From Clostridiales bacterium (GTDB lineage: Bacteria; Bacillota; Clostridia; Oscillospirales; CAG-272): a stretch of DNA of 64,000 bases. A program made the translations under genes and the position numbers. Location: positions 1-64,000 of the forward strand of contig JAAZIU010000034.1 in NCBI GenBank assembly GCA_012800735.1, written 5' to 3'. The notes under the pieces were generated by a model. The model worked only from the letters and a program-made list of their open reading frames with translations, was not told the origin of the DNA and searched no databases. The first letter of the stretch is position 1. Each line of letters begins with the position of its first letter. Below are positions 1 to 64,000 of this stretch, one piece after another.

Positions 1-56
1 ATTTGTGGGATAATTTACTTGGTTAATAGCTTTTTTCATAATACTATTATACCAAA

Positions 57-103
57 AAACAGAGCCGTTTGCACTACTTTTGTGCAATTTGGCTCTGTTT
101 TTT
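57..103. terminator. Bidirectional rho-independent terminator
   Basis: An AAACAGAGCC / GGCTCTGTTT outer stem with an inner TTGCAC / GTGCAA stem is flanked by A-rich sequence on the left and a T run on the right, so it can work in both directions. It closes the minus-strand MFS gene and probably a plus-strand gene left of the window. Confidence 0.8.
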
Positions 104-194
104 CGCGGGCTTTTGATACAGCCCCTTTTAATTTATTTTAATATATGATTGTTACAATTAATAACATACGCTTTTATCATCCTCGATCCAGTGA

Positions 195-1412
195 TTATGT
201 TTTTCCTGATTGTTTTTTTACATATCTTTTCATTATGATAAGCGTAATTATCAGAGCGATGGGGAAAACAACGCCGAAAATCATTCCCCGCTTTATGTCT
301 CCGTCTAAAACTCCGGTCATGGTTCCGACCAGAGTCGGACCTGCCGCGCAGCCTAAATCCCCGCCTAAAGCAAGCAAGGCGAACATAGCGGTTCCACCGC
401 TTCTGGCGTTTGCCGCAGCAACCGAGAAAGTTCCCGGCCACATTATTCCGACAGAAAATCCGACAACACCGCAGCTGATCAGCGACAACCACGGAGACGG
501 AGACAGCGAGATTACAAGATAACCCGCTACGCAAAGAACAGAGCTTGCAAGCATATAAGCGGATACATTTACCTTTTCGCCGATTTTTGCGTAAATAACA
601 CGCGACGTTCCCATCAGTATTGAAAACATACACGGACCCATGAGATCACCGATAGTTTTATCCACGCCGAGTCCGGCTTCGGCAAAATCCGATGCCCATT
701 GTGAAACCGTAAGCTCCGACGCGCCCGAACAAACCATCATCAGCATCAAAATCCAGAATATCGGCTCAAGCAGCAGTTTTTTGAAGGATATTGTGCTCTC
801 TGATGTTTCTTCAAGAGAAAGAATTGGCACAAAGCTGAACAGAATTGCTCCTGTAAGTGGAATTAACGCCCATAAAGCAGACAGTATTCTCCAGTTTATA
901 AGACCTGCGGTGTTGAAAAACAGGGTTGATAAAAGCACAACCGCGACGCTTCCCCAGCAATAGAAGGAATGGAGCAGGCTCATCTGCTGCGCTTTATGTA
1001 CTGTAGGGCAAGCCTCAACTATCGGACTGATAACGACTTCAATAATTCCGCCTCCTATCGAACAAAGCAGCACCGATATTATAAGTCCGATATAAGGCGA
1101 ATGCGCAATGTAGGGCAAAAAGCCGTATGAGACAAGTCCCGACACCGCTGATATATGCGCAAAAACCACCGCTTTGCGATATCCGGTTTTTGAGATTAAT
1201 TTTGAAGATATTAAATCGACAGAAAGCTGAAAAAGGAAATTCAGTGTTATAAGCGAAGTAATCTGGCTTAAAGGAATACCGAATTCATTTTGAAATCGGA
1301 TAAACAGAAGCGTAGGAAAGATATTGACAATAGCTTGCGTTATATAACCTATATAGCAGGAATATATCGTTATCTTGTATTTCGACGCTTCGGCCGCCTT
1401 GTTTGAGTACAT
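195..1412 (-). CDS. MFS transporter
   Basis: A 405-residue polytopic membrane protein of the length and hydrophobicity of a 12-helix major facilitator. The loop after the second helix (KLISKTGYRKA) resembles the family's conserved cytoplasmic loop 2-3 signature. The substrate cannot be read from sequence; fucose-permease-like sugar porters are possible. It starts five bases after the RNase J stop, so the two are probably co-transcribed, although the roles are not obviously linked. An AAGAAG stretch lies just before the ATG as a weak ribosome site. The 166-residue ORF at 133-633 on the same strand is a shadow of this gene. Confidence 0.85.
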   Translation of the reverse strand: MYSNKAAEASKYKITIYSCYIGYITQAIVNIFPTLLFIRFQNEFGIPLSQITSLITLNFLFQLSVDLISSKLISKTGYRKAVVFAHISAVSGLVSYGFLPYIAHSPYIGLIISVLLCSIGGGIIEVVISPIVEACPTVHKAQQMSLLHSFYCWGSVAVVLLSTLFFNTAGLINWRILSALWALIPLTGAILFSFVPILSLEETSESTISFKKLLLEPIFWILMLMMVCSGASELTVSQWASDFAEAGLGVDKTIGDLMGPCMFSILMGTSRVIYAKIGEKVNVSAYMLASSVLCVAGYLVISLSPSPWLSLISCGVVGFSVGIMWPGTFSVAAANARSGGTAMFALLALGGDLGCAAGPTLVGTMTGVLDGDIKRGMIFGVVFPIALIITLIIMKRYVKKQSGKT

Positions 1413-1417
1413 CTTCT

Positions 1418-3094
1418 TTATATATTCATTACGACGGGCAGTATCATCGGATTGCGCTTTGTTCTGTTGAAAAGGAATTTTGCGAGGTCATCCTTCATTC
1501 TCGTTTTGAGCTGAGTCCAATCGGTAACATTGTGGTCAAGCGAATCCTGCAGGGCATCGCGCGCAAGCACTTTGACCTGATTCATAAGTTCGTCCGCTTC
1601 CCTTACATATACAAAGCCGCGGGAGACAATGTCCGGACCGGATAATATCATCCGTTCATCAATACTTACAGTCGCGACAACAACAATAAGTCCGTCTTTT
1701 GAAAGGTGACGACGGTCGCGCAGAACAATATTCCCGACATCGCCGATACCGTAGCCGTCAACAAGAACCTTGCCTGAGGGAACGGTGCCGTTGAATTTAC
1801 AGCTGTTTTCATCAAGTTCGAGAATCAAGCCGAGATCAGAGATAAAAATATGTTCCTCCGAAATCCCGACGTCGATGGCGTTTTCTCTGTTTGCCGCTAA
1901 ATGACGATATTCGCCGTGTATCGGCATAACGAATTTCGGTTTTGTAAGAGCCATCATAAGCTTCAGTTCTTCTTTGCAGGCGTGTCCGGATACATGTATC
2001 TCAATCGAAGTATCTCGGAAAACATCAACCCCCCGCTTGCAAAGCTCGTTTATGATCTTGTCGATTAATTTTTCGTTTCCGGGTATTGCCGAAGCAGAGA
2101 TAACGACGAGATCGGTCGGTCCAAGTTCCACCTTGTCATGCTCGGAAAAAGCCATTCGATAGAGCGCTGACATCGGCTCGCCCTGTGTTCCGGTTGTTAC
2201 AATGGTAAGCTGCTCCATCGGGTAGCGCTTGATATCATTTATATCGATAAGCGCGCCGCGCGGAACTTTCATATACCCGAGTTCAACCGCGGCGGTAACG
2301 ATGTTCAACATGCTGCGGCCGGTAATCGCGACTTTGCGATTAAAGCGGGCGCTGGTATCGATTATCTGCTGAACTCTATGTACGTTGGAGCTGAATGTAG
2401 CAATTACAATCCGCTTATCCGGATTCATCATAAAAATGCCTTCAAGGTTTTCGCCGACAACTCTTTCAGAAGGGGTATATCCCTTCCGTTCGGCGTTTGT
2501 TGAATCGCACATTAGCAGCAGTACGCCTTCTTTACCGAGTTCACCAAGCCGGGGTATATCCATAATTTCGCCGTCAATCGGGGTTATATCAAGTTTAAAG
2601 TCACCGGTATGTACAACCGTACCGACCGGAGTTTTGATCGCCAGAGCGCATGCGTCGGCTATTGAGTGATTAACTCTGATAAATTCGATGCTGAATCCGC
2701 CGGCTTTGACAACATCACCGACAGATACTGTGTTTAAATCCGGCTTGCGCGGAAGACGATGCTCTTCAAGCTTATTTCTGAGTATGCCTATCGTCAGCCT
2801 TGTGCCGTAGATCGGAGCGTTCAGAATTCGGAGAACATAAGGGATCGCGCCGATATGGTCCTCATGACCGTGAGTTAAGAAAATACCGCGAATCTTATCC
2901 TGATTCTTTTCGAGATAAGAAACATCGGGAATTACAAGATCGATTCCGAGCATTTCCTCGTCGGGAAAACCAATTCCACATTCGATAATGATTATGTCAT
3001 TCCCATATTCCAGAACATACATATTCTTGCCGACCTCATTGAGGCCGCCGAGCGCAAAGACCTTGAGTTTTGATGTGCTTTTATTTTTAGCCAT
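1418..3094 (-). CDS. rnjA: Ribonuclease J
   Basis: A 558-residue beta-CASP metallo-beta-lactamase nuclease of normal RNase J length. The metal-binding motif HGHEDH lies at residues 75-80. Further marks are a later HTGDFKLD motif, the beta-CASP SGHA motif and a GEYRHL segment, all expected for the RNase J1/J2 group. It is an endo- and 5'-to-3' exonuclease for mRNA turnover and rRNA processing in the cytoplasm, standing in for RNase E in Bacillota. The start ATG is preceded by AAGGTG. Only one RNase J gene is visible here, so J1 versus J2 cannot be settled. Confidence 0.95.
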   Translation of the reverse strand: MAKNKSTSKLKVFALGGLNEVGKNMYVLEYGNDIIIIECGIGFPDEEMLGIDLVIPDVSYLEKNQDKIRGIFLTHGHEDHIGAIPYVLRILNAPIYGTRLTIGILRNKLEEHRLPRKPDLNTVSVGDVVKAGGFSIEFIRVNHSIADACALAIKTPVGTVVHTGDFKLDITPIDGEIMDIPRLGELGKEGVLLLMCDSTNAERKGYTPSERVVGENLEGIFMMNPDKRIVIATFSSNVHRVQQIIDTSARFNRKVAITGRSMLNIVTAAVELGYMKVPRGALIDINDIKRYPMEQLTIVTTGTQGEPMSALYRMAFSEHDKVELGPTDLVVISASAIPGNEKLIDKIINELCKRGVDVFRDTSIEIHVSGHACKEELKLMMALTKPKFVMPIHGEYRHLAANRENAIDVGISEEHIFISDLGLILELDENSCKFNGTVPSGKVLVDGYGIGDVGNIVLRDRRHLSKDGLIVVVATVSIDERMILSGPDIVSRGFVYVREADELMNQVKVLARDALQDSLDHNVTDWTQLKTRMKDDLAKFLFNRTKRNPMILPVVMNI

Positions 3095-3456
3095 TAATTT
3101 TTCACCTTAATAAAATGATTCTTAGATTTTTTTTAACGTTATAAATATTATATATGCAGAAATAAATGATCTGACCGTAAATTATGCGCCACAGATAACG
3201 GGCGCAAAAATAAAATCGGATCATAATTCATGATTCGATCTTTATTGACTCCAGCCCAACGCACAGCAAGAGTCGAAAATAAGGGGACGCCACGAACACA
3301 TTTACATTATAATATTATATCATTTATTTAAGTTATAAAATAAAGGTAAATGTAAAAAATTATTTAATAAACTCGAAGACTTGTTTTTCCTTACGATTAA
3401 TATTGAATTAATGTACAATATATGTTATAATGATAAAGCGTAAGAGGTGAAGTTTG
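3095..3456. other. Intergenic region between rnjA and DUF2079 gene
   Basis: About 360 bases without a gene. It holds the plus-strand promoter annotated separately and an AT-rich leader for rnjA. A small stem, TGCGCC / GGCGCA with a ten-base loop, lies at 3185-3206. It has no T run on either strand, so I do not call it a terminator. No RNA gene family is recognisable. Confidence 0.5.
3403..3431 (+). promoter_or_regulatory. Sigma-A promoter of DUF2079 gene
   Basis: TTGAAT, a 17-base spacer and a perfect TATAAT, ending about 25 bases before the start codon, with an AGAGGTGA ribosome site between. Confidence 0.8.
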
Positions 3457-5283
3457 ATGATTAAAGATAAAATATATGGTTTTGCCGAAGATATACGGCA
3501 AAGGCTTGATAAGCGCTCACTATCAGATATATCGCTCTGGGCGGCTGCCGCAGCGTCTGCTTATATAATCGCTTCAATTCTTTCTCTTGTGCGATTTAAA
3601 AGCTACGGACTGCGGGAGTTTATAACCGGGTTCTCTTACCCGCTTTTTTGGATATCGCTTGCGGTTGCTTTTTCGGCATTAATCGCTCTTGTTGCCTTAA
3701 CTCGTAAAACTTCAATAGTATACTTAACACTTTGTGTTTCAGCGGTGGTATTCGCATCGGCGCTTGCAGCCATTCTTGACTCAAATATCTATTACAACAT
3801 GGGTTTGGCGCTTGTAATTATTATAATAGCCAAAGCTGCATTATCAAAAGGACGCCTGTCAGTTGATTTTCATATAAGTTGGCGCGGCGGCTATATCGCA
3901 ATAGTTATTCTGGCAATAATATTCGGCGTTATTACTGCCTATGTAACCTCGTTCAAATACCACACTTTCAGCGAGGCCACCTTTGACCTCGGTATTTTTA
4001 CTCAAATGTTTGAGATGATGGCAAAAACCGGTCTTCCGCTCACAACAGTTGAGAGAGGGCGAGAGCTGACTCATTTTGCGGTGCATTTTTCTCCGTTCTT
4101 TTATCTTCTCCTTCCCGGATATCTGCTTTGGCGCTCTCCGCTATACCTTTTCTTTATTCAGGCTCTCGGAGTTTCACTCGGAGCTATTCCCGTTTACAGG
4201 ATAGGCAAAGCTTTGAAGTTCTCGCCGATTTCATCTCTTCTATGCTCGCTCGTTTATCTGATGTATCCGACGATGCTTAACGGATGCTTCCGCGATTTCC
4301 ATGAAAACAAGTTTTTAGCCGTCTGTATTCTTTACCTAATTTATTTCATTTTAATTGAAAATCGAGTGGGAACCATTGCTTTCACATTGCTTACTCTGAG
4401 CATAAAAGAAGACGCTGCAATTTATATCTTTGCTATCGCCCTTTTCATTATCTTTTCAAGAAAAAGGAAATATCGCGGAATAATCATGCTTTTTGGCGCT
4501 GCGGGATATTATCTGTTCGCTACTAAGATGATAACCGTTTTCGGCGGAGAAGCTATGGTAGACAGATTTGCAAATTATTATCTGGGAGGCGGCAAAGGTC
4601 TTTTGACTGTCATAAAAACTTGCTTCTATGATATTGGGTATCTGCTGCTTCAGGTTTTTAACGCCGAGAAATTTCAATTTATACTATGGACTTTCATGCC
4701 TCTTACCTTCACTTTGATCAGCGGAGCATCTGCAAGTGAACTTGTTCTGCTGATGCCGGCGCTGGTTATCAACCTTATGTCAAACTGGATTTATCAGTAT
4801 AATGTTGATTTTCAGTATACATACGGCTCCTGCGCGTTGATGATTGTTCTTTATATGCTTGCGTTGGCAAGAATTAATGAAAAAGATTTAAGTTATAAGA
4901 CGGAGGATTGGAAACGACCTTTTGTATCGTTGATGCTTTGCGTAATCTTCACCTTTTCACTTACTTTCGGAAAAACGGCAAGATATACCGGCGCATATGC
5001 TGCAGATAAAGCTTCATATAAGGCGTCTGAGGCGATTTTAGCATCAATTCCGAAAGACGCAACGGTGACGGCGGGTGATTTCCTTGTTCCGCATCTATAT
5101 TTCATCAGCGAGCTGCAAAGCTATCCTCCTCTATACGGGAAGTTGCAGCCGACTGAATATGTTGCGGTTGATTTGCGGGCGCTTGACGATGAATTCGATC
5201 CGTATGCGTTTATGAATGGAGAGTATTCGCTCGTTGACAGCAAGGGTTTTGTTGAGCTGTGGAAGCGCGACGGCTCCTATTGA
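3457..5283 (+). CDS. DUF2079 polytopic membrane protein
   Basis: A roughly 608-residue membrane protein with many hydrophobic helices. The first periplasmic-type loop carries FDLGIFTQMFEMM and HFAVHFSPFFYLLLPGY, the hallmark segments of the DUF2079 family. That family is thought to have a GT-C glycosyltransferase-like fold, but no activity is assigned. The ORF track begins at a TTG. I prefer the ATG one codon later because GAGGTGA is well spaced from it. The stop codon is embedded in the -35 box of the smpB promoter, so the genes are tightly packed. A role in modifying envelope glycans is inference only. Confidence 0.85.
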   Translation: MIKDKIYGFAEDIRQRLDKRSLSDISLWAAAAASAYIIASILSLVRFKSYGLREFITGFSYPLFWISLAVAFSALIALVALTRKTSIVYLTLCVSAVVFASALAAILDSNIYYNMGLALVIIIIAKAALSKGRLSVDFHISWRGGYIAIVILAIIFGVITAYVTSFKYHTFSEATFDLGIFTQMFEMMAKTGLPLTTVERGRELTHFAVHFSPFFYLLLPGYLLWRSPLYLFFIQALGVSLGAIPVYRIGKALKFSPISSLLCSLVYLMYPTMLNGCFRDFHENKFLAVCILYLIYFILIENRVGTIAFTLLTLSIKEDAAIYIFAIALFIIFSRKRKYRGIIMLFGAAGYYLFATKMITVFGGEAMVDRFANYYLGGGKGLLTVIKTCFYDIGYLLLQVFNAEKFQFILWTFMPLTFTLISGASASELVLLMPALVINLMSNWIYQYNVDFQYTYGSCALMIVLYMLALARINEKDLSYKTEDWKRPFVSLMLCVIFTFSLTFGKTARYTGAYAADKASYKASEAILASIPKDATVTAGDFLVPHLYFISELQSYPPLYGKLQPTEYVAVDLRALDDEFDPYAFMNGEYSLVDSKGFVELWKRDGSY

Positions 5284-5308
5284 CAAAATATTACCGTTGT
5301 GATATAAT
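5280..5308 (+). promoter_or_regulatory. Strong promoter for smpB-ssrA
   Basis: A perfect consensus TTGACA, 17-base spacer and TATAAT. The -35 overlaps the TGA stop of the upstream DUF2079 gene. Confidence 0.9.
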
Positions 5309-5349
5309 AATAATGCGATTTGACGGCTGAGGGAGGGTGATATTTCCAT

Positions 5350-5826
5350 ATGGCAAGCCGTGACAAAAATAAAGGCAGGAAACTTATTGCCCAGAACAAA
5401 AAAGCTTATCATGACTATTTTATAATCGACACTTATGAAGCCGGAATCGAGCTTTTCGGTACTGAAGTCAAATCGGTGCGCAAAGGCTCTGTTAACTTAA
5501 GAGACAGCTTCTGCACAGTTGAAAAAGGAGAGCTTATCGCTCACGGCATACACATCAGCCCATATGAGCAGGGGAACATCTTCAACCAAGAACCGCTGCG
5601 GAAAAAACGCCTTCTTATGCATAAACGCGAGATAAACCGTCTTGCGATGAATATAAATAAAGAAGGATACACCCTTGTTCCGCTGTCGTTATACTTTGTC
5701 AAATCCTGGGTCAAGGTTGAACTTGGACTCTGCAAAGGCAAAAAGCTTTATGATAAACGCGAAAGCGACGCTTTGCGCGAAGCCGAACGCGACATTGAGC
5801 GGAGTCGAAACGCCGGATATCTATAA
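5350..5826 (+). CDS. smpB: SsrA-binding protein SmpB
   Basis: A 158-residue protein of typical SmpB length. It has the N-terminal KKAYHDYFIIDTYEAGIEL segment, the core GTEVKSVRKGSVNLRDSF, and the basic C-terminal tail (KLYDKRES and following residues) that reads the empty mRNA channel. SmpB binds the tRNA-like domain of tmRNA and delivers it to stalled ribosomes for trans-translation. GGAGGGTG precedes the ATG. Its stop codon ends exactly one base before the mature tmRNA 5' end, so binding partner and RNA are transcribed together. Confidence 0.97.
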   Translation: MASRDKNKGRKLIAQNKKAYHDYFIIDTYEAGIELFGTEVKSVRKGSVNLRDSFCTVEKGELIAHGIHISPYEQGNIFNQEPLRKKRLLMHKREINRLAMNINKEGYTLVPLSLYFVKSWVKVELGLCKGKKLYDKRESDALREAERDIERSRNAGYL

Positions 5827-6171
5827 GGGGGCGCAATGGTTTCGACGGGGACTTTGAAACAAGATAAGCAGGCGGAGGTGGGGAACCTCCATAAAAGCTC
5901 TAAAAACAATAACTGATAACAAGACTGAACTTGTTGCTGCCTAATTAAGGCAGCCGTCCGCTCAGAGAGTATCGCGGCTCTGTGTCGGGCGTCATTCAGC
6001 GGTGAACGTGAACTGAGAGTTCGTCCTTATAACAGTCACGGATAAAAGGGCTGCCCGCGTCGTTTTTTGCCGGATGGAGTCGACGCGGGGAGATTAATCG
6101 TCCGGCTGAGCCTGGAGAAAGTTTTGCGGAGGAGTTTTCGGACACGGGTTCGATTCCCGTCGCCTCCACCA
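5827..6171 (+). ncRNA. ssrA: Transfer-messenger RNA (tmRNA)
   Basis: A one-piece tmRNA of 345 nt. The 5' end GGGGGCG pairs with CGCCTCC before the discriminator A and encoded CCA at 6169-6171. The conserved TTCGACGGGG block follows the 5' end, and GGTTCGATTCC forms the T arm. The most likely tag reading frame runs from the GCT at 5897 to TAA at 5942-5944 and gives ALKTITDNKTELVAA. The hydrophobic LVAA ending is what ClpXP-type proteases expect. The exact resume codon is inferred. Confidence 0.95.
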
Positions 6172-6176
6172 GATAG

Positions 6177-6208
6177 AAAAGACAGTTGTCATATTGCAGC
6201 TGTCTTTT
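6177..6208 (+). terminator. Terminator of ssrA
   Basis: A 12-bp stem, AAAAGACAGTTG with CAGCTGTCTTTT (one G-U pair), and an eight-base loop ending in a short T run directly after tmRNA. Confidence 0.8.
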
Positions 6209-6253
6209 CAGATTTTGTACTTCTGTCATATAATTATCATGCAGGAAATAGTT

Positions 6254-7279
6254 ATGAAAGAAAACTTAAAAATAGCCGTTTTGGGAACCGGATATTGGGC
6301 GCAGTTTCAGATTGCCGCCTGGATGGATATAGGTTGCAAGGTTACAGCCGTTTGGAACAGAACGACCAGTCGCGCCCGGGACACAGCAAATCGCTTTGAT
6401 ATACCCAATGTATACGAAACCGTAGACCAGCTTCTTTGCGAAGCGGATTTTGACATTGTCGACATTATAACAGATGCCGAAGTCCACGAGGAATTGGTTT
6501 TGGCTGCCGCGGCTAAAGGCAAACCGGTTATCTGCCAGAAACCGATGTCTCTTGACGAAGAAAGCTGCCGGCGCATGGTTGACGCCTGTGAGAAAGCAGG
6601 AGTATGGTATGCTATACATGAAAATTTCCGCTATCAGCCGCAGTTCCAAAGCCTGAAGCACCATATGGAAACTGCTTCCCTCGGTAAAGTGCTTCATGCT
6701 CATATTCAGATGCGCTCACCGGACAGGGATATTATCCGCAAACAACCTGCGCTTGCAACAATGGAACATATGGCGCTGCGCGACATGGGACCGCATATCT
6801 TTGATGTTGTCAGGTTTCTCTTCGGTGAAATAGACGAGATTCAGACAATTCCCGTTTCTTCATATCAAGATATCCCGGTGGATGATACGGCGCTCTCTCT
6901 GCTGCGTATGCAGGAAGGATTTCCGGTTCTTTGCACACTTGCTCATAAGTTTCATTATAAGGCCTTCATTCAATTCGAAAATGGCACTATAACACTGAAT
7001 GCTGAAAATAACATTGAAGTTGAGAACGGACAAAATATAGCTTTTTATCCCTTTGAAGAACCCACAAGACTTTCATATATCCCCGATGACGACTGGGCAA
7101 TTCACGGTAGTCATGTATTTGCCGCTATTCCCACATGTTTACAAGCGCTCCGATACGCTTTTGTCAATCAACAAGAAGCCGAAACAAGCGGAAAAGATAA
7201 TCTGAAGACTATGCAGGCAGTGTTTGCCGCCATACGTTCGGTGGAACTTAAGAAGCCGCAAGCCTGCGGAAAGGATTGA
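6254..7279 (+). CDS. apsD: Gfo/Idh/MocA dehydrogenase, probable D-apiose dehydrogenase
   Basis: A 341-residue NAD(P)-dependent oxidoreductase. It has an N-terminal Rossmann fold (IAVLGTGYWAQ, residues 7-17), the family catalytic QKP at 95-97 (usually EKP) and a DMGPHIFD segment with the conserved histidine. I chose the ATG at 6254 because residue 21 of the longer ORF begins the fold and AGGAA lies upstream. A TATAAT sits at 6229-6234. The fold alone would not give a substrate. The three following genes match the D-apionate branch of apiose catabolism, so I infer oxidation of D-apiose to apionolactone. If the operon acts on another sugar, it is a generic sugar dehydrogenase. Confidence 0.75.
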   Translation: MKENLKIAVLGTGYWAQFQIAAWMDIGCKVTAVWNRTTSRARDTANRFDIPNVYETVDQLLCEADFDIVDIITDAEVHEELVLAAAAKGKPVICQKPMSLDEESCRRMVDACEKAGVWYAIHENFRYQPQFQSLKHHMETASLGKVLHAHIQMRSPDRDIIRKQPALATMEHMALRDMGPHIFDVVRFLFGEIDEIQTIPVSSYQDIPVDDTALSLLRMQEGFPVLCTLAHKFHYKAFIQFENGTITLNAENNIEVENGQNIAFYPFEEPTRLSYIPDDDWAIHGSHVFAAIPTCLQALRYAFVNQQEAETSGKDNLKTMQAVFAAIRSVELKKPQACGKD

Positions 7280-7283
7280 AAGT

Positions 7284-8099
7284 ATGCGGATTGGTATATC
7301 AAGTTGGAGTTATCCTTATACCATAGGCAATAAAGCATATGATTTGCCGGCACATCCGATGGGGCTTCTTGAGCTTGCCAATAAGGCTGTCATGCATGGC
7401 GCTGAAGTGCTACAAGTAGCGGATAATCTGCCTTTACATAATATTTCTCATGAGGAATTGCTTCAGCTTCGCGTTCTTACCGAAAAACACAATCTTGAAC
7501 TTGAGGTTGGAACGGCAGGACTTGAACAGGACAATTTACTTAAGTATCTTAATATTGCGCAAACTCTCGGCGCTAAATTGGTTCGGACACTTCCCCACTC
7601 CGGTAAGGATGTTCCCTCTTTGGATGTCGCTAAGCGGCGAGTTGATGAAGTACTTGGAAAGTTTTCCGATGCCGGTATAATCCTCGGTATAGAGAACCAC
7701 GATCACTATCCCAGTGATTGGATAAGAAAGTTGATCGATGCATTTAACGACCCTCATCTCGGCGTATGTCTTGATGCAGTCAATAATCTGGGGCTTGGTG
7801 AAAGCTTTCGAGAAGTTCTGCATATTCTGGGATCTGTTACGGTTAATTTTCATTGTAAAGATTACACTATTCGCAGAAAGCATTCAATGCTCGGTTTCGA
7901 TGTTGAAGGCGCTGTTACGGGTAATGGGTTTCTTAATCTGGAGTTGGCAATACAGGTTTTACCTGCAAATATATCTTGGGTGCTGGAATCCTGGATGCCT
8001 TGGCAGGGAGATATCGAAAAGACCGTCGCCATGGAAGAAGAATGGGTTATCAAAGGACTATACAATCTTCGTGCATTCAGGGAGACAAATGAAAATTAA
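7284..8099 (+). CDS. oiaC: TIM-barrel sugar isomerase family, probable 3-oxo-isoapionate decarboxylase
   Basis: A 271-residue xylose isomerase-like TIM barrel. Candidate divalent-metal ligands are E137 (GIENHDHY), D164 (CLDAVNN), H190 (NFHCKD) and E235 (VLESWMP). The start at 7284 follows GGAAAGG and lies four bases after the apsD stop. In characterised D-apionate pathways a protein of this fold, OiaC, decarboxylates 3-oxo-isoapionate to L-erythrulose. I assign that role from gene company. By fold alone it could be any sugar phosphate isomerase or epimerase. Confidence 0.65.
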   Translation: MRIGISSWSYPYTIGNKAYDLPAHPMGLLELANKAVMHGAEVLQVADNLPLHNISHEELLQLRVLTEKHNLELEVGTAGLEQDNLLKYLNIAQTLGAKLVRTLPHSGKDVPSLDVAKRRVDEVLGKFSDAGIILGIENHDHYPSDWIRKLIDAFNDPHLGVCLDAVNNLGLGESFREVLHILGSVTVNFHCKDYTIRRKHSMLGFDVEGAVTGNGFLNLELAIQVLPANISWVLESWMPWQGDIEKTVAMEEEWVIKGLYNLRAFRETNEN

Positions 8100-8115
8100 T
8101 TTATAAGGTTTGCAA

Positions 8116-10014
8116 ATGGATACACAGCGCATAACAAAAAATCAATGGATAGGTATTCCTGAACAGCCGCCGCAGCGTATTTGTCTGCAGGCAGGCGAGC
8201 TTCAAGTAACGATGCTGGACGGCAGGCTGCTTAATGTATGTTTTCATGGCGAAAAGCTGATTGACGAGGTCTACTTTGCCCTTCGTGATCCGAACTGGGG
8301 TACAGTTCCCTATACTTTGAAAGAACAAAAGATTGAGAAGCATCCGGATAGATTTGTCTATCATTTTCAGGCAGAGCATACAGTTGGCAACTATCAATAT
8401 CGCTGGCAGGGGTGTGTTAAAGGCAGCGCGGATGGAACGGTAACCTTTTCTTCAACCGGAGAGGCGGGAGAGAGGTTTTTAAAAAACCGCCTGGGATTTT
8501 GCGTATTGCATCCAATCAGCTGCGCAGGTCTTCCCTGTTTGATTGAACATTCTAACGGAACAAGCAAAGAAACCGTCTTCCCAAAACAGATTGCACCTCA
8601 TCAGCCATTTTTTGATATCTCGGCTATGACATATCGGCGAGATGAGTTTAGCTGCCGTGTAGCTTTTGAAGGTGATGTGTTCGAGTGCGAAGATCAGCGA
8701 AACTGGACAGACGCATCATTTAAAACATATTGTACTCCTCTTTATCTTCCTTTCCCTGTTCAAGTTGATAAAGGGGAACGGTTCAGTCAGACGGTGCATA
8801 TAAATTGTACAGCTTCCGGCATAAGTGATGTCGGCAAACCGACCGGCGAAGATAAGGATAATATAATTGAGTATTCGGAACTGCTTCCCATCAATGAGAA
8901 TTTTTCGCTTGGAACCTGTTTGCGATTTCCTATCGATGAAGCTTCTCTAAAGATTGGAAAAGAATTAGGTCTTAATCATATAAGAGTGGAACTTCATTTC
9001 TGTGAACAGCCTGTCTTCTTTGATGAATTGCTGAAACAAGCCGCTCAGATGACAAACTCAATCCATCTGTTTGTTTTTCTAACGATAAACTGGCAGCAGG
9101 AAATGCCTTTGTTGCTCAATCTTCTGGCACGACACCCGGTCGTCACTGCAGTGATCCTTTATCAGGAAGGCCGCAAAGTAATTGACAAAACCATTCTTTC
9201 CATTTGTCGCGGGATGCTTCTGAGTTTTAGATTGCCTGTCGGTTCGGGAACCGATGCGTATTTCACCCAGTTGAACCGCGAACCTTTGCCGGGTGAGCTG
9301 ATGGATTTTCTCTGTTATTCCAACAACCCGCAGGTGCATGCCTTTGATAATCATTCAATTATGCAAACAACCGCCGGTCAGGCGGCAAATGTCATAAGCG
9401 CACGGGCTTTATATCCCGATAAATCCGTATATGTAACTCCGGTAACGCTAAAAATCAGGTGGAACCCCGATGCAACCGCTGAAGTTTCCGATCATGAACA
9501 GCTTTTACTTAATCAAATTGATAATCGCCAAATGTCTCTGATGTGCGCTTCCTGGATGCTGCGTTCGATAATTGCATTGTCTTTAAGCGGCGCAGCGGGC
9601 GCTGATTATTTTGAGCTGGCGGGACCTCGCGGTTTTTTTGCGGAACAAAATAGAATATTGCCGGAAGAATTCCCGACTTTTTCGGGTATGGTATTCCCTT
9701 CCTATTATGTGTTTCGCGAAGCGCTTGTAATCTTTCGAGAACAGAATGTAAAGGCAATAAACGGCCAACAATTCTGTATTCTGTTAAGCGATAACAAGAT
9801 ATTAATTGCAAACACAACAGATGAGCAGATAAAACTCAGCCTCGACGGATGGCCGAGTATCGAGGGTATTTGTCTTAACGGTGATACAGCAGAGCGATAT
9901 GCGATATGCAAAAAAGAACAAATGACGGAAGATATCAAGATGATATTTAATTCTGCCGCGGGAAATTCAATAATCCTGCAGCCTTATTCGATTATTTTAG
10001 GAAATTTTATTTAA
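8116..10014 (+). CDS. apnL: Probable D-apionate lactonase
   Basis: About 632 residues with no signal peptide, hence cytoplasmic. The N-terminal half is beta-rich (NRLGFCVLHP, then a region ending FFDISAMTYRRDEF). The middle (LRFPIDEASLKIGKELGLNHIRVEL) looks like a TIM barrel of the glycosidase superfamily, and the C-terminus is a small beta domain. This architecture and its place between a sugar dehydrogenase, an OiaC-like protein and an ApnO-like protein fit ApnL, which opens D-apionolactone to D-apionate. The ORF track begins at a TTG; the ATG two codons later has AAGG at good spacing. I know of no catalytic motif that could be checked by eye. Confidence 0.6.
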   Translation: MDTQRITKNQWIGIPEQPPQRICLQAGELQVTMLDGRLLNVCFHGEKLIDEVYFALRDPNWGTVPYTLKEQKIEKHPDRFVYHFQAEHTVGNYQYRWQGCVKGSADGTVTFSSTGEAGERFLKNRLGFCVLHPISCAGLPCLIEHSNGTSKETVFPKQIAPHQPFFDISAMTYRRDEFSCRVAFEGDVFECEDQRNWTDASFKTYCTPLYLPFPVQVDKGERFSQTVHINCTASGISDVGKPTGEDKDNIIEYSELLPINENFSLGTCLRFPIDEASLKIGKELGLNHIRVELHFCEQPVFFDELLKQAAQMTNSIHLFVFLTINWQQEMPLLLNLLARHPVVTAVILYQEGRKVIDKTILSICRGMLLSFRLPVGSGTDAYFTQLNREPLPGELMDFLCYSNNPQVHAFDNHSIMQTTAGQAANVISARALYPDKSVYVTPVTLKIRWNPDATAEVSDHEQLLLNQIDNRQMSLMCASWMLRSIIALSLSGAAGADYFELAGPRGFFAEQNRILPEEFPTFSGMVFPSYYVFREALVIFREQNVKAINGQQFCILLSDNKILIANTTDEQIKLSLDGWPSIEGICLNGDTAERYAICKKEQMTEDIKMIFNSAAGNSIILQPYSIILGNFI

Positions 10015-10039
10015 TTTTTTTTTAAAGGGAGAATTATTT

Positions 10040-10900
10040 ATGGTTCAAAAAGTAGTATTGCTGGGCGCGGGGGGAAAAATGGGTATGCGCATTACCCCGA
10101 ACATTAAGGATGAACCGTCCTACGAAATCTCTTATGTGGAGATTAGTGAAAAGGCTGCGCAGGCGCTGAAAGAAAAACACGGTGTGACTTCCTCTCCCGG
10201 ATCAGAACCGGTAAAGTCGGCTGATATTGTTGTGTTTGCGGTGCCTGATAAGCTTATCAAAAATGTTTCTGCCGACATTGTGCCTCAGATGAAAACCGGA
10301 GCGATGGTCATCGGACTTGATCCTGCCGCTCACTTCGGAGAAGTAATGTTTATGCGGGAAGACCTGAAATACTTCGTCGTGCATCCTTGTCATCCCAGTC
10401 TTTTCCCGTTTGAAGACGGAATCAGCGAAGCTGCGCAGCGGGATTGGTTCGGCGGCACGGGAGCCGCAAAGATGGATATGGTTTGCGCTATCCATCAAGG
10501 TTCGGATGAAGACTATGAGCGGGGCGAAGCTTTCGCGCGTCTTATGTTTAAACCCATAGACAAAGCTTTCCGCATAACCATTGATCAGATGATTCTTTTG
10601 GAGCCGGCTCTTGTCGAATCCATCACCGCACCCTTGGTCAAAGGTATGCGTATGGCGGTGGATGCCTGCGTGGAAAAAGGCGTGCCGCGGGATGCGGTGA
10701 TGTCATTCGTTATGGGACACCTTAAGGTACAGTTTGGCGTATTGTTTGACTTTGCCGGATTCCCTTTTTCCGACGGAGCTAATTTGGCATTGCGCAATGC
10801 GATGGACGTTATTTTTAAGCCGGATTGGTTAGAAAATATCATGAATAAAGAAGCGGTTGAAAAAAGCGTTCATGATATTACTCATGAACTGAATGACTAA
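10040..10900 (+). CDS. apnO: Probable D-apionate oxidoisomerase
   Basis: A 286-residue two-domain dehydrogenase. The N-terminal Rossmann motif is VVLLGAGGKMGMRI. It is followed by VVFAVPDKLI, a VIGLDPAAHFGE segment and VVHPCHPSLFPFE, then an all-helical C-terminal domain of the phosphogluconate-dehydrogenase-C type. This is the layout of the ApnO family, which oxidises and isomerises D-apionate to 3-oxo-isoapionate with NAD. A clear AAAGGGAG ribosome site lies upstream. It is the most diagnostic gene of the operon. An annotation pipeline would probably call it a generic semialdehyde or phosphogluconate dehydrogenase. Confidence 0.7.
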   Translation: MVQKVVLLGAGGKMGMRITPNIKDEPSYEISYVEISEKAAQALKEKHGVTSSPGSEPVKSADIVVFAVPDKLIKNVSADIVPQMKTGAMVIGLDPAAHFGEVMFMREDLKYFVVHPCHPSLFPFEDGISEAAQRDWFGGTGAAKMDMVCAIHQGSDEDYERGEAFARLMFKPIDKAFRITIDQMILLEPALVESITAPLVKGMRMAVDACVEKGVPRDAVMSFVMGHLKVQFGVLFDFAGFPFSDGANLALRNAMDVIFKPDWLENIMNKEAVEKSVHDITHELND

Positions 10901-10938
10901 AAAATAGAGTTATTTATCGTTGTTGATTCTAAATAATA

Positions 10939-10974
10939 AAGTGCCTGCACTTAAATCGGTGCAAGCACTTTTTT
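10939..10974. terminator. Bidirectional terminator between apnO and NifX-like gene
   Basis: AAGTGCCTGCAC pairs with GTGCAAGCACTT (one mismatch) around an eight-base loop, followed by a T run and preceded by A-rich sequence. It separates two convergent operons. Confidence 0.8.
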
Positions 10975-10984
10975 ATTTAATTCA

Positions 10985-11344
10985 TTACTCTTTGCCGGCG
11001 CAGTCATCAATATGCTGATGGCAAACGGAACCGGTTGATTTCAGTGAACCTTGCAGGTAAGCCTCAACCGATGTTTTTGATTCGCCGGAAGCTCCTACGA
11101 TAACTTCAACGTTTCTTTCATTGAAAATCTGTACTGCGCCGCCGCCCATACCGCCGCTGATAATTACATTTACACCTCTGTCGGCGAGAAAGTTAGGCAG
11201 AAATCCGGGTTTATGTCCGGGATTTGCAACGGTTTCGCTTTTGATTATCTGCTTGTTTTCGGTGTCAAAAATCATGAAGCTTTCGCAATGTCCGAAGTGA
11301 TCGGCTACAATTCCTTTGTCGGTTGCTACTGCAATTCTAAGCAT
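10985..11344 (-). CDS. NifX/NifB-type dinitrogenase cofactor-binding domain protein
   Basis: A 119-residue single-domain protein of the dinitrogenase iron-molybdenum cofactor family. It shows MLRIAVATDKGIVADHFGHCESFMIFD at the start and a glycine-rich IISGGMGGGAVQIF segment. A short cysteine/histidine tail (CHQHIDDC) could hold metal. Family members bind Fe-S or Fe-Mo clusters in transit, but no nitrogenase genes are present in the window. It is the last gene of a seven-gene minus-strand cluster and has its own GGAGG site. A role as a cluster carrier for the two neighbouring ATPases is inference. Confidence 0.85.
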   Translation of the reverse strand: MLRIAVATDKGIVADHFGHCESFMIFDTENKQIIKSETVANPGHKPGFLPNFLADRGVNVIISGGMGGGAVQIFNERNVEVIVGASGESKTSVEAYLQGSLKSTGSVCHQHIDDCAGKE

Positions 11345-11395
11345 TAATATTTTTCCTCCGTATTTTCTTATAATTTATATTATCGGTTTTTTTAT

Positions 11396-12217
11396 TTAAA
11401 AAGTCAATTCACTGCCTGCGGCAAGGTAATCAATACTGTCACCCATTACTGATTTCAACCTTTTATAGGGTTCAATACCGGTACAATGACAAGTATAATA
11501 CTTTGCTTTTGTATCTTTCAGATATTCAGCGATTCTGTCAATCACTTCCGGGGCTTCATCGCCGCCGGAACGGCTGGAAAGATGAAAACCGCCTATTACA
11601 CAGTCGGGCATTCGACCTTTCAGCGTGTAAAAATGCTTGACTATATTGACAATACCGTTATGAGCGCAACCGGTTATCAGCAGTATTTTCCCGTCTTCTT
11701 CTATCACGAGGTTTTGCTCATGTTCAAAGCTGTCGTGTATCATTTGTCCCTGATATTCTTTGAACAAAGTATTGTTTAATATTGGAAGCGGTTCGCTTTG
11801 CGGAATGCCGGAGAACACATAGATTCCATTACCGATATCATGATAGTCTGATGTAAAAACAATTTGTCTGTTCTGTTTCAGATTTTCATCAAGACCTATA
11901 TATGCAATTTTATTGTTTGAACGGGCTGAATAATATTTTTCAAATGCAAGCTGATGTATGATTACTTCGGCCTTTTCATTTTCTTCGAAAAATGTTTTCA
12001 GCCCTCCGCCATGGTCGTAGTGTCCATGCGAGATAACAAGGAAATCAATATCAGCAATGTTTATACCAAATGTTTTTGCATTTTGAAGAAACAGATCGCT
12101 TGCGCCTACATCAAACAATATTTTATGATTTTTTGTTTCGATATAAAGGCTTAAACCGTGTTCACTTGCAAAGTCCTTTGATATCGATGTGTTTTCAGAT
12201 AAGGTTTTAATAATCAT
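11396..12217 (-). CDS. MBL-fold metallohydrolase, COG1237-like
   Basis: A roughly 273-residue metallo-beta-lactamase fold protein. The metal site SHGHYDHGGG and the later GCAHNGIVNIV and GGFHLSSR segments are those of the group named after a dihydropterin ribofuranosyl-aminobenzene phosphate synthase. True function in bacteria is unknown. The track ORF begins at 12253 and would overlap the upstream gene by 32 bases; the ATG at 12217 lies directly after that gene's stop and begins the conserved sequence, so I prefer it. It sits inside the NifX/MinD cluster. Confidence 0.8.
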   Translation of the reverse strand: MIIKTLSENTSISKDFASEHGLSLYIETKNHKILFDVGASDLFLQNAKTFGINIADIDFLVISHGHYDHGGGLKTFFEENEKAEVIIHQLAFEKYYSARSNNKIAYIGLDENLKQNRQIVFTSDYHDIGNGIYVFSGIPQSEPLPILNNTLFKEYQGQMIHDSFEHEQNLVIEEDGKILLITGCAHNGIVNIVKHFYTLKGRMPDCVIGGFHLSSRSGGDEAPEVIDRIAEYLKDTKAKYYTCHCTGIEPYKRLKSVMGDSIDYLAAGSELTF

Positions 12218-12221
12218 AACT

Positions 12222-13100
12222 TTAGTTAATGCTTTCTTCAAAAAGCAGGTCAATCGTCTTGTTATAAACCTCTTTTACCGCTGTGCCTGATTTACATTCA
12301 ATGTCTACTATGGTTAAACCATTATTTATGGCTTTAACTGCGTTTGAGTCATAAGGAATAACGCCGACAAAGGTAAGTTCTTGTTTTTCACAGAAATCTT
12401 TGATTTTTTTTGTATTTTCGATATTTGTATCGTATTTATTGATACATACCGCAGTTTTTATTCCGAATTTCGCTGCCGTATCAATGATACGCTCCATATC
12501 GCTGATGCCTGACAATGAAGGTTCTGCAACAATCAAAACCATATCTACGCCGTTAAGAGAGGCAATTACCGGACATCCTATTCCCGGTGAACCGTCGATT
12601 ATAGCAAGTTCTGCATTGACCGCCGATGACCTCATTTGTTTTTTTACCTCAGTAACGAGTAAGCCTGAGTTGCCGCTGCCCATTTTGAGCTGCGCCGTGG
12701 AAAAAACTTTGCCGGAGTCAGAATAAAGAGTCAGCTCGCCGTCAACCGACGGAACCATTAATATAGCATCAACGGGACAGACATACTCGCAGACGCTGCA
12801 CCCTTCGCAAGCGAAATGGTCAACTTTGTATTCATCGTTGGTAATTGAAATGGCATCAAAGCGACAATTCTGTTTGCATTGATCGCAGCCGATGCACATT
12901 TCAGAGTTTATTTCTGCTTTCGACAGTCCGTAGTAATCTGATTTTATCGGTTCCACATTCCAATCGGAAATGAGGTGCAGGTTAGGAGCATCCACGTCGC
13001 AATCCGCATATGCTCTGGCGTCGGCGAGCTTTATAAACGCGCTTGCTATCGTCGTTTTGCCGGTACCGCCTTTACCGCTGAGGATCAGCAGCTGCCGCAT
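12222..13100 (-). CDS. MinD-family P-loop ATPase with two [4Fe-4S] ferredoxin motifs (second copy)
   Basis: A 292-residue protein with deviant Walker A GKGGTGKT at residues 9-16 and an inserted bacterial ferredoxin domain carrying two cysteine sets, CIGCDQCKQNC and CEGCSVCEYVC. IDGSPGIGC serves as the switch region. It belongs to the MinD superfamily with inserted ferredoxin domain, related to Mrp/NBP35 scaffold ATPases. AAAGGAGGTG precedes the ATG, and the start overlaps the previous gene by 16 bases, suggesting translational coupling with its paralogue. The likely role is ATP-driven Fe-S cluster assembly or transfer; the target is unknown. Confidence 0.88.
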   Translation of the reverse strand: MRQLLILSGKGGTGKTTIASAFIKLADARAYADCDVDAPNLHLISDWNVEPIKSDYYGLSKAEINSEMCIGCDQCKQNCRFDAISITNDEYKVDHFACEGCSVCEYVCPVDAILMVPSVDGELTLYSDSGKVFSTAQLKMGSGNSGLLVTEVKKQMRSSAVNAELAIIDGSPGIGCPVIASLNGVDMVLIVAEPSLSGISDMERIIDTAAKFGIKTAVCINKYDTNIENTKKIKDFCEKQELTFVGVIPYDSNAVKAINNGLTIVDIECKSGTAVKEVYNKTIDLLFEESIN

Positions 13101-13936
13101 GATTGCACCTCCTTTGTCACAGTTTGAAGCAGAACTGAAAACAGTTCCCGGTATTTTTCACTTTCATTTACGGCGATCTCGGCATTTGAGTTAAGTGTTC
13201 CGAGTTCATTGTCAAACGGGATACGACCTAATATCTTGATATTATTCTCTATACAAAATGTCTCAGCCGGATTTTTGCCGTCCAAGCATTTATTAAGAAC
13301 AACTCCGAACGGCTTTTTGAATAAAGTCACAAGCTCATATACCATATTAAGGTTATGCACGCCGAACAATGTAGGTTCGGCGACCAATATGCAATAGTCG
13401 GCATCTTTTATGCTTTCCATTACTATACAAGCGCTTCCCGGAGGACAGTCGATAACTGTCATTTTATCTGCTTCCTGATTTTCCGGTTCAAGCAGTTTTT
13501 TTATGATGGGAACCCCCGAGGCTTCACCGACATTCATAATACCGGTGTATACAGATACATTTCCGGAGGTTCCTTTTTGAACTGTACCGATAACCTTATC
13601 CTTTTCTGTCAAAGCTTTTTCGGGACAAATTAGGATACATCCGCCGCAGGAATGACATATCTCATCAAATACAATCAGTTTATTTGTATAGGCAAGAGCG
13701 TTGAATTTACAGAAATTTACGCATTTACGGCATCCGCTGCATAATTCTTCATCTGCCATCGGAATCTTTACGGTTACTTTTTCCTCTGTGATTCCTTCCG
13801 GTTTGAAAAATAGATGTCCGTTAGGTTCTTCAACATCGCAGTCAATGTATGTCGCTGTCTTTGCCGCTGCTGCCAAATTTACCGTGACAAGAGTTTTACC
13901 TGTGCCGCCCTTGCCGCTTAACACGGCAATTTTCAT
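13085..13936 (-). CDS. MinD-family P-loop ATPase with two [4Fe-4S] ferredoxin motifs (first copy)
   Basis: A roughly 283-residue paralogue of the next gene. GKGGTGKT lies at residues 8-15, and the inserted ferredoxin domain has CSGCRKCVNFC and CHSCGGCILIC. The switch is IDCPPGSAC. The longer ORF start at 14014 would run deep into the upstream NifX-like gene; the ATG at 13936 follows that gene's TGA by one base and begins the fold, so it is chosen. Two adjacent different copies suggest a heterodimer of the two ATPases, as is common in this gene family. Confidence 0.88.
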   Translation of the reverse strand: MKIAVLSGKGGTGKTLVTVNLAAAAKTATYIDCDVEEPNGHLFFKPEGITEEKVTVKIPMADEELCSGCRKCVNFCKFNALAYTNKLIVFDEICHSCGGCILICPEKALTEKDKVIGTVQKGTSGNVSVYTGIMNVGEASGVPIIKKLLEPENQEADKMTVIDCPPGSACIVMESIKDADYCILVAEPTLFGVHNLNMVYELVTLFKKPFGVVLNKCLDGKNPAETFCIENNIKILGRIPFDNELGTLNSNAEIAVNESEKYRELFSVLLQTVTKEVQSCGSC

Positions 13937-13937
13937 A

Positions 13938-14306
13938 TCAGTTGCTTCTGCGGCCATGAAAGCCGGCGTGAAAATCATCCAGCAAAGAAAGTTTGCCGTC
14001 AGTAAAAGCGTCAATGTTATCTTGAGCTGAACCGGCTATTGTTTTGTAAATCTTAATACCGGCTGCATTCAACACATCTGCGGCGTTTTGTCCGCAGCGA
14101 GGAGTCAGCAAAGCAGCTGCTTTGTTATCCACTATCATCTGAGCTGCTTTTATCCCTGCGCCGCCGGGGCTTGTCGCTGCGGTGTTTTCTATAAATGCGC
14201 TTTCCTTAGTTTCCGTATCATAAACTAGAAAATAAGGAGCGCGTCCGAAAGATGCGCATATATTTGTATCCAATGTTTTGTTATCTACAGGTATTGCTAT
14301 TTTCAT
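13938..14306 (-). CDS. NifX/NifB-type dinitrogenase cofactor-binding domain protein
   Basis: A 122-residue member of the same family as the gene at 10985, with MKIAIPVDNKTLDTNICASFGRAPYFLVYD and the LLTPRCGQNAADVL segment. The C-terminus has HAGFHG, possibly metal-binding. ACGGAGAAA lies upstream of the ATG. Its stop is one base from the start of the first ATPase gene, so the pair is translationally coupled and probably works together as carrier and ATPase. Confidence 0.85.
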   Translation of the reverse strand: MKIAIPVDNKTLDTNICASFGRAPYFLVYDTETKESAFIENTAATSPGGAGIKAAQMIVDNKAAALLTPRCGQNAADVLNAAGIKIYKTIAGSAQDNIDAFTDGKLSLLDDFHAGFHGRRSN

Positions 14307-14388
14307 TATATTTCTCCGTTCTTTTTGTAGTTTTCAATTTACTCAGTATGCTATGGCTGTTTTTTGCGGAAAGCTAATTCAATATAAA

Positions 14389-14751
14389 TCAACCGCCACG
14401 AAAACCTCTGCCGCGTCTTTGTCTGTGACAGCCGCGGCCGCAGCCGTTCCATGTACCTTCACAAAGACGGTATTCGCCGCCTTCGATCAGTAATATTTTA
14501 CCGTTGACCAATGATTCGGCAAGCTTTTTTCTTGCTGTGATATATATACCCTGAACTGTGCTGCGCGCTATATTCATCTGCGCGGCGCATTCTTCCTGTG
14601 TAAAACCTTCCAAATCAATAAGTCTTATAGTTTCATATTCGTCGACGGTCATTATGACATTTTCTTCTGATATTGCAGCAGAATCAAGAGGTCCGAACCT
14701 GTTAATCTCAGGCAAACAGCAAACTCTTCTCCACTTTACCGGTCTTGCGAT
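14389..14751 (-). CDS. DUF134 HTH protein with apparent AUC start codon
   Basis: A predicted DNA-binding protein of the DUF134 family. Conserved [21 protein letters not shown] begins upstream of the ORF-track start (a TTG at 14715). The family normally begins Met-Ala-Arg-Pro; here the codon in the Met position is ATC at 14751-14749, nine bases after a perfect GGAGG. An out-of-frame ATG lies in between, and an in-frame TGA lies just upstream. The sigma-70 region-4-like helix-turn-helix is [34 protein letters not shown]. The tail is Gly/Arg/Cys rich ([13 protein letters not shown]). Length from AUC is 120 residues. It probably regulates its own cluster. Either AUC or TTG initiation is possible. 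Confidence 0.75.
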
Positions 14752-14777
14752 ATTTCATCACCTCCATATGATTCAGA

Positions 14778-14803
14778 GATAACCGGAGTACTATCCGGTT
14801 ATC
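14778..14803. other. Perfect hairpin between DUF5320 and DUF134 genes
   Basis: A 10-bp perfect stem GATAACCGGA / TCCGGTTATC with a six-base loop lies inside the operon, just before the DUF134 ribosome site. There is no T run, so it is unlikely to be a terminator. An mRNA stability or processing element is possible. Confidence 0.55.
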
Positions 14804-14814
14804 CCTGATGCCCA

Positions 14815-15111
14815 TTACAGGTCCTCTAACTCTTTTTCAATGACCTCAAGTCGATTTTGCAGGATGGTCTTCTCTTCATTCAGCAGCTCTTTTTGAGTTT
14901 TTTCGGAGGTCTGGTTGAAGAATCCCATACCTCTGCCGAAACCGCGACCGAGCCCGCGACCGAATCCGCGCCTGCAGGCAAATCCGATACCTAATCCTAT
15001 TGCTGCGAGACCGGCTCCGTATTTTAATGCATTAGCGCCTGTGCAAAATCCTAAACCTCTTCCGGTCATCGGACCGGCACCCATTGGGCCTGTTCCATCT
15101 CTTCTTGGCAT
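14815..15111 (-). CDS. DUF5320 Gly/Arg-rich small protein
   Basis: A 98-residue protein starting MPRRDGTGPMGAGPMTGRGLGFC, the typical DUF5320 signature. A hydrophobic glycine-rich middle is followed by repeated GRGLGRGFGRGMGFF and a C-terminal coiled-coil-like helix (KELLNEEKTILQNRLEVIEKELEDL). Function is unknown; the family recurs next to NifX-like and MinD-like genes in anaerobes. The ATG at 15111 follows GGAGGTGAA, so the 110-residue track ORF is too long by 12 residues. First gene of the cluster. Confidence 0.82.
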   Translation of the reverse strand: MPRRDGTGPMGAGPMTGRGLGFCTGANALKYGAGLAAIGLGIGFACRRGFGRGLGRGFGRGMGFFNQTSEKTQKELLNEEKTILQNRLEVIEKELEDL

Positions 15112-15133
15112 GTATTTCACCTCCTTATAGTTT

Positions 15134-15147
15134 ATGGCATATGCCAT
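15134..15147. promoter_or_regulatory. Palindromic operator, downstream copy
   Basis: A perfect 14-base palindrome ATGGCATATGCCAT at the expected transcription start of the minus-strand iron-sulfur cluster. It shares the GGCATATG core with the second copy 23 bases upstream in the direction of the gene. Binding protein unknown; the DUF134 product is the obvious candidate. Confidence 0.6.
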
Positions 15148-15155
15148 CTACTTAT

Positions 15156-15183
15156 ATTATACACGGTTTTTGGCATATGTCAA
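15156..15183 (-). promoter_or_regulatory. Promoter of the NifX/MinD cluster overlapping an operator
   Basis: On the minus strand TTGACA (15183-15178), a 16-base spacer and TATAAT (15161-15156) form a strong promoter. The -35 lies inside a near-perfect palindrome TTGGCATATGTCAA (15170-15183) related to the one at 15134-15147. Occupancy of either site should block RNA polymerase. Confidence 0.75.
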
Positions 15184-15327
15184 TAACTATTCGCGTATGT
15201 TTACAGAAAGTTTATGTTTTGAGACATTATCTCCGTTTAAAGCCAATAAATAATTAACCGATATTACATTGACTCGGAACATCCATACGACTAACACTAA
15301 AGATTTAATGCTTTATTTATAAAACAC

Positions 15328-15356
15328 TTGACAATCACGCTCATATTTGTTATTAT
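15328..15356 (+). promoter_or_regulatory. Promoter of sialidase-like gene
   Basis: TTGACA, a 17-base spacer and TATTAT, about 40 bases upstream of the start codon. Confidence 0.8.
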
Positions 15357-15394
15357 TATCTTAACACAAATAGCAAAAACCGAGGTAACACATA

Positions 15395-16462
15395 ATGAAG
15401 GTTTTAAGAGATTCCATCCTGTACAAAAACACTGATCATTATTCGGCTTTTACCTGTCTTACGCGCTGTTTAAACGGCGATATTCTTGTTGCTTTCAGAC
15501 TCGCGCCGAATGAAACACCATATCATCACCATCATTCGATGTCACGAGCCGTAATCATGCGAAGCTGCGACGAAGGCGAAACGTGGAGCGAACCTGTGAT
15601 GATCGCCCCGGATGATGATATAGGACAGCAGGATCCGCACATAACGACTCTTTCGGACGGAAGCATTTTTGCGTCTTATTTTACCTGGCAGGCTCATCCT
15701 ATGACGGAAAAACCGACTTTGTTTGACACATACGGTGAATTAGCTGTTACCAAAGGCGCGATATGGCGCTGCTGCGGAGTTCACTATGCGATATCAAAGG
15801 ATCACGGTTACACATGGACGAATTACGGGAAACTTATTCCGAAAGGCGCCTGTCGTGAAGTTTATGCTAATGCCGCGATGCATTCCAAAGCGGTTGAATT
15901 CAACGGCAAGCTGTTGCTGCCGATACGAGTAGAAGCGCCGGACAGCTATAAGCATTATCTTGTTGAGTCGTATGATAAGGGCGTGACTTGGAATTATGTC
16001 ACCGAAATCATACGCGCAAATCCCGAAAAGCATCATTATTATGACGAAGGGTATTTATACTTATCGCCTGACGGTACATTAACCTGCCTTTTTAGATGCT
16101 ATGACGAGGGAGGTTTAATGGAATATTGCAATTCCCGTGACGGAGGGCTTACGTGGAGCGAATCTGTAATGACAACGATATGGGGATTTCCGCAGACGAT
16201 AACGCCGATTTCCGGCAGCAGAGCATTCCTTACTTACGGCTACCGCAAAAAACCGCACGGAGTTCGCGCTAAAATCTTAAAAGATGATTTAAGCGATCTT
16301 GACGAAGCGCCGGAGATCGTTATATATGACGGCGGAAATGATGTTGATATCGGCTATCCTTCCGGACTTGAGCTTAAGAACGGCAATCTGCTTGTAACTT
16401 ATTATTGTATTGATCTTCCCGGCGATACACGAGTAATAAAGTGTGCGATCCTCGGAAAGTAA
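15395..16462 (+). CDS. Sialidase-like (BNR/Asp-box) protein
   Basis: A 355-residue beta-propeller protein with four Asp boxes of the S-x-D-x-G-x-T-W type: SCDEGETW, SKDHGYTW, SYDKGVTW and SRDGGLTW. No signal peptide is visible (it starts MKVLRDSILYKN), so it is probably cytoplasmic, unlike secreted sialidases. Asp boxes are structural, not catalytic, and the usual arginine triad cannot be confirmed by eye, so the enzyme could be a glycosidase acting on imported oligosaccharides rather than a true sialidase. It shares a transcript with the binding lipoprotein that follows. Confidence 0.8.
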   Translation: MKVLRDSILYKNTDHYSAFTCLTRCLNGDILVAFRLAPNETPYHHHHSMSRAVIMRSCDEGETWSEPVMIAPDDDIGQQDPHITTLSDGSIFASYFTWQAHPMTEKPTLFDTYGELAVTKGAIWRCCGVHYAISKDHGYTWTNYGKLIPKGACREVYANAAMHSKAVEFNGKLLLPIRVEAPDSYKHYLVESYDKGVTWNYVTEIIRANPEKHHYYDEGYLYLSPDGTLTCLFRCYDEGGLMEYCNSRDGGLTWSESVMTTIWGFPQTITPISGSRAFLTYGYRKKPHGVRAKILKDDLSDLDEAPEIVIYDGGNDVDIGYPSGLELKNGNLLVTYYCIDLPGDTRVIKCAILGK

Positions 16463-16507
16463 TATAATATAAAAAATAAGTAAACACAAAAACGGAGAAC
16501 TTTAGTA

Positions 16508-17941
16508 ATGAAAAAAGTTATCTTGATGCTTATAATCTTAGCTATGATTTGGACAACAGTTTCATGCAATTCGAATAAAAGCTCAGTTGATTCAGATAAT
16601 TCGATTGATGAAACTACATTATCGGAAGAAACAACCGCCGAAATACCCTCGAACGCGCCTAACTTTCCGGAGCGGGATTATGAGGGCTATGAGTTCAATG
16701 TTTTGGCCGAAAACGAGTATAACGCAAAATATCTCATTGATGTAGAAGAAGACGGCGACAAACTGAACGATGCAGCATATACGCGCAATCTTAAGGTTGC
16801 TGAGAGATTCAACATTGATTTTACTTGTACCGAAACACCGGAATCACAAATATATAACGATTTGAAAAAAACCGTTCTCTCAGGCGACAGTACATATTCT
16901 TTGGTTATTCCTAATCCGCTTTGGACAACCGCAAGCATGATGGCTGACCATCTGTTGTATAATATCAATGATCTCACATATGTCGATTTAAGCAAGCCAT
17001 GGTGGAACAGCTCGATCGTTGAAAATTTCAAGATCGGGGATAAGCTATTCTTCGCCACTGGAGATTATTCAATTACATATCAAGGCTTCGTCGTATTGCT
17101 TTACAACAAATTATATATCGAAAACTATAATTTGGAAAATCCTTATGAGACTGTATTCAACGATAAGTGGACTGTTGACAAATTCACTGAAATGCTGAAG
17201 CTTGTTTCCGCTGATATTGACGGCGACGGTAAGTTTACTAAAGAAGACCAATATGGCTATACCGCAATTGCCGGCTGCGGTTACATATTCATGTTTGCCT
17301 GCGACCAAAATATTACAGAGCCGGACACAGACGGAATACCGCGGCTTGCGCTGAATACCGAACGCATGGTTACCATTGTCGAAAAGTATTATGATATAAT
17401 GCGCAACGGTAATTATACTTATGTCGGCGGCGAGCGGGAGATACTTGACATATTCAAGGCGAACCGAGCGATGTTCACAGCGATAGATATCGGTTGTTAT
17501 TATGGGCGTACTCGAGACATTGAACTTGATTTCGGACTGCTTCCCTATCCAAAGCTTGATGAGGCGCAGGAAAAATACCTCGTGGGATTTGGCGGTGGTG
17601 TCTTCGCAGTTCCGAGACTTTGTGATGACCCCGAACGCACCGGAATAATATTGGAAGCGCTTAATTACGAAAGCTATGTGCATCTTCGCCCTGAATTTTT
17701 TGATACTGTACTTCACAACAAGTGTCTGAGAGACGAAGAATCGGTCAAAATACTAACCCTACTGCATGAAAACAAAAAATGCGACTTCGGTTTTAACTTT
17801 GACACGACCGGACTCGGATTTCAGGTTTTATCTACGCTGGTTGAGGGAAAGAAAAGTTATGATTTCGCTTCATATTATCAGACTATTGAGTCAAAGTTAA
17901 ACAATGGATTTGAGAAACTTATATCTAAAATAATGGAATAA
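16508..17941 (+). CDS. Extracellular solute-binding lipoprotein
   Basis: A 477-residue lipoprotein with signal peptide MKKVILMLIILAMIWTTVSC and an acidic/Thr linker. It has the layout of large carbohydrate-binding ABC lipoproteins, with an EF-hand-like loop DIDGDGKFTKED and a conserved FGLLPYPKLDEAQEKY segment shared with three paralogues in this window. The ribosome site is CGGAGAAC. No permease or ATPase genes follow, so it must use a transporter encoded elsewhere or serve as a sensor. Co-location with the sialidase-like gene suggests a glycan-derived ligand. Confidence 0.85.
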   Translation: MKKVILMLIILAMIWTTVSCNSNKSSVDSDNSIDETTLSEETTAEIPSNAPNFPERDYEGYEFNVLAENEYNAKYLIDVEEDGDKLNDAAYTRNLKVAERFNIDFTCTETPESQIYNDLKKTVLSGDSTYSLVIPNPLWTTASMMADHLLYNINDLTYVDLSKPWWNSSIVENFKIGDKLFFATGDYSITYQGFVVLLYNKLYIENYNLENPYETVFNDKWTVDKFTEMLKLVSADIDGDGKFTKEDQYGYTAIAGCGYIFMFACDQNITEPDTDGIPRLALNTERMVTIVEKYYDIMRNGNYTYVGGEREILDIFKANRAMFTAIDIGCYYGRTRDIELDFGLLPYPKLDEAQEKYLVGFGGGVFAVPRLCDDPERTGIILEALNYESYVHLRPEFFDTVLHNKCLRDEESVKILTLLHENKKCDFGFNFDTTGLGFQVLSTLVEGKKSYDFASYYQTIESKLNNGFEKLISKIME

Positions 17942-17970
17942 TACTCAGAGCATTAATAAAAAACAACTTT

Positions 17971-18010
17971 GCCTCTTTGCTAACTTAATTGAGTTAGTAA
18001 AGAGGCTTTT
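17971..18010. terminator. Terminator between convergent genes
   Basis: A 15-bp stem GCCTCTTTGCTAACT / AGTTAGTAAAGAGGC (one G-U) with a six-base loop and TTTT after it. It ends the lipoprotein transcript and may also serve the opposite gene. Confidence 0.85.
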
Positions 18011-18021
18011 GTCTTTCATCC

Positions 18022-18468
18022 TTATTGAATTGCTTCTAAATTCTTTTTCGTTACATATATATGACCTATCGCGAATAATATAGCAAATCCTGCGAGCAGC
18101 CAATGCCGCAGCAAAAGACCGTTTAACAGAAAAATACACGCCGGCAGCACAGCTAATATTATAGCTCTACCCTTTGTCTTTTTTTCGAAATACAGAGCAA
18201 AGATAAATAAATATACAAACAACAGAGTACCATTTCCAATAAAATACAACAGCATTTCAAAAACATGTGCAAAACCGAATTTCCAAACAAACAATGGCAG
18301 CCACATCAATATAATACAAGCGTATCTTCCTATCTGCTCAATTATGTTCATCGCTTTGTTGGTGCAAAGGTTTTTCTCGCCTTTGTTTTTAAATGCGTAA
18401 ATTATGTTGGGTATAAGTATGATAACAACTATTACTGCGCCAAATAAATTTATCCATCCGAATTCCAT
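18022..18468 (-). CDS. Small polytopic membrane protein of unknown function
   Basis: A 148-residue protein with about five hydrophobic helices and basic cytoplasmic loops (FKNKGEKN, EKKTKGR). I do not recognise a family. AAGGAG precedes the ATG. It may share a transcript with the GNAT and GIY-YIG genes upstream on the same strand. Confidence 0.7.
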   Translation of the reverse strand: MEFGWINLFGAVIVVIILIPNIIYAFKNKGEKNLCTNKAMNIIEQIGRYACIILMWLPLFVWKFGFAHVFEMLLYFIGNGTLLFVYLFIFALYFEKKTKGRAIILAVLPACIFLLNGLLLRHWLLAGFAILFAIGHIYVTKKNLEAIQ

Positions 18469-18519
18469 GGACTTCTCCTTCGTTTGCCGATTTTATCTGA
18501 TGTAGTTAACAAATCATAT

Positions 18520-18960
18520 TTATGTGTTAATTCTATTCAGCGGATGTATGTTCTTATTCCTGTAAATCAAATCGTCACGCGTTGTAAATCCCTGGCTTTC
18601 CCAAAATCTATTGCCAATTTCATTTTTTTCAAACACAACCAAAGCAACTTTATTAATTCCTTCTTTTTCCAAAGCAGTCATAGCAAGATCGACAAGCTTT
18701 TTCCCTATATGGTTCCCTCTGTATTCAGGCAAGACCGCTGTATGATAAATATATCCTCTTCTGCCATCATGACCGGCCATTATAACCCCTACTATTTTAT
18801 TACTATCCAATGCGATAAAGCTTGTTGAAGGATTTCTATTAAGATACTTTTTGAATCCTTCTTCACTATCGTCAGTTGAATTAAGTCCCATACCGGGTGT
18901 GTTTATCCACAGGTCATATATGCCTTTATAATCGTTTTCTTCCATTATTCTGAAAACCAT
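18520..18960 (-). CDS. GNAT family N-acetyltransferase
   Basis: A roughly 146-residue acetyl-CoA-dependent acetyltransferase. The acetyl-CoA-binding P loop is the LPEYRGNHIGKKL segment, and the terminal strand is FWESQGFTTRDDLIYR. The ATG at 18960 follows GGGAG and avoids overlapping the upstream gene, so the longer track start at 18993 is rejected. Substrate unknown; the fold resembles small ribosomal or amino-acid acetyltransferases. Confidence 0.85.
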   Translation of the reverse strand: MVFRIMEENDYKGIYDLWINTPGMGLNSTDDSEEGFKKYLNRNPSTSFIALDSNKIVGVIMAGHDGRRGYIYHTAVLPEYRGNHIGKKLVDLAMTALEKEGINKVALVVFEKNEIGNRFWESQGFTTRDDLIYRNKNIHPLNRINT

Positions 18961-18989
18961 GTTATTCTCCCAATTTTCAACCATACATT

Positions 18990-19475
18990 TCATGTCTGAT
19001 TTGTTTGTAATTTATTTAATATTTCCTCACACTCTTTTTTAGATATTCCGGTGTTATTATACTTAGGTTTTTCATAATAAAAAATCATTAGCCATTCAAT
19101 AGCCTCTAATTCTTTTTTATTAAATTGGGGAAAACGAATATATTTAAAATATTTTATTTCATCAAACCAATCTTCACGCTTATGAGCTCCGTTCCCGTGA
19201 GCATACATTCTATGATAAAAAGATGTACACTTTCCCTCGCCTACAATCCCGACATATATCACCTCTTTCTGGTTATATAATAAATAAATTCCGTTTTTGC
19301 CTTCGTCACCATTATATTTTTTCTTTATTTCCTCTTTATCTTTATTTTCTTTCTCTTGGTTCTCAAAAGCCGTGGAAATTTCTTTAATAATATTTTCAAG
19401 TAGATTCATGTAATTTTCATCCTCTTTTGTCAGTAATACTACCCTCTCAGCTTGTAAATCACTATCCAAACTCAT
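18990..19475 (-). CDS. GIY-YIG domain protein
   Basis: A 161-residue protein. A charged N-terminal helix (IIKEISTAFENQEKENKDKEEIKKKY) is followed by a GIY-YIG-like nuclease core: NGIYLLYNQKEVIYVGIVGE, then HRMYAHG and a glutamate in ELEAIEWLMI. These match the GIY, YVG, Arg and Glu positions of the fold. Whether it cuts DNA cannot be said; free-standing proteins of this kind occur in mobile or repair contexts. It lies between an AraC fragment and a GNAT gene. Confidence 0.7.
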   Translation of the reverse strand: MSLDSDLQAERVVLLTKEDENYMNLLENIIKEISTAFENQEKENKDKEEIKKKYNGDEGKNGIYLLYNQKEVIYVGIVGEGKCTSFYHRMYAHGNGAHKREDWFDEIKYFKYIRFPQFNKKELEAIEWLMIFYYEKPKYNNTGISKKECEEILNKLQTNQT

Positions 19476-19489
19476 TTAAAGCCCCTCAT

Positions 19490-19640
19490 TCAATTATAGT
19501 TTCCTTTCCGATATTCTGCCGGTGTCACACCGTATTTCTTTCGAAATTCCTTCCAAAAAGTATTTTTGGAAGAGAAACCCACCATCATGGCAATTCGTTC
19601 CGCTGACATATCTGAGGTTCGCAGCATCTCTGCCGTAAAT
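19490..19640 (-). pseudogene. Fragment of AraC-family regulator (C-terminal DNA-binding end)
   Basis: About 50 codons whose product, AEMLRTSDMSAERIAMMVGF and then NTFWKEFRKKYGVTPAEYR, is nearly the same as the end of the full AraC gene at 23510-24379. Nucleotide identity covers 125 bases (19511-19635 against 23534-23658) with 11 differences by my hand count, and stops abruptly upstream. The 60-residue track ORF adds unrelated residues at its start. It is a relic of duplication or recombination, not a functional regulator. Confidence 0.85.
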
Positions 19641-20087
19641 TCTTCGTAAACTATTGCAACTTGATATTGCAATTTAAGATTTACTTATTTTGCTCAATAT
19701 TTCCGGAACACACTACATGAGTTTTAAAATAAATACCGACTTGCGACGGTTCATATCGTTAAGTTAATTATAGCATATTACTGTCTTATTTTCAATAATC
19801 CGGACTTATCTTATGGATGTTTTTCTTGTATGCATAATAATTTTACAATTATTTTATTTTAATGTTATACATTATATTGAATATTTAATCATTTCGTTGT
19901 ATAATAATGTCAGAATATTTATCAGAACACAGGATATATAAAAGTTTTCAAAAGAATAGTTTTTTCTTGTTACCCCGATCTCAGAAAAGTTATTCCGTAA
20001 TCTATTAATGTAAGGCAAAAAACAAAAAACTGATGCACGTTTTAAATAACGTTATTAACTTATATCGTTAGATTAAAGGTGAAAAAA
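19641..20087. other. AT-rich intergenic region upstream of CAP-domain gene
   Basis: About 450 bases with no gene. It contains a strong promoter at 19877-19905 and then a leader of roughly 175 bases. A short inverted repeat ATTGCAA / TTGCAAT lies at the left end. I looked for riboswitch signatures in the leader and recognised none. Confidence 0.5.
19877..19905 (+). promoter_or_regulatory. Promoter of CAP-domain gene
   Basis: TTGAAT, a 17-base spacer and TATAAT. It implies an unusually long leader of about 175 bases before the start codon. Confidence 0.75.
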
Positions 20088-21239
20088 ATGAGAAAAAACA
20101 TCACGTTATTTTTGATAGTTATTCTGATATCGCTTAATATAAATACAGCGGTTTATGCAGAAATTTCTACCGAGCCGATAGATGTATTTATCAATGGGAA
20201 AAAAGTTCAATCGGATGTAAGTCCGATAATAAAGGATGGCAGAACCTTGGTTCCCGTCAGAGTTATTTCTGAAGAATTCGGCTTACAAGTCGGCTGGCAT
20301 ACAATAAATAAGATTGTACATCTGTTCAGCAACGAAAAAAGCTGGGCGAAATTTAAGATTGATAACAAACGTGTTGAAACTTCAGCCGGTAATGACACTC
20401 TGGATGTACCTCCAATAATATATAATGGCAGAACCATGGTACCTTTAAGAGTTATAGCCGAATACCTCGGAATGATTGTGAATTGGGTTCCTCAGACTGC
20501 AACACAACCTGCAAAAGTCATTTTAGAATATAGTCAAAAAGAAGGGATACTGAAGCTGCCCAAAGAAAAGTTAGCAAGCTATGTTCTTTATGAAGACACG
20601 GGGATAATCAAATATACCGCTTCAAACGGCAAGCAAATTGAGGGGATTTTTCTTACTCAAAAAGAAGTAGACATAGCAGCAGGTATCATTGTCGAAGAGA
20701 ATCCGTCAACCGATAATAAGTTAAGTAAAATGGGTTTTAATCAAGAAGAGCTTCGTTATATTTTAAACAATGTTTTGGCAGATAACGAGCAGCAGCTTTT
20801 TGATTCTATAAATCAATACAGGAGTAAAAACAATCTGCCTGCATTCAGGTTGAATATGGATTTGACAAAAGTGGCCAGAGCCCATGTCATAGACTCTATT
20901 AACAACAATCCAAAAGATCAGAAAGACTGCAGAGGAATGAACGGCAATCTCCACTCCTGGTCTGTTTGCCCCTATTGGTCGGGCGGCGCTTATACAAGCG
21001 ACCACGAATATTCGGAAATGATGTGGGACAAGCCCAGAGAGCTTACGAATTTTACCGGCAATGGATATGAGAACGCCTTTTATTGCAGTGGAACAGTTAC
21101 ACCAAGTCAGGCTTTTGATGCCTGGAAGGGGTCTGCCGGACATAATGCCGTTTTGCTTGGCGAAGGATTCTGGTCAAATATGACTCAAATCGGAATTGCT
21201 ATTGAGGGAAGCTATGCTTTCATATGGTTTGCTGAATAA
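20088..21239 (+). CDS. Secreted protein: copper amine oxidase N-terminal-like domain plus CAP/SCP domain
   Basis: About 383 residues. A Sec signal peptide ending VYAE is followed by two copies of the stalk repeat (DVFINGKKV, PIIKDGRTLVPVRVISEEFGL; then PPIIYNGRTMVPLRVIAEYLGM) of the copper-amine-oxidase-N1 type, common in wall-associated clostridial proteins. The C-terminal part (LFDSINQYRSKNNLPAF, VARAHVIDS, GNLHSWSVCPYW, AFDAWKGSAGHNAVLL) is a CAP/SCP domain with the usual His/Glu/His cavity residues. A GTG at 20079 is possible, but the ATG at 20088 fits AAAGG better. Extracellular role unknown. Confidence 0.88.
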   Translation: MRKNITLFLIVILISLNINTAVYAEISTEPIDVFINGKKVQSDVSPIIKDGRTLVPVRVISEEFGLQVGWHTINKIVHLFSNEKSWAKFKIDNKRVETSAGNDTLDVPPIIYNGRTMVPLRVIAEYLGMIVNWVPQTATQPAKVILEYSQKEGILKLPKEKLASYVLYEDTGIIKYTASNGKQIEGIFLTQKEVDIAAGIIVEENPSTDNKLSKMGFNQEELRYILNNVLADNEQQLFDSINQYRSKNNLPAFRLNMDLTKVARAHVIDSINNNPKDQKDCRGMNGNLHSWSVCPYWSGGAYTSDHEYSEMMWDKPRELTNFTGNGYENAFYCSGTVTPSQAFDAWKGSAGHNAVLLGEGFWSNMTQIGIAIEGSYAFIWFAE

Positions 21240-21252
21240 TTAAATATTTTAG

Positions 21253-21285
21253 AAAGGCTTTGTGGATTTTTTCGCGAAGCCTTTT
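21253..21285 (+). terminator. Terminator of CAP-domain gene
   Basis: A 12-bp stem AAAGGCTTTGTG / CGCGAAGCCTTT (G-U pairs included) with a T-rich loop, ending in TTTT. Confidence 0.7.
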
Positions 21286-21325
21286 AATAAATAAATTGAT
21301 GTTCAATAATGACTTGTTCCCAGGT

Positions 21326-22060
21326 TTACTTTTTCGCAAGCCAGCCTCTGAAAAGACCGCCTTTAAATAAAGAATAAATCAAAAAGAATAAATTGGCAAA
21401 CGGAATAAAAATAAATGAAGGAATTAAAATACGTGTGTAATGTTTACCAAAATCTTTTCCGCGCCTGTTAATAGCTATTCCCATACGGATGAAAAAGAAT
21501 ATAACTCCGGCGTTAAAGAATAAAAGAACTCCGACGTTTTGTAAAAATGCTGAAATAACTCCCTCGTGAAAATAATTTCCTGTCTGGAATCCGGTTATAA
21601 TAAGCATAATAATATAAACAGCTGTTTGAACCAAAAACACAAATCGCGTAACATTCAGCATTACGCCGCCGCCTATGCCTATACCTCCGCGCCAATTAAT
21701 TCCCGCCCGGAAGCAAAAGTTTTCGAGTACCTGCATCAGCGGTTCATTTTGTCGCCCTTCTATGAAGCCGTTATTAGCAATGCAATAGAGATTTGGATGC
21801 AAATCATTCTCTCGGAAGAACATCTCCGCCTCTTCCAAAAAAGCCAGTACATGTGAAGGAAGCCCGTCTACATATAAAGGCAAAGATAGCACTATCGCAT
21901 CTGCATCTTTAAGCTCTTCAAAAATACTCTCATAATCGTTTTTGTTTCGAAGTTGTTTTGTAACCTTTTCACCCTTGACAAACAAGCGCTGCATTGCCGA
22001 AAGGTATGATGACGCGCTTATTTTTTTCTTAGGGCTGCCATTAATAAATACCGTTTTCAT
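21326..22060 (-). CDS. Flavodoxin-like domain with C-terminal membrane anchor
   Basis: A 244-residue protein. The first ~140 residues are a flavodoxin-like fold (VFINGSPKKKISASSYL as phosphate loop, DADAIVLSLPLYVDGLPSHVLAFLE). Three hydrophobic helices follow (VFLVQTAVYIIMLIITGF, VLLFFNAGVIFFFIRMGI, LIPSFIFIPFANLFFLIYSLF). Such fusion would place an FMN-binding domain at the membrane face. It overlaps the upstream flavodoxin gene by four bases (ATGA), so the two are coupled. Confidence 0.75.
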   Translation of the reverse strand: MKTVFINGSPKKKISASSYLSAMQRLFVKGEKVTKQLRNKNDYESIFEELKDADAIVLSLPLYVDGLPSHVLAFLEEAEMFFRENDLHPNLYCIANNGFIEGRQNEPLMQVLENFCFRAGINWRGGIGIGGGVMLNVTRFVFLVQTAVYIIMLIITGFQTGNYFHEGVISAFLQNVGVLLFFNAGVIFFFIRMGIAINRRGKDFGKHYTRILIPSFIFIPFANLFFLIYSLFKGGLFRGWLAKK

Positions 22061-22545
22061 ACAGCGCTCTCCGCTTCCGAAGCCGAGGCAAAAAACAGCA
22101 CTTCGGATTCATTGTATCCGTCATTTATCGCATTTCTCTTTGCCATATAAGTAAATGTTGCTTTCTCCTGTTCGGTAATATTACCGTATACAAGCACTTT
22201 AAAAAGAGAATGTTTTCCGTAACGCAGTATATGGTGCATCTCCCACGCTCTGTATGTGGAAAGCGGCGTAGAAGCTCCTATCGTTCTGTCCATCACGGTT
22301 TTAATATTTGTGCTGTAAGAACCGTATAGGTTTTTTGTTATGATAACAAGCTCTTCAGCTCTGCCCAAAGTACGGCAGGCCTTTTGCAGTTTATCTTTCA
22401 TAAAGCACTCCGCCGGATGCTTAACCCAACAACCGAAACAACCTTGACAAGGCGCGTATTTCCCGTCCGCTTCAATGATTGCATCGCATTTTGACGATAG
22501 TTGTTCGCTGCGCGATGGTTCCAGATCGTGTAAAATTACTTTCAT
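22057..22545 (-). CDS. Flavodoxin-like NAD(P)H-dependent oxidoreductase
   Basis: About 162 residues. It has a CQGCFGCWVKHPAECFMKD segment, as in iron-sulfur or multimeric flavodoxin WrbA-like proteins of clostridia, then ELVIITKNLYGSYSTNIKTVMDR. AAAGGAG precedes the ATG at 22545; the longer track start adds 26 non-conserved residues. Coupled to the membrane flavodoxin downstream, it may form one redox unit; partner and substrate are unknown. Confidence 0.78.
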   Translation of the reverse strand: MKVILHDLEPSRSEQLSSKCDAIIEADGKYAPCQGCFGCWVKHPAECFMKDKLQKACRTLGRAEELVIITKNLYGSYSTNIKTVMDRTIGASTPLSTYRAWEMHHILRYGKHSLFKVLVYGNITEQEKATFTYMAKRNAINDGYNESEVLFFASASEAESAV

Positions 22546-22658
22546 GTTTCTCCTTTCGGTTATTATGAAATAGTTTGAATAAATAAGAAAATATTTCTCT
22601 ATTGCCAATTTCATTATTCTCAAAACTCACCCTATCACCTCACATCGAAGCAAACATC

Positions 22659-23426
22659 TTATTTTTTTGTATAGAATGTTTCTCTGCTTATATGGTGTTC
22701 ATCAAAAAGATAATCTGTATAGTTATATTTTGTAAGATACTCTATTCTTCCCTCTTTAAGAAGGATAATCTGAGTTATGCCGTAAAGCTTATGTTCTTGC
22801 ATAAATTCAGTAAATTGATCATGAAATTTACTTAAATCTTCTTCATTAAAAGTGCTTTCGTCAATAAAAACACACTGACTGCTCTCTACCATACCGTCAT
22901 AATTAATATCACCGGACGGCAATTCATGAAAATAGGTCTTTGTAATTTTCGGAAAAACCCTGACCTCCGCATCAGGCGCAAATGACTTAATATTATCACA
23001 TAAATAAGATGTAAATTCCTCGTTTATCGCTACATTGATGTAGTCATCTTCGTAATTGTCACCGTTATTTGTTATTGTAAAACTGTCCGACCACTTATTG
23101 CCTGATGTCGGGAACGCAATCATATGCTCTTTTTCCAATGGGCTTGCGGCAATATAACCGGCATATGAAAATGAAATGTCGTATTTTTCTTCGGCATAAC
23201 AGAGCATTTCCTCAATCGCAACAATAGCTGTTTTCTGAGATAAAAGCAGTTCATCATATTCAGTAGGCAAACCATATTCCGCAAGGATGCTCTTCTGCCT
23301 TTCGTTAAGGGAAACCTTAGTTTCCGTGTTGTTTGATAAGTCCGGATTATTCATCATACACCCGAACACTCCTATCAGCAAAATGATTAAAACAAATATT
23401 ATACCGATACTAAACCTGTTCTTCAT
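22659..23426 (-). CDS. Lipoprotein of unknown function
   Basis: About 255 residues with signal peptide and lipobox LIGVFGC. The mature part starts NERQKSILAEYGLPTEYDELLLSQKTAIVAIEEMLCYAEE and has no domain I recognise. GGGAAGA stands before the ATG at 23426. It lies between the AraC gene and the flavodoxin pair on the same strand. Confidence 0.75.
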   Translation of the reverse strand: MKNRFSIGIIFVLIILLIGVFGCMMNNPDLSNNTETKVSLNERQKSILAEYGLPTEYDELLLSQKTAIVAIEEMLCYAEEKYDISFSYAGYIAASPLEKEHMIAFPTSGNKWSDSFTITNNGDNYEDDYINVAINEEFTSYLCDNIKSFAPDAEVRVFPKITKTYFHELPSGDINYDGMVESSQCVFIDESTFNEEDLSKFHDQFTEFMQEHKLYGITQIILLKEGRIEYLTKYNYTDYLFDEHHISRETFYTKK

Positions 23427-23509
23427 ATTATTTCTTCCCAAAGCTTATTTTTCTTATGTAGGATAAAAACGATTATATATGCGGTTATACCGAAAAAACA
23501 ACCTTCACT

Positions 23510-24379
23510 TTAATCAAATAAGGTTTCACTACGATATTCCGCCGGTGTCATGCTATATTTTTTCCGAAATTCCTTCCAAAAAGTGTTTTTTGAGGAGAAA
23601 CCCACCATCATGGCAATTCGTTCCGCTGACATACCTGAGGTTCGCAGCATCTCTGCCGCTGTAATTAATCTTTTTTCTATAATAACACGATAAAGAGTTT
23701 TATTATATCTTTGTTTTGCAATTCGGGCAAGCTGCCTGGATGAGATGTTTAATCTTTGCGCAACTTCTTCGGCAGTCAACGGCTTCATAAATTCTGTGTT
23801 GATGATCCTATCAAGAAGACTCATACGAATAAAACCGCTGTCGCGGTTTACTTCAACACTCTGTTCGTACTTGTTGCTAAATCTGTATTCGTCTGATATT
23901 TTGCATAACTGATATATAAAATGCAGACTGTTAATAATTCTTTTGGTACTATCGTGATCCTCCGTAAGCTCTTCTATAATCGAAAATAATATAGGAATAT
24001 TTTGAATAACCATAATTTTTTTGCCGATACCGAAAGGCTCAATAAGACTGTATAAATCCTGACAGTCCGGCGTATGGTACTTTCGTAAGACAAAAGAAAT
24101 CCCCCGCCAAATATCAACATCGTTCTCATTCAGACAACGATGTGAAATATTAGGCGGGATTATGGCCGCTTCTCCTTCATGTATCGTTATAACTCCGTCC
24201 GGACTGTTGATTTTTATAGAGTCTTTTCGGCAGACTAATATTTCAATATAGTGGTGCGTATGATCGGAAATCATTACCGATGGTACTTTAATCGGATAAT
24301 CACTCTTTTCGATAAGTATTTCCAGCGTCAGATTTTCAGCCGTAAAGCTATATACAACATTTTTATTTGTAACTTCCAT
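23510..24379 (-). CDS. AraC-family transcriptional regulator
   Basis: A 289-residue regulator. The N-terminal cupin sensor domain contains SDHTHHYIEILVCRKDS and EGEAAIIPPNISHRC; the C-terminal HTH_18 domain contains LTAEEVAQRLNISSRQLARIAKQRYNK and MSAERIAMMVGFSSKNTFWKEFRKKY. It is transcribed divergently from the glycosidase-like gene at 24584 from facing promoters 55 bases apart, so it probably controls that gene and the binding lipoprotein after it in response to a sugar. The last 125 bases are duplicated in a fragment 4 kb away. Confidence 0.9.
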   Translation of the reverse strand: MEVTNKNVVYSFTAENLTLEILIEKSDYPIKVPSVMISDHTHHYIEILVCRKDSIKINSPDGVITIHEGEAAIIPPNISHRCLNENDVDIWRGISFVLRKYHTPDCQDLYSLIEPFGIGKKIMVIQNIPILFSIIEELTEDHDSTKRIINSLHFIYQLCKISDEYRFSNKYEQSVEVNRDSGFIRMSLLDRIINTEFMKPLTAEEVAQRLNISSRQLARIAKQRYNKTLYRVIIEKRLITAAEMLRTSGMSAERIAMMVGFSSKNTFWKEFRKKYSMTPAEYRSETLFD

Positions 24380-24416
24380 ATGAAAACCATCTCTTGTTCA
24401 GCAAATTGTTTTTTAT

Positions 24417-24445
24417 AGTATATCATCACTTTCTCTCGTTGTCAA
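24417..24445 (-). promoter_or_regulatory. Promoter of AraC regulator
   Basis: Minus strand: TTGACA at 24445-24440, 17-base spacer, TATACT at 24422-24417. Confidence 0.75.
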
Positions 24446-24499
24446 GATTATCGTATCATATTTTGACATTATTTCAAATATATTGGCAGAATTATTCTA

Positions 24500-24528
24500 T
24501 TTACAGTCTGAAAATTATCTGCTATAAT
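24500..24528 (+). promoter_or_regulatory. Promoter of glycosidase-like gene
   Basis: TTTACA, 17-base spacer, TATAAT. It is flanked by inverted TTTTGACATT (24461-24470) and AATGTCAAAT (24539-24548), which could be regulator half-sites. Confidence 0.75.
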
Positions 24529-24583
24529 ATATACATACAATGTCAAATATTTAATTAAATAGGACAAACAGAAAGAAAACATT

Positions 24584-26314
24584 ATGAAATCGAAACATTT
24601 AAGATATAATGAAATCACTAATACCGATTCAATCAAAACCGGTGATATCATTGAAATACGCGATTTTTTACCATATATTAAAAATACCGAATCAATCGAC
24701 ACAATACCCTGGGAAACAAAAGAATATTATCTTATCAACGGAACACACGGCAATATGCTTTCCGTTGATGCCGTTTTGCCGATTACTCCCGAGACTCCTT
24801 ATGATTCGATAGATTTTTCTACCAAAGGAATGCCGGAAGTTATAACCATTGATTTGAAACTCGAAGGAAAATACGCAATTTGGGCAGGCAGCGCCGCTAT
24901 CGATCTTGCTTTAGATGATGAAGGATTTACTGCTGTCGTTTTAGAAAGCGGCGGACGATACGGACGGCGGATTGGTATCGAAGAAGGTCGGGAATATCTT
25001 GTTTTCTGGAAAAACGCCGAGCTTAAGTCCACGAAACTCCATATCCGCATACCATATGGTACATTTCCCTCCACTCCTTCTGTTAAAGCTTCTCTTTCCT
25101 GCCTTCGTTTCATTAAACTATCGGAAGATGCCGATCTTGCTCCCGTCCCCGGAGAGGCCGATCGTGACTTTATTCTGGTAATTGACGGTTTCAGCCACTA
25201 TTCTACCTATGGAACTCCCGGCGAATGTTTTGACTTGCGTCTGAGCCATGTTTACGAAAATACGGATGTCAAAATATTAATGCCGCAAGTTATGGGACCT
25301 TTACTTTGGAAATCGGAAGTCAATTCATACCTTGGAGAAGGTGTTACTCCCGATAAATATTCCGGGAAGCGGATCGGAGATGTAAGGGTATTCAAATATG
25401 TTGAAGATTCGATAAAGAATGGATATGATGTTCTCCGCGTTCTGCCGGAAGATTGTCATCGCCGTGGTATGGAAGTGCATTTTTCTATTCGCGCAAACCT
25501 GTATTTTAATCCCGACGATGATTTCTTTTTGAAAGGAGTGGGAGATTTAAACGGACGATGGTGGACAGAACATCCGGAAGTTAGGCGTCCCGGCGAACTT
25601 CAGCTTGATTACGGCAAACCCGAAGTCCGCGAATACTACCTTTCGGTATTTCGGGATGTTCTCGAAAAATTCGATATTGACGGCATCAATCTTGATCTTA
25701 CCCGCTGGCCTAAGGTTTTTGATCCCAGATATAATTCGCCTGATGTGCTGATTGATTTTTGCCGTGAATTGCGCAAATTGGCTGACTCATTCGGCGAAAA
25801 GCGCGGAAAGCATATTCAAGTCAGTCTTTTGATGGTAGAGTATTATCATTCAGGCTGCACGCTCGAAGAGCAAGCGATAGACTTTACCGGATTGATGAAG
25901 TCCGGGACTTTGGATTTTGTCTGCATACAAACAAATGAGCCGGAAAAATATGCTGCGATCGCTCATCAATACGGCGTTAAATTTATGGGGATTGTCGATG
26001 GTTGTACGCCATATTACAACCATAATGACGACGATCCGCTCTGGAAACTACCGGATGGCTCAATTACAACCGATCCGAGAGCCGGTCAAGAGTTTAAAAA
26101 AGAAAAGTTCGTAGGCACGGTTCAGGCGCCTTTTGAAAAAATACGATTGATGGATATGTATTATGAAAACGGCGCGGACGGTATTGCGGCGGTAAACCTA
26201 TTTATGGGTTCGCTATACATTCGCAGTTGCGGACATTCAGAAATTGTCAGGCAGCACGCGGAAAACGGTACTGTTTTCGGACAAATACCCGGCGAATATA
26301 TATTCTTCGTCTGA
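24584..26314 (+). CDS. TIM-barrel glycoside hydrolase-like protein
   Basis: A 576-residue protein without a signal peptide. The central region has the strands of a glycosidase (beta/alpha)8 barrel: GMEVHFSIRANLYF, DIDGINLDLTRWPKVFD with an acidic pair, HIQVSLLMVEYY, LDFVCIQTNEP. It resembles the GHL/DUF families related to family-10-like glycosidases rather than a well-defined CAZy family. It is probably cytoplasmic, acting on imported oligosaccharides. It is followed after 65 bases by a binding lipoprotein and divergent from an AraC gene, a classic sugar-use locus. Substrate unknown. Confidence 0.75.
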   Translation: MKSKHLRYNEITNTDSIKTGDIIEIRDFLPYIKNTESIDTIPWETKEYYLINGTHGNMLSVDAVLPITPETPYDSIDFSTKGMPEVITIDLKLEGKYAIWAGSAAIDLALDDEGFTAVVLESGGRYGRRIGIEEGREYLVFWKNAELKSTKLHIRIPYGTFPSTPSVKASLSCLRFIKLSEDADLAPVPGEADRDFILVIDGFSHYSTYGTPGECFDLRLSHVYENTDVKILMPQVMGPLLWKSEVNSYLGEGVTPDKYSGKRIGDVRVFKYVEDSIKNGYDVLRVLPEDCHRRGMEVHFSIRANLYFNPDDDFFLKGVGDLNGRWWTEHPEVRRPGELQLDYGKPEVREYYLSVFRDVLEKFDIDGINLDLTRWPKVFDPRYNSPDVLIDFCRELRKLADSFGEKRGKHIQVSLLMVEYYHSGCTLEEQAIDFTGLMKSGTLDFVCIQTNEPEKYAAIAHQYGVKFMGIVDGCTPYYNHNDDDPLWKLPDGSITTDPRAGQEFKKEKFVGTVQAPFEKIRLMDMYYENGADGIAAVNLFMGSLYIRSCGHSEIVRQHAENGTVFGQIPGEYIFFV

Positions 26315-26379
26315 TATGGGTACAATTTATATAGGTTTCAATTTGCAATTATATAAATTATCAATGGAGATATACAATA

Positions 26380-27816
26380 ATGAGTAAAATTAATAAGATT
26401 TTTGTCCTGCTAATAATATTAACGCTGCTTTTCGGATGCTCTGATAAATCGGAGGCTCATACTGAAACCACCGTGACCGAAACGGTTGAAACAACAACCG
26501 AAGCAGAAACCACTCCGCTGGATACATTGAAAGGTCTCGACTTTGACGGCGCTTCATTTCGAGTTAAATATAATAAGCTTTTTGAAGCTGATGTATACAG
26601 GGAATCTTTCCTGTTAAATGCCGAGGAGATAAACGGAGAGATACTGAATGACACTGTGTTTGAACGAAATACAAAGGCGGAAGAGCTGTTAAACATCAAT
26701 TTGGAGTTTTCTCCTTATGGCAGTGTTAAGGATTTGAATAAAAGCATAATGGCCGGGGCGAATGAATTTGAAATGATTCAGTTTGGTTCTGCCTGGGACA
26801 ATGCGGTTCCGCTCATCAGTGAGGGAGCGCTGTATAATATACTTGATCTGCCATATATGCAGCTCAACAAATCCTATTTTTACGGTGATATCACTGAGCG
26901 ATTTATTATTAATGATAGGCTGTATTTTGCTTTCTCACAATACAACAATGCAGGTTCGCTTCCGTTGTATATGCTTTTCAACAAAAATCTGATGGAAGAT
27001 ATGGCAATAGACCTTCCGTATGATAATATTTTTGACGGTAAATGGACATGGGATCGCTTCCTTGATACTATCAAAGATACTGCGGCAGATTTAGATGGCA
27101 ACGGTAAACTTGATGAGAACGACCGGTTCGGTTATCTCAATTTAGAAGCGTTGACTAATTATTTCGTTTGGGGTTTTGACATTGATGTCACCGAACGGAC
27201 AAATGACGGCAGTTATATACCCAACCTGCATAACGAACGCCTCGTAAGCGGGATTCAAAAGATAGTAGATTTCATCGCTTATAACGATGACATTCTGCAT
27301 ACCTCCAATTTTATGGAAGGACGCCATTATTTCATGGAAGGTCGGGTGTTGTTTTCAACGGTCGGTACCGGCGCAATGCAGCCAAGAGATGTCGAAAGCT
27401 TTGATTTTGGCGTTGCTCCCTTGCCTAAGTATGAAGAAACGCAGAAAAACTACTATTGTCCCTCTGGGCTGAATCATTTCGCCATTCCTGTTACTATACA
27501 AGACACAGAATTGACCGGAGCTACTCTTGAAGCCTTAGCCTATCTTTCGGAACAGATTTTGAAACCTGCTTATCTTGAAATATATCATGAAAATAAAATT
27601 CTTCGTGACCAAAAGTCTGCCGAAGTTGCGCTGCTGCTTATGGATAGTGTCTGCATCGATATAACCAGATACTATGATTTTGCAAACGGAAAGATAACGC
27701 CGGTGTATATGCTTCTTGAGATAAAAGATCCTTCTGCTGTGGCATCTACTCTGGCTTCATTTGAGGAAAGCGCTATGGTTAAGGCGGAGGAGTTCTTTGC
27801 GGTGTTCTTTGATTGA
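26380..27816 (+). CDS. Extracellular solute-binding lipoprotein
   Basis: A 478-residue lipoprotein with lipobox TLLFGC and a Thr/Glu-rich linker. Its body matches the paralogue at 16508, including the calcium-type loop DLDGNGKLDENDRFG and FGVAPLPKYEETQKNYYC. TGGAGA precedes the ATG. It is co-directional with the glycosidase-like gene and probably supplies its substrate, but no permease genes are adjacent. Confidence 0.85.
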   Translation: MSKINKIFVLLIILTLLFGCSDKSEAHTETTVTETVETTTEAETTPLDTLKGLDFDGASFRVKYNKLFEADVYRESFLLNAEEINGEILNDTVFERNTKAEELLNINLEFSPYGSVKDLNKSIMAGANEFEMIQFGSAWDNAVPLISEGALYNILDLPYMQLNKSYFYGDITERFIINDRLYFAFSQYNNAGSLPLYMLFNKNLMEDMAIDLPYDNIFDGKWTWDRFLDTIKDTAADLDGNGKLDENDRFGYLNLEALTNYFVWGFDIDVTERTNDGSYIPNLHNERLVSGIQKIVDFIAYNDDILHTSNFMEGRHYFMEGRVLFSTVGTGAMQPRDVESFDFGVAPLPKYEETQKNYYCPSGLNHFAIPVTIQDTELTGATLEALAYLSEQILKPAYLEIYHENKILRDQKSAEVALLLMDSVCIDITRYYDFANGKITPVYMLLEIKDPSAVASTLASFEESAMVKAEEFFAVFFD

Positions 27817-27867
27817 GATGATTTTTGAATAGGATGGCTTTGCACTGAATTAATATACCGAGTAAAA

Positions 27868-27913
27868 CGACACGAGCATTCTAATGTTAAAACGTAATGC
27901 TCGTGTCGCTTTT
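27868..27913. terminator. Bidirectional terminator
   Basis: A perfect 13-bp stem CGACACGAGCATT / AATGCTCGTGTCG, with T run after and AAAA before, between the convergent lipoprotein and rlmD genes. Confidence 0.9.
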
Positions 27914-27924
27914 ATTGCTTTATA

Positions 27925-29256
27925 TCATTGAAAGTCGATATGTTGTTTATTATTAAGTCTCGACAACAAACATACCGTCTCTACATGTCCCGTCCTCGGG
28001 AACATATCGAACGGTTCTGCTTCTGTGAATCTATATGCTCCCTCAAGTGCTTTTAAGTCTCTTGCCAGCGTTTGCGGGTTACAGGAGATATATACAATCC
28101 TTTTCGGACCGATACGGGAGAGGGTTTTGCACAGCTCTGCGCCGAGACCCTTTCTCGGCGGGTCGACAACTACTGCGTCAGCGCTTGTAAGCTCTGCCTC
28201 GATGATTCTTTTGTCGGCAGCGTCGGCGCATATAAAGTTTGCTTTTATAGCATTGAGAGCGGCGTTGTTTTTTGCGTTTTCTACCGCTTTTTTGACTATT
28301 TCAATCCCGGTAAGGTCAATTCTCGGACAAAATTTAGCGCAGCTGAGACCTATTGTTCCTATCCCACAGTATAGATCAAGAAGCTTCTCTCCCGGTTTTA
28401 AATCGAGCAACTCCGTTGCTCGTCGATAAAGCTGCTCCGTCAATTTCGTGTTTACCTGATAAAACGATTCGGCGGAAATGTCGAATTTCACGCCGCAGAG
28501 AATGTCGCGGATTACCGGTTTGCCGGCGAGCAGCTCGGTTTTTCCGCCTAAAATGACATTAGTGTCGGCGGGGTTTATATTTGCCATCACCGATTTTATA
28601 TTTGGGAATATATCGATGATTTGCGAAGATATATTGACATATTTTTTGTCATTTTTTGATACGACAAAACAGACCATTACCTCGCCGGTGTTCACCCCGC
28701 GGCGAAGATAAAGGTGCCTGAGATTCGGAAAATCGGTACCATCTGATAATTCCGCTTTTATATAGTCTACTATAGCGTCGAATTCTCTGTCCTGTATGAG
28801 ACAGCGGTCGGCTTCGATAATATCATGACTTCTCTCGGCGTAGCAGCCGATTTTTCCATCGGAAACCGGATACACAACTTTATTTCGCCATCCTTCGGTT
28901 TCATTATTTGAATATACCGGACATACATCGATTTTTACACCGGCTTTCCTCATCGCCGATTCGATGAATCGGCGTTTAAGCTCTTTTTCATGCTCGTAGC
29001 TTATATGCCGAAATGAACATCCGCCGCATTCGGGAAAAGCCGAACAGTTATTCTTGACTCGATATGGCGAAGGTTTAGTAAGTTTTAAGATCTCGCCGTA
29101 ATTGAGATTCTGTCCTGCTTTGGTTATCCTGATCTCACCCTCGTCTCCGTCAACCGCGCCTGAGACAAAGACTGCCTGACCTTCTACTCGCGCCACTCCG
29201 CAGCCCATATTGGTGACATCTTCAATTATTACATTATATATGTCGTTTGTTTTCAT
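27925..29256 (-). CDS. rlmD: 23S rRNA (uracil-C5)-methyltransferase, RlmD/RumA family
   Basis: An SAM-dependent RNA m5U methyltransferase. Order of domains: TRAM (IIEDVTNMGCGVARVEGQAVFV), an Fe-S cysteine set (CSAFPECGGCSF plus a later Cys), then the methyltransferase with LDLYCGIGTIGLS, VVDPPRKGLGAEL and catalytic ISCNPQTLARDL. The ORF track begins at 29319, but that leaves no ribosome site and overlaps the divergent tRNA promoter. The ATG at 29256 starts right before the TRAM domain, though its ribosome site is also weak. RlmD versus RlmCD or TrmFO-like specificity cannot be read. Confidence 0.88.
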   Translation of the reverse strand: MKTNDIYNVIIEDVTNMGCGVARVEGQAVFVSGAVDGDEGEIRITKAGQNLNYGEILKLTKPSPYRVKNNCSAFPECGGCSFRHISYEHEKELKRRFIESAMRKAGVKIDVCPVYSNNETEGWRNKVVYPVSDGKIGCYAERSHDIIEADRCLIQDREFDAIVDYIKAELSDGTDFPNLRHLYLRRGVNTGEVMVCFVVSKNDKKYVNISSQIIDIFPNIKSVMANINPADTNVILGGKTELLAGKPVIRDILCGVKFDISAESFYQVNTKLTEQLYRRATELLDLKPGEKLLDLYCGIGTIGLSCAKFCPRIDLTGIEIVKKAVENAKNNAALNAIKANFICADAADKRIIEAELTSADAVVVDPPRKGLGAELCKTLSRIGPKRIVYISCNPQTLARDLKALEGAYRFTEAEPFDMFPRTGHVETVCLLSRLNNKQHIDFQ

Positions 29257-29298
29257 TTTGTCTTTTTCGTCGTTAAGGTTAATTTTTCGCGAAATCTC

Positions 29299-29327
29299 TT
29301 TACAAAGCGCCGGTTTCATGGTATAAT
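29299..29327 (+). promoter_or_regulatory. Promoter of tRNA-Arg
   Basis: TTTACA, 17-base spacer, TATAAT, about 25 bases upstream of the tRNA. It lies within the extended 5' end of the divergent rlmD ORF. Confidence 0.8.
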
Positions 29328-29351
29328 ACTATTTGCTTACTGCAACGGCTT

Positions 29352-29428
29352 CCGTTCTTAGCTCAGTTGGATAGAGTGTCAGATTCCGAATCTGAAGGCC
29401 GTGGGTTCGAGTCCCGCAGGACGGACCA
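29352..29428 (+). tRNA. tRNA-Arg (anticodon CCG)
   Basis: A 77-nt cloverleaf: acceptor CCGTTCT with AGGACGG, D stem GCTC/GAGT, anticodon stem TCAGA/TCTGA with loop TTCCGAA, T arm GTGGG-TTCGAGT-CCCGC, discriminator A and encoded CCA. Anticodon CCG reads CGG codons. Confidence 0.97.
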
Positions 29429-29536
29429 GACAGGAACCAGAGTTATTATACATTTGTATTTAAGCTTTGGTTCTTTTTCTTTTTTTGATATATTTCTTGA
29501 TTTCAATCGGATTTTTAAAAACAAAGAGGTAACAGT

Positions 29537-30061
29537 GTGGTTTATCACAGAGATGAGGAGATATTAATACGTAATATGGTAAAAAGTGATGCTCAAATTA
29601 TCACCGATGAGGAAATAGCTCAGGGATGGCATCAGAATGTTGAAAAATATGAAACAAGATTTATTGAACAAACACAGGGAAAAGTTATTGCATTAGTTGC
29701 CGAATATAAAGGGAATATAGCAGGATACATTAATATATATCCGGATTCAAAATGGGGTTCTTTTGCAAATCAGGGATATCCGGAAATCGTTGATTTCGGT
29801 GTTTTTGTAAAATACCGAAATAACGGGATAGGCAGCAAACTGATGGACATTGCGGAAGAAATAGCTGCTGAATATGCCGACATGGTTTATCTCGGGGTGG
29901 GATTGCACAGCGGATACGGAAGCGCTCAGCGAATGTATGTGAAACGCGGGTATATTCCCGACGGAACCGGGGTTTGGTACGGCGATTATGTTTGCCCGCA
30001 ATATGCCGATTGCTGCAATGACGATGAATTGGTTTTATATTTATCTAAGGATCTGAACTGA
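29537..30061 (+). CDS. GNAT family N-acetyltransferase
   Basis: A 174-residue acetyltransferase. VDFGVFVKYRNNGIGSKLMDIAEE forms the acetyl-CoA-binding loop, and SAQRMYVKRGYIPDGTGVWY forms the C-terminal strands. The start is a GTG with AGAGGT at good spacing. It lies about 110 bases after the tRNA, with no terminator seen between, so read-through expression is possible. Substrate unknown. Confidence 0.85.
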   Translation: MVYHRDEEILIRNMVKSDAQIITDEEIAQGWHQNVEKYETRFIEQTQGKVIALVAEYKGNIAGYINIYPDSKWGSFANQGYPEIVDFGVFVKYRNNGIGSKLMDIAEEIAAEYADMVYLGVGLHSGYGSAQRMYVKRGYIPDGTGVWYGDYVCPQYADCCNDDELVLYLSKDLN

Positions 30062-30087
30062 CAATTTAAATTCTCTTTATGTTGTCA

Positions 30088-30119
30088 AAACGCCGCTTTA
30101 TAGCGGCGTTTCAGTTTTA
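30088..30119. terminator. Bidirectional terminator
   Basis: A perfect 10-bp stem AAACGCCGCT / AGCGGCGTTT with a four-base loop between two convergent genes, with T-rich sequence on both exits. Confidence 0.8.
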
Positions 30120-31991
30120 TTCCGTTAATATCATACCGCTCATCGGCGCGAGAACAAAGCTCCGTTTCTTTATCTCAAGTGATTCGGAAAGGGCGTTGAT
30201 TTTTGGTTCTTTAAAAACTAAATGCCTTTTGGTGTCTCCGATATTTACCGCGATTACGGTGCTGTTTCTGGAATAGATAAGCATTTCCGAGTCGTAGTGA
30301 ATTATATCGAAATCACCGTCCTTGAAATCTTCAATGCTTTCTCTCACCGCGTTTATCCTGCGGAAGAAACTAAGCAGGTCGTTATCAATATTTGACCACT
30401 TCATCGGAAGTCGACAAAACGGATCCCTCCATCCTTCCATACCGATTTCATCGCCGTAATAGATGCAAGGGACGCCATACATTGTTGCGCAGATAAGCCA
30501 AGCGAGTTTAAGACGCTCTCGCGCCGACTCACGTTCCTGTTTAGTAAGCGCTGTCGTGGCAAGTTCTTTCATCGGAAGCGAGCCTTTTGTCTCTTTTGCA
30601 CCGCTCAGGACATTAAGGATACGCACGGTGTCATGTGTACCGAGCAAATTCATCAGCCTGTCGCAGATCGCTTTGGGATAATTCTTATATATTGAAAGAG
30701 TCGTTCGAACAAATCCCACGACATCGCGGCGAAGCAGAAGCTCAATTATTGCCGTGCGAAGCGGATAGTTCATAACCGAATCAAGCTCTCCGCCCTGAAG
30801 GTATTTTTTTCGCACGCCATATGCTATCTTGTTCGATGCGTCCTCCCAGACTTCGCCTAATATCAGGCAGTCGGGATTTTCGGCTTTTGCCGCCGAATGG
30901 ATTGCTTTTATAAATTTATCGGAAAGCTCATCCGCGACATCGAGACGCCAACCTGCGATTCCCATCGAGGTATATTTTTTTATAATACCGTCTTTACCGG
31001 CAATATAATCAAAATACCCGGAATTTTCATTTATTGAAGGAAGCAGTTTAACTCCCCACCAGCATTCATACTCATCAGGCCACTTTTTGAAATTATACCA
31101 GGTGTAATAGGGAGAATCTTTGGAATTATACGCGCCGATAGAGTTATAATGCTTTTTTGCGTTGAAATATCTGCTGTATTGTCCGGTATGATTGAAAACA
31201 CCGTCAAGGATTATGCCGATTCCAAGTTCTCCGGCTTTATCGATAAGCACTTTTAGAGCTTCGTTGCCGCCGAACATCGAGTCGACTTCTTCATAGTCAC
31301 CTGTGTCGTATTTATGATTTGTGTGAGCGTCGAATATCGGATTGAGATATATAGTTGTTATCCCGAGTGATTTCAGATAATCGAGCTTCTCTGTTATTCC
31401 CCATAAAGTACCGCCGAAGAAGTCGTTGTTGTCGACCGGGTCGCCGGGTTTTTCAGGATGTTTTGGTATTCCGTTGTCCCAGTCATTATTTATTACGGTA
31501 TATTTCTTCTTTTTTACAGGGTGGTTTTGAGATTTTGAAAAGCGGTCGGGAAAAATCTGATACATTACACCGCCCGCGGGCGATGTCGGCATTTTATTCG
31601 GATCATAAATAAGAAGCTGCTCCGGAGAATCGGTAATTTTATTTCCGCCGGCCGAAATTTCAATCCTACAGAAAGCAGGCTCAGCGAAGCTGAGCTCTGC
31701 TTTATATATTTCATTTTTCCCGATGATCCCAAAGAAATTAGTTTTAACCAGACGACTTTCTTTGGAGTCTTCAAAATAAATTTTGACACAAGGAGAAGCG
31801 ACTGCAGCGTATGAACGATCAATCGTAATAAGCATCCGCAACTCTAAGCCGGCCGGAACTGAATGACGATACCGAACTGTTTCATTCTCGGATGAATATA
31901 GAGTGTCGGCAGGTTCGAAAAACAGACGGCATATCGACTGTTTTTGGGATTTTACGAACTTTGGCGGGCGGCTCTTTATATTATTGTACAT
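30117..31991 (-). CDS. GH13 alpha-amylase family enzyme (neopullulanase/cyclomaltodextrinase-like)
   Basis: A 624-residue cytoplasmic GH13 enzyme with an N-terminal beta domain. The four conserved regions are visible: DGVFNHTG (I), GWRLDVADEL with the nucleophile Asp (II), GEVWEDA with the acid Glu (III) and LGTHDTVRI (IV). The MYQIFPDRF entry motif also fits maltogenic or neopullulanase-type enzymes. It is the last gene of the glycogen operon, 11 bases after glgP, and probably trims or debranches limit dextrins. No GlgX/pullulanase-type debranching enzyme is otherwise present. Confidence 0.9.
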   Translation of the reverse strand: MYNNIKSRPPKFVKSQKQSICRLFFEPADTLYSSENETVRYRHSVPAGLELRMLITIDRSYAAVASPCVKIYFEDSKESRLVKTNFFGIIGKNEIYKAELSFAEPAFCRIEISAGGNKITDSPEQLLIYDPNKMPTSPAGGVMYQIFPDRFSKSQNHPVKKKKYTVINNDWDNGIPKHPEKPGDPVDNNDFFGGTLWGITEKLDYLKSLGITTIYLNPIFDAHTNHKYDTGDYEEVDSMFGGNEALKVLIDKAGELGIGIILDGVFNHTGQYSRYFNAKKHYNSIGAYNSKDSPYYTWYNFKKWPDEYECWWGVKLLPSINENSGYFDYIAGKDGIIKKYTSMGIAGWRLDVADELSDKFIKAIHSAAKAENPDCLILGEVWEDASNKIAYGVRKKYLQGGELDSVMNYPLRTAIIELLLRRDVVGFVRTTLSIYKNYPKAICDRLMNLLGTHDTVRILNVLSGAKETKGSLPMKELATTALTKQERESARERLKLAWLICATMYGVPCIYYGDEIGMEGWRDPFCRLPMKWSNIDNDLLSFFRRINAVRESIEDFKDGDFDIIHYDSEMLIYSRNSTVIAVNIGDTKRHLVFKEPKINALSESLEIKKRSFVLAPMSGMILTE

Positions 31992-32002
31992 TAATCAGAA
32001 AG

Positions 32003-34450
32003 TCAATCTGTTTTAATCGGCTTGATATGCCAAATCTTCTCTGCGTATTCGGTTATACTCCTGTCTGAACTGAAAAATCCGGCGCTGGCCGTATTCATAA
32101 GTGACATGCGGTTCCACTTTTTGCGATCGAGATAGTCGGAGTCAAGCTCTTTATGAGCTGTCATATACGATTCAAAGTCGGCAAGACACATAAAGGGGTC
32201 TGCGACGCCTCCGTTACCGGAGATAAGATACTGGGTTATATTTTCAAACCTGATACCGTTAAAGCCGGCGCTCATTCGATCGATTGCGGCTTTCAAAAGC
32301 GGTATCTGATGATAGTAGCTTGCAGCCCGGTATCCGCGCTTCCAAAGATCCTCAACCTCATTGGTATCAAGACCGAATATTTTGATGTTTTCATCTCCGA
32401 GGCGCTCATACATTTCAACATTTGCGCCGTCAAGAGTTCCTATCGTTACCGCTCCGTTGAACATGAATTTCATATTTCCGGTGCCGCTTGCTTCCTTACC
32501 GGCAAGTGAAATCTGTTCGTCGATATCCGTTGCCGGGATTAGCGGCTCGGCAAGCGAAACGTTATAGTCTTCCAAATAGACGACTCTAAGCTTCTTTCTT
32601 ATGTCGGGATCGGCATCGATTTCTGCTTTCAGATTCCAGATAAGTCGTATGATTTCCTTTGCCATATCATATCCGGGAGCCGCCTTAGCGCCGAATATAA
32701 AAGTGGTGGGATAAAATTCAAAGTTCGGATTTGTTTTAAGAGAATCATAGATGGAAATGATCCTTAATGCGTTCAAAAGCTGACGCTTATATTCATGCAT
32801 CCGCTTGACTTGAACATTGAAGATCGATTCAGGATCTATTATAATATCCGACTTCTTTTTTATGTATTCTGCGAAATACCGTTTATTTTCCGCCTTAATC
32901 TTTCCGATTTCAGAAAGTATTCTTGCATTGTCTTTATATTTTGCAAGCTCAATGAGACGCTCCGGCTCTTTTCTGTATTCAACACCTATCGTATCGTCAA
33001 GGAACTTTGAAAGTTTCGGGTTGGAGTATAAAAGCCAGCGTCTATGTGTAACTCCGTTTGTGATATTGATGAATTTATTCGGTGATTTCCTATAATAATC
33101 GCGGAAAATGGTTTTCTTTAATATATCTGAATGCAGAGCAGAAACACCGTTGACGCGGGAAGCGCCGATGACCGACAGATTTGCCATGCGGATGTTGTTG
33201 TTCGCAATTACCGCCATTCTTGATATCCTGTCCCAGTCGCCGGGATAGAGGGTCCAGAGGTCGGCGCAGTATCTGCGGTTTATCTCACAAACGATATCGT
33301 ATATTCTCGGCAGCTTGAGCCGGAAAAGAGCTTCGTTCCACTGTTCGAGAGCTTCGGGCATAACCGTGTGGTTGGTATATGAGAAGGTATTAAGACATAC
33401 ATCCCACGCATTATCCCATGAATAGGAGTACTGATCCATCAGGAGCCGCATAAGCTCAGGTATACAGAGCGCGGGGTGAGTGTCGTTCAGATGAATTGCG
33501 ACTTTGTCGGTGAAATTAATAAGAGTACCGAACCTTGACATATGGTCATTGATAATGCACTGAAGTGAAGCTGAAACGAGGAAATATTGTTGAGTCAGAC
33601 GCAGCAGTTTGCCCTCGGTGTGATTATCGGAGGGATAAAGAACCTTTGATATAATTTCTGCGTTTGTTGAGTTCTGCATCGCCTGAACATACTGCCCCTG
33701 TGAAAAGAGTTTCATGTTGAAGTCCGGAGGATTCTTAGCTTTCCATAGACGCAAAACATTTACAGCTTCGCTGCCGCCGCCGGATATCATCATGTCATAT
33801 GGGACCGCGAGGACTTCCTCGGCGTCTTCCAATGTAACATCAAGTTTGCCGTCGATCCAGGTTTGTTTGAGATTGCCGCCGAATTTTACAGTACAGGCTT
33901 TGTCAGACCTTGGAACTAACCAAACGTCTCCTTCAGGCATCCAGATATCCGGAAGTTCGACCTGAACGCCGTCGACTATTTTCTGTTTAAAGAGACCGTA
34001 TTCGTATAAGAGACAATAGCCGTATGCCGGATAGTTAAGTGTAGTCAGAGAATCTAAATAACAAGCGGCAAGACGACCGAGACCGCCGTTTCCGAGACCG
34101 GGATCGGGTTCAGCTTCGTACAGGTCATCAAGCTCCATACCAAGCTCCTTAACGGCTGCGCGATAGAGAGGCTCAATTCCCAAGTTCATCAGATTATTGC
34201 GAAGCTGACGCCCGAGCAAAAACTCCATGCACATATAATATATGCGCTTCGGGCTTTGTTTTTTGAGTTTTAAGTGGAATGCCCCTCTTTTAGCAGTCAA
34301 AAGATCCTTCACAGTAAGGCAGAGAGCTTTGTAAAATTTGCTTTTAGAAGCTTCCTGCGGTGTTACTCCGAAGTACCTGTTCAGCTTGACAGTTATCAAT
34401 TCCTTGACTTTGTCGACGTTTAATAATTCAGGGGTGATGTATGTTTCCAT
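32003..34450 (-). CDS. glgP: Glycogen/alpha-glucan phosphorylase
   Basis: An 815-residue PLP-dependent phosphorylase of full length. ESYMTAHKEL and the PLP-lysine motif EASGTGNMKFMFNGAVTIGTLDGANVEM are clear, as is the N-terminal YYMCMEFLLGRQLRNNLMNLG. It releases glucose-1-phosphate from glycogen ends. It lies downstream of the synthesis genes with the GH13 enzyme after it. The ribosome site is purine-rich but weak. Confidence 0.96.
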   Translation of the reverse strand: METYITPELLNVDKVKELITVKLNRYFGVTPQEASKSKFYKALCLTVKDLLTAKRGAFHLKLKKQSPKRIYYMCMEFLLGRQLRNNLMNLGIEPLYRAAVKELGMELDDLYEAEPDPGLGNGGLGRLAACYLDSLTTLNYPAYGYCLLYEYGLFKQKIVDGVQVELPDIWMPEGDVWLVPRSDKACTVKFGGNLKQTWIDGKLDVTLEDAEEVLAVPYDMMISGGGSEAVNVLRLWKAKNPPDFNMKLFSQGQYVQAMQNSTNAEIISKVLYPSDNHTEGKLLRLTQQYFLVSASLQCIINDHMSRFGTLINFTDKVAIHLNDTHPALCIPELMRLLMDQYSYSWDNAWDVCLNTFSYTNHTVMPEALEQWNEALFRLKLPRIYDIVCEINRRYCADLWTLYPGDWDRISRMAVIANNNIRMANLSVIGASRVNGVSALHSDILKKTIFRDYYRKSPNKFINITNGVTHRRWLLYSNPKLSKFLDDTIGVEYRKEPERLIELAKYKDNARILSEIGKIKAENKRYFAEYIKKKSDIIIDPESIFNVQVKRMHEYKRQLLNALRIISIYDSLKTNPNFEFYPTTFIFGAKAAPGYDMAKEIIRLIWNLKAEIDADPDIRKKLRVVYLEDYNVSLAEPLIPATDIDEQISLAGKEASGTGNMKFMFNGAVTIGTLDGANVEMYERLGDENIKIFGLDTNEVEDLWKRGYRAASYYHQIPLLKAAIDRMSAGFNGIRFENITQYLISGNGGVADPFMCLADFESYMTAHKELDSDYLDRKKWNRMSLMNTASAGFFSSDRSITEYAEKIWHIKPIKTD

Positions 34451-34530
34451 TTGTTTGTTTATTCTTTCTTTTTTTATTCTTCTTTTATTTTGGTATCATT
34501 TGGTTCTGATAAAATTGCGTAATATGAATA

Positions 34531-34549
34531 TTACAGTTTAAAACCGTAA
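34531..34549. promoter_or_regulatory. Imperfect palindrome upstream of glgP
   Basis: TTACAGTTT-A-AAACCGTAA, arms of nine bases with one mismatch, in the 130-base gap between the nitrilase-family gene and glgP. A possible operator or short hairpin; no regulator is known. Confidence 0.35.
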
Positions 34550-34581
34550 CAGCTATATCGCAAAAATATCAAAAAGAGCTG

Positions 34582-35298
34582 CTATATTTCTATTATCATA
34601 ATACTTTCCACACCATACTCAGCGCTTTGGATTATTTCTCCATTGCAGAAGTAAAAAGTGCCTCCTACGCCATTTGGCTCCGTTTCGGGAGAAAGCGAGT
34701 CAATCATCATTGTTCTTTCGGCAGAAAGCAATGCTTGTTTTGCATACGCTTCTTTTTCAACTTGCTCCCATTCTTCAAGCTTAAAATTTACAAATATCGG
34801 CCATATCAACAGACCGTCGGTTTTGAATCTTTCTTGACAGTCCCACATATCCCCGCAAATGGCAATCATTATAGGATAACCTTTATAGTTAAATTCTACT
34901 ACGGTATTGCCTTCTTTATAATGATCATCTGTCCGCCAAAAGACTTTCCATCCATGAGATATTCTTCGATAATTATGCGTTAGTTGTCCGTTCGTTATAA
35001 CGGCACAAGACGAATAAATACTTTCATCTTCTCGCTCAATATATCCAAAGATCAAGTCGACTCCGTACTTGAGTGACAGGCGGCAGACAGAATTCATGAT
35101 TTCGGAACTTTGCGTTACGGCAATATGTTTGTCTGTTTCGAAATCCCAGCAAAGCGAATCAAACCCCTGTAAAAAAGCTTCACCAAAGCAAAGAATATCT
35201 GCTTTGCCTGATGCTTCCCTCAGTCCTCGCTTTATTTGTCCAATATTAAAATCAATATTTTTATTTCTGAATTCATAGGTGGCTAACCCTATTCGCAT
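34582..35298 (-). CDS. Carbon-nitrogen hydrolase (nitrilase superfamily)
   Basis: A 238-residue amidase-fold protein. The catalytic Glu is in LCFGEAFLQGFD, and the Cys is in AICGDMWD. The usual Lys motif YRKxHL reads YRRISHGWK, so the catalytic Lys is replaced by Arg at its normal place; a Lys three residues later might act instead. Some clostridial subfamilies look like this. It lies between glgA and glgP, an odd neighbour for a glycogen operon. Substrate unknown. Confidence 0.75.
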   Translation of the reverse strand: MRIGLATYEFRNKNIDFNIGQIKRGLREASGKADILCFGEAFLQGFDSLCWDFETDKHIAVTQSSEIMNSVCRLSLKYGVDLIFGYIEREDESIYSSCAVITNGQLTHNYRRISHGWKVFWRTDDHYKEGNTVVEFNYKGYPIMIAICGDMWDCQERFKTDGLLIWPIFVNFKLEEWEQVEKEAYAKQALLSAERTMMIDSLSPETEPNGVGGTFYFCNGEIIQSAEYGVESIMIIEI

Positions 35299-35370
35299 CT
35301 ATCGAACCTCGGTTTGGTGTCGGATGTATAATTAGAAAATGTTTGGGCAGAATCCTCGATGTATGTATTT

Positions 35371-36801
35371 TTATTTCACAGTCTCGTTATAAAGCTCGAT
35401 ATACTTCTGAGCCGAGACATTCCATGAGAAGTCAACGGTCATAATTTTCTTTTGAAGTTCGACAAATTCGTCATGGTTTTCGTAATAAAGCTTCAGAGCC
35501 TGTTTCATAACATAAAGCATATCATATGCGTTATAAGAGGCGAAGGTGAAACCATTGCCTTCTTTGGTTGAGCTTATATACGGCTTTATCGAATCGTAAA
35601 GTCCGCCGGTTTCGCGAACGATCGGGATTGTTCCGAATCTTGAAGCTATCATCTGTGACAAACCGCACGGCTCAGATTTAGAAGGCATAAGGAACAAATC
35701 CGAAGCTGCGTAAATACGGTTAGCCAATTCTTTATTATAATCGATGATACAGCGGCACTTTGTCGGGAAAAGTTCAGACATTCTCGTAAAGAAGCGCTCA
35801 TATTGTATTTCTCCTCTGCCCAAAACGACGAACTGAACATCATTTTCCGAGAGAAAGCCCTCGAGTACTGCCGTCACAAGGTCGAAGCCTTTATGAGAAG
35901 CCAACCTTGATATCATAGAAAACATCGGAACATTATCGCGCACCGGCAGAGAAAGTGACTGCTGTAAATCTTTTTTATTCTCGGACTTGCCGGACATATC
36001 GGCTGCTGTGTAGTTAGCTTTTAAAACCGGGTCAAATTCGGGGTTGTAATAATCTATGTTTATGCCGTTCAAAATACCGCTGAGCTTGTCTTGGTACATA
36101 TTCAATATATAGTTAAGACCGCTTGCGTATTCTTCTGTCAAAATCTGTTTGGCATAATTCGGGGAAACGGTTGTCAGCCTGTCGCAGCAGACAATAGCGC
36201 CTTTGGTGAGGTTTACGCTGCCTTTGTATTCGACTATCGAAGCCTGGCTCGGCGCCAGTGAAAACACATCGTCCAGAACGTTAAAATCATAGATTCCCTG
36301 GTATTCAATATTATGGATTGTATGAATTGACTTTATCGCGCGATAATTTCCGACATGATTATAACACTGTTTCAAATATATCGGGACAAGAGATGTCTGC
36401 CAGTCGTTTGTGTGAATTATATCGGGGATAAAATCAATATACGGTAGAATGTCGAGAATGGATTTCGAGAAGAAGGCAAAGCGTTCTCCGTCATCATAAT
36501 TACCGTAAAGAGAGAGGCGCTTAAAGTAATACTCGTTGTCAAGGAAATAGAAGGTTACTCCGTTGTATTCATAACTGAATATACCGCAGTATTGGTTTCT
36601 CCAGGAAAGTTTTATTCTGACCGCGCATATGAACTTCATTTCATCGCGCCATTTTTGGTCGATGGCGCTATACAGCGGTATCACAACTCTTACATCATTC
36701 CCTTGTCTTGCAAGCGCGGCAGGAAGCGAGCCGATGACATCAGCAAGCCCTCCGGTTGAGACAAAAGGCAGAGCTTCCGAAGCCGCAAATAATATTTTCA
36801 T
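35371..36801 (-). CDS. glgA: Glycogen synthase (ADP-glucose, GT5)
   Basis: A 476-residue GT5 glycogen synthase. The N-terminal ADP-glucose loop is STGGLADVIGSLPAAL, with Ser where the E. coli enzyme has Lys; small residues there are familiar in clostridial GlgA. THNWQTSLVPIYLK-type (HTNDWQTSLVP) and the C-terminal SKSEPCGLSQMIA and ETGGLYDS motifs are present. It extends alpha-1,4-glucan from ADP-glucose made by the GlgC/GlgD pair encoded just upstream. Confidence 0.95.
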   Translation of the reverse strand: MKILFAASEALPFVSTGGLADVIGSLPAALARQGNDVRVVIPLYSAIDQKWRDEMKFICAVRIKLSWRNQYCGIFSYEYNGVTFYFLDNEYYFKRLSLYGNYDDGERFAFFSKSILDILPYIDFIPDIIHTNDWQTSLVPIYLKQCYNHVGNYRAIKSIHTIHNIEYQGIYDFNVLDDVFSLAPSQASIVEYKGSVNLTKGAIVCCDRLTTVSPNYAKQILTEEYASGLNYILNMYQDKLSGILNGINIDYYNPEFDPVLKANYTAADMSGKSENKKDLQQSLSLPVRDNVPMFSMISRLASHKGFDLVTAVLEGFLSENDVQFVVLGRGEIQYERFFTRMSELFPTKCRCIIDYNKELANRIYAASDLFLMPSKSEPCGLSQMIASRFGTIPIVRETGGLYDSIKPYISSTKEGNGFTFASYNAYDMLYVMKQALKLYYENHDEFVELQKKIMTVDFSWNVSAQKYIELYNETVK

Positions 36802-36860
36802 TTATATGTTACCTCACATTATAAGAATGGGGTTTAAAAGTGACAGATAATAAGGAAAAG

Positions 36861-37994
36861 TTAAATCATTCTGCCTTTAGATATATAATACGGCAGCGAC
36901 TCATTCCCGCTTAATACGCTTCTGTCGCGGATGGTTGTGTTCTTGTCGGAAACGACGCAGTTAAGAGAGACATGCTCTCCTATCTGAGCTCCCTGGAAAA
37001 GTATAGAATTCTTGATACAAGCGTTTCTGCCTATTTTAACTCCACGGAATAGTATCGAATTTTCAACCTTCCCTTCGATTATACAACCGTCGGCTATGAG
37101 GGAGTTTGAAACCTTGCAATTATCACCGTATACGGTAGGCGGTGAATTCCTTACTTTCGTGAGTACCGGACGATTACGGATGCCGAATACCGCATTGCGA
37201 TTTTCTTCATTCGAGATAAGATCCATACTCGTTCTGAAATAATCTTCAAAGTTTAAAATATCCGCGTAGTATCCGTCCCAGCGGAAAAGCTTGATGTTTT
37301 TTGAGGTAAGATTACGGCTTATAATATCACGGTAAAAAGAGGTGAAATTATGAGATATGGCGTCATGAATCAGCGTGACAAGGAGTTTTTTTGATATAAC
37401 TATTACATTAAGGCTTACATCCTTATAACCAGTTATATCATTTGGCTTAACATGAATATCTGTTATTTTTCCGTCGGAATTTGAATCAAAAATAACATGA
37501 TTTCTTGATTCCTGAGTAGTGAGATGAACCTTTTTTGTAACGATTGTAATATCGGCGCCTGAACTTTCATGCTCGGAAAGAAGCTCGCCGAAGTCAAAAT
37601 TCGCTACGCAGTCGCATTGACACATAAGAATTAGATCGTCCTGAATGCGTTCAATATTGAATATGTTATACTTTAGCGCTTCAAGGCGCGTGTTGTAGTA
37701 TGTAGCAGGCGTTTCGGCATATGCTGAAACATTGGGTGGCAGAATCTGTATCCCTCCGCTTCGGCGGGCAAGATCCCAGTTTTTACCGGAACCGATATGA
37801 TCCATCAGCGAGTAGTAATTGTAATGCGCTAAAATTCCGATACTGCTTATATCGGCGTTTACCATATTTGACAGCGCAAAATCGATAAATCTGTAACGGC
37901 AGAGAAAAGGTACCGATCCCATACTTCTCTGACGGGTAAGTTCGGGTAGATTTGAGTCATGAAGATTGGCGAAAATAATACCGGCGGTCGACAT
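36861..37994 (-). CDS. glgD: GlgD subunit of ADP-glucose pyrophosphorylase
   Basis: A 377-residue nucleotidyltransferase paralogue of GlgC. It opens AGIIFANLHDSNLPELTRQRSMGSVPFLCRYRFID, lacking the GlgC catalytic GGRGSRL loop. This is the regulatory-type GlgD of Bacillota that makes a heterotetramer with GlgC and raises its activity. A left-handed beta-helix at the end (SNSLIADGCIIEGKVENSILFRGVKIG) is intact. Confidence 0.95.
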   Translation of the reverse strand: MSTAGIIFANLHDSNLPELTRQRSMGSVPFLCRYRFIDFALSNMVNADISSIGILAHYNYYSLMDHIGSGKNWDLARRSGGIQILPPNVSAYAETPATYYNTRLEALKYNIFNIERIQDDLILMCQCDCVANFDFGELLSEHESSGADITIVTKKVHLTTQESRNHVIFDSNSDGKITDIHVKPNDITGYKDVSLNVIVISKKLLVTLIHDAISHNFTSFYRDIISRNLTSKNIKLFRWDGYYADILNFEDYFRTSMDLISNEENRNAVFGIRNRPVLTKVRNSPPTVYGDNCKVSNSLIADGCIIEGKVENSILFRGVKIGRNACIKNSILFQGAQIGEHVSLNCVVSDKNTTIRDRSVLSGNESLPYYISKGRMI

Positions 37995-38034
37995 GATATC
38001 ATTCCTTTCTTTATCAGAATCAGAGACGGCTTCT

Positions 38035-39246
38035 TTAATTATTCTTGTTTTTCAGAGAGGCGAGGTCCGCTGCATTAATCATCGAACCCGGCTCTATTGT
38101 AACTCCGGGATCGATTTCCAGCTCTGAACCTACAAGCGTTATCTTGACGTTATCTGCGCGCGGGGCGCCAATACGGCAGTTTTCGCCTACAACAACTTCG
38201 GTATCGATGATGGAATAATTGATCTCGGCGCCTTTCTTTATGCAGGTGTTAGCCATAATGATGGAATCCTTGACAACGGCGCCCGGCTCGACTACAACTC
38301 CGTTTGAAAGCACGGAATTGATTACACATCCGTGGATATTGCAGCCTTCTGTAATTATCGAGTTTTTGACCTCAGCTTCGCAGCCGATATAATGCGGCGG
38401 CAGCGCGTAGTTTCTGAAATAGATCCTCCACCTGCGGTCGTTAAGATAAAATTCGGGATTATCGCCAAGCAAATCCATGTTTGCTTCCCAAAGCGACTCA
38501 AGTGTGCCTACGTCTTTCCAATAGCCTGAGAAAGGATAGGCAAACATAGTCTCTCCGTTATTCAGCATCTTAGGAATTACATTCTTTCCGAAATCCTTTG
38601 AAGATTCCGGATCCTCTTCGTCTTCAGTCAGATATTTGAAAAGCTTATCTTTGCTGAAGATATAAATTCCCATCGAGGCATGGGTTGACTTCGGGTTCGG
38701 CGGCTTTTCCTCAAATTCGTATATTCTGCCGTCGTCATAAGTGTTCATTATTCCGAAACGGCTCGCTTGTTCAATCGGTACGTCGATAACCGCTATGGTG
38801 CAGTCGGCGTTACGCTCCTTATGATAATCCAGCATCTTTGAGTAGTCCATCTTGTAGATATGGTCGCCGGAAAGAATGAGGACATACTCGGGATCATACC
38901 TTGCGATAAAATTCAGATTCTGATAAATCGCGTTTGCGGTGCCTTTGTACCAGTCGGAAGTTGTTCCCTGATAAGGCGGAAGTACTCTTGCGCCTCCTAC
39001 AGAACGGTCAAGATCCCACGGCTCTCCGGTTCCGATATATTCGTTTAATACCATCGGCTGATACTGAGTCAGTACACCGACTGTATCGATTCCGGAATTG
39101 ATGCAGTTCGAAAGAGTAAAATCGATAATTCTGTACTTGCCCCCGAAAGGAACTGCGGGCTTTGCTATCTTATCGGTAAGCTTATATAAACGGCTTCCCC
39201 TTCCGCCTGCCAACAGCATGGCGACACATTCCTTTTTCGTATACAT
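38035..39246 (-). CDS. glgC: Glucose-1-phosphate adenylyltransferase
   Basis: A 403-residue ADP-glucose pyrophosphorylase. [33 protein letters not shown] is the catalytic nucleotide loop. YRGTAxA-type ([12 protein letters not shown]) and GDHIYKMDY motifs, [10 protein letters not shown] and a C-terminal beta-helix are present. It makes ADP-glucose from glucose-1-phosphate and ATP. It lies 18 bases after glgB and 40 before glgD. Confidence 0.96.
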
Positions 39247-39264
39247 ACTGCACGCTCCTTGTTT

Positions 39265-41256
39265 TTATTTATCAATGACTATCGTGTTTTCGCCGGCATA
39301 CGGCTCTGACTTTAAATAAATCGCGGAAAGAGGCGCCAGATTTACCGATATGTCGCCATTTTCCTCGATATAAAGCTCATCTTTAAATAAATCATCTCCC
39401 CCATATTCAATGTTATCGGAACTAAAAATAATTCTCCAAGCCAGATTGAGATCTTTTTTCGAAAAAGAGTAACTTTCCGGCTCATTCTTTAGAACAGTCG
39501 GAACTCTGTATCTAATTCTGGCTGCGCCGGAAAAATTAAATATTGCGGCAATCGAATTTCCTTTGCGATCGTATCTTTTATAAGCTATTACATTATCATC
39601 TTTTGCGTCGGCCAGAAGCCATCTGAAGCCATTCCAACTGAAGTCATCATCCCAGAACGGTTTTGATTCAAGGTAAAGCGCGTTAAGGTCGCGGTTGAAT
39701 TCCTGGAGCTTTCTATGCGTTTCGTAGTCGAGCATAAACCATTCAAGCTGATTTTCGTAGTCCCACTCGCGGAAAGGACCGTATTCGGTGCCCATAAAAG
39801 TCATTTTTTTGCCGGGATGCGCCATCATGTGCATCATAAATGTGCGGTAGCCGGCGAATTTTTGCTCATAGTTGCCCCACATCTTATCAAGCAGTGACTT
39901 TTTGCCGTGAACCACCTCGTCGTGAGAAACCGGAAGTATGTAATTTTCACCGAAAGCATACATAAGCGAGAATGTCAGCTTATCGTGCTTGTATTTACGG
40001 AATACCGGGTCAACGGAGACATAATCATACATGTCGTTCGCCCAACCCATATTCCACTTAAGAGTAAAGCCGAGTCCGCCTTTCGATACCGGTCTTGTAA
40101 GATTTTTCCATGCGGTGGATTCTTCCGCGGCTATCATTACATCCGGAAATTGACCTGTAATGGTTCCGTTCAGCTTCTTGAAAAATGAAATTGCTTCGAG
40201 ATTCTTATTATCGCCGTATACGTTGGGAATCCATTCTCCCGGCTGTCTGTCGTAATCGAGATAGAGCATCGACGCTACCGCGTCTATCCGAAGTCCGTCA
40301 ATGTGATATACATCAAGCCAGAAAAGAGCGTTGGAAACTAAAAAGCACTGCACTTCGTTGCGCCCGACATCGAATACCCGGGTACCCCAACCGGAATGTT
40401 CTATCCTGTCCTGACCCTGATATTCATAAAGCGGCGAGCCGTCGAATTCGTAAAGACCGTGCTCATCCTTTGGAAAATGCGCCGGCACCCAGTCAAGAAT
40501 TACTCCGACCCCCGACTGATGAAGTCTGTCGACAAAGTTCTTGAAATCATTCGGAGAGCCGTGTCTTGCCGTAGGAGCGTAATAACCGCAGATCTGATAT
40601 CCCCAGGAGCCGTCGAAAGGATGCTCCATAACCGGCATCAGTTCGACGTGGGTATAGCCCATCCGTTTGACATAAGGAATCAGCTCATCGGCAATCTCAG
40701 AATATGTCAGATAATTATCGCTGTCATTCTTTGTTGTTTTTCCGTCCCGGGTTCGCCATGAACCAAGATGTAATTCATAGATGTTTATCGGGCAGGAATA
40801 AATACCGTTTTTGTCCGGTGACATCTGCTTTTTTCGGTATTCAAGCCAGCTCTTGTCCTGCCATTCGTATTCGGGAGCGTCGTAAATTATTGATGCGGTC
40901 TGCATCAGAGTTTCCTGGCTCTGAGCATAAGGATCTGCTTTAAGAGTGGCGGTTCCGTCACGGATTATGCGGTATTTGTATCTGACATTTCCGTCTTCAA
41001 ATTCTTTAACCGCAACCCTTGTTTCCCATATTCCTCCGTCGGTTATCCTTGTCATCGGATTTTCCGCGGGATCCCAGCCGTTAAAATCACCCGTCAGGCA
41101 AACGGAGTCGGCGTTGGGCGCCCAGACACGGAATACATAGTAATCGCCATCTCTGTGAGAGCCCATGTATTCCCAGCTGCGATAATTCGTCCCCTGATGA
41201 AAGAGGTAGGATGCCAGATCCTGCTTTTCCGGCGCAGGCGCCGTTTTATTCTTCAT
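39265..41256 (-). CDS. glgB: 1,4-alpha-glucan branching enzyme
   Basis: A 663-residue GH13 branching enzyme. N-terminal CBM48-like domain (FRVWAPNADSVCLTGDFNGWD), then DWVPAHFPKDEHGL (region I), GLRIDAVASMLYLDY (II), MIAAEESTAW (III) and LPVSHDEVVHGKKSL (IV). It introduces alpha-1,6 branches into glycogen. It is first in the operon; GGGAGGTAAAG precedes the ATG, and a good promoter lies about 50 bases upstream. Confidence 0.96.
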   Translation of the reverse strand: MKNKTAPAPEKQDLASYLFHQGTNYRSWEYMGSHRDGDYYVFRVWAPNADSVCLTGDFNGWDPAENPMTRITDGGIWETRVAVKEFEDGNVRYKYRIIRDGTATLKADPYAQSQETLMQTASIIYDAPEYEWQDKSWLEYRKKQMSPDKNGIYSCPINIYELHLGSWRTRDGKTTKNDSDNYLTYSEIADELIPYVKRMGYTHVELMPVMEHPFDGSWGYQICGYYAPTARHGSPNDFKNFVDRLHQSGVGVILDWVPAHFPKDEHGLYEFDGSPLYEYQGQDRIEHSGWGTRVFDVGRNEVQCFLVSNALFWLDVYHIDGLRIDAVASMLYLDYDRQPGEWIPNVYGDNKNLEAISFFKKLNGTITGQFPDVMIAAEESTAWKNLTRPVSKGGLGFTLKWNMGWANDMYDYVSVDPVFRKYKHDKLTFSLMYAFGENYILPVSHDEVVHGKKSLLDKMWGNYEQKFAGYRTFMMHMMAHPGKKMTFMGTEYGPFREWDYENQLEWFMLDYETHRKLQEFNRDLNALYLESKPFWDDDFSWNGFRWLLADAKDDNVIAYKRYDRKGNSIAAIFNFSGAARIRYRVPTVLKNEPESYSFSKKDLNLAWRIIFSSDNIEYGGDDLFKDELYIEENGDISVNLAPLSAIYLKSEPYAGENTIVIDK

Positions 41257-41303
41257 AACACTTTACCTCCCTTTCAATCTCAATCTACAGCTCGTCTGAG
41301 TAT

Positions 41304-41332
41304 ATTATACAATATTATAAACCGGAATTCAA
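41304..41332 (-). promoter_or_regulatory. Promoter of the glycogen operon
   Basis: Minus strand: TTGAAT (41332-41327), 17-base spacer, TATAAT (41309-41304). The rest of the gap to 41500 shows no gene. Confidence 0.8.
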
Positions 41333-41500
41333 TAGAAAATGGTTAACAATACAAGTAAATCTGCAAATGAGCGGATTTAGACAGCATGATTTCTAAAAGA
41401 TTCTTTGCTTCTTCAATCTAGATAGCAGTGAAAATCAAATTTCCAGCGCTTTCATGAATATGAATACTTTCGGTATAATTTAATTTACGGTATCGAATCA

Positions 41501-42304
41501 TTACTTATTTATATATTCAATTAAATCATCTATTCTTTTGCTTCTTTCTGCATTATCGAGTAGCAATATAGCAAGTAACCACATTTGATAGATATCATCA
41601 TATACCGATTCCAGCTTGTCATCTGTCATTTTTTTAATCTGTTCATTTTCAGAAATGTCATGACGAATAAACTTATTAAGCAGCCAGAATAATTTTGATG
41701 TAAATTTTTCATTAATGCTTTTTAATTCTTTTCGCTTAGGTTCAATGTTATCAGCCATATGCTTTAAAATAGTTCTTTTCTTGGTCAATTGACCTTTCAA
41801 ACGATGATGATTGTACTCAAGTATAGAATAACTCAATTCAGATTCTATAATTTCTGCTGCCGCTATTGCAGCAGGATTTTTTTCAACAAATATTATGCAA
41901 TTTTCTTTTCTGATTCTTTGGTAGCCGAGATCTTCCATACAGCTTATAACATTTTTAGGAAGCTGTTTCAACTCATCAATAGTTAGAATATGGCTAAATA
42001 TTAAACCCAAACAAAATGTTAAGATATATTCAGCAAAGCTTATCAATAACTCAATATCAATTTCTAGAGGGTTTTCTATAAAATAAAAGTCATGAGAATC
42101 GTTAAAATCTTCGACAGATATACATCTACCTATAAGTTGTTTATCCAATAAGACAAACTTATACGCAATTAAATCCGCAATACTTCTATAACTTTTACAT
42201 GATGTATTAATTGGTTCATTATAGAATTGCTTATACAATCTATCGTATTCTCTACGCAAGTCAATTTCTGCGGTTCGAAGTATGTCGTATATATTTTTTC
42301 TCAT
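41501..42304 (-). CDS. Hypothetical helical protein
   Basis: A 267-residue protein with no recognised family. It is predicted mostly helical, with a hydrophobic stretch ELLISFAEYILTFCLGLIF, a central IIFVEKNPAAIAAAEIIES segment and a basic helix RLKGQLTKKRTILKHM. Codon use is more AT-rich than its neighbours by eye (many AAT, ATA, TTA), and the ribosome site is weak, which could mean horizontal acquisition. It may be co-transcribed with the DUF624 gene, or be a solitary accessory gene; a defence role is only a guess. Confidence 0.55.
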   Translation of the reverse strand: MRKNIYDILRTAEIDLRREYDRLYKQFYNEPINTSCKSYRSIADLIAYKFVLLDKQLIGRCISVEDFNDSHDFYFIENPLEIDIELLISFAEYILTFCLGLIFSHILTIDELKQLPKNVISCMEDLGYQRIRKENCIIFVEKNPAAIAAAEIIESELSYSILEYNHHRLKGQLTKKRTILKHMADNIEPKRKELKSINEKFTSKLFWLLNKFIRHDISENEQIKKMTDDKLESVYDDIYQMWLLAILLLDNAERSKRIDDLIEYINK

Positions 42305-42362
42305 AATTCACATTTCAATACAAGGTAAAACGGTGAATAAAACGGAAGGAAAATATCCGCTT

Positions 42363-43349
42363 TCACCCCATATCACGGAATATCGGTTCTTCCTTTATTT
42401 CGTCTTCTTTTTCATCGACATAGGGATCTATCATTATCTCCTTAATTTTCGGATATGCCGCATAAGCCGCTATGAAAGCGCCGGTCGCAAGAGTGATTAT
42501 GAACGGGAGAATTATACCAATAGGTATATACATTATAAACAACGCGTAATTTGTCGCCACAAGCGCGACAATCCCGAGAAGAGCAAGCGCATTGCGTTTG
42601 AAATTGAGTATTGAAAAGATAAAGGCATTCTTATAAATATGGCGAAGTTTCAGATTAAAGGTTATCAATAAAATATATATATAGAACCGCATAAGAAAAT
42701 ATATTACCGAGACGAGGATTGAGAAATAGAACATAACATTGTTCAGAAACGGTCCTATATTATAATAGAAAAATACGACGTCATAGGCAAGCAAGCCCAT
42801 AAACAGCACATCAAGGATTCCGACTACCATTCCCTGAAAGAGATTTCGCTTAATGGCGTACCAGAAATCGTCCCACATGAATATCGGCTCTGCCTTGACT
42901 ATATTACGCAAAATATATGTTGTTCCGACGGATACATATCCCCAGGTAAACAAAGCAAGCCCGCTGAGCCCGAAAAGAATCAATGTGGCGGTCGTGTTGA
43001 CCGAAAGCTCTGTCTGAATTCCGTGTACCCCCATCAACGCGGATATCGCGGGATTACCGGGGTTTATTTTAAACACGCCAAAGACAGGTCCGAACAGCTG
43101 TGATGAAGGAGCGGTTGTATGCTTGTTAAGGTAACCGCCCATTGCAAAAAGTCCGAAAAACAGCGGAAAGTTGCCTAAAACCATATAGATGTTCACCGAG
43201 AGGAGACGACCGAGATTTTCTATATACATCTTAAAGAAAGTCGGAGCGTCACGTTTTCCCCAACCATCACCGTATGATGTCTTTTTAACTCCCTTTCCGT
43301 CTTTTGTCGGGTTGAATATTTCAAATAAGTTAAATTTCTTTTTTGCCAT
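42363..43349 (-). CDS. DUF624 family membrane protein
   Basis: About 328 residues with six or so hydrophobic helices; the ENLGRLLSVNIYMVLGNFPLFFGLFAMGG segment and GDFPLF-like spacing are typical of DUF624 (YesL-like). Such proteins usually accompany carbohydrate ABC transporters; here none are adjacent. I take the ATG at 43349 rather than the TTG at 43367, which overlaps the proC stop. The C-terminal tail is acidic (DEKEDEIKEEP). Confidence 0.78.
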   Translation of the reverse strand: MAKKKFNLFEIFNPTKDGKGVKKTSYGDGWGKRDAPTFFKMYIENLGRLLSVNIYMVLGNFPLFFGLFAMGGYLNKHTTAPSSQLFGPVFGVFKINPGNPAISALMGVHGIQTELSVNTTATLILFGLSGLALFTWGYVSVGTTYILRNIVKAEPIFMWDDFWYAIKRNLFQGMVVGILDVLFMGLLAYDVVFFYYNIGPFLNNVMFYFSILVSVIYFLMRFYIYILLITFNLKLRHIYKNAFIFSILNFKRNALALLGIVALVATNYALFIMYIPIGIILPFIITLATGAFIAAYAAYPKIKEIMIDPYVDEKEDEIKEEPIFRDMG

Positions 43350-43363
43350 AATTTTATCTATCT

Positions 43364-44176
43364 TCAATCTTCTGATAATTCATACGCTCTTTTTGTGCAG
43401 GCGTCCATTGCCCGGTCGAGTATTTCCGCGAATCTTCCGTCGTAAAGCTCATTCATCGCGGCAAGAGTGGTTCCTCCGGGAGAGCAAACCATTTTTATAA
43501 GCTCTTCCTCCGAAAGCTCTGAGTTTTTAAGCAATTCTGCCGAGCCTGTTACTGCGTCGCAGATTATTTCTTTAATAATCTTGCGGTCAAAGCCGTGTTT
43601 TTCCGCATTGTCAACCATGGCTTTAATAAAATAGAAAACATATGCGGGAGAAGAGGCTGTATAAGCGATAATATCGTTCATTCTTCCCTCTTCAAGCTCG
43701 AAAGCATTGCCAAGCGCGCCAAAAATGCGTTTTATGCCCTCATAAGCTTCATCACCGACATATTCATTCCTTGTCAGAGCAATCACCCCTCTGCCGATAA
43801 GCATCGGAGTATTTGGCATTGTTCTTATAACACCCAAATCGTTTTTACCGATCGCCACGCAGATGCTTTGCATAGTTTTGCCGGTTACGACGGAAACCAA
43901 AACTTTTCCGTCCAAAACAACTCCATTCTCTTTTATATCCTCAAGAGGGATTGAAAATGTCTGTGGTTTTACCGCCAAAATAATAATATCGGCAAAATCC
44001 GCAGCTTCATGCGCGTTTGATGCTTTTCTGTATTCTTTTGCAAATCTTTCGTATTTTGATTTATCGGTATCGAAAAGACAGACATTTTCATAAGGTATGG
44101 AAAGCGTTTCCATACCTTTTATTATCGCTCCTGCCATATTACCGACTCCGATAAATGCAAATTTTTTATTAATCAT
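43364..44176 (-). CDS. proC: Pyrroline-5-carboxylate reductase
   Basis: A 270-residue P5C reductase, last step of proline synthesis. KFAFIGVGNMAGAIIKGM is the NAD(P) loop; IRTMPNTPMLIGRGV and the end motif CSPGGTTLAAMNELYDG are diagnostic. The start ATG at 44176 follows AGAGG; the track's TTG at 44182 is rejected. proB lies 16 kb away and no proA is seen, so the pathway genes are dispersed. Confidence 0.96.
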   Translation of the reverse strand: MINKKFAFIGVGNMAGAIIKGMETLSIPYENVCLFDTDKSKYERFAKEYRKASNAHEAADFADIIILAVKPQTFSIPLEDIKENGVVLDGKVLVSVVTGKTMQSICVAIGKNDLGVIRTMPNTPMLIGRGVIALTRNEYVGDEAYEGIKRIFGALGNAFELEEGRMNDIIAYTASSPAYVFYFIKAMVDNAEKHGFDRKIIKEIICDAVTGSAELLKNSELSEEELIKMVCSPGGTTLAAMNELYDGRFAEILDRAMDACTKRAYELSED

Positions 44177-44212
44177 CAGCAAGCCTCTATATGCTAATTA
44201 TCCGTTACCTAT

Positions 44213-44241
44213 ATTATATAACATTATCTTTCTCTGCGCAA
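44213..44241 (-). promoter_or_regulatory. Promoter of proC
   Basis: Minus strand: TTGCGC, 17-base spacer, TATAAT. It diverges from the hflK promoter. Confidence 0.6.
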
Positions 44242-44278
44242 GACAAAACAAGATTTTTTACAAATGAACTGTCAGGTG

Positions 44279-44307
44279 TTGATTTATTCAATTAAAAGCT
44301 GTATAAT
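44279..44307 (+). promoter_or_regulatory. Promoter of hflK-hflC
   Basis: TTGATT, 17-base spacer, TATAAT, about 57 bases upstream of the start codon. Confidence 0.75.
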
Positions 44308-44363
44308 ATATATCAAAGCAAGTAAAAAAACATGCTGTAATTGGCACGGAGGTGCATATTCAT

Positions 44364-45374
44364 ATGAACAGCGGACAATTTTCCGACAACAGATATTATA
44401 AAATCAAGCGGGACAAGAAGAAAATCATCAAATTCAGCTTATTGATTTTAGCTGCCGTAGTCCTGATTATTATGCTGTCAACCTGCTTCTACACGGTAAA
44501 TGACAAGCAGCGCGGCGTTATTACAACTTTCGGTAAAGTAACCGGAATAGCCGACGCGGGAATACACTTCAAGATTCCTTTCGGCATTCAGCAGGTTCAC
44601 AAGGTCGATGTAAATATCTATCAAAAGATTGAAATCGGTTATCGCTCAAAAGACAGCGGCGTCGGGAGTTATGATGTCATCGAAAACGAGAGTAAGATGA
44701 TTACCGGAGACTACAATATTATCAACGTTGATTTCTTCGTTGAATACAGGATTGCCGATCCGGTTAAGTATCTTTACAACTCATATTCGCCGGAGCTGAT
44801 TCTTAAAAACCTGACACAAAGTCAGATAAGAAATATAGTCGGTTCCGCCGATGTTGACGAGGCTCTGACGACCGGAAAAGCCGAGATGCAGACGCATATC
44901 TTCGACCTTGTAACCACTGAGCTTGAAAAATACGATATCGGCTTAACGCTTACCGACATCAAGATTCAGGACAGTGAACCGCCGACACAGGAAGTCATCG
45001 AAGCCTTCAAAAACGTCGAAACAGCAAAACAGGGAGCCGAAACTGCGATTAACCAGGCAAAAGCTTATCAGAACGCTCAGCTGCCGCTGGCGCAGGCGGA
45101 AGCTGACAAGCTTATTCAAAACGCCGAATTTTTGAAGCAAAGCCGTATAAACGAAGCGACTGAAAAAATCGCTATGTTCAACGCAATGTATAATGAATAT
45201 CGTCTGAATCCCGAAATAACCCGAATCCGGATGTATTACGAGGCTATTGAGGCGATGCTGCCCGATGTCAAGGTCTATATCGATGTATCCGACTCGTCCC
45301 ACACACAAAAGTTGCTTCCGCTTGAAAGTCTTGTAAGCACAGGCGGAACTCCTGCAACTGAAGGAGGTAATTGA
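44364..45374 (+). CDS. hflK: SPFH/band-7 protein HflK
   Basis: About 336 residues with one N-terminal transmembrane helix (FSLLILAAVVLIIMLSTCFYTV), then the band-7 domain (VNDKQRGVITTFGKVTGIADAGIHFKIPFGIQ) and a long Ala/Gln/Glu coiled coil (AKQGAETAINQAKAYQNAQLPLAQAEADKL). HflK and HflC form a membrane cage around the FtsH protease. GGAGGTG overlaps the track's GTG start, so the ATG at 44364 is chosen. Confidence 0.9.
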   Translation: MNSGQFSDNRYYKIKRDKKKIIKFSLLILAAVVLIIMLSTCFYTVNDKQRGVITTFGKVTGIADAGIHFKIPFGIQQVHKVDVNIYQKIEIGYRSKDSGVGSYDVIENESKMITGDYNIINVDFFVEYRIADPVKYLYNSYSPELILKNLTQSQIRNIVGSADVDEALTTGKAEMQTHIFDLVTTELEKYDIGLTLTDIKIQDSEPPTQEVIEAFKNVETAKQGAETAINQAKAYQNAQLPLAQAEADKLIQNAEFLKQSRINEATEKIAMFNAMYNEYRLNPEITRIRMYYEAIEAMLPDVKVYIDVSDSSHTQKLLPLESLVSTGGTPATEGGN

Positions 45375-45375
45375 G

Positions 45376-46272
45376 ATGGGAGCCTTATTAAATAAAAAGA
45401 CTATTATACTTATTGTCGTGGCTGTAATTGTCGTAATCGCGCTGGCAGTGCTGTTTTCCAGCCTTTATGTCGTAGCTGAAAACGAATACGCCTGCGTAGT
45501 CAGATTCTCTAAAATTATTGATACATCGGCAGAAGCCGGACTTCACTTAAAAGCTCCGTTCGTCGACGAAATAAAAAAGTTTCCCAAGACAATAATGTTT
45601 TACGACATTCCGCCGTCTGAAGCGCTTACCGCTGATCAGAAAAACATGACAGTGGATATGTATGTGCTGTGGGCGATAGAAGATCCTCTTACCTTTTACA
45701 AAACTATCGGCTCGCTCGATGAAGCTGAAATGAGACTTAACGCAATAACTTATAACTCTCTTAAGAATCTGATGGGAACTCTTTATCAGAATGATATAAT
45801 CAATATGGACGACGGAGCTGAGAGGAACTATATATATCAGACTATCTCCGACAACGTTACAAAGGTCAGCAAGACTTATGGCATCAATGTAATAGATGTC
45901 AAAATCAAACGCTTTGATCTTCCGGAAGATAACGAACAGGCGGTCTATTCCCGAATGATCTCAGACCGGAACCAGATAGCAGAAAAATACCGCGCCGACG
46001 GCGATTATGAGGCTTCCCTTATAATCAACGACACCGACAGACAGGTAAATATAACAATTTCCAACGCCGAAGCGGAAGCGGCAAAAATTGAGGCGGCGGG
46101 AGAGGCTGAATACATGCGAATGCTCGCAGAAGCTTATGACACCGACGACAAAAAAGACTTCTATGAATTCCAGCTTGCGCTTGAGGCTCTGAAAGCTTCT
46201 CTTAAAGGCAGCGAGAAGACTGTAATCCTTGATTCCGACAGCGCTCTCGGAAAGGCTCTGCTTGAACCGTAA
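45376..46272 (+). CDS. hflC: SPFH/band-7 protein HflC
   Basis: A 298-residue partner of HflK. It has an N-terminal membrane helix, YVVAENEYACVVRFSKIIDTSAEAGLHLKAPFVDEI, and the typical ILDSDSALGKALL end. It starts one base after the hflK stop behind GAAGGAGG. With HflK it modulates FtsH-dependent membrane protein quality control. Confidence 0.92.
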   Translation: MGALLNKKTIILIVVAVIVVIALAVLFSSLYVVAENEYACVVRFSKIIDTSAEAGLHLKAPFVDEIKKFPKTIMFYDIPPSEALTADQKNMTVDMYVLWAIEDPLTFYKTIGSLDEAEMRLNAITYNSLKNLMGTLYQNDIINMDDGAERNYIYQTISDNVTKVSKTYGINVIDVKIKRFDLPEDNEQAVYSRMISDRNQIAEKYRADGDYEASLIINDTDRQVNITISNAEAEAAKIEAAGEAEYMRMLAEAYDTDDKKDFYEFQLALEALKASLKGSEKTVILDSDSALGKALLEP

Positions 46273-46283
46273 TCACACCTGAG

Positions 46284-46928
46284 ATGGATTTTATTAAGCA
46301 TATAATCGGCTTTGACAAAGCCGGACAAGAAGCTAAAAATTCAACGCCGTCAAATATCAAAGCGGTTTTTCGAAACATTCCGTCTCTTCAGACAAAACGG
46401 CTTCTGCTTAGAAAGATCGTCCCCCGCGACTGTGAAGATATGTATGAATACTCATGTCAGGAGCTGGTTACTAGATATCTTCTCTGGTATCCTCATCCTT
46501 CGCCCGAGTTTACCGAAAGTTATATTGAAAGGCTTCAGGATGATTACCGGGGAGGGAGCTTTTTCGACTGGGGTGTTGTGCTGCCAGACTTTAAAGGTCG
46601 TGAAAAAATGATAGGTACCTGCGGATTTACCGAACTTGATCCTGCAAATAACCGCGGAGAGATAGGCTATGTTTTAAATCCGCGGTTCTGGGGGCAAGGA
46701 TATGCAGTCGAGGCTGCCAAGCGGGTGATTCGCTTCGGATTTGAGCAGTTATCGCTAAACCGCATAGACGCCCGATATATGATTGAGAACGAACACAGCG
46801 CATATGTTATGGAGAGCTGCTCGATGAAATTCGAAGGGATTCGTCGTCAGGCTATGTATGTCAAAGGCAGATACCGGGATATCGGAGAATACTCGATATT
46901 AAGAAGTGATTATTTACGCGACAAATAA
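46284..46928 (+). CDS. RimJ/RimL-type N-acetyltransferase
   Basis: A 214-residue GNAT protein: LQTKRLLLRKIVPRDCEDMYEYSCQELVTRYL opens the fold; EIGYVLNPRFWGQGYAVEAAKRVIRFGF binds acetyl-CoA; ENEHSAYVMESCSMKFEGIRRQ ends it. The first 30 residues (IIGFDKAGQEAKNS) are extra. It is 11 bases after hflC, with a weak ribosome site. Ribosomal protein or other amine acetylation is likely; target unknown. Confidence 0.88.
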   Translation: MDFIKHIIGFDKAGQEAKNSTPSNIKAVFRNIPSLQTKRLLLRKIVPRDCEDMYEYSCQELVTRYLLWYPHPSPEFTESYIERLQDDYRGGSFFDWGVVLPDFKGREKMIGTCGFTELDPANNRGEIGYVLNPRFWGQGYAVEAAKRVIRFGFEQLSLNRIDARYMIENEHSAYVMESCSMKFEGIRRQAMYVKGRYRDIGEYSILRSDYLRDK

Positions 46929-46997
46929 GTTTATATAGCGGATGAACTTTTTCTGCGATAAATCATAAAACGTCTTTCCGTAATGAAGAGGATAAAT

Positions 46998-48071
46998 ATG
47001 TCTTTCCGAAATTTGATTGACTTCAGCGATATTCCCGCAAAGGAATGGGAGGAAATGTGCACTCTCGCCGCCGATATGAAAATACATCCACACCGGTATG
47101 TAAGCGCGTGCGCCGGGAAGGTTTTAGCGACTTTATTTTATGAGCCTTCTACCAGAACTCAGTTAAGCTTTCAAACCGCGATGTTTCGGCTCGGAGGCTC
47201 GGTAATCGGTTTTTCCGACCCTAATTCAAGTTCGGTTTCAAAGGGAGAAACGCTGAGGGATACTATTAAAATAGTTTCCACCTACGCCGATGTCGTTGCT
47301 ATGAGAAATCCCGTCGAAGGAGCAGCTTTCGCCGCATCCCTTTATTGCCGCGTACCGCTGATTAACGCGGGTGACGGCGGGCATCTTCACCCTACACAGA
47401 CAATGACCGACATGTATACCATACGAGAGGAAAAAGGGGGATGCGACGGGCTTTCCATCGGTATGTGCGGTGATCTTCTTAACGGAAGGACCGTTCATTC
47501 CCTTTCAAAGGCGCTTTCTCCGCACTTCGGAAACACTTATTATCTGATATCCACCGATAAGCTTAAAATGCCGGGATATGCAACAGAAATGCTTTCGGCA
47601 AACGGCGGTAAGATCATTGAATGCCGTTCACTTGACGAATGCATCGCTTTGTTAGACGTGCTTTATATGACGCGAATACAACGGGAACGGTTCTCAAGTG
47701 AGTCTGACTACCGGTCGCAAGCGGGCATATTTGTCCTCGACAATGAAAAACTTAAAAAAGCCAAGGATGATCTTATTATTCTTCATCCCCTGCCTAAAGT
47801 GGATGAGATTTCATACGAAGTTGACGATGATCCCCGTTCCAAATACTTTGAGCAGGCAGAAAATGCGTTATATCTCCGGATGGCGCTTATATTGACGCTT
47901 ACCGAAAAGTTTCCGGATCGGCTGCCGGTAAAAGGTGAAAAATATATATTTTCCGGCGAAAGATATTGTAAAAATCCTGTCTGTATCTCGAATCACGAAA
48001 AATATCTGCCAAAAATCGTCAAACAAAAGAATGAAAGAAAATACTGCGGTTACTGCGATCGCGATGTATAA
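46998..48071 (+). CDS. pyrB: Aspartate carbamoyltransferase with C-terminal PyrI-like zinc motif
   Basis: About 357 residues. The catalytic body is PyrB: FYEPSTRTQLSFQTAMFRLGG (carbamoyl-phosphate loop), SSVSKGETLRDT, HPTQTMTDMYTI, TRIQRERF and HPLPKVDEISYEVDDDPRSKYFEQA. It makes carbamoyl-aspartate for pyrimidines. After the normal end it adds ~50 residues with CKNPVC and CGYC, a C-x4-C...C-x2-C pair as in the zinc domain of the regulatory chain PyrI, but the allosteric domain is missing. I start at 46998, where AGAGGAT is well placed, not at 46983. No other pyr genes are adjacent. Confidence 0.92.
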   Translation: MSFRNLIDFSDIPAKEWEEMCTLAADMKIHPHRYVSACAGKVLATLFYEPSTRTQLSFQTAMFRLGGSVIGFSDPNSSSVSKGETLRDTIKIVSTYADVVAMRNPVEGAAFAASLYCRVPLINAGDGGHLHPTQTMTDMYTIREEKGGCDGLSIGMCGDLLNGRTVHSLSKALSPHFGNTYYLISTDKLKMPGYATEMLSANGGKIIECRSLDECIALLDVLYMTRIQRERFSSESDYRSQAGIFVLDNEKLKKAKDDLIILHPLPKVDEISYEVDDDPRSKYFEQAENALYLRMALILTLTEKFPDRLPVKGEKYIFSGERYCKNPVCISNHEKYLPKIVKQKNERKYCGYCDRDV

Positions 48072-48078
48072 ATTGAAA

Positions 48079-48108
48079 ACCGGCGCCTTTTTTGGGGCGC
48101 CGGTCTTT
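48079..48108 (+). terminator. Terminator of pyrB
   Basis: A nine-base stem ACCGGCGCC / GGCGCCGGT with an eight-base loop, then CTTTAT. It separates convergent genes. Confidence 0.75.
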
Positions 48109-48114
48109 ATATTA

Positions 48115-49668
48115 TTAAAGCTCAGAGGCGGCTTTAAGGATTTCTCGGTTTAAAGCCGTATATTTATTGATGTCATATTCGACATTATTGAATTTACGGA
48201 AGCCGGCTTCGCAGAGCTTGTCAGCTTTTTCGCGGTCATTTTCACCTATCAGTTTTAGAAGTTCAAACTCTTCCTGTCCGCGGCGCTGAGCTTCAAGTCT
48301 TGCCGACATCCAGGGTTCACCGTCGCCGGGATATATGATATGAGTATCACCCGGAGGCAGAAGGCCGACAGAGTCGGTGTTCCTATGTGTGGGTATGTTT
48401 GAAACAAAAGGATTCTGTTTCGGTTGATAATGCATTGCCGCCCAGTGCAGGTATCCGGTCAGCTTATATTTGTAATTGCCCCAGAAGAGGTACTGGCTGG
48501 AAAGCAGCGGATAGTCCATGAATCGATTTGTATATCCGTCGTGACGCGGACCGCAGCAGACATAATGCCAGAGTTCAATTCCCTGATCTCTGATATAGGA
48601 GAACTCATCAATGTGTGCTTCAAACTCGGAGTTCAGCGGTATACAGACATCGACGCCGCCCGGGACATTCTGTCCCCAACTCATCGCGTCGGCGAGACGG
48701 ATATCGGGAGCTATTTTCTTAATCATGCCGCAGAGAGCGCGGTATTCGGTACTATTAGGCGCATTAGGCTCGTCTGCGACTCCCAGAACGAAACGGTCGT
48801 TCCAGCCGTGCGCGGAGAGCATCTTCTGAAGCTTCGGAAGATATTGGGTAAGATATTTATAAGCTTCAAAGCTCATTGCAGGTATCTTGCCGTTTATAAG
48901 TATCGTCGATTCATGCCAGCTCTTTCTCCAGCCAACCGACGGGCCAAAGAAGCGTGTAAAACCATTCTTCTCGTATTTCTCCATCACAGCTTCAAGCGCC
49001 GACAGGTCGAAATCGTAGCTGCCGTCATCTTTATCTGTGACTTTTACTCCGCCGACATACATCGTGTTTTGCCGCGCACGGCGAAGCATCGCCATAGATT
49101 TTTGATCCATATCGGCAAATTCGGCGGGGGTAGGATTGATTCCCTTATAATTATAATAAGTACCGATTGAATAGCCGTTGATAAGACTTATGGTGGTATC
49201 CGGGACTATGGCTTTAAACACTTCGATGCTTACAGGAATTTCGACGGTCTCTCCGTCAGCTTTGATCTTAACAGAGCCTTTAATAAATCCGACTTCAGCA
49301 TCTTTATCGACTTTAACGGAAAGATAGAGTCCGCCGAAACCGTCGGTGAGTATCAAAAAGCCGTTGAAGGGACGGTAGCAGTCATAGAGATAGTAAGGGG
49401 CTTCTCTCTCGGGATAATTCTCTCTGTAGTTTTCCTTTTTGATATTAAAAGTACTCTCTACAAATATCGGCATAAGGGTGTAGAATTCGCCGCCCTCAAA
49501 GCCGGTTGCCGAGACTTAGATTTCCGGCGAACGCAGACCGTCAAGGAGGATATGGCAGCCGGCGTAACTGCCCCGGGCGCTGCAAAGATTGATTTCACGG
49601 GAAGAGGACTTATACTCCTTGATGTCAGGGTAGGTGAATTCTGCCGCTGAAACAACTTGATAATTCAT
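48115..49668 (-). pseudogene. DUF4091 glycoside-hydrolase-like gene interrupted by one in-frame TAA
   Basis: The track ORF begins at 49473, but an ATG at 49668 with AAAGGA upstream opens the same frame and gives MNYQVVSAAEFTYPDIKEY and onward. One TAA at 49518-49516 (codon 51) interrupts it; beyond, VSATGFEGGEFYTLMPIFVE reads straight into the ORF. The downstream part has a beta-sandwich followed by a barrel with FVLGVADEPN and DAMSWGQNV, typical of DUF4091 proteins that accompany glycan-degrading genes. The internal ATG at 49473 lacks a ribosome site. So the gene is either newly broken, carries a sequencing error, or is read through. It has no signal peptide. Confidence 0.8.
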
Positions 49669-49697
49669 GACTATTCCTTTCTTGGTTAGTTTATGGT

Positions 49698-51194
49698 TTA
49701 TTGTTGAGTTTTAAGGACCTGATTGAAGTAACCGTCGAGCCAGCTAAGACGCGCTTTCATCCATTCGATAAGGTATGCGGCGTGATCCTGCTGTTTTGAA
49801 AGCGCCATGATATGTTCGGGTTCCTGATTTATCCTCTGCCCGAAAATCTGCCAGAGCTGGAAATTTTTAGCAAGATCATATCGACAGTTTGTGGAAAGTT
49901 CTGTTATATACTCTATTTCATCCTCTATAATAGGTTTGACTTCAAAAAATCGCTTTGCAGCCATCAGTTTGAACCAGTCGTTTGAGAAAAGCATTATAAA
50001 CCATCGGTTTCCCTGATCGAAACCTCTGTTTTCTCCGACATAAATACCCTCGTAACTGCCGTTATCAAGCCTGTGGTCATTGCCGAATGCTAAATCGAAA
50101 TCCCATGGCGGACCGAAATACAGCTTACCGTTCCGATAATACATGAAGAAAGAAGACCAGCCTACATCAATGTTCTTTGCGTATTCGTGCAAAAGATACA
50201 TGTCGATGCAGGAATCAATGTCGATAAGTTTTTCTATCTCGCTTTTTTCCCCGCTTTTAATAGCGTTGGTACAGCTGCGGATATAGTCGTGTATTTCGGT
50301 AACTCTATCAATCGAACCGCCTCCGTAGGTGACTGAATAAGGACGATTTCCGGATGAAAACCAGTCTAAATCCTGAACGCCGTCGGCATACATATCAAGC
50401 TCAACCATCCAGCCGTCATCGCCGACATCGACACGGTATTTATCGACCTGGCTTTGTTCGCAAAGATGATATACGCCTTGATATCTGCCGTTGAAATATA
50501 AATTCACCAGCGCCGATCCGGATGAACATTCGATACCGGGTAGTCTTCTGCCTAAATCGAAGGCTGCTATGTTACGTACGAGAGATTGGTCGCAGTGATT
50601 GGCAAGCAGTACCCAGTCTTTTGCCGGTCCTTCACCGATTCCTAACAGATTGCGTCTTCTTGACAGCTTTATTCGATACGATTTCTTTTCCATATTCCAG
50701 GTGGCGTTGCCTCTTCCTCTTATCTTTATTGCGAGAGGTGATAAATCATATTCGCCTCCGTCTGAATGGGCGACAGAAAGAGATGCGCCGACATATTCGC
50801 GCTTATCTTCGATATTTCTTCCGTCGTCGGTTACTATGTCAATTACCGGACAATTTTTAACATTGTAATCAAAAATCGCGGTAATAGTCGTGTCTGAGGT
50901 TATTGTATCGTTTTCTCGTTTGAAATCGGTTGAACCGTCGCTCCAGCCTTTAAAGATATAACCGTCCTTTTCAACGGCGGTTACTCGGGAAGATAACTCG
51001 GCGCCGGTTAAAATCTGCTCGGTTTCTCCGTTTATCCTGCCGGCGAAGCGATTATTTACAACATATGTTAGTTTATGCGGAATTGTCAGATCTACTGTTT
51101 CCTCCGGCTCTTTTGTCACCTCTCCGCAGGATACAAGACAAACAAGAAGCAGCGCGGCAAAAACAGCTGTTGCTATATTAATACAGATTTTCAC
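49698..51194 (-). CDS. CotH-family lipoprotein with InlB-type repeat
   Basis: A 498-residue lipoprotein (lipobox LVCLVSC). Residues ~40-110 form an InlB B-repeat-like module (LTYVVNNRFAGRINGE ... YIFKGWSDGSTDF). Then the CotH kinase-like domain: IKIRGRGNATWNMEKKSYRIKL, DWVLLANHCDQSLVRN, MVELD and YFGPPWDFDLAFGN. In spore formers CotH phosphorylates coat proteins; outside spores, members are linked to cellulosomes and surface proteins. The surface anchor and repeat favour an extracellular glycan-related role here. Confidence 0.88.
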   Translation of the reverse strand: MKICINIATAVFAALLLVCLVSCGEVTKEPEETVDLTIPHKLTYVVNNRFAGRINGETEQILTGAELSSRVTAVEKDGYIFKGWSDGSTDFKRENDTITSDTTITAIFDYNVKNCPVIDIVTDDGRNIEDKREYVGASLSVAHSDGGEYDLSPLAIKIRGRGNATWNMEKKSYRIKLSRRRNLLGIGEGPAKDWVLLANHCDQSLVRNIAAFDLGRRLPGIECSSGSALVNLYFNGRYQGVYHLCEQSQVDKYRVDVGDDGWMVELDMYADGVQDLDWFSSGNRPYSVTYGGGSIDRVTEIHDYIRSCTNAIKSGEKSEIEKLIDIDSCIDMYLLHEYAKNIDVGWSSFFMYYRNGKLYFGPPWDFDLAFGNDHRLDNGSYEGIYVGENRGFDQGNRWFIMLFSNDWFKLMAAKRFFEVKPIIEDEIEYITELSTNCRYDLAKNFQLWQIFGQRINQEPEHIMALSKQQDHAAYLIEWMKARLSWLDGYFNQVLKTQQ

Positions 51195-51207
51195 TTTGAT
51201 GTCTCTC

Positions 51208-52215
51208 TTAGTTATTTTCGTCGTTCCTCCGGTCTTTTATCTTTCTTAAAAGCGGAATAAGAGCCTCTGACGCCCTCTTTGAATAACGTTTGTTTGGATG
51301 GCCGTTTGTACCGAGTTCAGTTGTGCGATTCATCTCAGGCATTTTTAAATAGTGGATACGGCTGTCGTTGTCAGAATGTTTTTTCACCATTGATTTTAAT
51401 GTATCGCAATAAAAATCGCCGGCTATTCCGTAGTCCCAAACTATATCGGCAGAAGGATGGATTGTTCTTAGCTGAGCCGTAAATTTTTCGGCGCCTATCA
51501 GAAATTCTTCTTTTGATACTCCGCCGCTGCAGTCGTTGGTTCCCGCGCTTATTATTATTATATCCGGCGACCAGGAGGTATCTGCAGGTTCCTTGCCGCT
51601 TCTTGTCTGCCATTGATAAAACAACGGAATAGGGGTGCCGGTTTCTCCGTTACAGTTTTTTACTATTCCCTGCCCGGAGATTGCAATATATCGCGCGTCA
51701 GCATCAAGTTCAGCCGCTGCGAGCCAGGAAAAACCGGCGGTAACATCTTCTTCATAAGTATGAAAGCCCTCGGAATGACGCGAACCCAACACACCGTAAC
51801 CGCAGGTAAGAGAATCTCCTATGAATTCAAGTTTGAGCTGATTTTTTCGTCTTTGCTCCCTTACTCCGATCTCGGAGCCGTAAAATTCGAAGCCTTTTAT
51901 TATAAGCGGGCTGTCTCCCTCGGTTATTCTGAAAACCGATACCTTATGAAAATCGCTTGTAAGATTGATAAGCAGCTTTTCTCTGCCGGTAGAGATTGCG
52001 TATGATGAATGAGGTTTTCCGTCAATATAGACTTTTACATAACACGGCTGTTCTGCTTTGTATTCTCCGAAACTGATTATCAGTCTTTCTGCCATACATA
52101 AAAGCTCAAACCCGGCACCCGACCAGTCGACGCAGAGCCCCTCTTCGGACATAAGTGTCCTTCCGGAAAAGACAAGATAATCGCTGAGTTCATGAACGCT
52201 CGCTTTATAAAACAT
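51208..52215 (-). CDS. SGNH/GDSL carbohydrate esterase (CE2-like)
   Basis: A 335-residue protein with an N-terminal jelly-roll (to ~residue 115) and a C-terminal SGNH hydrolase. The catalytic block FIGDSLTCGYGV holds the Ser, then SGQGIVKN, SAGTNDCSGG, and NGHPNKRYSKRASE with the terminal His. This two-domain layout is that of CE2 acetyl-xylan or glucomannan esterases. No signal peptide is visible, so it probably acts on imported acetylated oligosaccharides. It is transcribed just upstream of the CotH gene, on the same strand. Confidence 0.85.
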   Translation of the reverse strand: MFYKASVHELSDYLVFSGRTLMSEEGLCVDWSGAGFELLCMAERLIISFGEYKAEQPCYVKVYIDGKPHSSYAISTGREKLLINLTSDFHKVSVFRITEGDSPLIIKGFEFYGSEIGVREQRRKNQLKLEFIGDSLTCGYGVLGSRHSEGFHTYEEDVTAGFSWLAAAELDADARYIAISGQGIVKNCNGETGTPIPLFYQWQTRSGKEPADTSWSPDIIIISAGTNDCSGGVSKEEFLIGAEKFTAQLRTIHPSADIVWDYGIAGDFYCDTLKSMVKKHSDNDSRIHYLKMPEMNRTTELGTNGHPNKRYSKRASEALIPLLRKIKDRRNDENN

Positions 52216-52253
52216 AATATCTCCGATGGTTCATTTTTTTGTGTTGTTTCCGC

Positions 52254-52282
52254 TTTACAAACCCTGAAATGTGTGGTATAAT
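52254..52282 (+). promoter_or_regulatory. Promoter of aldose epimerase gene
   Basis: TTTACA, 17-base spacer, TATAAT, about 47 bases before the ATG, with GAGGTGAAA as ribosome site. Confidence 0.8.
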
Positions 52283-52328
52283 ACCCATGTAATACAGGAT
52301 TTTTCAATACAATATGAGGTGAAAAAGT

Positions 52329-53180
52329 ATGGTAGCAATTAAAAACGACAGTCTGACTGTTGAAATAAGTGAGGTTGGCGCCGAGCTTCAATCAATTAAG
52401 GATTCAAGCGGACGAGAATGGCTTTGGCAGGGAGATCCGCAGTTCTGGACAGGACGCGCGCCGATTTGCTTCCCCATCTGCGGCGGGCTTAAAGAAGATC
52501 GCTTTATATACAAAGGTAAATCTTATACGCTCTCAAAGCACGGTTTTGCAAGAAAATCGATTTTTGAAGTCGTTAAAATCAACGAAGACAGCGCGGTGTT
52601 CGAGCTGAAATCAAATGAGAATACCAAGGAGATGTATCCCTTTGATTTTGTTTTCAGAGCGAAATACAAACTTAAAGATAATTCGCTTGAAGTTACATAT
52701 TCGGTGAAAAACACCGGAGAAGATATTATGTTCTTCTCTGTCGGCGCTCATGAAGCTTACGCAACTCCCGAGGGAATCGAAAACTACAAAGTCGTTTTTG
52801 ACCTTCCCGAAACCCTTCGCGCTTATATTCTTGACGGAAACCTGCTTGAGCATAATTATGTGACATTGCTTGAAAACAAAACCGAGTTCCCGCTGCTCGA
52901 CCGGTATTTTGCGGTCGATGCGCTCGTATTCAAGCATCTTAATTCTCACGGTGTTACACTTATAAATAAATCAGGCGACAGAAAAATCAACGTTAAGTTT
53001 GACGGATTTGATTATTTCCTGCTATGGCACAAACACGGCGCTCCTTATATCTGCCTTGAGCCGTGGGCGGGTATTCAAGATCCCGTTGACTCTGATTTTA
53101 TTCTGGAACATAAGGAAGGCATAAATTATGCCGTTCCCGGCGAGACTTTCAAGAGAACGCATCTTATTACGTTTGGTTGA
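52329..53180 (+). CDS. Aldose 1-epimerase family protein (LacX-like)
   Basis: A 283-residue galactose-mutarotase-fold protein: EVGAELQSIKDSSGREWLWQGDPQFW, RAPICFPICGGLKEDRF, SKHGFARKSIFEV, SVGAHEAYATP and CLEPWAGIQDP fit the LacX/YeaD side of the family, with His in HGFA and GAHEAY and the Glu in EPW as likely catalytic groups. It interconverts anomers of a sugar or sugar phosphate in the cytoplasm. Confidence 0.9.
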   Translation: MVAIKNDSLTVEISEVGAELQSIKDSSGREWLWQGDPQFWTGRAPICFPICGGLKEDRFIYKGKSYTLSKHGFARKSIFEVVKINEDSAVFELKSNENTKEMYPFDFVFRAKYKLKDNSLEVTYSVKNTGEDIMFFSVGAHEAYATPEGIENYKVVFDLPETLRAYILDGNLLEHNYVTLLENKTEFPLLDRYFAVDALVFKHLNSHGVTLINKSGDRKINVKFDGFDYFLLWHKHGAPYICLEPWAGIQDPVDSDFILEHKEGINYAVPGETFKRTHLITFG

Positions 53181-53198
53181 TAACTCACAGATTTAGGA

Positions 53199-53999
53199 TT
53201 ATTTGGCAGCTTCAAGATATTTTTTGAGATTTTTATAACCTAAAGCAATGTCATCAATGGGGTTGCCGAGGGTAAAATCCTGCTCCAGCACGAAGTTGTA
53301 AATGCCGATTTCTAAGGCTGTTGATATTATTTTTTGCCAATCGTATGTTCCTAGTCCGACCGGCATGGTAAACGGAGCGGCAAAGCCCGGCTTTATGCCG
53401 TAGCCCTGCAGATGAATATACTGCGCTCTCCCGGAAAACATCGAAAGATGCTTCTCCGGCGCGAAACCCGCGTAAGTCATGTGATGCAGATCCGGCTGGA
53501 ATAAAGTTTTGTCGGTATTTTCAAGCAGCAGCTGCATACCGCTGATGCACTCCTCGCCGGCGTAATCATGGAATAGAGTGAATTCTCCGTGATGGTTGTG
53601 ATACATCAGTCGGATGCCGTATTCGCCGAGCCTTTCGGCCGCTGCTTCAAGTCTGTGCGCATAACTTACAAAACCATCCCGGCTCATCATCAGCTCCGGC
53701 GGCATGCCGTCAGTCCTGACGACATCTATACCGAAAACCCCGGCAAGGTTTGATGCATAAGCGGGATTATTAAGTATATCCGAAAGACTTGCTATTACAG
53801 AATCGGCATAAAGCCCCCGGCTTGCAAGCTGATAGGCGAATTCTTCGTCCGACATAAAGGCCGGAGTTCTGCCCTGTATTCCGGTAATTCCAAGCGCAGC
53901 TAATCTGTCGAGCGTACTAAACAAATCTTCGCGCGTTCTTGTATATTCCCTCAGAGTATACATCTGTACGCTTATCATCGGCGTACGGCTCTTATCCAT
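53199..53999 (-). CDS. Sugar phosphate isomerase/epimerase (xylose isomerase-like TIM barrel)
   Basis: A 266-residue TIM barrel of the IolE/hydroxypyruvate isomerase type: MYHNHHGEF, LFQPDLHHMTYAG, YIHLQGYG and FVLEQD contain likely Glu, Asp, His and Glu metal ligands. Soluble, no signal peptide. It is convergent with the aldose epimerase gene (18 bases) and has its own promoter. Substrate not predictable; inosose or ketose epimerisation are typical. Confidence 0.85.
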   Translation of the reverse strand: MDKSRTPMISVQMYTLREYTRTREDLFSTLDRLAALGITGIQGRTPAFMSDEEFAYQLASRGLYADSVIASLSDILNNPAYASNLAGVFGIDVVRTDGMPPELMMSRDGFVSYAHRLEAAAERLGEYGIRLMYHNHHGEFTLFHDYAGEECISGMQLLLENTDKTLFQPDLHHMTYAGFAPEKHLSMFSGRAQYIHLQGYGIKPGFAAPFTMPVGLGTYDWQKIISTALEIGIYNFVLEQDFTLGNPIDDIALGYKNLKKYLEAAK

Positions 54000-54030
54000 A
54001 ATTCATTCCGCCTTTTTGATTTTATACCCT

Positions 54031-54059
54031 ATTATATCATTCTATCGGGTTAAAATCAA
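54031..54059 (-). promoter_or_regulatory. Promoter of the TIM-barrel isomerase gene
   Basis: Minus strand: TTGATT, 17-base spacer, TATAAT, about 30 bases before the ATG. Confidence 0.75.
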
Positions 54060-54088
54060 GCGGTTTCGACAATTCGCAGGCTAAAACA

Positions 54089-55453
54089 TTGATTTTTTCA
54101 AAAAACTTTAAAGCTGCACTTATCGGCAGAAGGCTCAGCCATTCGATTTCACCCGAAATACACCGACTTATTGCTTCATATGACTACAGTTTGCTTGAAC
54201 TTGAGAACGAATCGGAAGTAATATCTCTCCTCAACCGAATGAAAACCGGAAACGGTATTAACGCTTTAAATGTTACCATTCCGTACAAGGAAACAGTATT
54301 TCCCGCGCTTAACCGCATTTCTCAAACCTCCCGAAGCATAGGCGCTGTCAATACTATTATTGTACGCGGATTTGAACTTTACGGCTTCAATACAGATCTT
54401 TCGGGACTTATATCTATGCTGAAAACGGCGAATATTGAAATTAATGGCAGAAAAGCCCTGATTTTGGGTTCGGGCGGAACATCAAAAACAGCTTTTCAAG
54501 CTCTCAGAACACTCGGCGCTTCTGAAGTAATCATTATTTCCAGAACCGGAACAGACAATTATCTCAATTTATACAAACATTTCGACGCTGAGCTGATTGT
54601 CAATACAACTCCGGTCGGAATGTATCCAAATAACGGCGCCGGGCTTTATATCACCGAGGACGGACAGCTCGAAGCTTCGGATAAAAGCAGCCTTCCCGAA
54701 TTTCCTCTCGAACGTTTCGGAAAGCTGAAAGCTTGTGTCGACCTTATATACAATCCTTCAAGAACTCCGCTTCTTACTCGCGCGGATGAGCTCGGGATAA
54801 TAGCAATAAACGGTCTTCATATGCTTGTCGCTCAAGCAGTCCGCGCCCGTGATATCTTTCTTGGCAAAACCGAAGATGACGACGCTCCGTTTGATGCAGA
54901 CGAATCTCAATACATCAGCGACCTGACGAGAACTGTTGAAGTCAAAAACAAATCAATAGGTCTTGTCGGTATGCCGGGCTGCGGCAAAACAAGCATCGGC
55001 AAAAGAATTGCGAAACTCGCGAAACGGCGGTTTATTGATATCGATGAAATGATAGTAAACAAAATCGGAATGACTGTCCCTGAAATCTTTGCAAAATACG
55101 GTGAGGAGGGCTTCCGGGATTTTGAAAGCGATTGTGTTTCGATAGCTTCAAAAGAAAGCGGATGTGTCATAGCATACGGCGGAGGATCGCCGCTTAGAGA
55201 GATAAACAGACGTCTGATTCGTCAAAATTCCACGGTATTCTGGATTGAACGGCCGATATCGCTGCTTTCCCGCGAGAACAGACCTCTGTCTCAAGCTCTA
55301 AACGAAGAAGAAATGTGGCGGCTTTATATTAGGCGAAAACCCTATTATGAAGCAGTTTCCGACTTTAAAGTATCTGCGGGAAACGGGAACGATGGCATTG
55401 AAGCTGCGGCTGAACGTATTTTATTAATTTCCGGTTTAAAGGATATAATATAA
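54089..55453 (+). CDS. aroE-aroK: Fused shikimate dehydrogenase-shikimate kinase
   Basis: A 454-residue bifunctional enzyme. Residues 1-~270 are AroE: GRRLSHSISPEIHRL (shikimate Ser pair), NVTIPYKE (catalytic Lys), FNTDLSG, LGSGGTSKTAFQ (NADP loop). Residues ~288-454 are AroK: GMPGCGKTSIGKRIAKL (Walker A), FIDIDEMI, GFRDFESDC and YGGGSP. It covers two steps, dehydroshikimate to shikimate to shikimate-3-phosphate. The start appears to be a TTG; no ATG lies nearby in frame. aroQ follows after one base, so three shikimate steps sit together. Confidence 0.94.
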   Translation: MIFSKNFKAALIGRRLSHSISPEIHRLIASYDYSLLELENESEVISLLNRMKTGNGINALNVTIPYKETVFPALNRISQTSRSIGAVNTIIVRGFELYGFNTDLSGLISMLKTANIEINGRKALILGSGGTSKTAFQALRTLGASEVIIISRTGTDNYLNLYKHFDAELIVNTTPVGMYPNNGAGLYITEDGQLEASDKSSLPEFPLERFGKLKACVDLIYNPSRTPLLTRADELGIIAINGLHMLVAQAVRARDIFLGKTEDDDAPFDADESQYISDLTRTVEVKNKSIGLVGMPGCGKTSIGKRIAKLAKRRFIDIDEMIVNKIGMTVPEIFAKYGEEGFRDFESDCVSIASKESGCVIAYGGGSPLREINRRLIRQNSTVFWIERPISLLSRENRPLSQALNEEEMWRLYIRRKPYYEAVSDFKVSAGNGNDGIEAAAERILLISGLKDII

Positions 55454-55454
55454 A

Positions 55455-55895
55455 ATGAATAAAGGTTCAAGAATACTTGTTTTAAACGGTCCGAATCTGA
55501 ATTTGTTAGGCAGCAGGGACCCCGAAATTTACGGCTGCACCGATTACGATGAGCTTGTAGAAATGATAGAGCGGTGGGCTGCGGAACTTGAGCTTACCGT
55601 TGACATACGTCAGACAAACCACGAAGGAGACCTTGTCGATTGGATAGGCGCCGCGCCGTCTTCTTTCGATGCGATTATAATTAACCCGGCGGCTTATACC
55701 CACACCAGCATCGCAATACTCGACGCGCTAGACGCCGCCGCTCTCCCCGCCGTTGAGGTGCATATTTCCGACATATACGCACGAGAAGAATTCCGAAGAA
55801 TAAGCTATGCCGGATTGGCATGTGAGGAACACTATATCGGATACGGAGTCGACGGTTACCGCATGGCTCTGCTTTATTTAAGCGAAAGACAATAA
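55455..55895 (+). CDS. aroQ: Type II 3-dehydroquinate dehydratase
   Basis: A 146-residue dodecameric-type dehydroquinase. VLNGPNLNLLGSRDPEIYG carries the catalytic Tyr and Arg region; QTNHEGDLVDWIG, INPAAYTHTSIAILDAL and EVHISDIYAREEFR are the other conserved blocks. It produces dehydroshikimate, the substrate of the AroE half encoded immediately upstream. Confidence 0.96.
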   Translation: MNKGSRILVLNGPNLNLLGSRDPEIYGCTDYDELVEMIERWAAELELTVDIRQTNHEGDLVDWIGAAPSSFDAIIINPAAYTHTSIAILDALDAAALPAVEVHISDIYAREEFRRISYAGLACEEHYIGYGVDGYRMALLYLSERQ

Positions 55896-55951
55896 AATAG
55901 CAATTTTAATATATAATCCGGACAAAACATTTTCAAAAGAGGTGAACTATT

Positions 55952-57451
55952 ATGAATTCCATTTTGCTGCGACTTTTTTCTGCGTTTCTCATCATTTCCC
56001 TGTTGATTGGTTTTACTTCATGCGGGGATAATTCCGGAGATAATTCGGATTTAGTGACCACAGATGGAGCCGCAGCCGACGAAGTCGTAACTGCAGCCGA
56101 AACCGAAAGCCTTATACCCAATGTTGATCTCGGAGGCGAGAGCTATACCATTCTTAATCTTCATTCTTATTGGGGTATGTATACAACCATCTGTCCCGAA
56201 GAGCTGAACGGCGAGGTGTTAAACGACGCCGTTTACCTGCGCAATCAACGGCTTGAACAGGCGCTCAACTGCAAAATCATTGACACGCGAACCGGAACGG
56301 AAGGAGATTATGGAAACAACATTGACAGTAATAACTCCATCGGAAAAAAATCGGTTCTTTCCGGCGATGACAGCTACGATGTTATGTATCTCTCTCCTAC
56401 CACGGTAGCTAATGAAATGGCGCAGGGTTACTTCCTAAATCTGTATAGTCTTGAAAATTTCAATCTTGACGCCGAATATTGGGACACCGCTTATAATGAT
56501 TCTTCAAAGATCGGCGAAAATCTTTATTGCGCTTCCGGAGACGCGCATCTAATGGGTTATGACAGCTCATGGTGTCTCTTCTTCAATGAGAATATGCTTG
56601 AGAAATACGGTCTTGAGATGCCATACGATCTTGTTCGTCAAGGCAAATGGACTATTGACAGTCTTTTTGAATATTGCAATGCAGTCACGAATTTAAACGG
56701 AGATCAGTCATACAAATGGGAACAGAACGGCAACTCCGTATACGGACTTTCCGCGCATCCAAACGCGCCTGACAAGATTATTTATGCTTCCGGAGAAAGA
56801 TATATTAAGACCAATGAAGAAGGTTTGCCCTATTTCTCCGCCGGATCCGAAAGATTCTATGATGTCTGCACAAAGGTAGCAAATCTTTTCGGAACCGAAG
56901 GGGTGACGTTTAACGCTCATTGGGACGATTTCAATGCCTCCACCGGCGGATATGTTTATCTGTTCACCACAAACCGCTCCGCCTTCCTTACCGCCGAGAT
57001 CAAAGCTGCCCAGCTGATGCGCGACATGGATGATACTTTCGGGATGCTTCCGCTTCCGAAGTTTGACGAGAGTCAGGATGAATACCAGACAACTATGATG
57101 GGCAATTTCTGCTCCATGCTTATCCCCGTTACCAATGCAAGAAGCGAGGATACGGCGCTTGTGATGGATACACTTGCTATGTTGTCGCATGATGAGGTAA
57201 TACCGGTTTATTACGATTCCACCGTCTCTCAGAAAGGACTCCGCAATGAAGACAGCATTGAAATGCTGAAGATAATGCGGGCTTCAAGAGGAGTCGATAT
57301 GGCGGTAGTTTACGACTGGAACGCAGATTTAGCCTCGGCATTAAGAACTAAATTCGCTAAAGGAGACGCTGATATTGCTTCATTAATTGAAAGGCACCAA
57401 AAACCCATTGAAGCAAAGATGCAAAAAATGATTGATCTTTATTTAGGTTAA
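55952..57451 (+). CDS. Extracellular solute-binding lipoprotein
   Basis: A 499-residue lipoprotein with lipobox LIGFTSC and an Asp/Ala/Thr linker. The body matches the other three binding lipoproteins, with ELNGEVLNDAVYLRNQRLEQALNC and FGMLPLPKFDESQDEYQT. Unlike them it lacks the DGDGK calcium-type loop. GAGGTGAAC precedes the ATG. It is followed by a second copy of the family after 29 bases; the tandem pair diverges in sequence, so the ligands probably differ. Confidence 0.85.
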   Translation: MNSILLRLFSAFLIISLLIGFTSCGDNSGDNSDLVTTDGAAADEVVTAAETESLIPNVDLGGESYTILNLHSYWGMYTTICPEELNGEVLNDAVYLRNQRLEQALNCKIIDTRTGTEGDYGNNIDSNNSIGKKSVLSGDDSYDVMYLSPTTVANEMAQGYFLNLYSLENFNLDAEYWDTAYNDSSKIGENLYCASGDAHLMGYDSSWCLFFNENMLEKYGLEMPYDLVRQGKWTIDSLFEYCNAVTNLNGDQSYKWEQNGNSVYGLSAHPNAPDKIIYASGERYIKTNEEGLPYFSAGSERFYDVCTKVANLFGTEGVTFNAHWDDFNASTGGYVYLFTTNRSAFLTAEIKAAQLMRDMDDTFGMLPLPKFDESQDEYQTTMMGNFCSMLIPVTNARSEDTALVMDTLAMLSHDEVIPVYYDSTVSQKGLRNEDSIEMLKIMRASRGVDMAVVYDWNADLASALRTKFAKGDADIASLIERHQKPIEAKMQKMIDLYLG

Positions 57452-57480
57452 TATAAAAAATCACAAAATGAGGTGAAATT

Positions 57481-58950
57481 ATGAAAAACCGATTGAAACT
57501 CATTTCGCTGCTTATTCTTGCGGCTATGATGTTATCCTTCGCAGCTTGCGGAGGTGGCTCAGACAACGGCAAAACGGTAAATAATGCAAACGAAACCGAA
57601 ACCGCCGTTGCGGAAACTACCACTTCGGAATATGAAGCAAGGCTTGCGCTGCCCGACAATCTGCCGGAAGCGGATTACGATGGTTATACCTTCAAGATGG
57701 CGGGACGGACAAGAGATGACTTTGTACAGGAAATCGGAGCTGAACTTGAGGAAACCGGCGACGTTATCGAAGATGCGATTTACAGGCGCAACCAGGACGT
57801 AATGGAGCGTTTCAACATCAAAATTGCCGGCGTATATTACGATACGCCTCAGGATCAGGTACGTAAATCGGTCTTGGCTGGCGATGATGAATTCGATCTG
57901 CTTTTGGGTCAGGTTATCGAAGTAGGCTCTACCGTTACCGACAATAATTACCTAAACTGGTATGATATGCCTTTTATAGATCTCGAGCAGCCCTGGTACA
58001 TAGGAAACGCGAAGGATGCCTTGTCAATTAAGAACAAGGCGTATATGATGGCGGGCGAATACTGTCTTTCTATTCTTCGCTTTACCTACTGCATGTATTT
58101 CAATAAAATGCTTATAGAAAGCTACGGAGTTGAAAATCCTTATACAACGGTTCAGGAAGGCAAATGGACGCTCGACCAGCTTTCCGAAACGATAAAAGAC
58201 GTTTACAACGATATCAACGGCGACGGAAACAGAGACAGCGAAGACCTCTTCGGATTGGTAAGCGACTATTATTCCGCAACTATTACTTATCAGTATGCTT
58301 TCGACAATCCCGTTATGACAAAAGATGAAGACGGTGTACCTGAGGTTAACTTCAACACTCCTAAAACGATTTCAATCGTCGAAAGAATAAATGATTTTGC
58401 ATGGAATAATAACGGCGCTCACTTCGGCGACTGGGGCGTATATGCCAATATTTGGCAAAACAATCGCACCATGTATTTAAACGGGCTTTTCACCTCTGCG
58501 ATACATTATCGCAGCATGGAGACCGATTTCGGTATTATACCTTATCCGAAATATGACGAAGCGCAGCAAAACTATCTTACGATGTCTGACGGCGCTCATA
58601 CCATTATGGCGATTCCGAAAACGACAACTGATATAGAGCGCAACTCGGTTATTATTGAAGCTCTCAACGCCGAATCTTATAAACAGGTTATACCGGCTTA
58701 TTATGAGATAGCTCTTAAGGTAAAATACAGCCGAGACGAGGAGTCGGTTGCAGTTCTCGATATGCTGCTCGACGGTCGTACCTTTGACTTTGGCTATGTT
58801 TATGACGGATGGAAGGGTTATGCCTTTATTCTCCAGAATCTCATTTCTGCAAAGAAGAGCGATTTCGCTTCCGCGTTTGCTTCCAGAGAGAAATCTGCCA
58901 CCAAACACTATTCATCTATCATCGATATGTATTTAGAGCTTGACGGTTAA
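57481..58950 (+). CDS. Extracellular solute-binding lipoprotein
   Basis: A 489-residue lipoprotein (lipobox LSFAAC). The YDGYTFKMAGR opening, EDAIYRRNQDVMERFNIKI, the EF-hand-like DINGDGNRDSEDLFG and FGIIPYPKYDEAQQNYL mark it as a paralogue of the genes at 16508 and 26380. AGGTGAAA serves as ribosome site. Probably co-transcribed with the preceding gene; a strong terminator follows. No permease is adjacent. Confidence 0.85.
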   Translation: MKNRLKLISLLILAAMMLSFAACGGGSDNGKTVNNANETETAVAETTTSEYEARLALPDNLPEADYDGYTFKMAGRTRDDFVQEIGAELEETGDVIEDAIYRRNQDVMERFNIKIAGVYYDTPQDQVRKSVLAGDDEFDLLLGQVIEVGSTVTDNNYLNWYDMPFIDLEQPWYIGNAKDALSIKNKAYMMAGEYCLSILRFTYCMYFNKMLIESYGVENPYTTVQEGKWTLDQLSETIKDVYNDINGDGNRDSEDLFGLVSDYYSATITYQYAFDNPVMTKDEDGVPEVNFNTPKTISIVERINDFAWNNNGAHFGDWGVYANIWQNNRTMYLNGLFTSAIHYRSMETDFGIIPYPKYDEAQQNYLTMSDGAHTIMAIPKTTTDIERNSVIIEALNAESYKQVIPAYYEIALKVKYSRDEESVAVLDMLLDGRTFDFGYVYDGWKGYAFILQNLISAKKSDFASAFASREKSATKHYSSIIDMYLELDG

Positions 58951-58970
58951 ATAAAACTTTATCGACACGT

Positions 58971-59047
58971 TGATATAATCCCCACAAAGTAGGCACATGA
59001 AATAATAAATATTTCAAGACTACACAGTGGGGATTATATCATTTTTT
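58971..59047 (+). terminator. Long-range terminator hairpin
   Basis: A perfect 15-bp stem TGATATAATCCCCAC / GTGGGGATTATATCA encloses a 41-base loop with a small inner hairpin and is followed by a T run. The loop is unusually large for a simple terminator. Confidence 0.7.
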
Positions 59048-59140
59048 GTTTTGCTGCGGTTTTTTAATCCATAATTAATTTTAATACCACTTATAATAAT
59101 ATGTTATATTCATTTTACTGTATATTTTCTCAAAAATATA

Positions 59141-59169
59141 TTGACATCAGGAAATTAAAGGATTATAAT
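59141..59169 (+). promoter_or_regulatory. Promoter of CBM9-like wall protein
   Basis: Perfect TTGACA, 17-base spacer and TATAAT, about 55 bases before the ATG. Confidence 0.85.
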
Positions 59170-59224
59170 TAATTTATCAGCATAAACATAAACGAAAGAC
59201 CGATTATCAGGGAGGAATATAGTA

Positions 59225-60151
59225 ATGAAAAAAGTCGCATTCTTTACAGCATTTATTATGCTTCTGGCTGCTTTCCTATCGCTTTCTTTATTCGCATATG
59301 ACGAAGTTCAGCTCGTCGGAACAACCGCTCCGCCGACAATCGACGGAAAGCTCGACGACTGCTACATGAAGATCCATGACTTCTATACCCCCGATGTAAG
59401 TCAGTGGTATGATGCAAACGATCCGGACCACAAGGCGGTCGGCGAAGCGTGGGGAACATGGGATAAGGATAATTTCTACTGCTTCTTCAAGATAGCAGAG
59501 AAAGATTATTCTTCTCAGAATTATGAAGCTGAAGCTCCCGGGTCAAACTATTCTTCAATGTATCTCGCGCTGATGGCAACCTTGCCGGTTGATGATCTGC
59601 CGCAGGATCCATATCATGTAATGCAGTGCTGCTTTAACCGTTCTGCCGACAATACTCTTGAATGGAAGTATACCGGCTCTGTTCCGGAAGAATTCAGGGA
59701 TAACTCGGCCGAATATGCTATTTATTCGGAATGCCCGTTTAAATTCGAATGCATAAACGACGGCAGCTACACCTATTACGAGTGCGCGATGCCCTGGGAT
59801 CAGATCGACCGCACCGGAACCGTGAAATTTGTTGACGGTCACAGATGGTTCTTCAACTATATAATCACATGGTGCGACGAAGACGGAGCTTATCCGATAG
59901 TTCAGTACGGTCAGGGTCTCATGAACGACATATACGACATGGGCGCTAACATGACACTGGTTCCGCCTATTGTTGTTGAAGAAGAAACAGCAGCTCCGGA
60001 AGCTCCTTCGGCCGCCGAGGCGGCGCCTGTTGCCGAAACGCCTGCCGCAGCGCCCGCGCCGGCTGCTCAAACCTCCGATTTTGCCCCTTTATTCGTTCTG
60101 CTCGGCGCAGCTGCTCTCTGCTCTGTCGCCGTTATCAAAAAAGAGCGTTAA
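59225..60151 (+). CDS. Secreted CBM9/DOMON-like protein with C-terminal wall or membrane anchor
   Basis: A 308-residue exported protein: signal peptide to SLFAYDE, then a CBM9-like beta-sandwich (TTAPPTIDGKLDDCYMKIHDF ... AWGTWDKDNFYCFFKIAEKDY), an Ala/Pro/Glu-rich linker and the tail QTSD-FAPLFVLLGAAALCSVAVIKKER. The tail has the motif, helix and basic end of a sortase signal, though the motif is not LPxTG. Probably a carbohydrate-binding or scaffold surface protein. GGGAGGAA precedes the ATG. Strong promoter and terminator make it a monocistronic unit, likely well expressed. Confidence 0.82.
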   Translation: MKKVAFFTAFIMLLAAFLSLSLFAYDEVQLVGTTAPPTIDGKLDDCYMKIHDFYTPDVSQWYDANDPDHKAVGEAWGTWDKDNFYCFFKIAEKDYSSQNYEAEAPGSNYSSMYLALMATLPVDDLPQDPYHVMQCCFNRSADNTLEWKYTGSVPEEFRDNSAEYAIYSECPFKFECINDGSYTYYECAMPWDQIDRTGTVKFVDGHRWFFNYIITWCDEDGAYPIVQYGQGLMNDIYDMGANMTLVPPIVVEEETAAPEAPSAAEAAPVAETPAAAPAPAAQTSDFAPLFVLLGAAALCSVAVIKKER

Positions 60152-60172
60152 GTTTTGTTCGAAGCATACTCT

Positions 60173-60218
60173 GTCAACCGTAATATGTGACTTTCACATA
60201 TTACGGTTGACTTTTTTT
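60173..60218 (+). terminator. Terminator of wall protein gene
   Basis: A perfect 18-bp stem GTCAACCGTAATATGTGA / TCACATATTACGGTTGAC with a three-base loop and seven T residues. Confidence 0.95.
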
Positions 60219-60274
60219 ATTTAATGGGGTATAATATTACAGAAACTGAATTATTACCTCATCGGAGGCTTGAA

Positions 60275-61069
60275 ATGGGATTAATTAAAAACCGTATAGT
60301 AATTAAAGTCGGCACCTCAACTCTGACAAACGAAAACGGGAGTTGCGATTATCAGCTGATCGACCGGCTTGCCCGCACCGCATCAGGAATAAAAAATTCC
60401 GGATATGAGGTTATACTTGTAACCTCCGGAGCTATTGCTGTCGGCAAATATAAAATGCGAATCAACGGAAAGATCACTGATCTCAGGTTGAAACAGGCTG
60501 CCGCGGCTGTCGGTCAGTGCGAACTGATGCATATTTATGACAAATTCTTCGCCGAATACAACGAAATGGTAGCCCAGATTCTTTTAACCGCCGATGACAT
60601 TGATAACGAAGAAAAAAAAATTAATCTCATAAACACATTTGATACTTTGCTTAACATGGGGATAATCCCGATTGTTAATGAAAACGATTCGGTCAGTTAT
60701 ACAGAAATTGAAACAGAAAAGAAGCTTTTTTCCGACAACGATATGCTCTCTGCTTTAGTTTCGATTCTCTGCCGAGCTTCAAAGCTGTTTCTGCTGTCCG
60801 ATATAGAGGGACTTTATTCCGCAGATCCCCGAAAGGTTCCGGATGCCAAGCTGATAGATTTTGTTAACGATATTGATGCGATTTACAGTTTTGCCGATCA
60901 TTCCTCTTCCAACCGCGGTACCGGCGGAATGATAACTAAATTGGATGCCGCAAGATTGGCTACTTCTGCCGGCATTGACACCTGGATACTTTACGGCCGA
61001 CGCCCTCAAACCGTCGAATACGTGCTTGACGGAAATTCGTCCGGCACTATGTTTAAACGCAAAGAATGA
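60275..61069 (+). CDS. proB: Glutamate 5-kinase
   Basis: A 264-residue amino-acid kinase starting at ATG 60275 behind GGAGG. IVIKVGTSTLTNENG, VTSGAIAVGKYKM, NENDSVSYTEI, FSDNDMLSALVS, SDIEGLYSADP and RGTGGMITKLDAARLAT are the family motifs. It phosphorylates glutamate for proline synthesis. The C-terminal PUA domain of longer ProB proteins is absent, so the enzyme is the short form. The next pathway gene, proA, is not in the window; proC is 16 kb away. Confidence 0.95.
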   Translation: MGLIKNRIVIKVGTSTLTNENGSCDYQLIDRLARTASGIKNSGYEVILVTSGAIAVGKYKMRINGKITDLRLKQAAAAVGQCELMHIYDKFFAEYNEMVAQILLTADDIDNEEKKINLINTFDTLLNMGIIPIVNENDSVSYTEIETEKKLFSDNDMLSALVSILCRASKLFLLSDIEGLYSADPRKVPDAKLIDFVNDIDAIYSFADHSSSNRGTGGMITKLDAARLATSAGIDTWILYGRRPQTVEYVLDGNSSGTMFKRKE

Positions 61070-61102
61070 TTCAACTTTTTGAATAGCTGGCATTATATAT
61101 CT

Positions 61103-61127
61103 AAAAATCCCCGTCGCGGGATTTTTT
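61103..61127 (+). terminator. Terminator of proB
   Basis: AAAAATCCC / GGGATTTTT with a six-base loop and a run of T residues. Confidence 0.85.
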
Positions 61128-61207
61128 TATTTTGGATAACTTCTGAGAAACCGCTTTATCTGAATAATTAACTTTCATCTGAGATTTGAAAATTGTTATC
61201 AAATTGC

Positions 61208-61236
61208 TTGACTTTTTAACTTCACAGTGCTATAAT
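61208..61236 (+). promoter_or_regulatory. Promoter of the zinc ABC operon
   Basis: TTGACT, 17-base spacer and TATAAT. A Fur/Zur-type box starts two bases after the -10. Confidence 0.85.
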
Positions 61237-61237
61237 T

Positions 61238-61256
61238 GATAATGGTTCTCATATTC
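61238..61256. promoter_or_regulatory. Fur/Zur-like operator
   Basis: GATAATGGTTCTCATATTC matches the classical 19-base Fur consensus at 14 positions by hand count and covers the transcription start of a metal ABC operon. Zur is the likely family member because the binding protein is zinc-type. Confidence 0.6.
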
Positions 61257-61354
61257 GGCGATGAAAACTTATATGTATAATACAGAGAATTAATTTCTGC
61301 TTTTTTACGGCTTTCATTTTATTATTTAGTATCTTTAATTAACGGAGCTTTATC

Positions 61355-62359
61355 TTGTTTAAAAATATATCTGTTTTTTTAACGGCTGCTATTCTGATTT
61401 TCAGCCTTGCCTTCTGTGGTTCCGTCAGCCCTTCAGGCAGCGGACTTAAAGTCGTTGTAACAATTTTCCCGATATATGATTGGGTGATAAATATAATCGG
61501 CGAAAGCAATTCGGGAGTTGATATCTCACTTCTGCTTGACAGCGGAGTTGATCCGCACAGCTTTCAGCCGAGCGCCGAAGATATTATGAAGATTTCGATA
61601 TGCGATCTCTTTATTTATGTCGGCGGCGAATCTGACGGATGGGTAAATGACGCCTTAAAGGAAGTCTCAAATAAAGAAATGCAGGTTATTAATCTGCTTG
61701 AGGTCCTGGGGGATTCCGCTAAGGAAGAAGAATTTATCGAGGGAATGCAGGAACATGACCACGACCATAAACATCTCGATAATAATGAAGAAGAACATGA
61801 ACATCATGGAGATGATCTACTTGAATACGATGAGCATGTATGGCTTTCGCTGAGAAATGCTTCGGTTTTCGTTGATTCAATTTCCTTGGCTCTTGAAAAT
61901 ATTGATCCGGACAATGCCGAAAGCTATAAGATAAATTCCGAATCTTACAAAGAAAAACTTATTAGCCTCGACAATGATTATCTGAATATCGTTTCTCAAA
62001 GCAGGACAAAGACGCTGCTTTTCGGCGACCGTTTTCCCTTCATATACCTCGTGGATGATTATGGTCTCAACTATTATGCAGCCTTTGCCGGCTGCTCCGC
62101 TGAAACTGAGGCAACTTTTGAAACCGTTATTTTTCTCGCCGAAAAGGTCGATGAACTCTCGTTAAAAGCGGTAATGACAATAGACGGCTCCGATCAAAAA
62201 ATCGCAAAGACGATAATTGAAAATACTATAACAAAGGATCAGAAGATTTTGACTCTTGATTCAATACAGTCAACCACGATAAAAGACGCGGAAAACGGTG
62301 CAACTTATCTTTCAATTATGCAAGACAACCTTGAAGTGCTGAGGGAAGCGCTGAATTAG
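61355..62359 (+). CDS. znuA: Zinc ABC transporter substrate-binding lipoprotein
   Basis: A 334-residue cluster A-I metal-binding protein with lipobox LAFC. Metal ligands: VDPHSFQPSAEDI (His), a long acidic His-rich loop HDHDHKHLDNNEEEHEHHGDD near residue 135, DEHVWLSLRNA (His), and FAGCSAETEAT/TIDGSDQKIAK (Glu/Asp). The His-rich loop is typical of zinc rather than manganese transporters. It starts with a TTG behind ACGGAG. The ATPase and permease genes follow within 12 and 3 bases. Confidence 0.9.
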   Translation: MFKNISVFLTAAILIFSLAFCGSVSPSGSGLKVVVTIFPIYDWVINIIGESNSGVDISLLLDSGVDPHSFQPSAEDIMKISICDLFIYVGGESDGWVNDALKEVSNKEMQVINLLEVLGDSAKEEEFIEGMQEHDHDHKHLDNNEEEHEHHGDDLLEYDEHVWLSLRNASVFVDSISLALENIDPDNAESYKINSESYKEKLISLDNDYLNIVSQSRTKTLLFGDRFPFIYLVDDYGLNYYAAFAGCSAETEATFETVIFLAEKVDELSLKAVMTIDGSDQKIAKTIIENTITKDQKILTLDSIQSTTIKDAENGATYLSIMQDNLEVLREALN

Positions 62360-62371
62360 GAGAGATTAATA

Positions 62372-63079
62372 ATGTATTTAATCACAGCCTCAAATCTGAC
62401 GCTTGGTTATGATTCCCGAATAATCGTTGAGAATTTGAATTTCTCCGTTTCTGCCGGAGATTATCTTTGTATTGTCGGAGAGAACGGTTCCGGTAAAACA
62501 ACCCTGATGAAAACATTGCTCAATCTTCAGGAGCCGATAAGCGGACGGATTCAGACAAGCGAAGGACTTCGAAAGAAGGAAATAGGATATCTTCCGCAGC
62601 ATACAGAAATACAGAAAGACTTTCCCGCGTCCGTAAAAGAAATAGTTCTTTCAGGGTGCCAAGGGCGCTGCGGATTTCGCCCGTTTTATAACAATGAAGA
62701 AAAAAACATCGCCGCAGCAAGTATGGAACGAATGGGAATAACCGATCTCTCCGAACGGAGCTATCGCGAACTTTCCGGTGGACAGCAGCAGCGAGTACTG
62801 CTTGCGCGGGCGCTATGCGCGACAAGAAAAATACTTTTGCTTGACGAACCTGTTGCCGGTCTTGATGTTAAAGTTGCTTCAGAATTATATAACCTTATAT
62901 CTGAGTTGAACAATGAGGGTATTACAATAATCATGATATCGCACGACATTGCCGCGGCGGTAAAATACGCGAGTCATATACTTCATATAGGCAGAACTCT
63001 TTTCTTTGGTTCTGCGAAAGAATATATATCAAGCGAAATCGGACGTTTCTTTTTATCCCGGCAGAAAGGCGTGTCTTAA
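62372..63079 (+). CDS. znuC: Zinc ABC transporter ATP-binding protein
   Basis: A 235-residue ABC ATPase. Walker A GENGSGKTT, LSGGQQQRVLLARAL signature, Walker B KILLLDEPVAGLD and switch His in MISHDI are intact. LPQHTEIQKDFPASVKEIVLSG is typical of the metal-type (ZnuC/MntB) group. It couples ATP hydrolysis to zinc import with the permease that follows. Confidence 0.94.
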   Translation: MYLITASNLTLGYDSRIIVENLNFSVSAGDYLCIVGENGSGKTTLMKTLLNLQEPISGRIQTSEGLRKKEIGYLPQHTEIQKDFPASVKEIVLSGCQGRCGFRPFYNNEEKNIAAASMERMGITDLSERSYRELSGGQQQRVLLARALCATRKILLLDEPVAGLDVKVASELYNLISELNNEGITIIMISHDIAAAVKYASHILHIGRTLFFGSAKEYISSEIGRFFLSRQKGVS

Positions 63080-63081
63080 AA

Positions 63082-63927
63082 ATGTTTGACAAGCTTATTT
63101 ATTACTTTGAATATCCTTTTGTGAGATACGCGCTTATAACGGGTGTTTTGATAGCCCTCTGCTCTTCGCTGCTTGGAGTGACGCTCGTTTTAAAGCGCTT
63201 TTCCTTTATCGGCGATGGACTTTCACATGTCGCCTTCGGAGCGATTGCCGTCGCTTCCGCGCTTAATTTGTCAAATCAAATGCTGCTCGTATTGCCGGTA
63301 ACGGTAATCTGCGCGGTGCTGATACTGAAAACCGGACAAAATGCAAAAATTAAGGGAGACGCCGCGATAGCCATGATTTCGGTAGGCGCGCTTGCTTTTG
63401 GTTATTTATTAATGAATGTTTTTTCAACGTCATCAAACCTTACCGGTGATGTTTGCAGCACTCTCTTTGGCTCAACCTCAATGCTTACGCTGACAAAGAC
63501 AGAGGTTATCTTATCCATTGCCCTGTCGGCTGCTGTTATAATCATTTTCTTGTTTTTTTATAACAAAATTTTTGCAGTTACCTTTGACGAGGAATTTGCT
63601 AAAGCTTCCGGGACCAACGCCGGAAACTATAATCTTCTTATCGCTGTTGTAACAGCGGTTATAATCGTTGTTGCGATGAAACTTGTCGGTTCGCTGCTTA
63701 TATCTGCGCTCGTTGTCTTCCCTGCTTTATCCTCGATGCGTATCTTTCGCAGCTTTAAATCAGTTACAATATTTTCGGCAGTTATCGCCGTTTTCTGCGC
63801 TTTTATCGGAATGATGATATCGATTCTCGCCGGGACTCCGGTCGGAGCGACGATAGTTGCTGTTAATGTGGCGGTGTTCGGCATTTGCTGGGTTACCGGT
63901 GCAATCACGAGCGATGTCGGTAATTAA
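63082..63927 (+). CDS. znuB: Zinc ABC transporter permease
   Basis: A 281-residue ABC-3 family permease with about eight to nine hydrophobic helices. YPFVRYALITGVLIALCSSLLGVTLVLKRFSFIGDGLSHVAFGAIA is the signature opening, and VGSLLISALVVFPALSSM sits near the end. It begins three bases after znuC. The remaining 73 bases of the window show no gene start. Confidence 0.93.
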   Translation: MFDKLIYYFEYPFVRYALITGVLIALCSSLLGVTLVLKRFSFIGDGLSHVAFGAIAVASALNLSNQMLLVLPVTVICAVLILKTGQNAKIKGDAAIAMISVGALAFGYLLMNVFSTSSNLTGDVCSTLFGSTSMLTLTKTEVILSIALSAAVIIIFLFFYNKIFAVTFDEEFAKASGTNAGNYNLLIAVVTAVIIVVAMKLVGSLLISALVVFPALSSMRIFRSFKSVTIFSAVIAVFCAFIGMMISILAGTPVGATIVAVNVAVFGICWVTGAITSDVGN

Positions 63928-64000
63928 TTCCGTCTTAGTTTATTTATTCATTTAATAAAGACTATAATAAGATATACGGTTTTATCGGCATTAGTAAATG

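Follow-up and report, generated by a model that had tools for sequence, protein, structure and literature searches.

A putative four-gene operon for oxidative D-apiose degradation in a Clostridiales bacterium, with enzymes divergent from tested ones

Four genes in the genome of a Clostridiales bacterium probably constitute one transcription unit for an oxidative, non-phosphorylating route of D-apiose degradation. Judged from sequence, the operon represents a diverged version of an already known route, and its enzymes are far from those tested. Apiose is a rare branched sugar of the plant wall and occupies a key place in the highly complex pectin rhamnogalacturonan II. In proteobacteria, D-apiose is degraded oxidatively by ApsD, ApnL, and ApnO and then OiaK/OiaX, as reportedly described by Carter et al. 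in 2018. In the present study, we computed the family of each gene, the conserved putative catalytic residues, and the repeated linkage of the same families in other genomes.

In the proposed route, the Gfo/Idh enzyme would convert D-apiose to D-apionolactone with NAD(P), and the divergent ApnL-type protein would open the D-apionolactone ring to form D-apionate. The ApnO-type enzyme would then oxidize and rearrange D-apionate to 3-oxo-isoapionate (hydroxymethyl shift), from which the TIM-barrel enzyme would release L-erythrulose and CO2. We infer the co-transcription of the genes, the identity of the substrate, the order of the reactions, and the fate of L-erythrulose.

Layout and borders of the operon

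The window is the whole stretch of DNA analyzed, 64,000 nucleotides of contig JAAZIU010000034.1 (assembly GCA_012800735.1). The features of the locus are as follows.

5827-6171, + strand: ssrA (tmRNA; ARAGORN), the gene directly upstream of the operon
6176-6209, + strand: terminator-like hairpin of ssrA (pattern scan, 14 pairs)
6205-6234, + strand: promoter-like site TTTTCA-18-TATAAT ahead of the operon, with AGGAA near 6244 (consensus match only)
6254-7279, + strand: ApsD-type Gfo/Idh dehydrogenase, 341 aa, proposed D-apiose 1-dehydrogenase (PF01408/PF22725)
7284-8099, + strand: OiaC-type xylose-isomerase-like TIM barrel, 271 aa, proposed 3-oxo-isoapionate decarboxylase (PF01261)
8116-10014, + strand: divergent ApnL-type protein, 632 aa from the ATG at 8116, proposed D-apionolactone hydrolase (NF049900)
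10040-10900, + strand: ApnO-type Rossmann/PGDH_C enzyme, 286 aa, proposed D-apionate oxidoisomerase (PF16896; 5t57 match)
10938-10971, strand not assigned: terminator-like hairpin (pattern scan and sequence)

The original prediction described four co-directional, closely packed genes, and this was confirmed: the four open reading frames are intact, lie on the + strand, and are separated by 4, 16, and 25 bp. The block is bounded by the terminator-like hairpin of ssrA and the hairpin at 10938-10971, which is probably common to the operon and the convergent gene at 10985-11344. Both the promoter-like site and the hairpins were recognized by consensus matching only; their positions fit the gene borders. 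G+C is uniform over the operon region. Upstream of the operon are genes for a DUF2079 membrane protein, smpB, and ssrA; downstream are a convergent gene for a Nitro_FeMo-Co protein and genes for MinD-like ATPases. Consistent with the claim that these functions are unlinked, no transporter, regulator, or downstream kinase adjoins the operon in this neighborhood. For the Dak1-type kinase, this result extends to the whole source assembly, in which none was found.

Family assignments of the four proteins

The fold classes were found in the order that had been predicted: GFO_IDH_MocA, AP_endonuc_2, a protein without a Pfam family, and PGDH_C with a Rossmann domain. The first protein matches GFO_IDH_MocA at 5.2e-23. 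Its top PDB match, by a wide margin, is 5uhw (1.2e-35), which we take to be the ApsD structure of the 2018 apiose study. K96 in a QKP motif and H181 are invariant in six aligned rows, and a DMGPH motif is also kept. The protein is 53% identical to a G864 protein whose gene lies beside OiaC and ApnO genes and 26-29% identical to proteobacterial ApsD. Several of its high-scoring plasmid matches adjoin ApnL or ApnO genes; in Sinorhizobium americanum, the match at 467904-468917 adjoins ApnL at 468986.

The large third protein gave no family match in a Pfam search. It matched a single NCBIfam model, NF049900 (D-apionate lactonase ApnL; E=5.8e-77), with a score of 259.6 bits, which is under the curated equivalog cut-off of 750 bits. 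The statement that generic annotation would hide the pathway therefore held only in part: the score is under the naming threshold, but the ApnL model does match. On the same model, proteobacterial proteins adjoining other apiose genes score 770-814 bits (Shinella, 813.5 bits) and the G341 homolog scores 288.6 bits. Overall, the window protein shares 28% identity with the Shinella protein in the alignment, yet it retains 67 of the 98 columns that are invariant in eight proteobacterial rows (Ensifer was left out of this alignment), including EDQRNW-D-S-KTY, H132, N387-R388, H408-D411, and R448-N450. Identity is 42-47% to the G341 and G394 homologs and 24-26% to the proteobacterial ones. A contig scan with this single protein found solely alphaproteobacterial relatives (26-28% identity). 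A structure prediction based on six sequences had low confidence (mean pLDDT 48.9), and the N-terminal beta domain alone (about residues 20-235) was predicted with fair confidence. We propose that this protein would hydrolyze D-apionolactone. In Mesorhizobium, an ApnL-family protein (L020:8034-9929; 616.5 bits, also under the cut-off) is encoded near HpcH/HpaI aldolase and CUT1-type ABC genes and not near ApnO.

The last protein matches PF16896 (PGDH_C) at 8e-43 and has a Rossmann N-terminus. Its HPxHP motif is present, with H115, P116, H118, and P119 invariant in 11 relatives. The best solved relative among PDB sequences is 5t57 (1.5e-64), presumably the ApnO structure from the 2018 apiose study. 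The sequence of 5t57 was located on pBB1 of Cupriavidus necator N-1, where OiaX-like and OiaK-like genes come after it. The window protein is 76% identical to the G394 homolog. In a tree with a midpoint root only, in which Erwinia was a long branch, it formed a 96/96 group with proteins of G394, Haloterrigena, and G1128 (two proteins), apart from the 5t57 group. The Haloterrigena gene is on a plasmid, with a four-carbon acid sugar kinase gene and a RuBisCO-like gene nearby. The two ApnO-like genes of G1128 (L048, L049) are each by a nitrilase-like gene, and one is near RuBisCO-like and class II aldolase genes; these loci possibly belong to a different branched-acid pathway.

Clustering of the third and fourth proteins with the ApnL and ApnO families had been put forward as the check on the prediction, and the outcome was mixed. 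Both proteins fall within the superfamilies, but outside the tested subgroups, as one misses the 750-bit cut-off and the other is in a clade separate from 5t57. The apiose-operon reading is largely supported, with the same qualification: the four superfamily assignments and the apiose/apionate context hold, but not close membership in ApnL and ApnO. Because of this divergence, we did not file the two proteins as ApnL and ApnO proper; nevertheless, they most likely work like ApnL and ApnO.

The second protein matches AP_endonuc_2 (PF01261) at 5.2e-13. All eleven relatives compared share the metal-site residues E137, D164, H190, and E235. Identity between the window protein and its relatives is 30-37%, whereas two unrelated PF01261-type controls reach only 12-22%. 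Strong plasmid relatives were few, with a score break below 128 bits. OiaC-type relatives adjoin ApnO in Erwinia, G394, G341, G840, and G864. In Erwinia sp. E602, MFS, DhaK-type kinase, TPI-like, OiaC-type, and ApnO-type genes form one row, with the TIM-barrel relative placed between the TPI-like and ApnO genes. L-Erythrulose and its phosphate are the substrates of LerK and of the TPI homolog LerI (PMC10733421), and the Erwinia gene set is, thus, what would be expected if the TIM barrel yields L-erythrulose. Further relatives adjoin DhaK-type kinase or transketolase-like genes. Since the metal site is invariant, the controls are distant, and the neighboring genes in Erwinia and elsewhere fit, an OiaC-type function appears likely. 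At the loci L024, L025, L026, and L030, OiaC-like TIM-barrel genes lie beside split transketolase-like genes, an SDR gene, and TRAP transporter genes, with a DhaK-type kinase gene additionally present in L025 and L030. These loci look like another sugar-acid cluster ending in a tetrulose.

Related clusters and rival readings

Strain LCG007 grows on D-apiose and has an ApnL/ApsD/ApnO cluster with a kinase and a decarboxylase (PMC11747546). On pShin-03 of Shinella sp. HZN7, genes for an ApnO-type protein, a ribose-type ABC importer, a Gfo/Idh protein, ApnL, an annotated OiaX, and a four-carbon acid sugar kinase occur together. These Shinella and plasmid contexts indicate that three of the four window genes have matched neighbors in the cluster type reported for D-apiose growth. 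The window shares the Gfo/Idh, ApnL-type, and ApnO-type genes in a single locus with the proteobacterial pathway of Shinella sp. HZN7. However, it has the OiaC-type TIM barrel in place of the kinase and RuBisCO-like decarboxylase and is without the ABC importer and regulator, and the proteins are only about 25-40% identical. In both the window and Erwinia sp. E602, the OiaC-type TIM barrel adjoins ApnO. Erwinia has an MFS transporter, a DhaK-type kinase, and a TPI-like isomerase, without ApsD or ApnL in the stretch read, whereas ApsD and ApnL are present in the window without a kinase or isomerase.

Four further genomes of the class (G394, G341, G864, and G840) contain related clusters with differing gene orders. 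G394 and G341 encode the nearest homologs of the window ApnL-type and ApnO-type proteins. In contrast to the window, their genes are arranged as ApnL-ApnO-OiaC followed by linked ABC transporter genes, no Gfo/Idh gene was seen in the cluster sequence, and each cluster is split over two contigs; that of G394 additionally has GntR, AraD-like, and FGGY kinase genes. G864 has the nearest ApsD and the common order ApsD (53%)-OiaC (38%)-ApnO (39%). It differs in having an Amidohydro_2 protein (L050:2872-3636) where ApnL would be and no ApnL; this protein is a possible non-orthologous apionolactonase. In G840, OiaC is divergent from ApnO-ApsD, and a PF13204+PF12904 protein (374 bits; L047:6743-8059), which has a predicted apiosidase-type architecture, is encoded just downstream. 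The G840 cluster points to apiose. The G864 and G840 assemblies are less complete or less clean. That these families recur in four arrangements speaks for their acting as a functional unit; since they are linked again in other orders, their linkage in the window is more than chance. Among 391 sampled genomes of the class, an ApnL-type protein was detected in 3, counting the source genome, and among 59 relatives in 1, which was the source genome itself. For the ApnO-type protein, the count was 1 among 399 genomes of the phylum (the source genome), 3 among 394 of the order, and 3 among 33 of the order to which G341 belongs. The cluster is rare in the class.

The operon may instead act on another branched sugar or branched sugar acid through the same series of reactions (dehydrogenase, lactonase, oxidoisomerase, and decarboxylase), with folds and mechanism in common and a different substrate; we consider this unlikely. 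The ApnL score below the cut-off, the distance of the first protein from proteobacterial ApsD (only 26-29% identity), and the separate ApnO clade, which also holds the G1128 proteins by nitrilase-like and RuBisCO-like genes, are consistent with this explanation. The Mesorhizobium ApnL relative, with no other pathway genes nearby, also counts against apiose. However, the families co-occur as in apiose clusters, 67 of the 98 conserved ApnL columns are retained, and an apiosidase-type gene is linked in G840, with another present in the source genome. It is even less probable, in our view, that free D-apionate or apionolactone is imported in place of apiose, with the Gfo/Idh enzyme serving another step or direction. 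The G394 and G341 clusters, with no Gfo/Idh gene in the sequence seen, agree with such uptake; however, the Gfo/Idh gene is first in the window operon and in G864, with 53% conservation, and proteobacterial clusters pair Gfo/Idh with ApnL.

A relic or an assembly artefact is very hard to credit. A search of other genomes of the genus did not recover the cluster, but the four frames are intact with the putative catalytic residues kept, the promoter-like and terminator-like borders are clean, G+C is even, and the contig is syntenic with a sister species up to ssrA. In that species (G002), an 82% blastn alignment covers window positions 198-6175, ending four bases past ssrA, after which other genes come. 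The window genes at 10985-14306 encode the Nitro_FeMo-Co protein, two MinD-like ATPases that carry ferredoxin-type motifs, and a metallo-hydrolase-like protein; a search of the three other genus members did not recover these genes. The synteny break and this distribution of the downstream genes fit acquisition at the 3' end of ssrA, resembling an integration hotspot, but no second copy of that end, as an att site, was found within the window.

Fate of L-erythrulose and implications

Neither a close relative of the G394 FGGY kinase nor a ribose-type relative of the G394 importer was found in the source assembly. The only match to that FGGY kinase, on contig C15, was rejected as a G394-type kinase because it is a xylulokinase-like protein. 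The sole long match to the G394 ABC protein, on contig C33, has neighbors of a nucleoside/BmpA-like importer. Since the assembly is about 93% complete, the absence of the kinase and importer is not proven. The assembly also has a 17-kb contig (C4, L034) with a single PF13204 apiosidase-family protein and genes for a GDSL esterase, a rhamnosidase-like protein, L-fucose isomerase, and GH95. This contig is a candidate pectin side-chain locus, which suggests the use of rhamnogalacturonan II.

We speculate, with considerable doubt, that the module stands alone and ends in L-erythrulose without a dedicated kinase, and that the Amidohydro_2 protein has taken over the lactonase step in G864. L-Erythrulose would then become an end product, either exported or reduced (cross-feeding); alternatively, an unrelated kinase would phosphorylate it.

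The present results raise the question of the fate of L-erythrulose without a LerK-type kinase. If the route is shown, a lineage with a distant oxidative pathway would widen the range of known apiose users, and the ApnL and ApnO families would extend well beyond the tested proteins.
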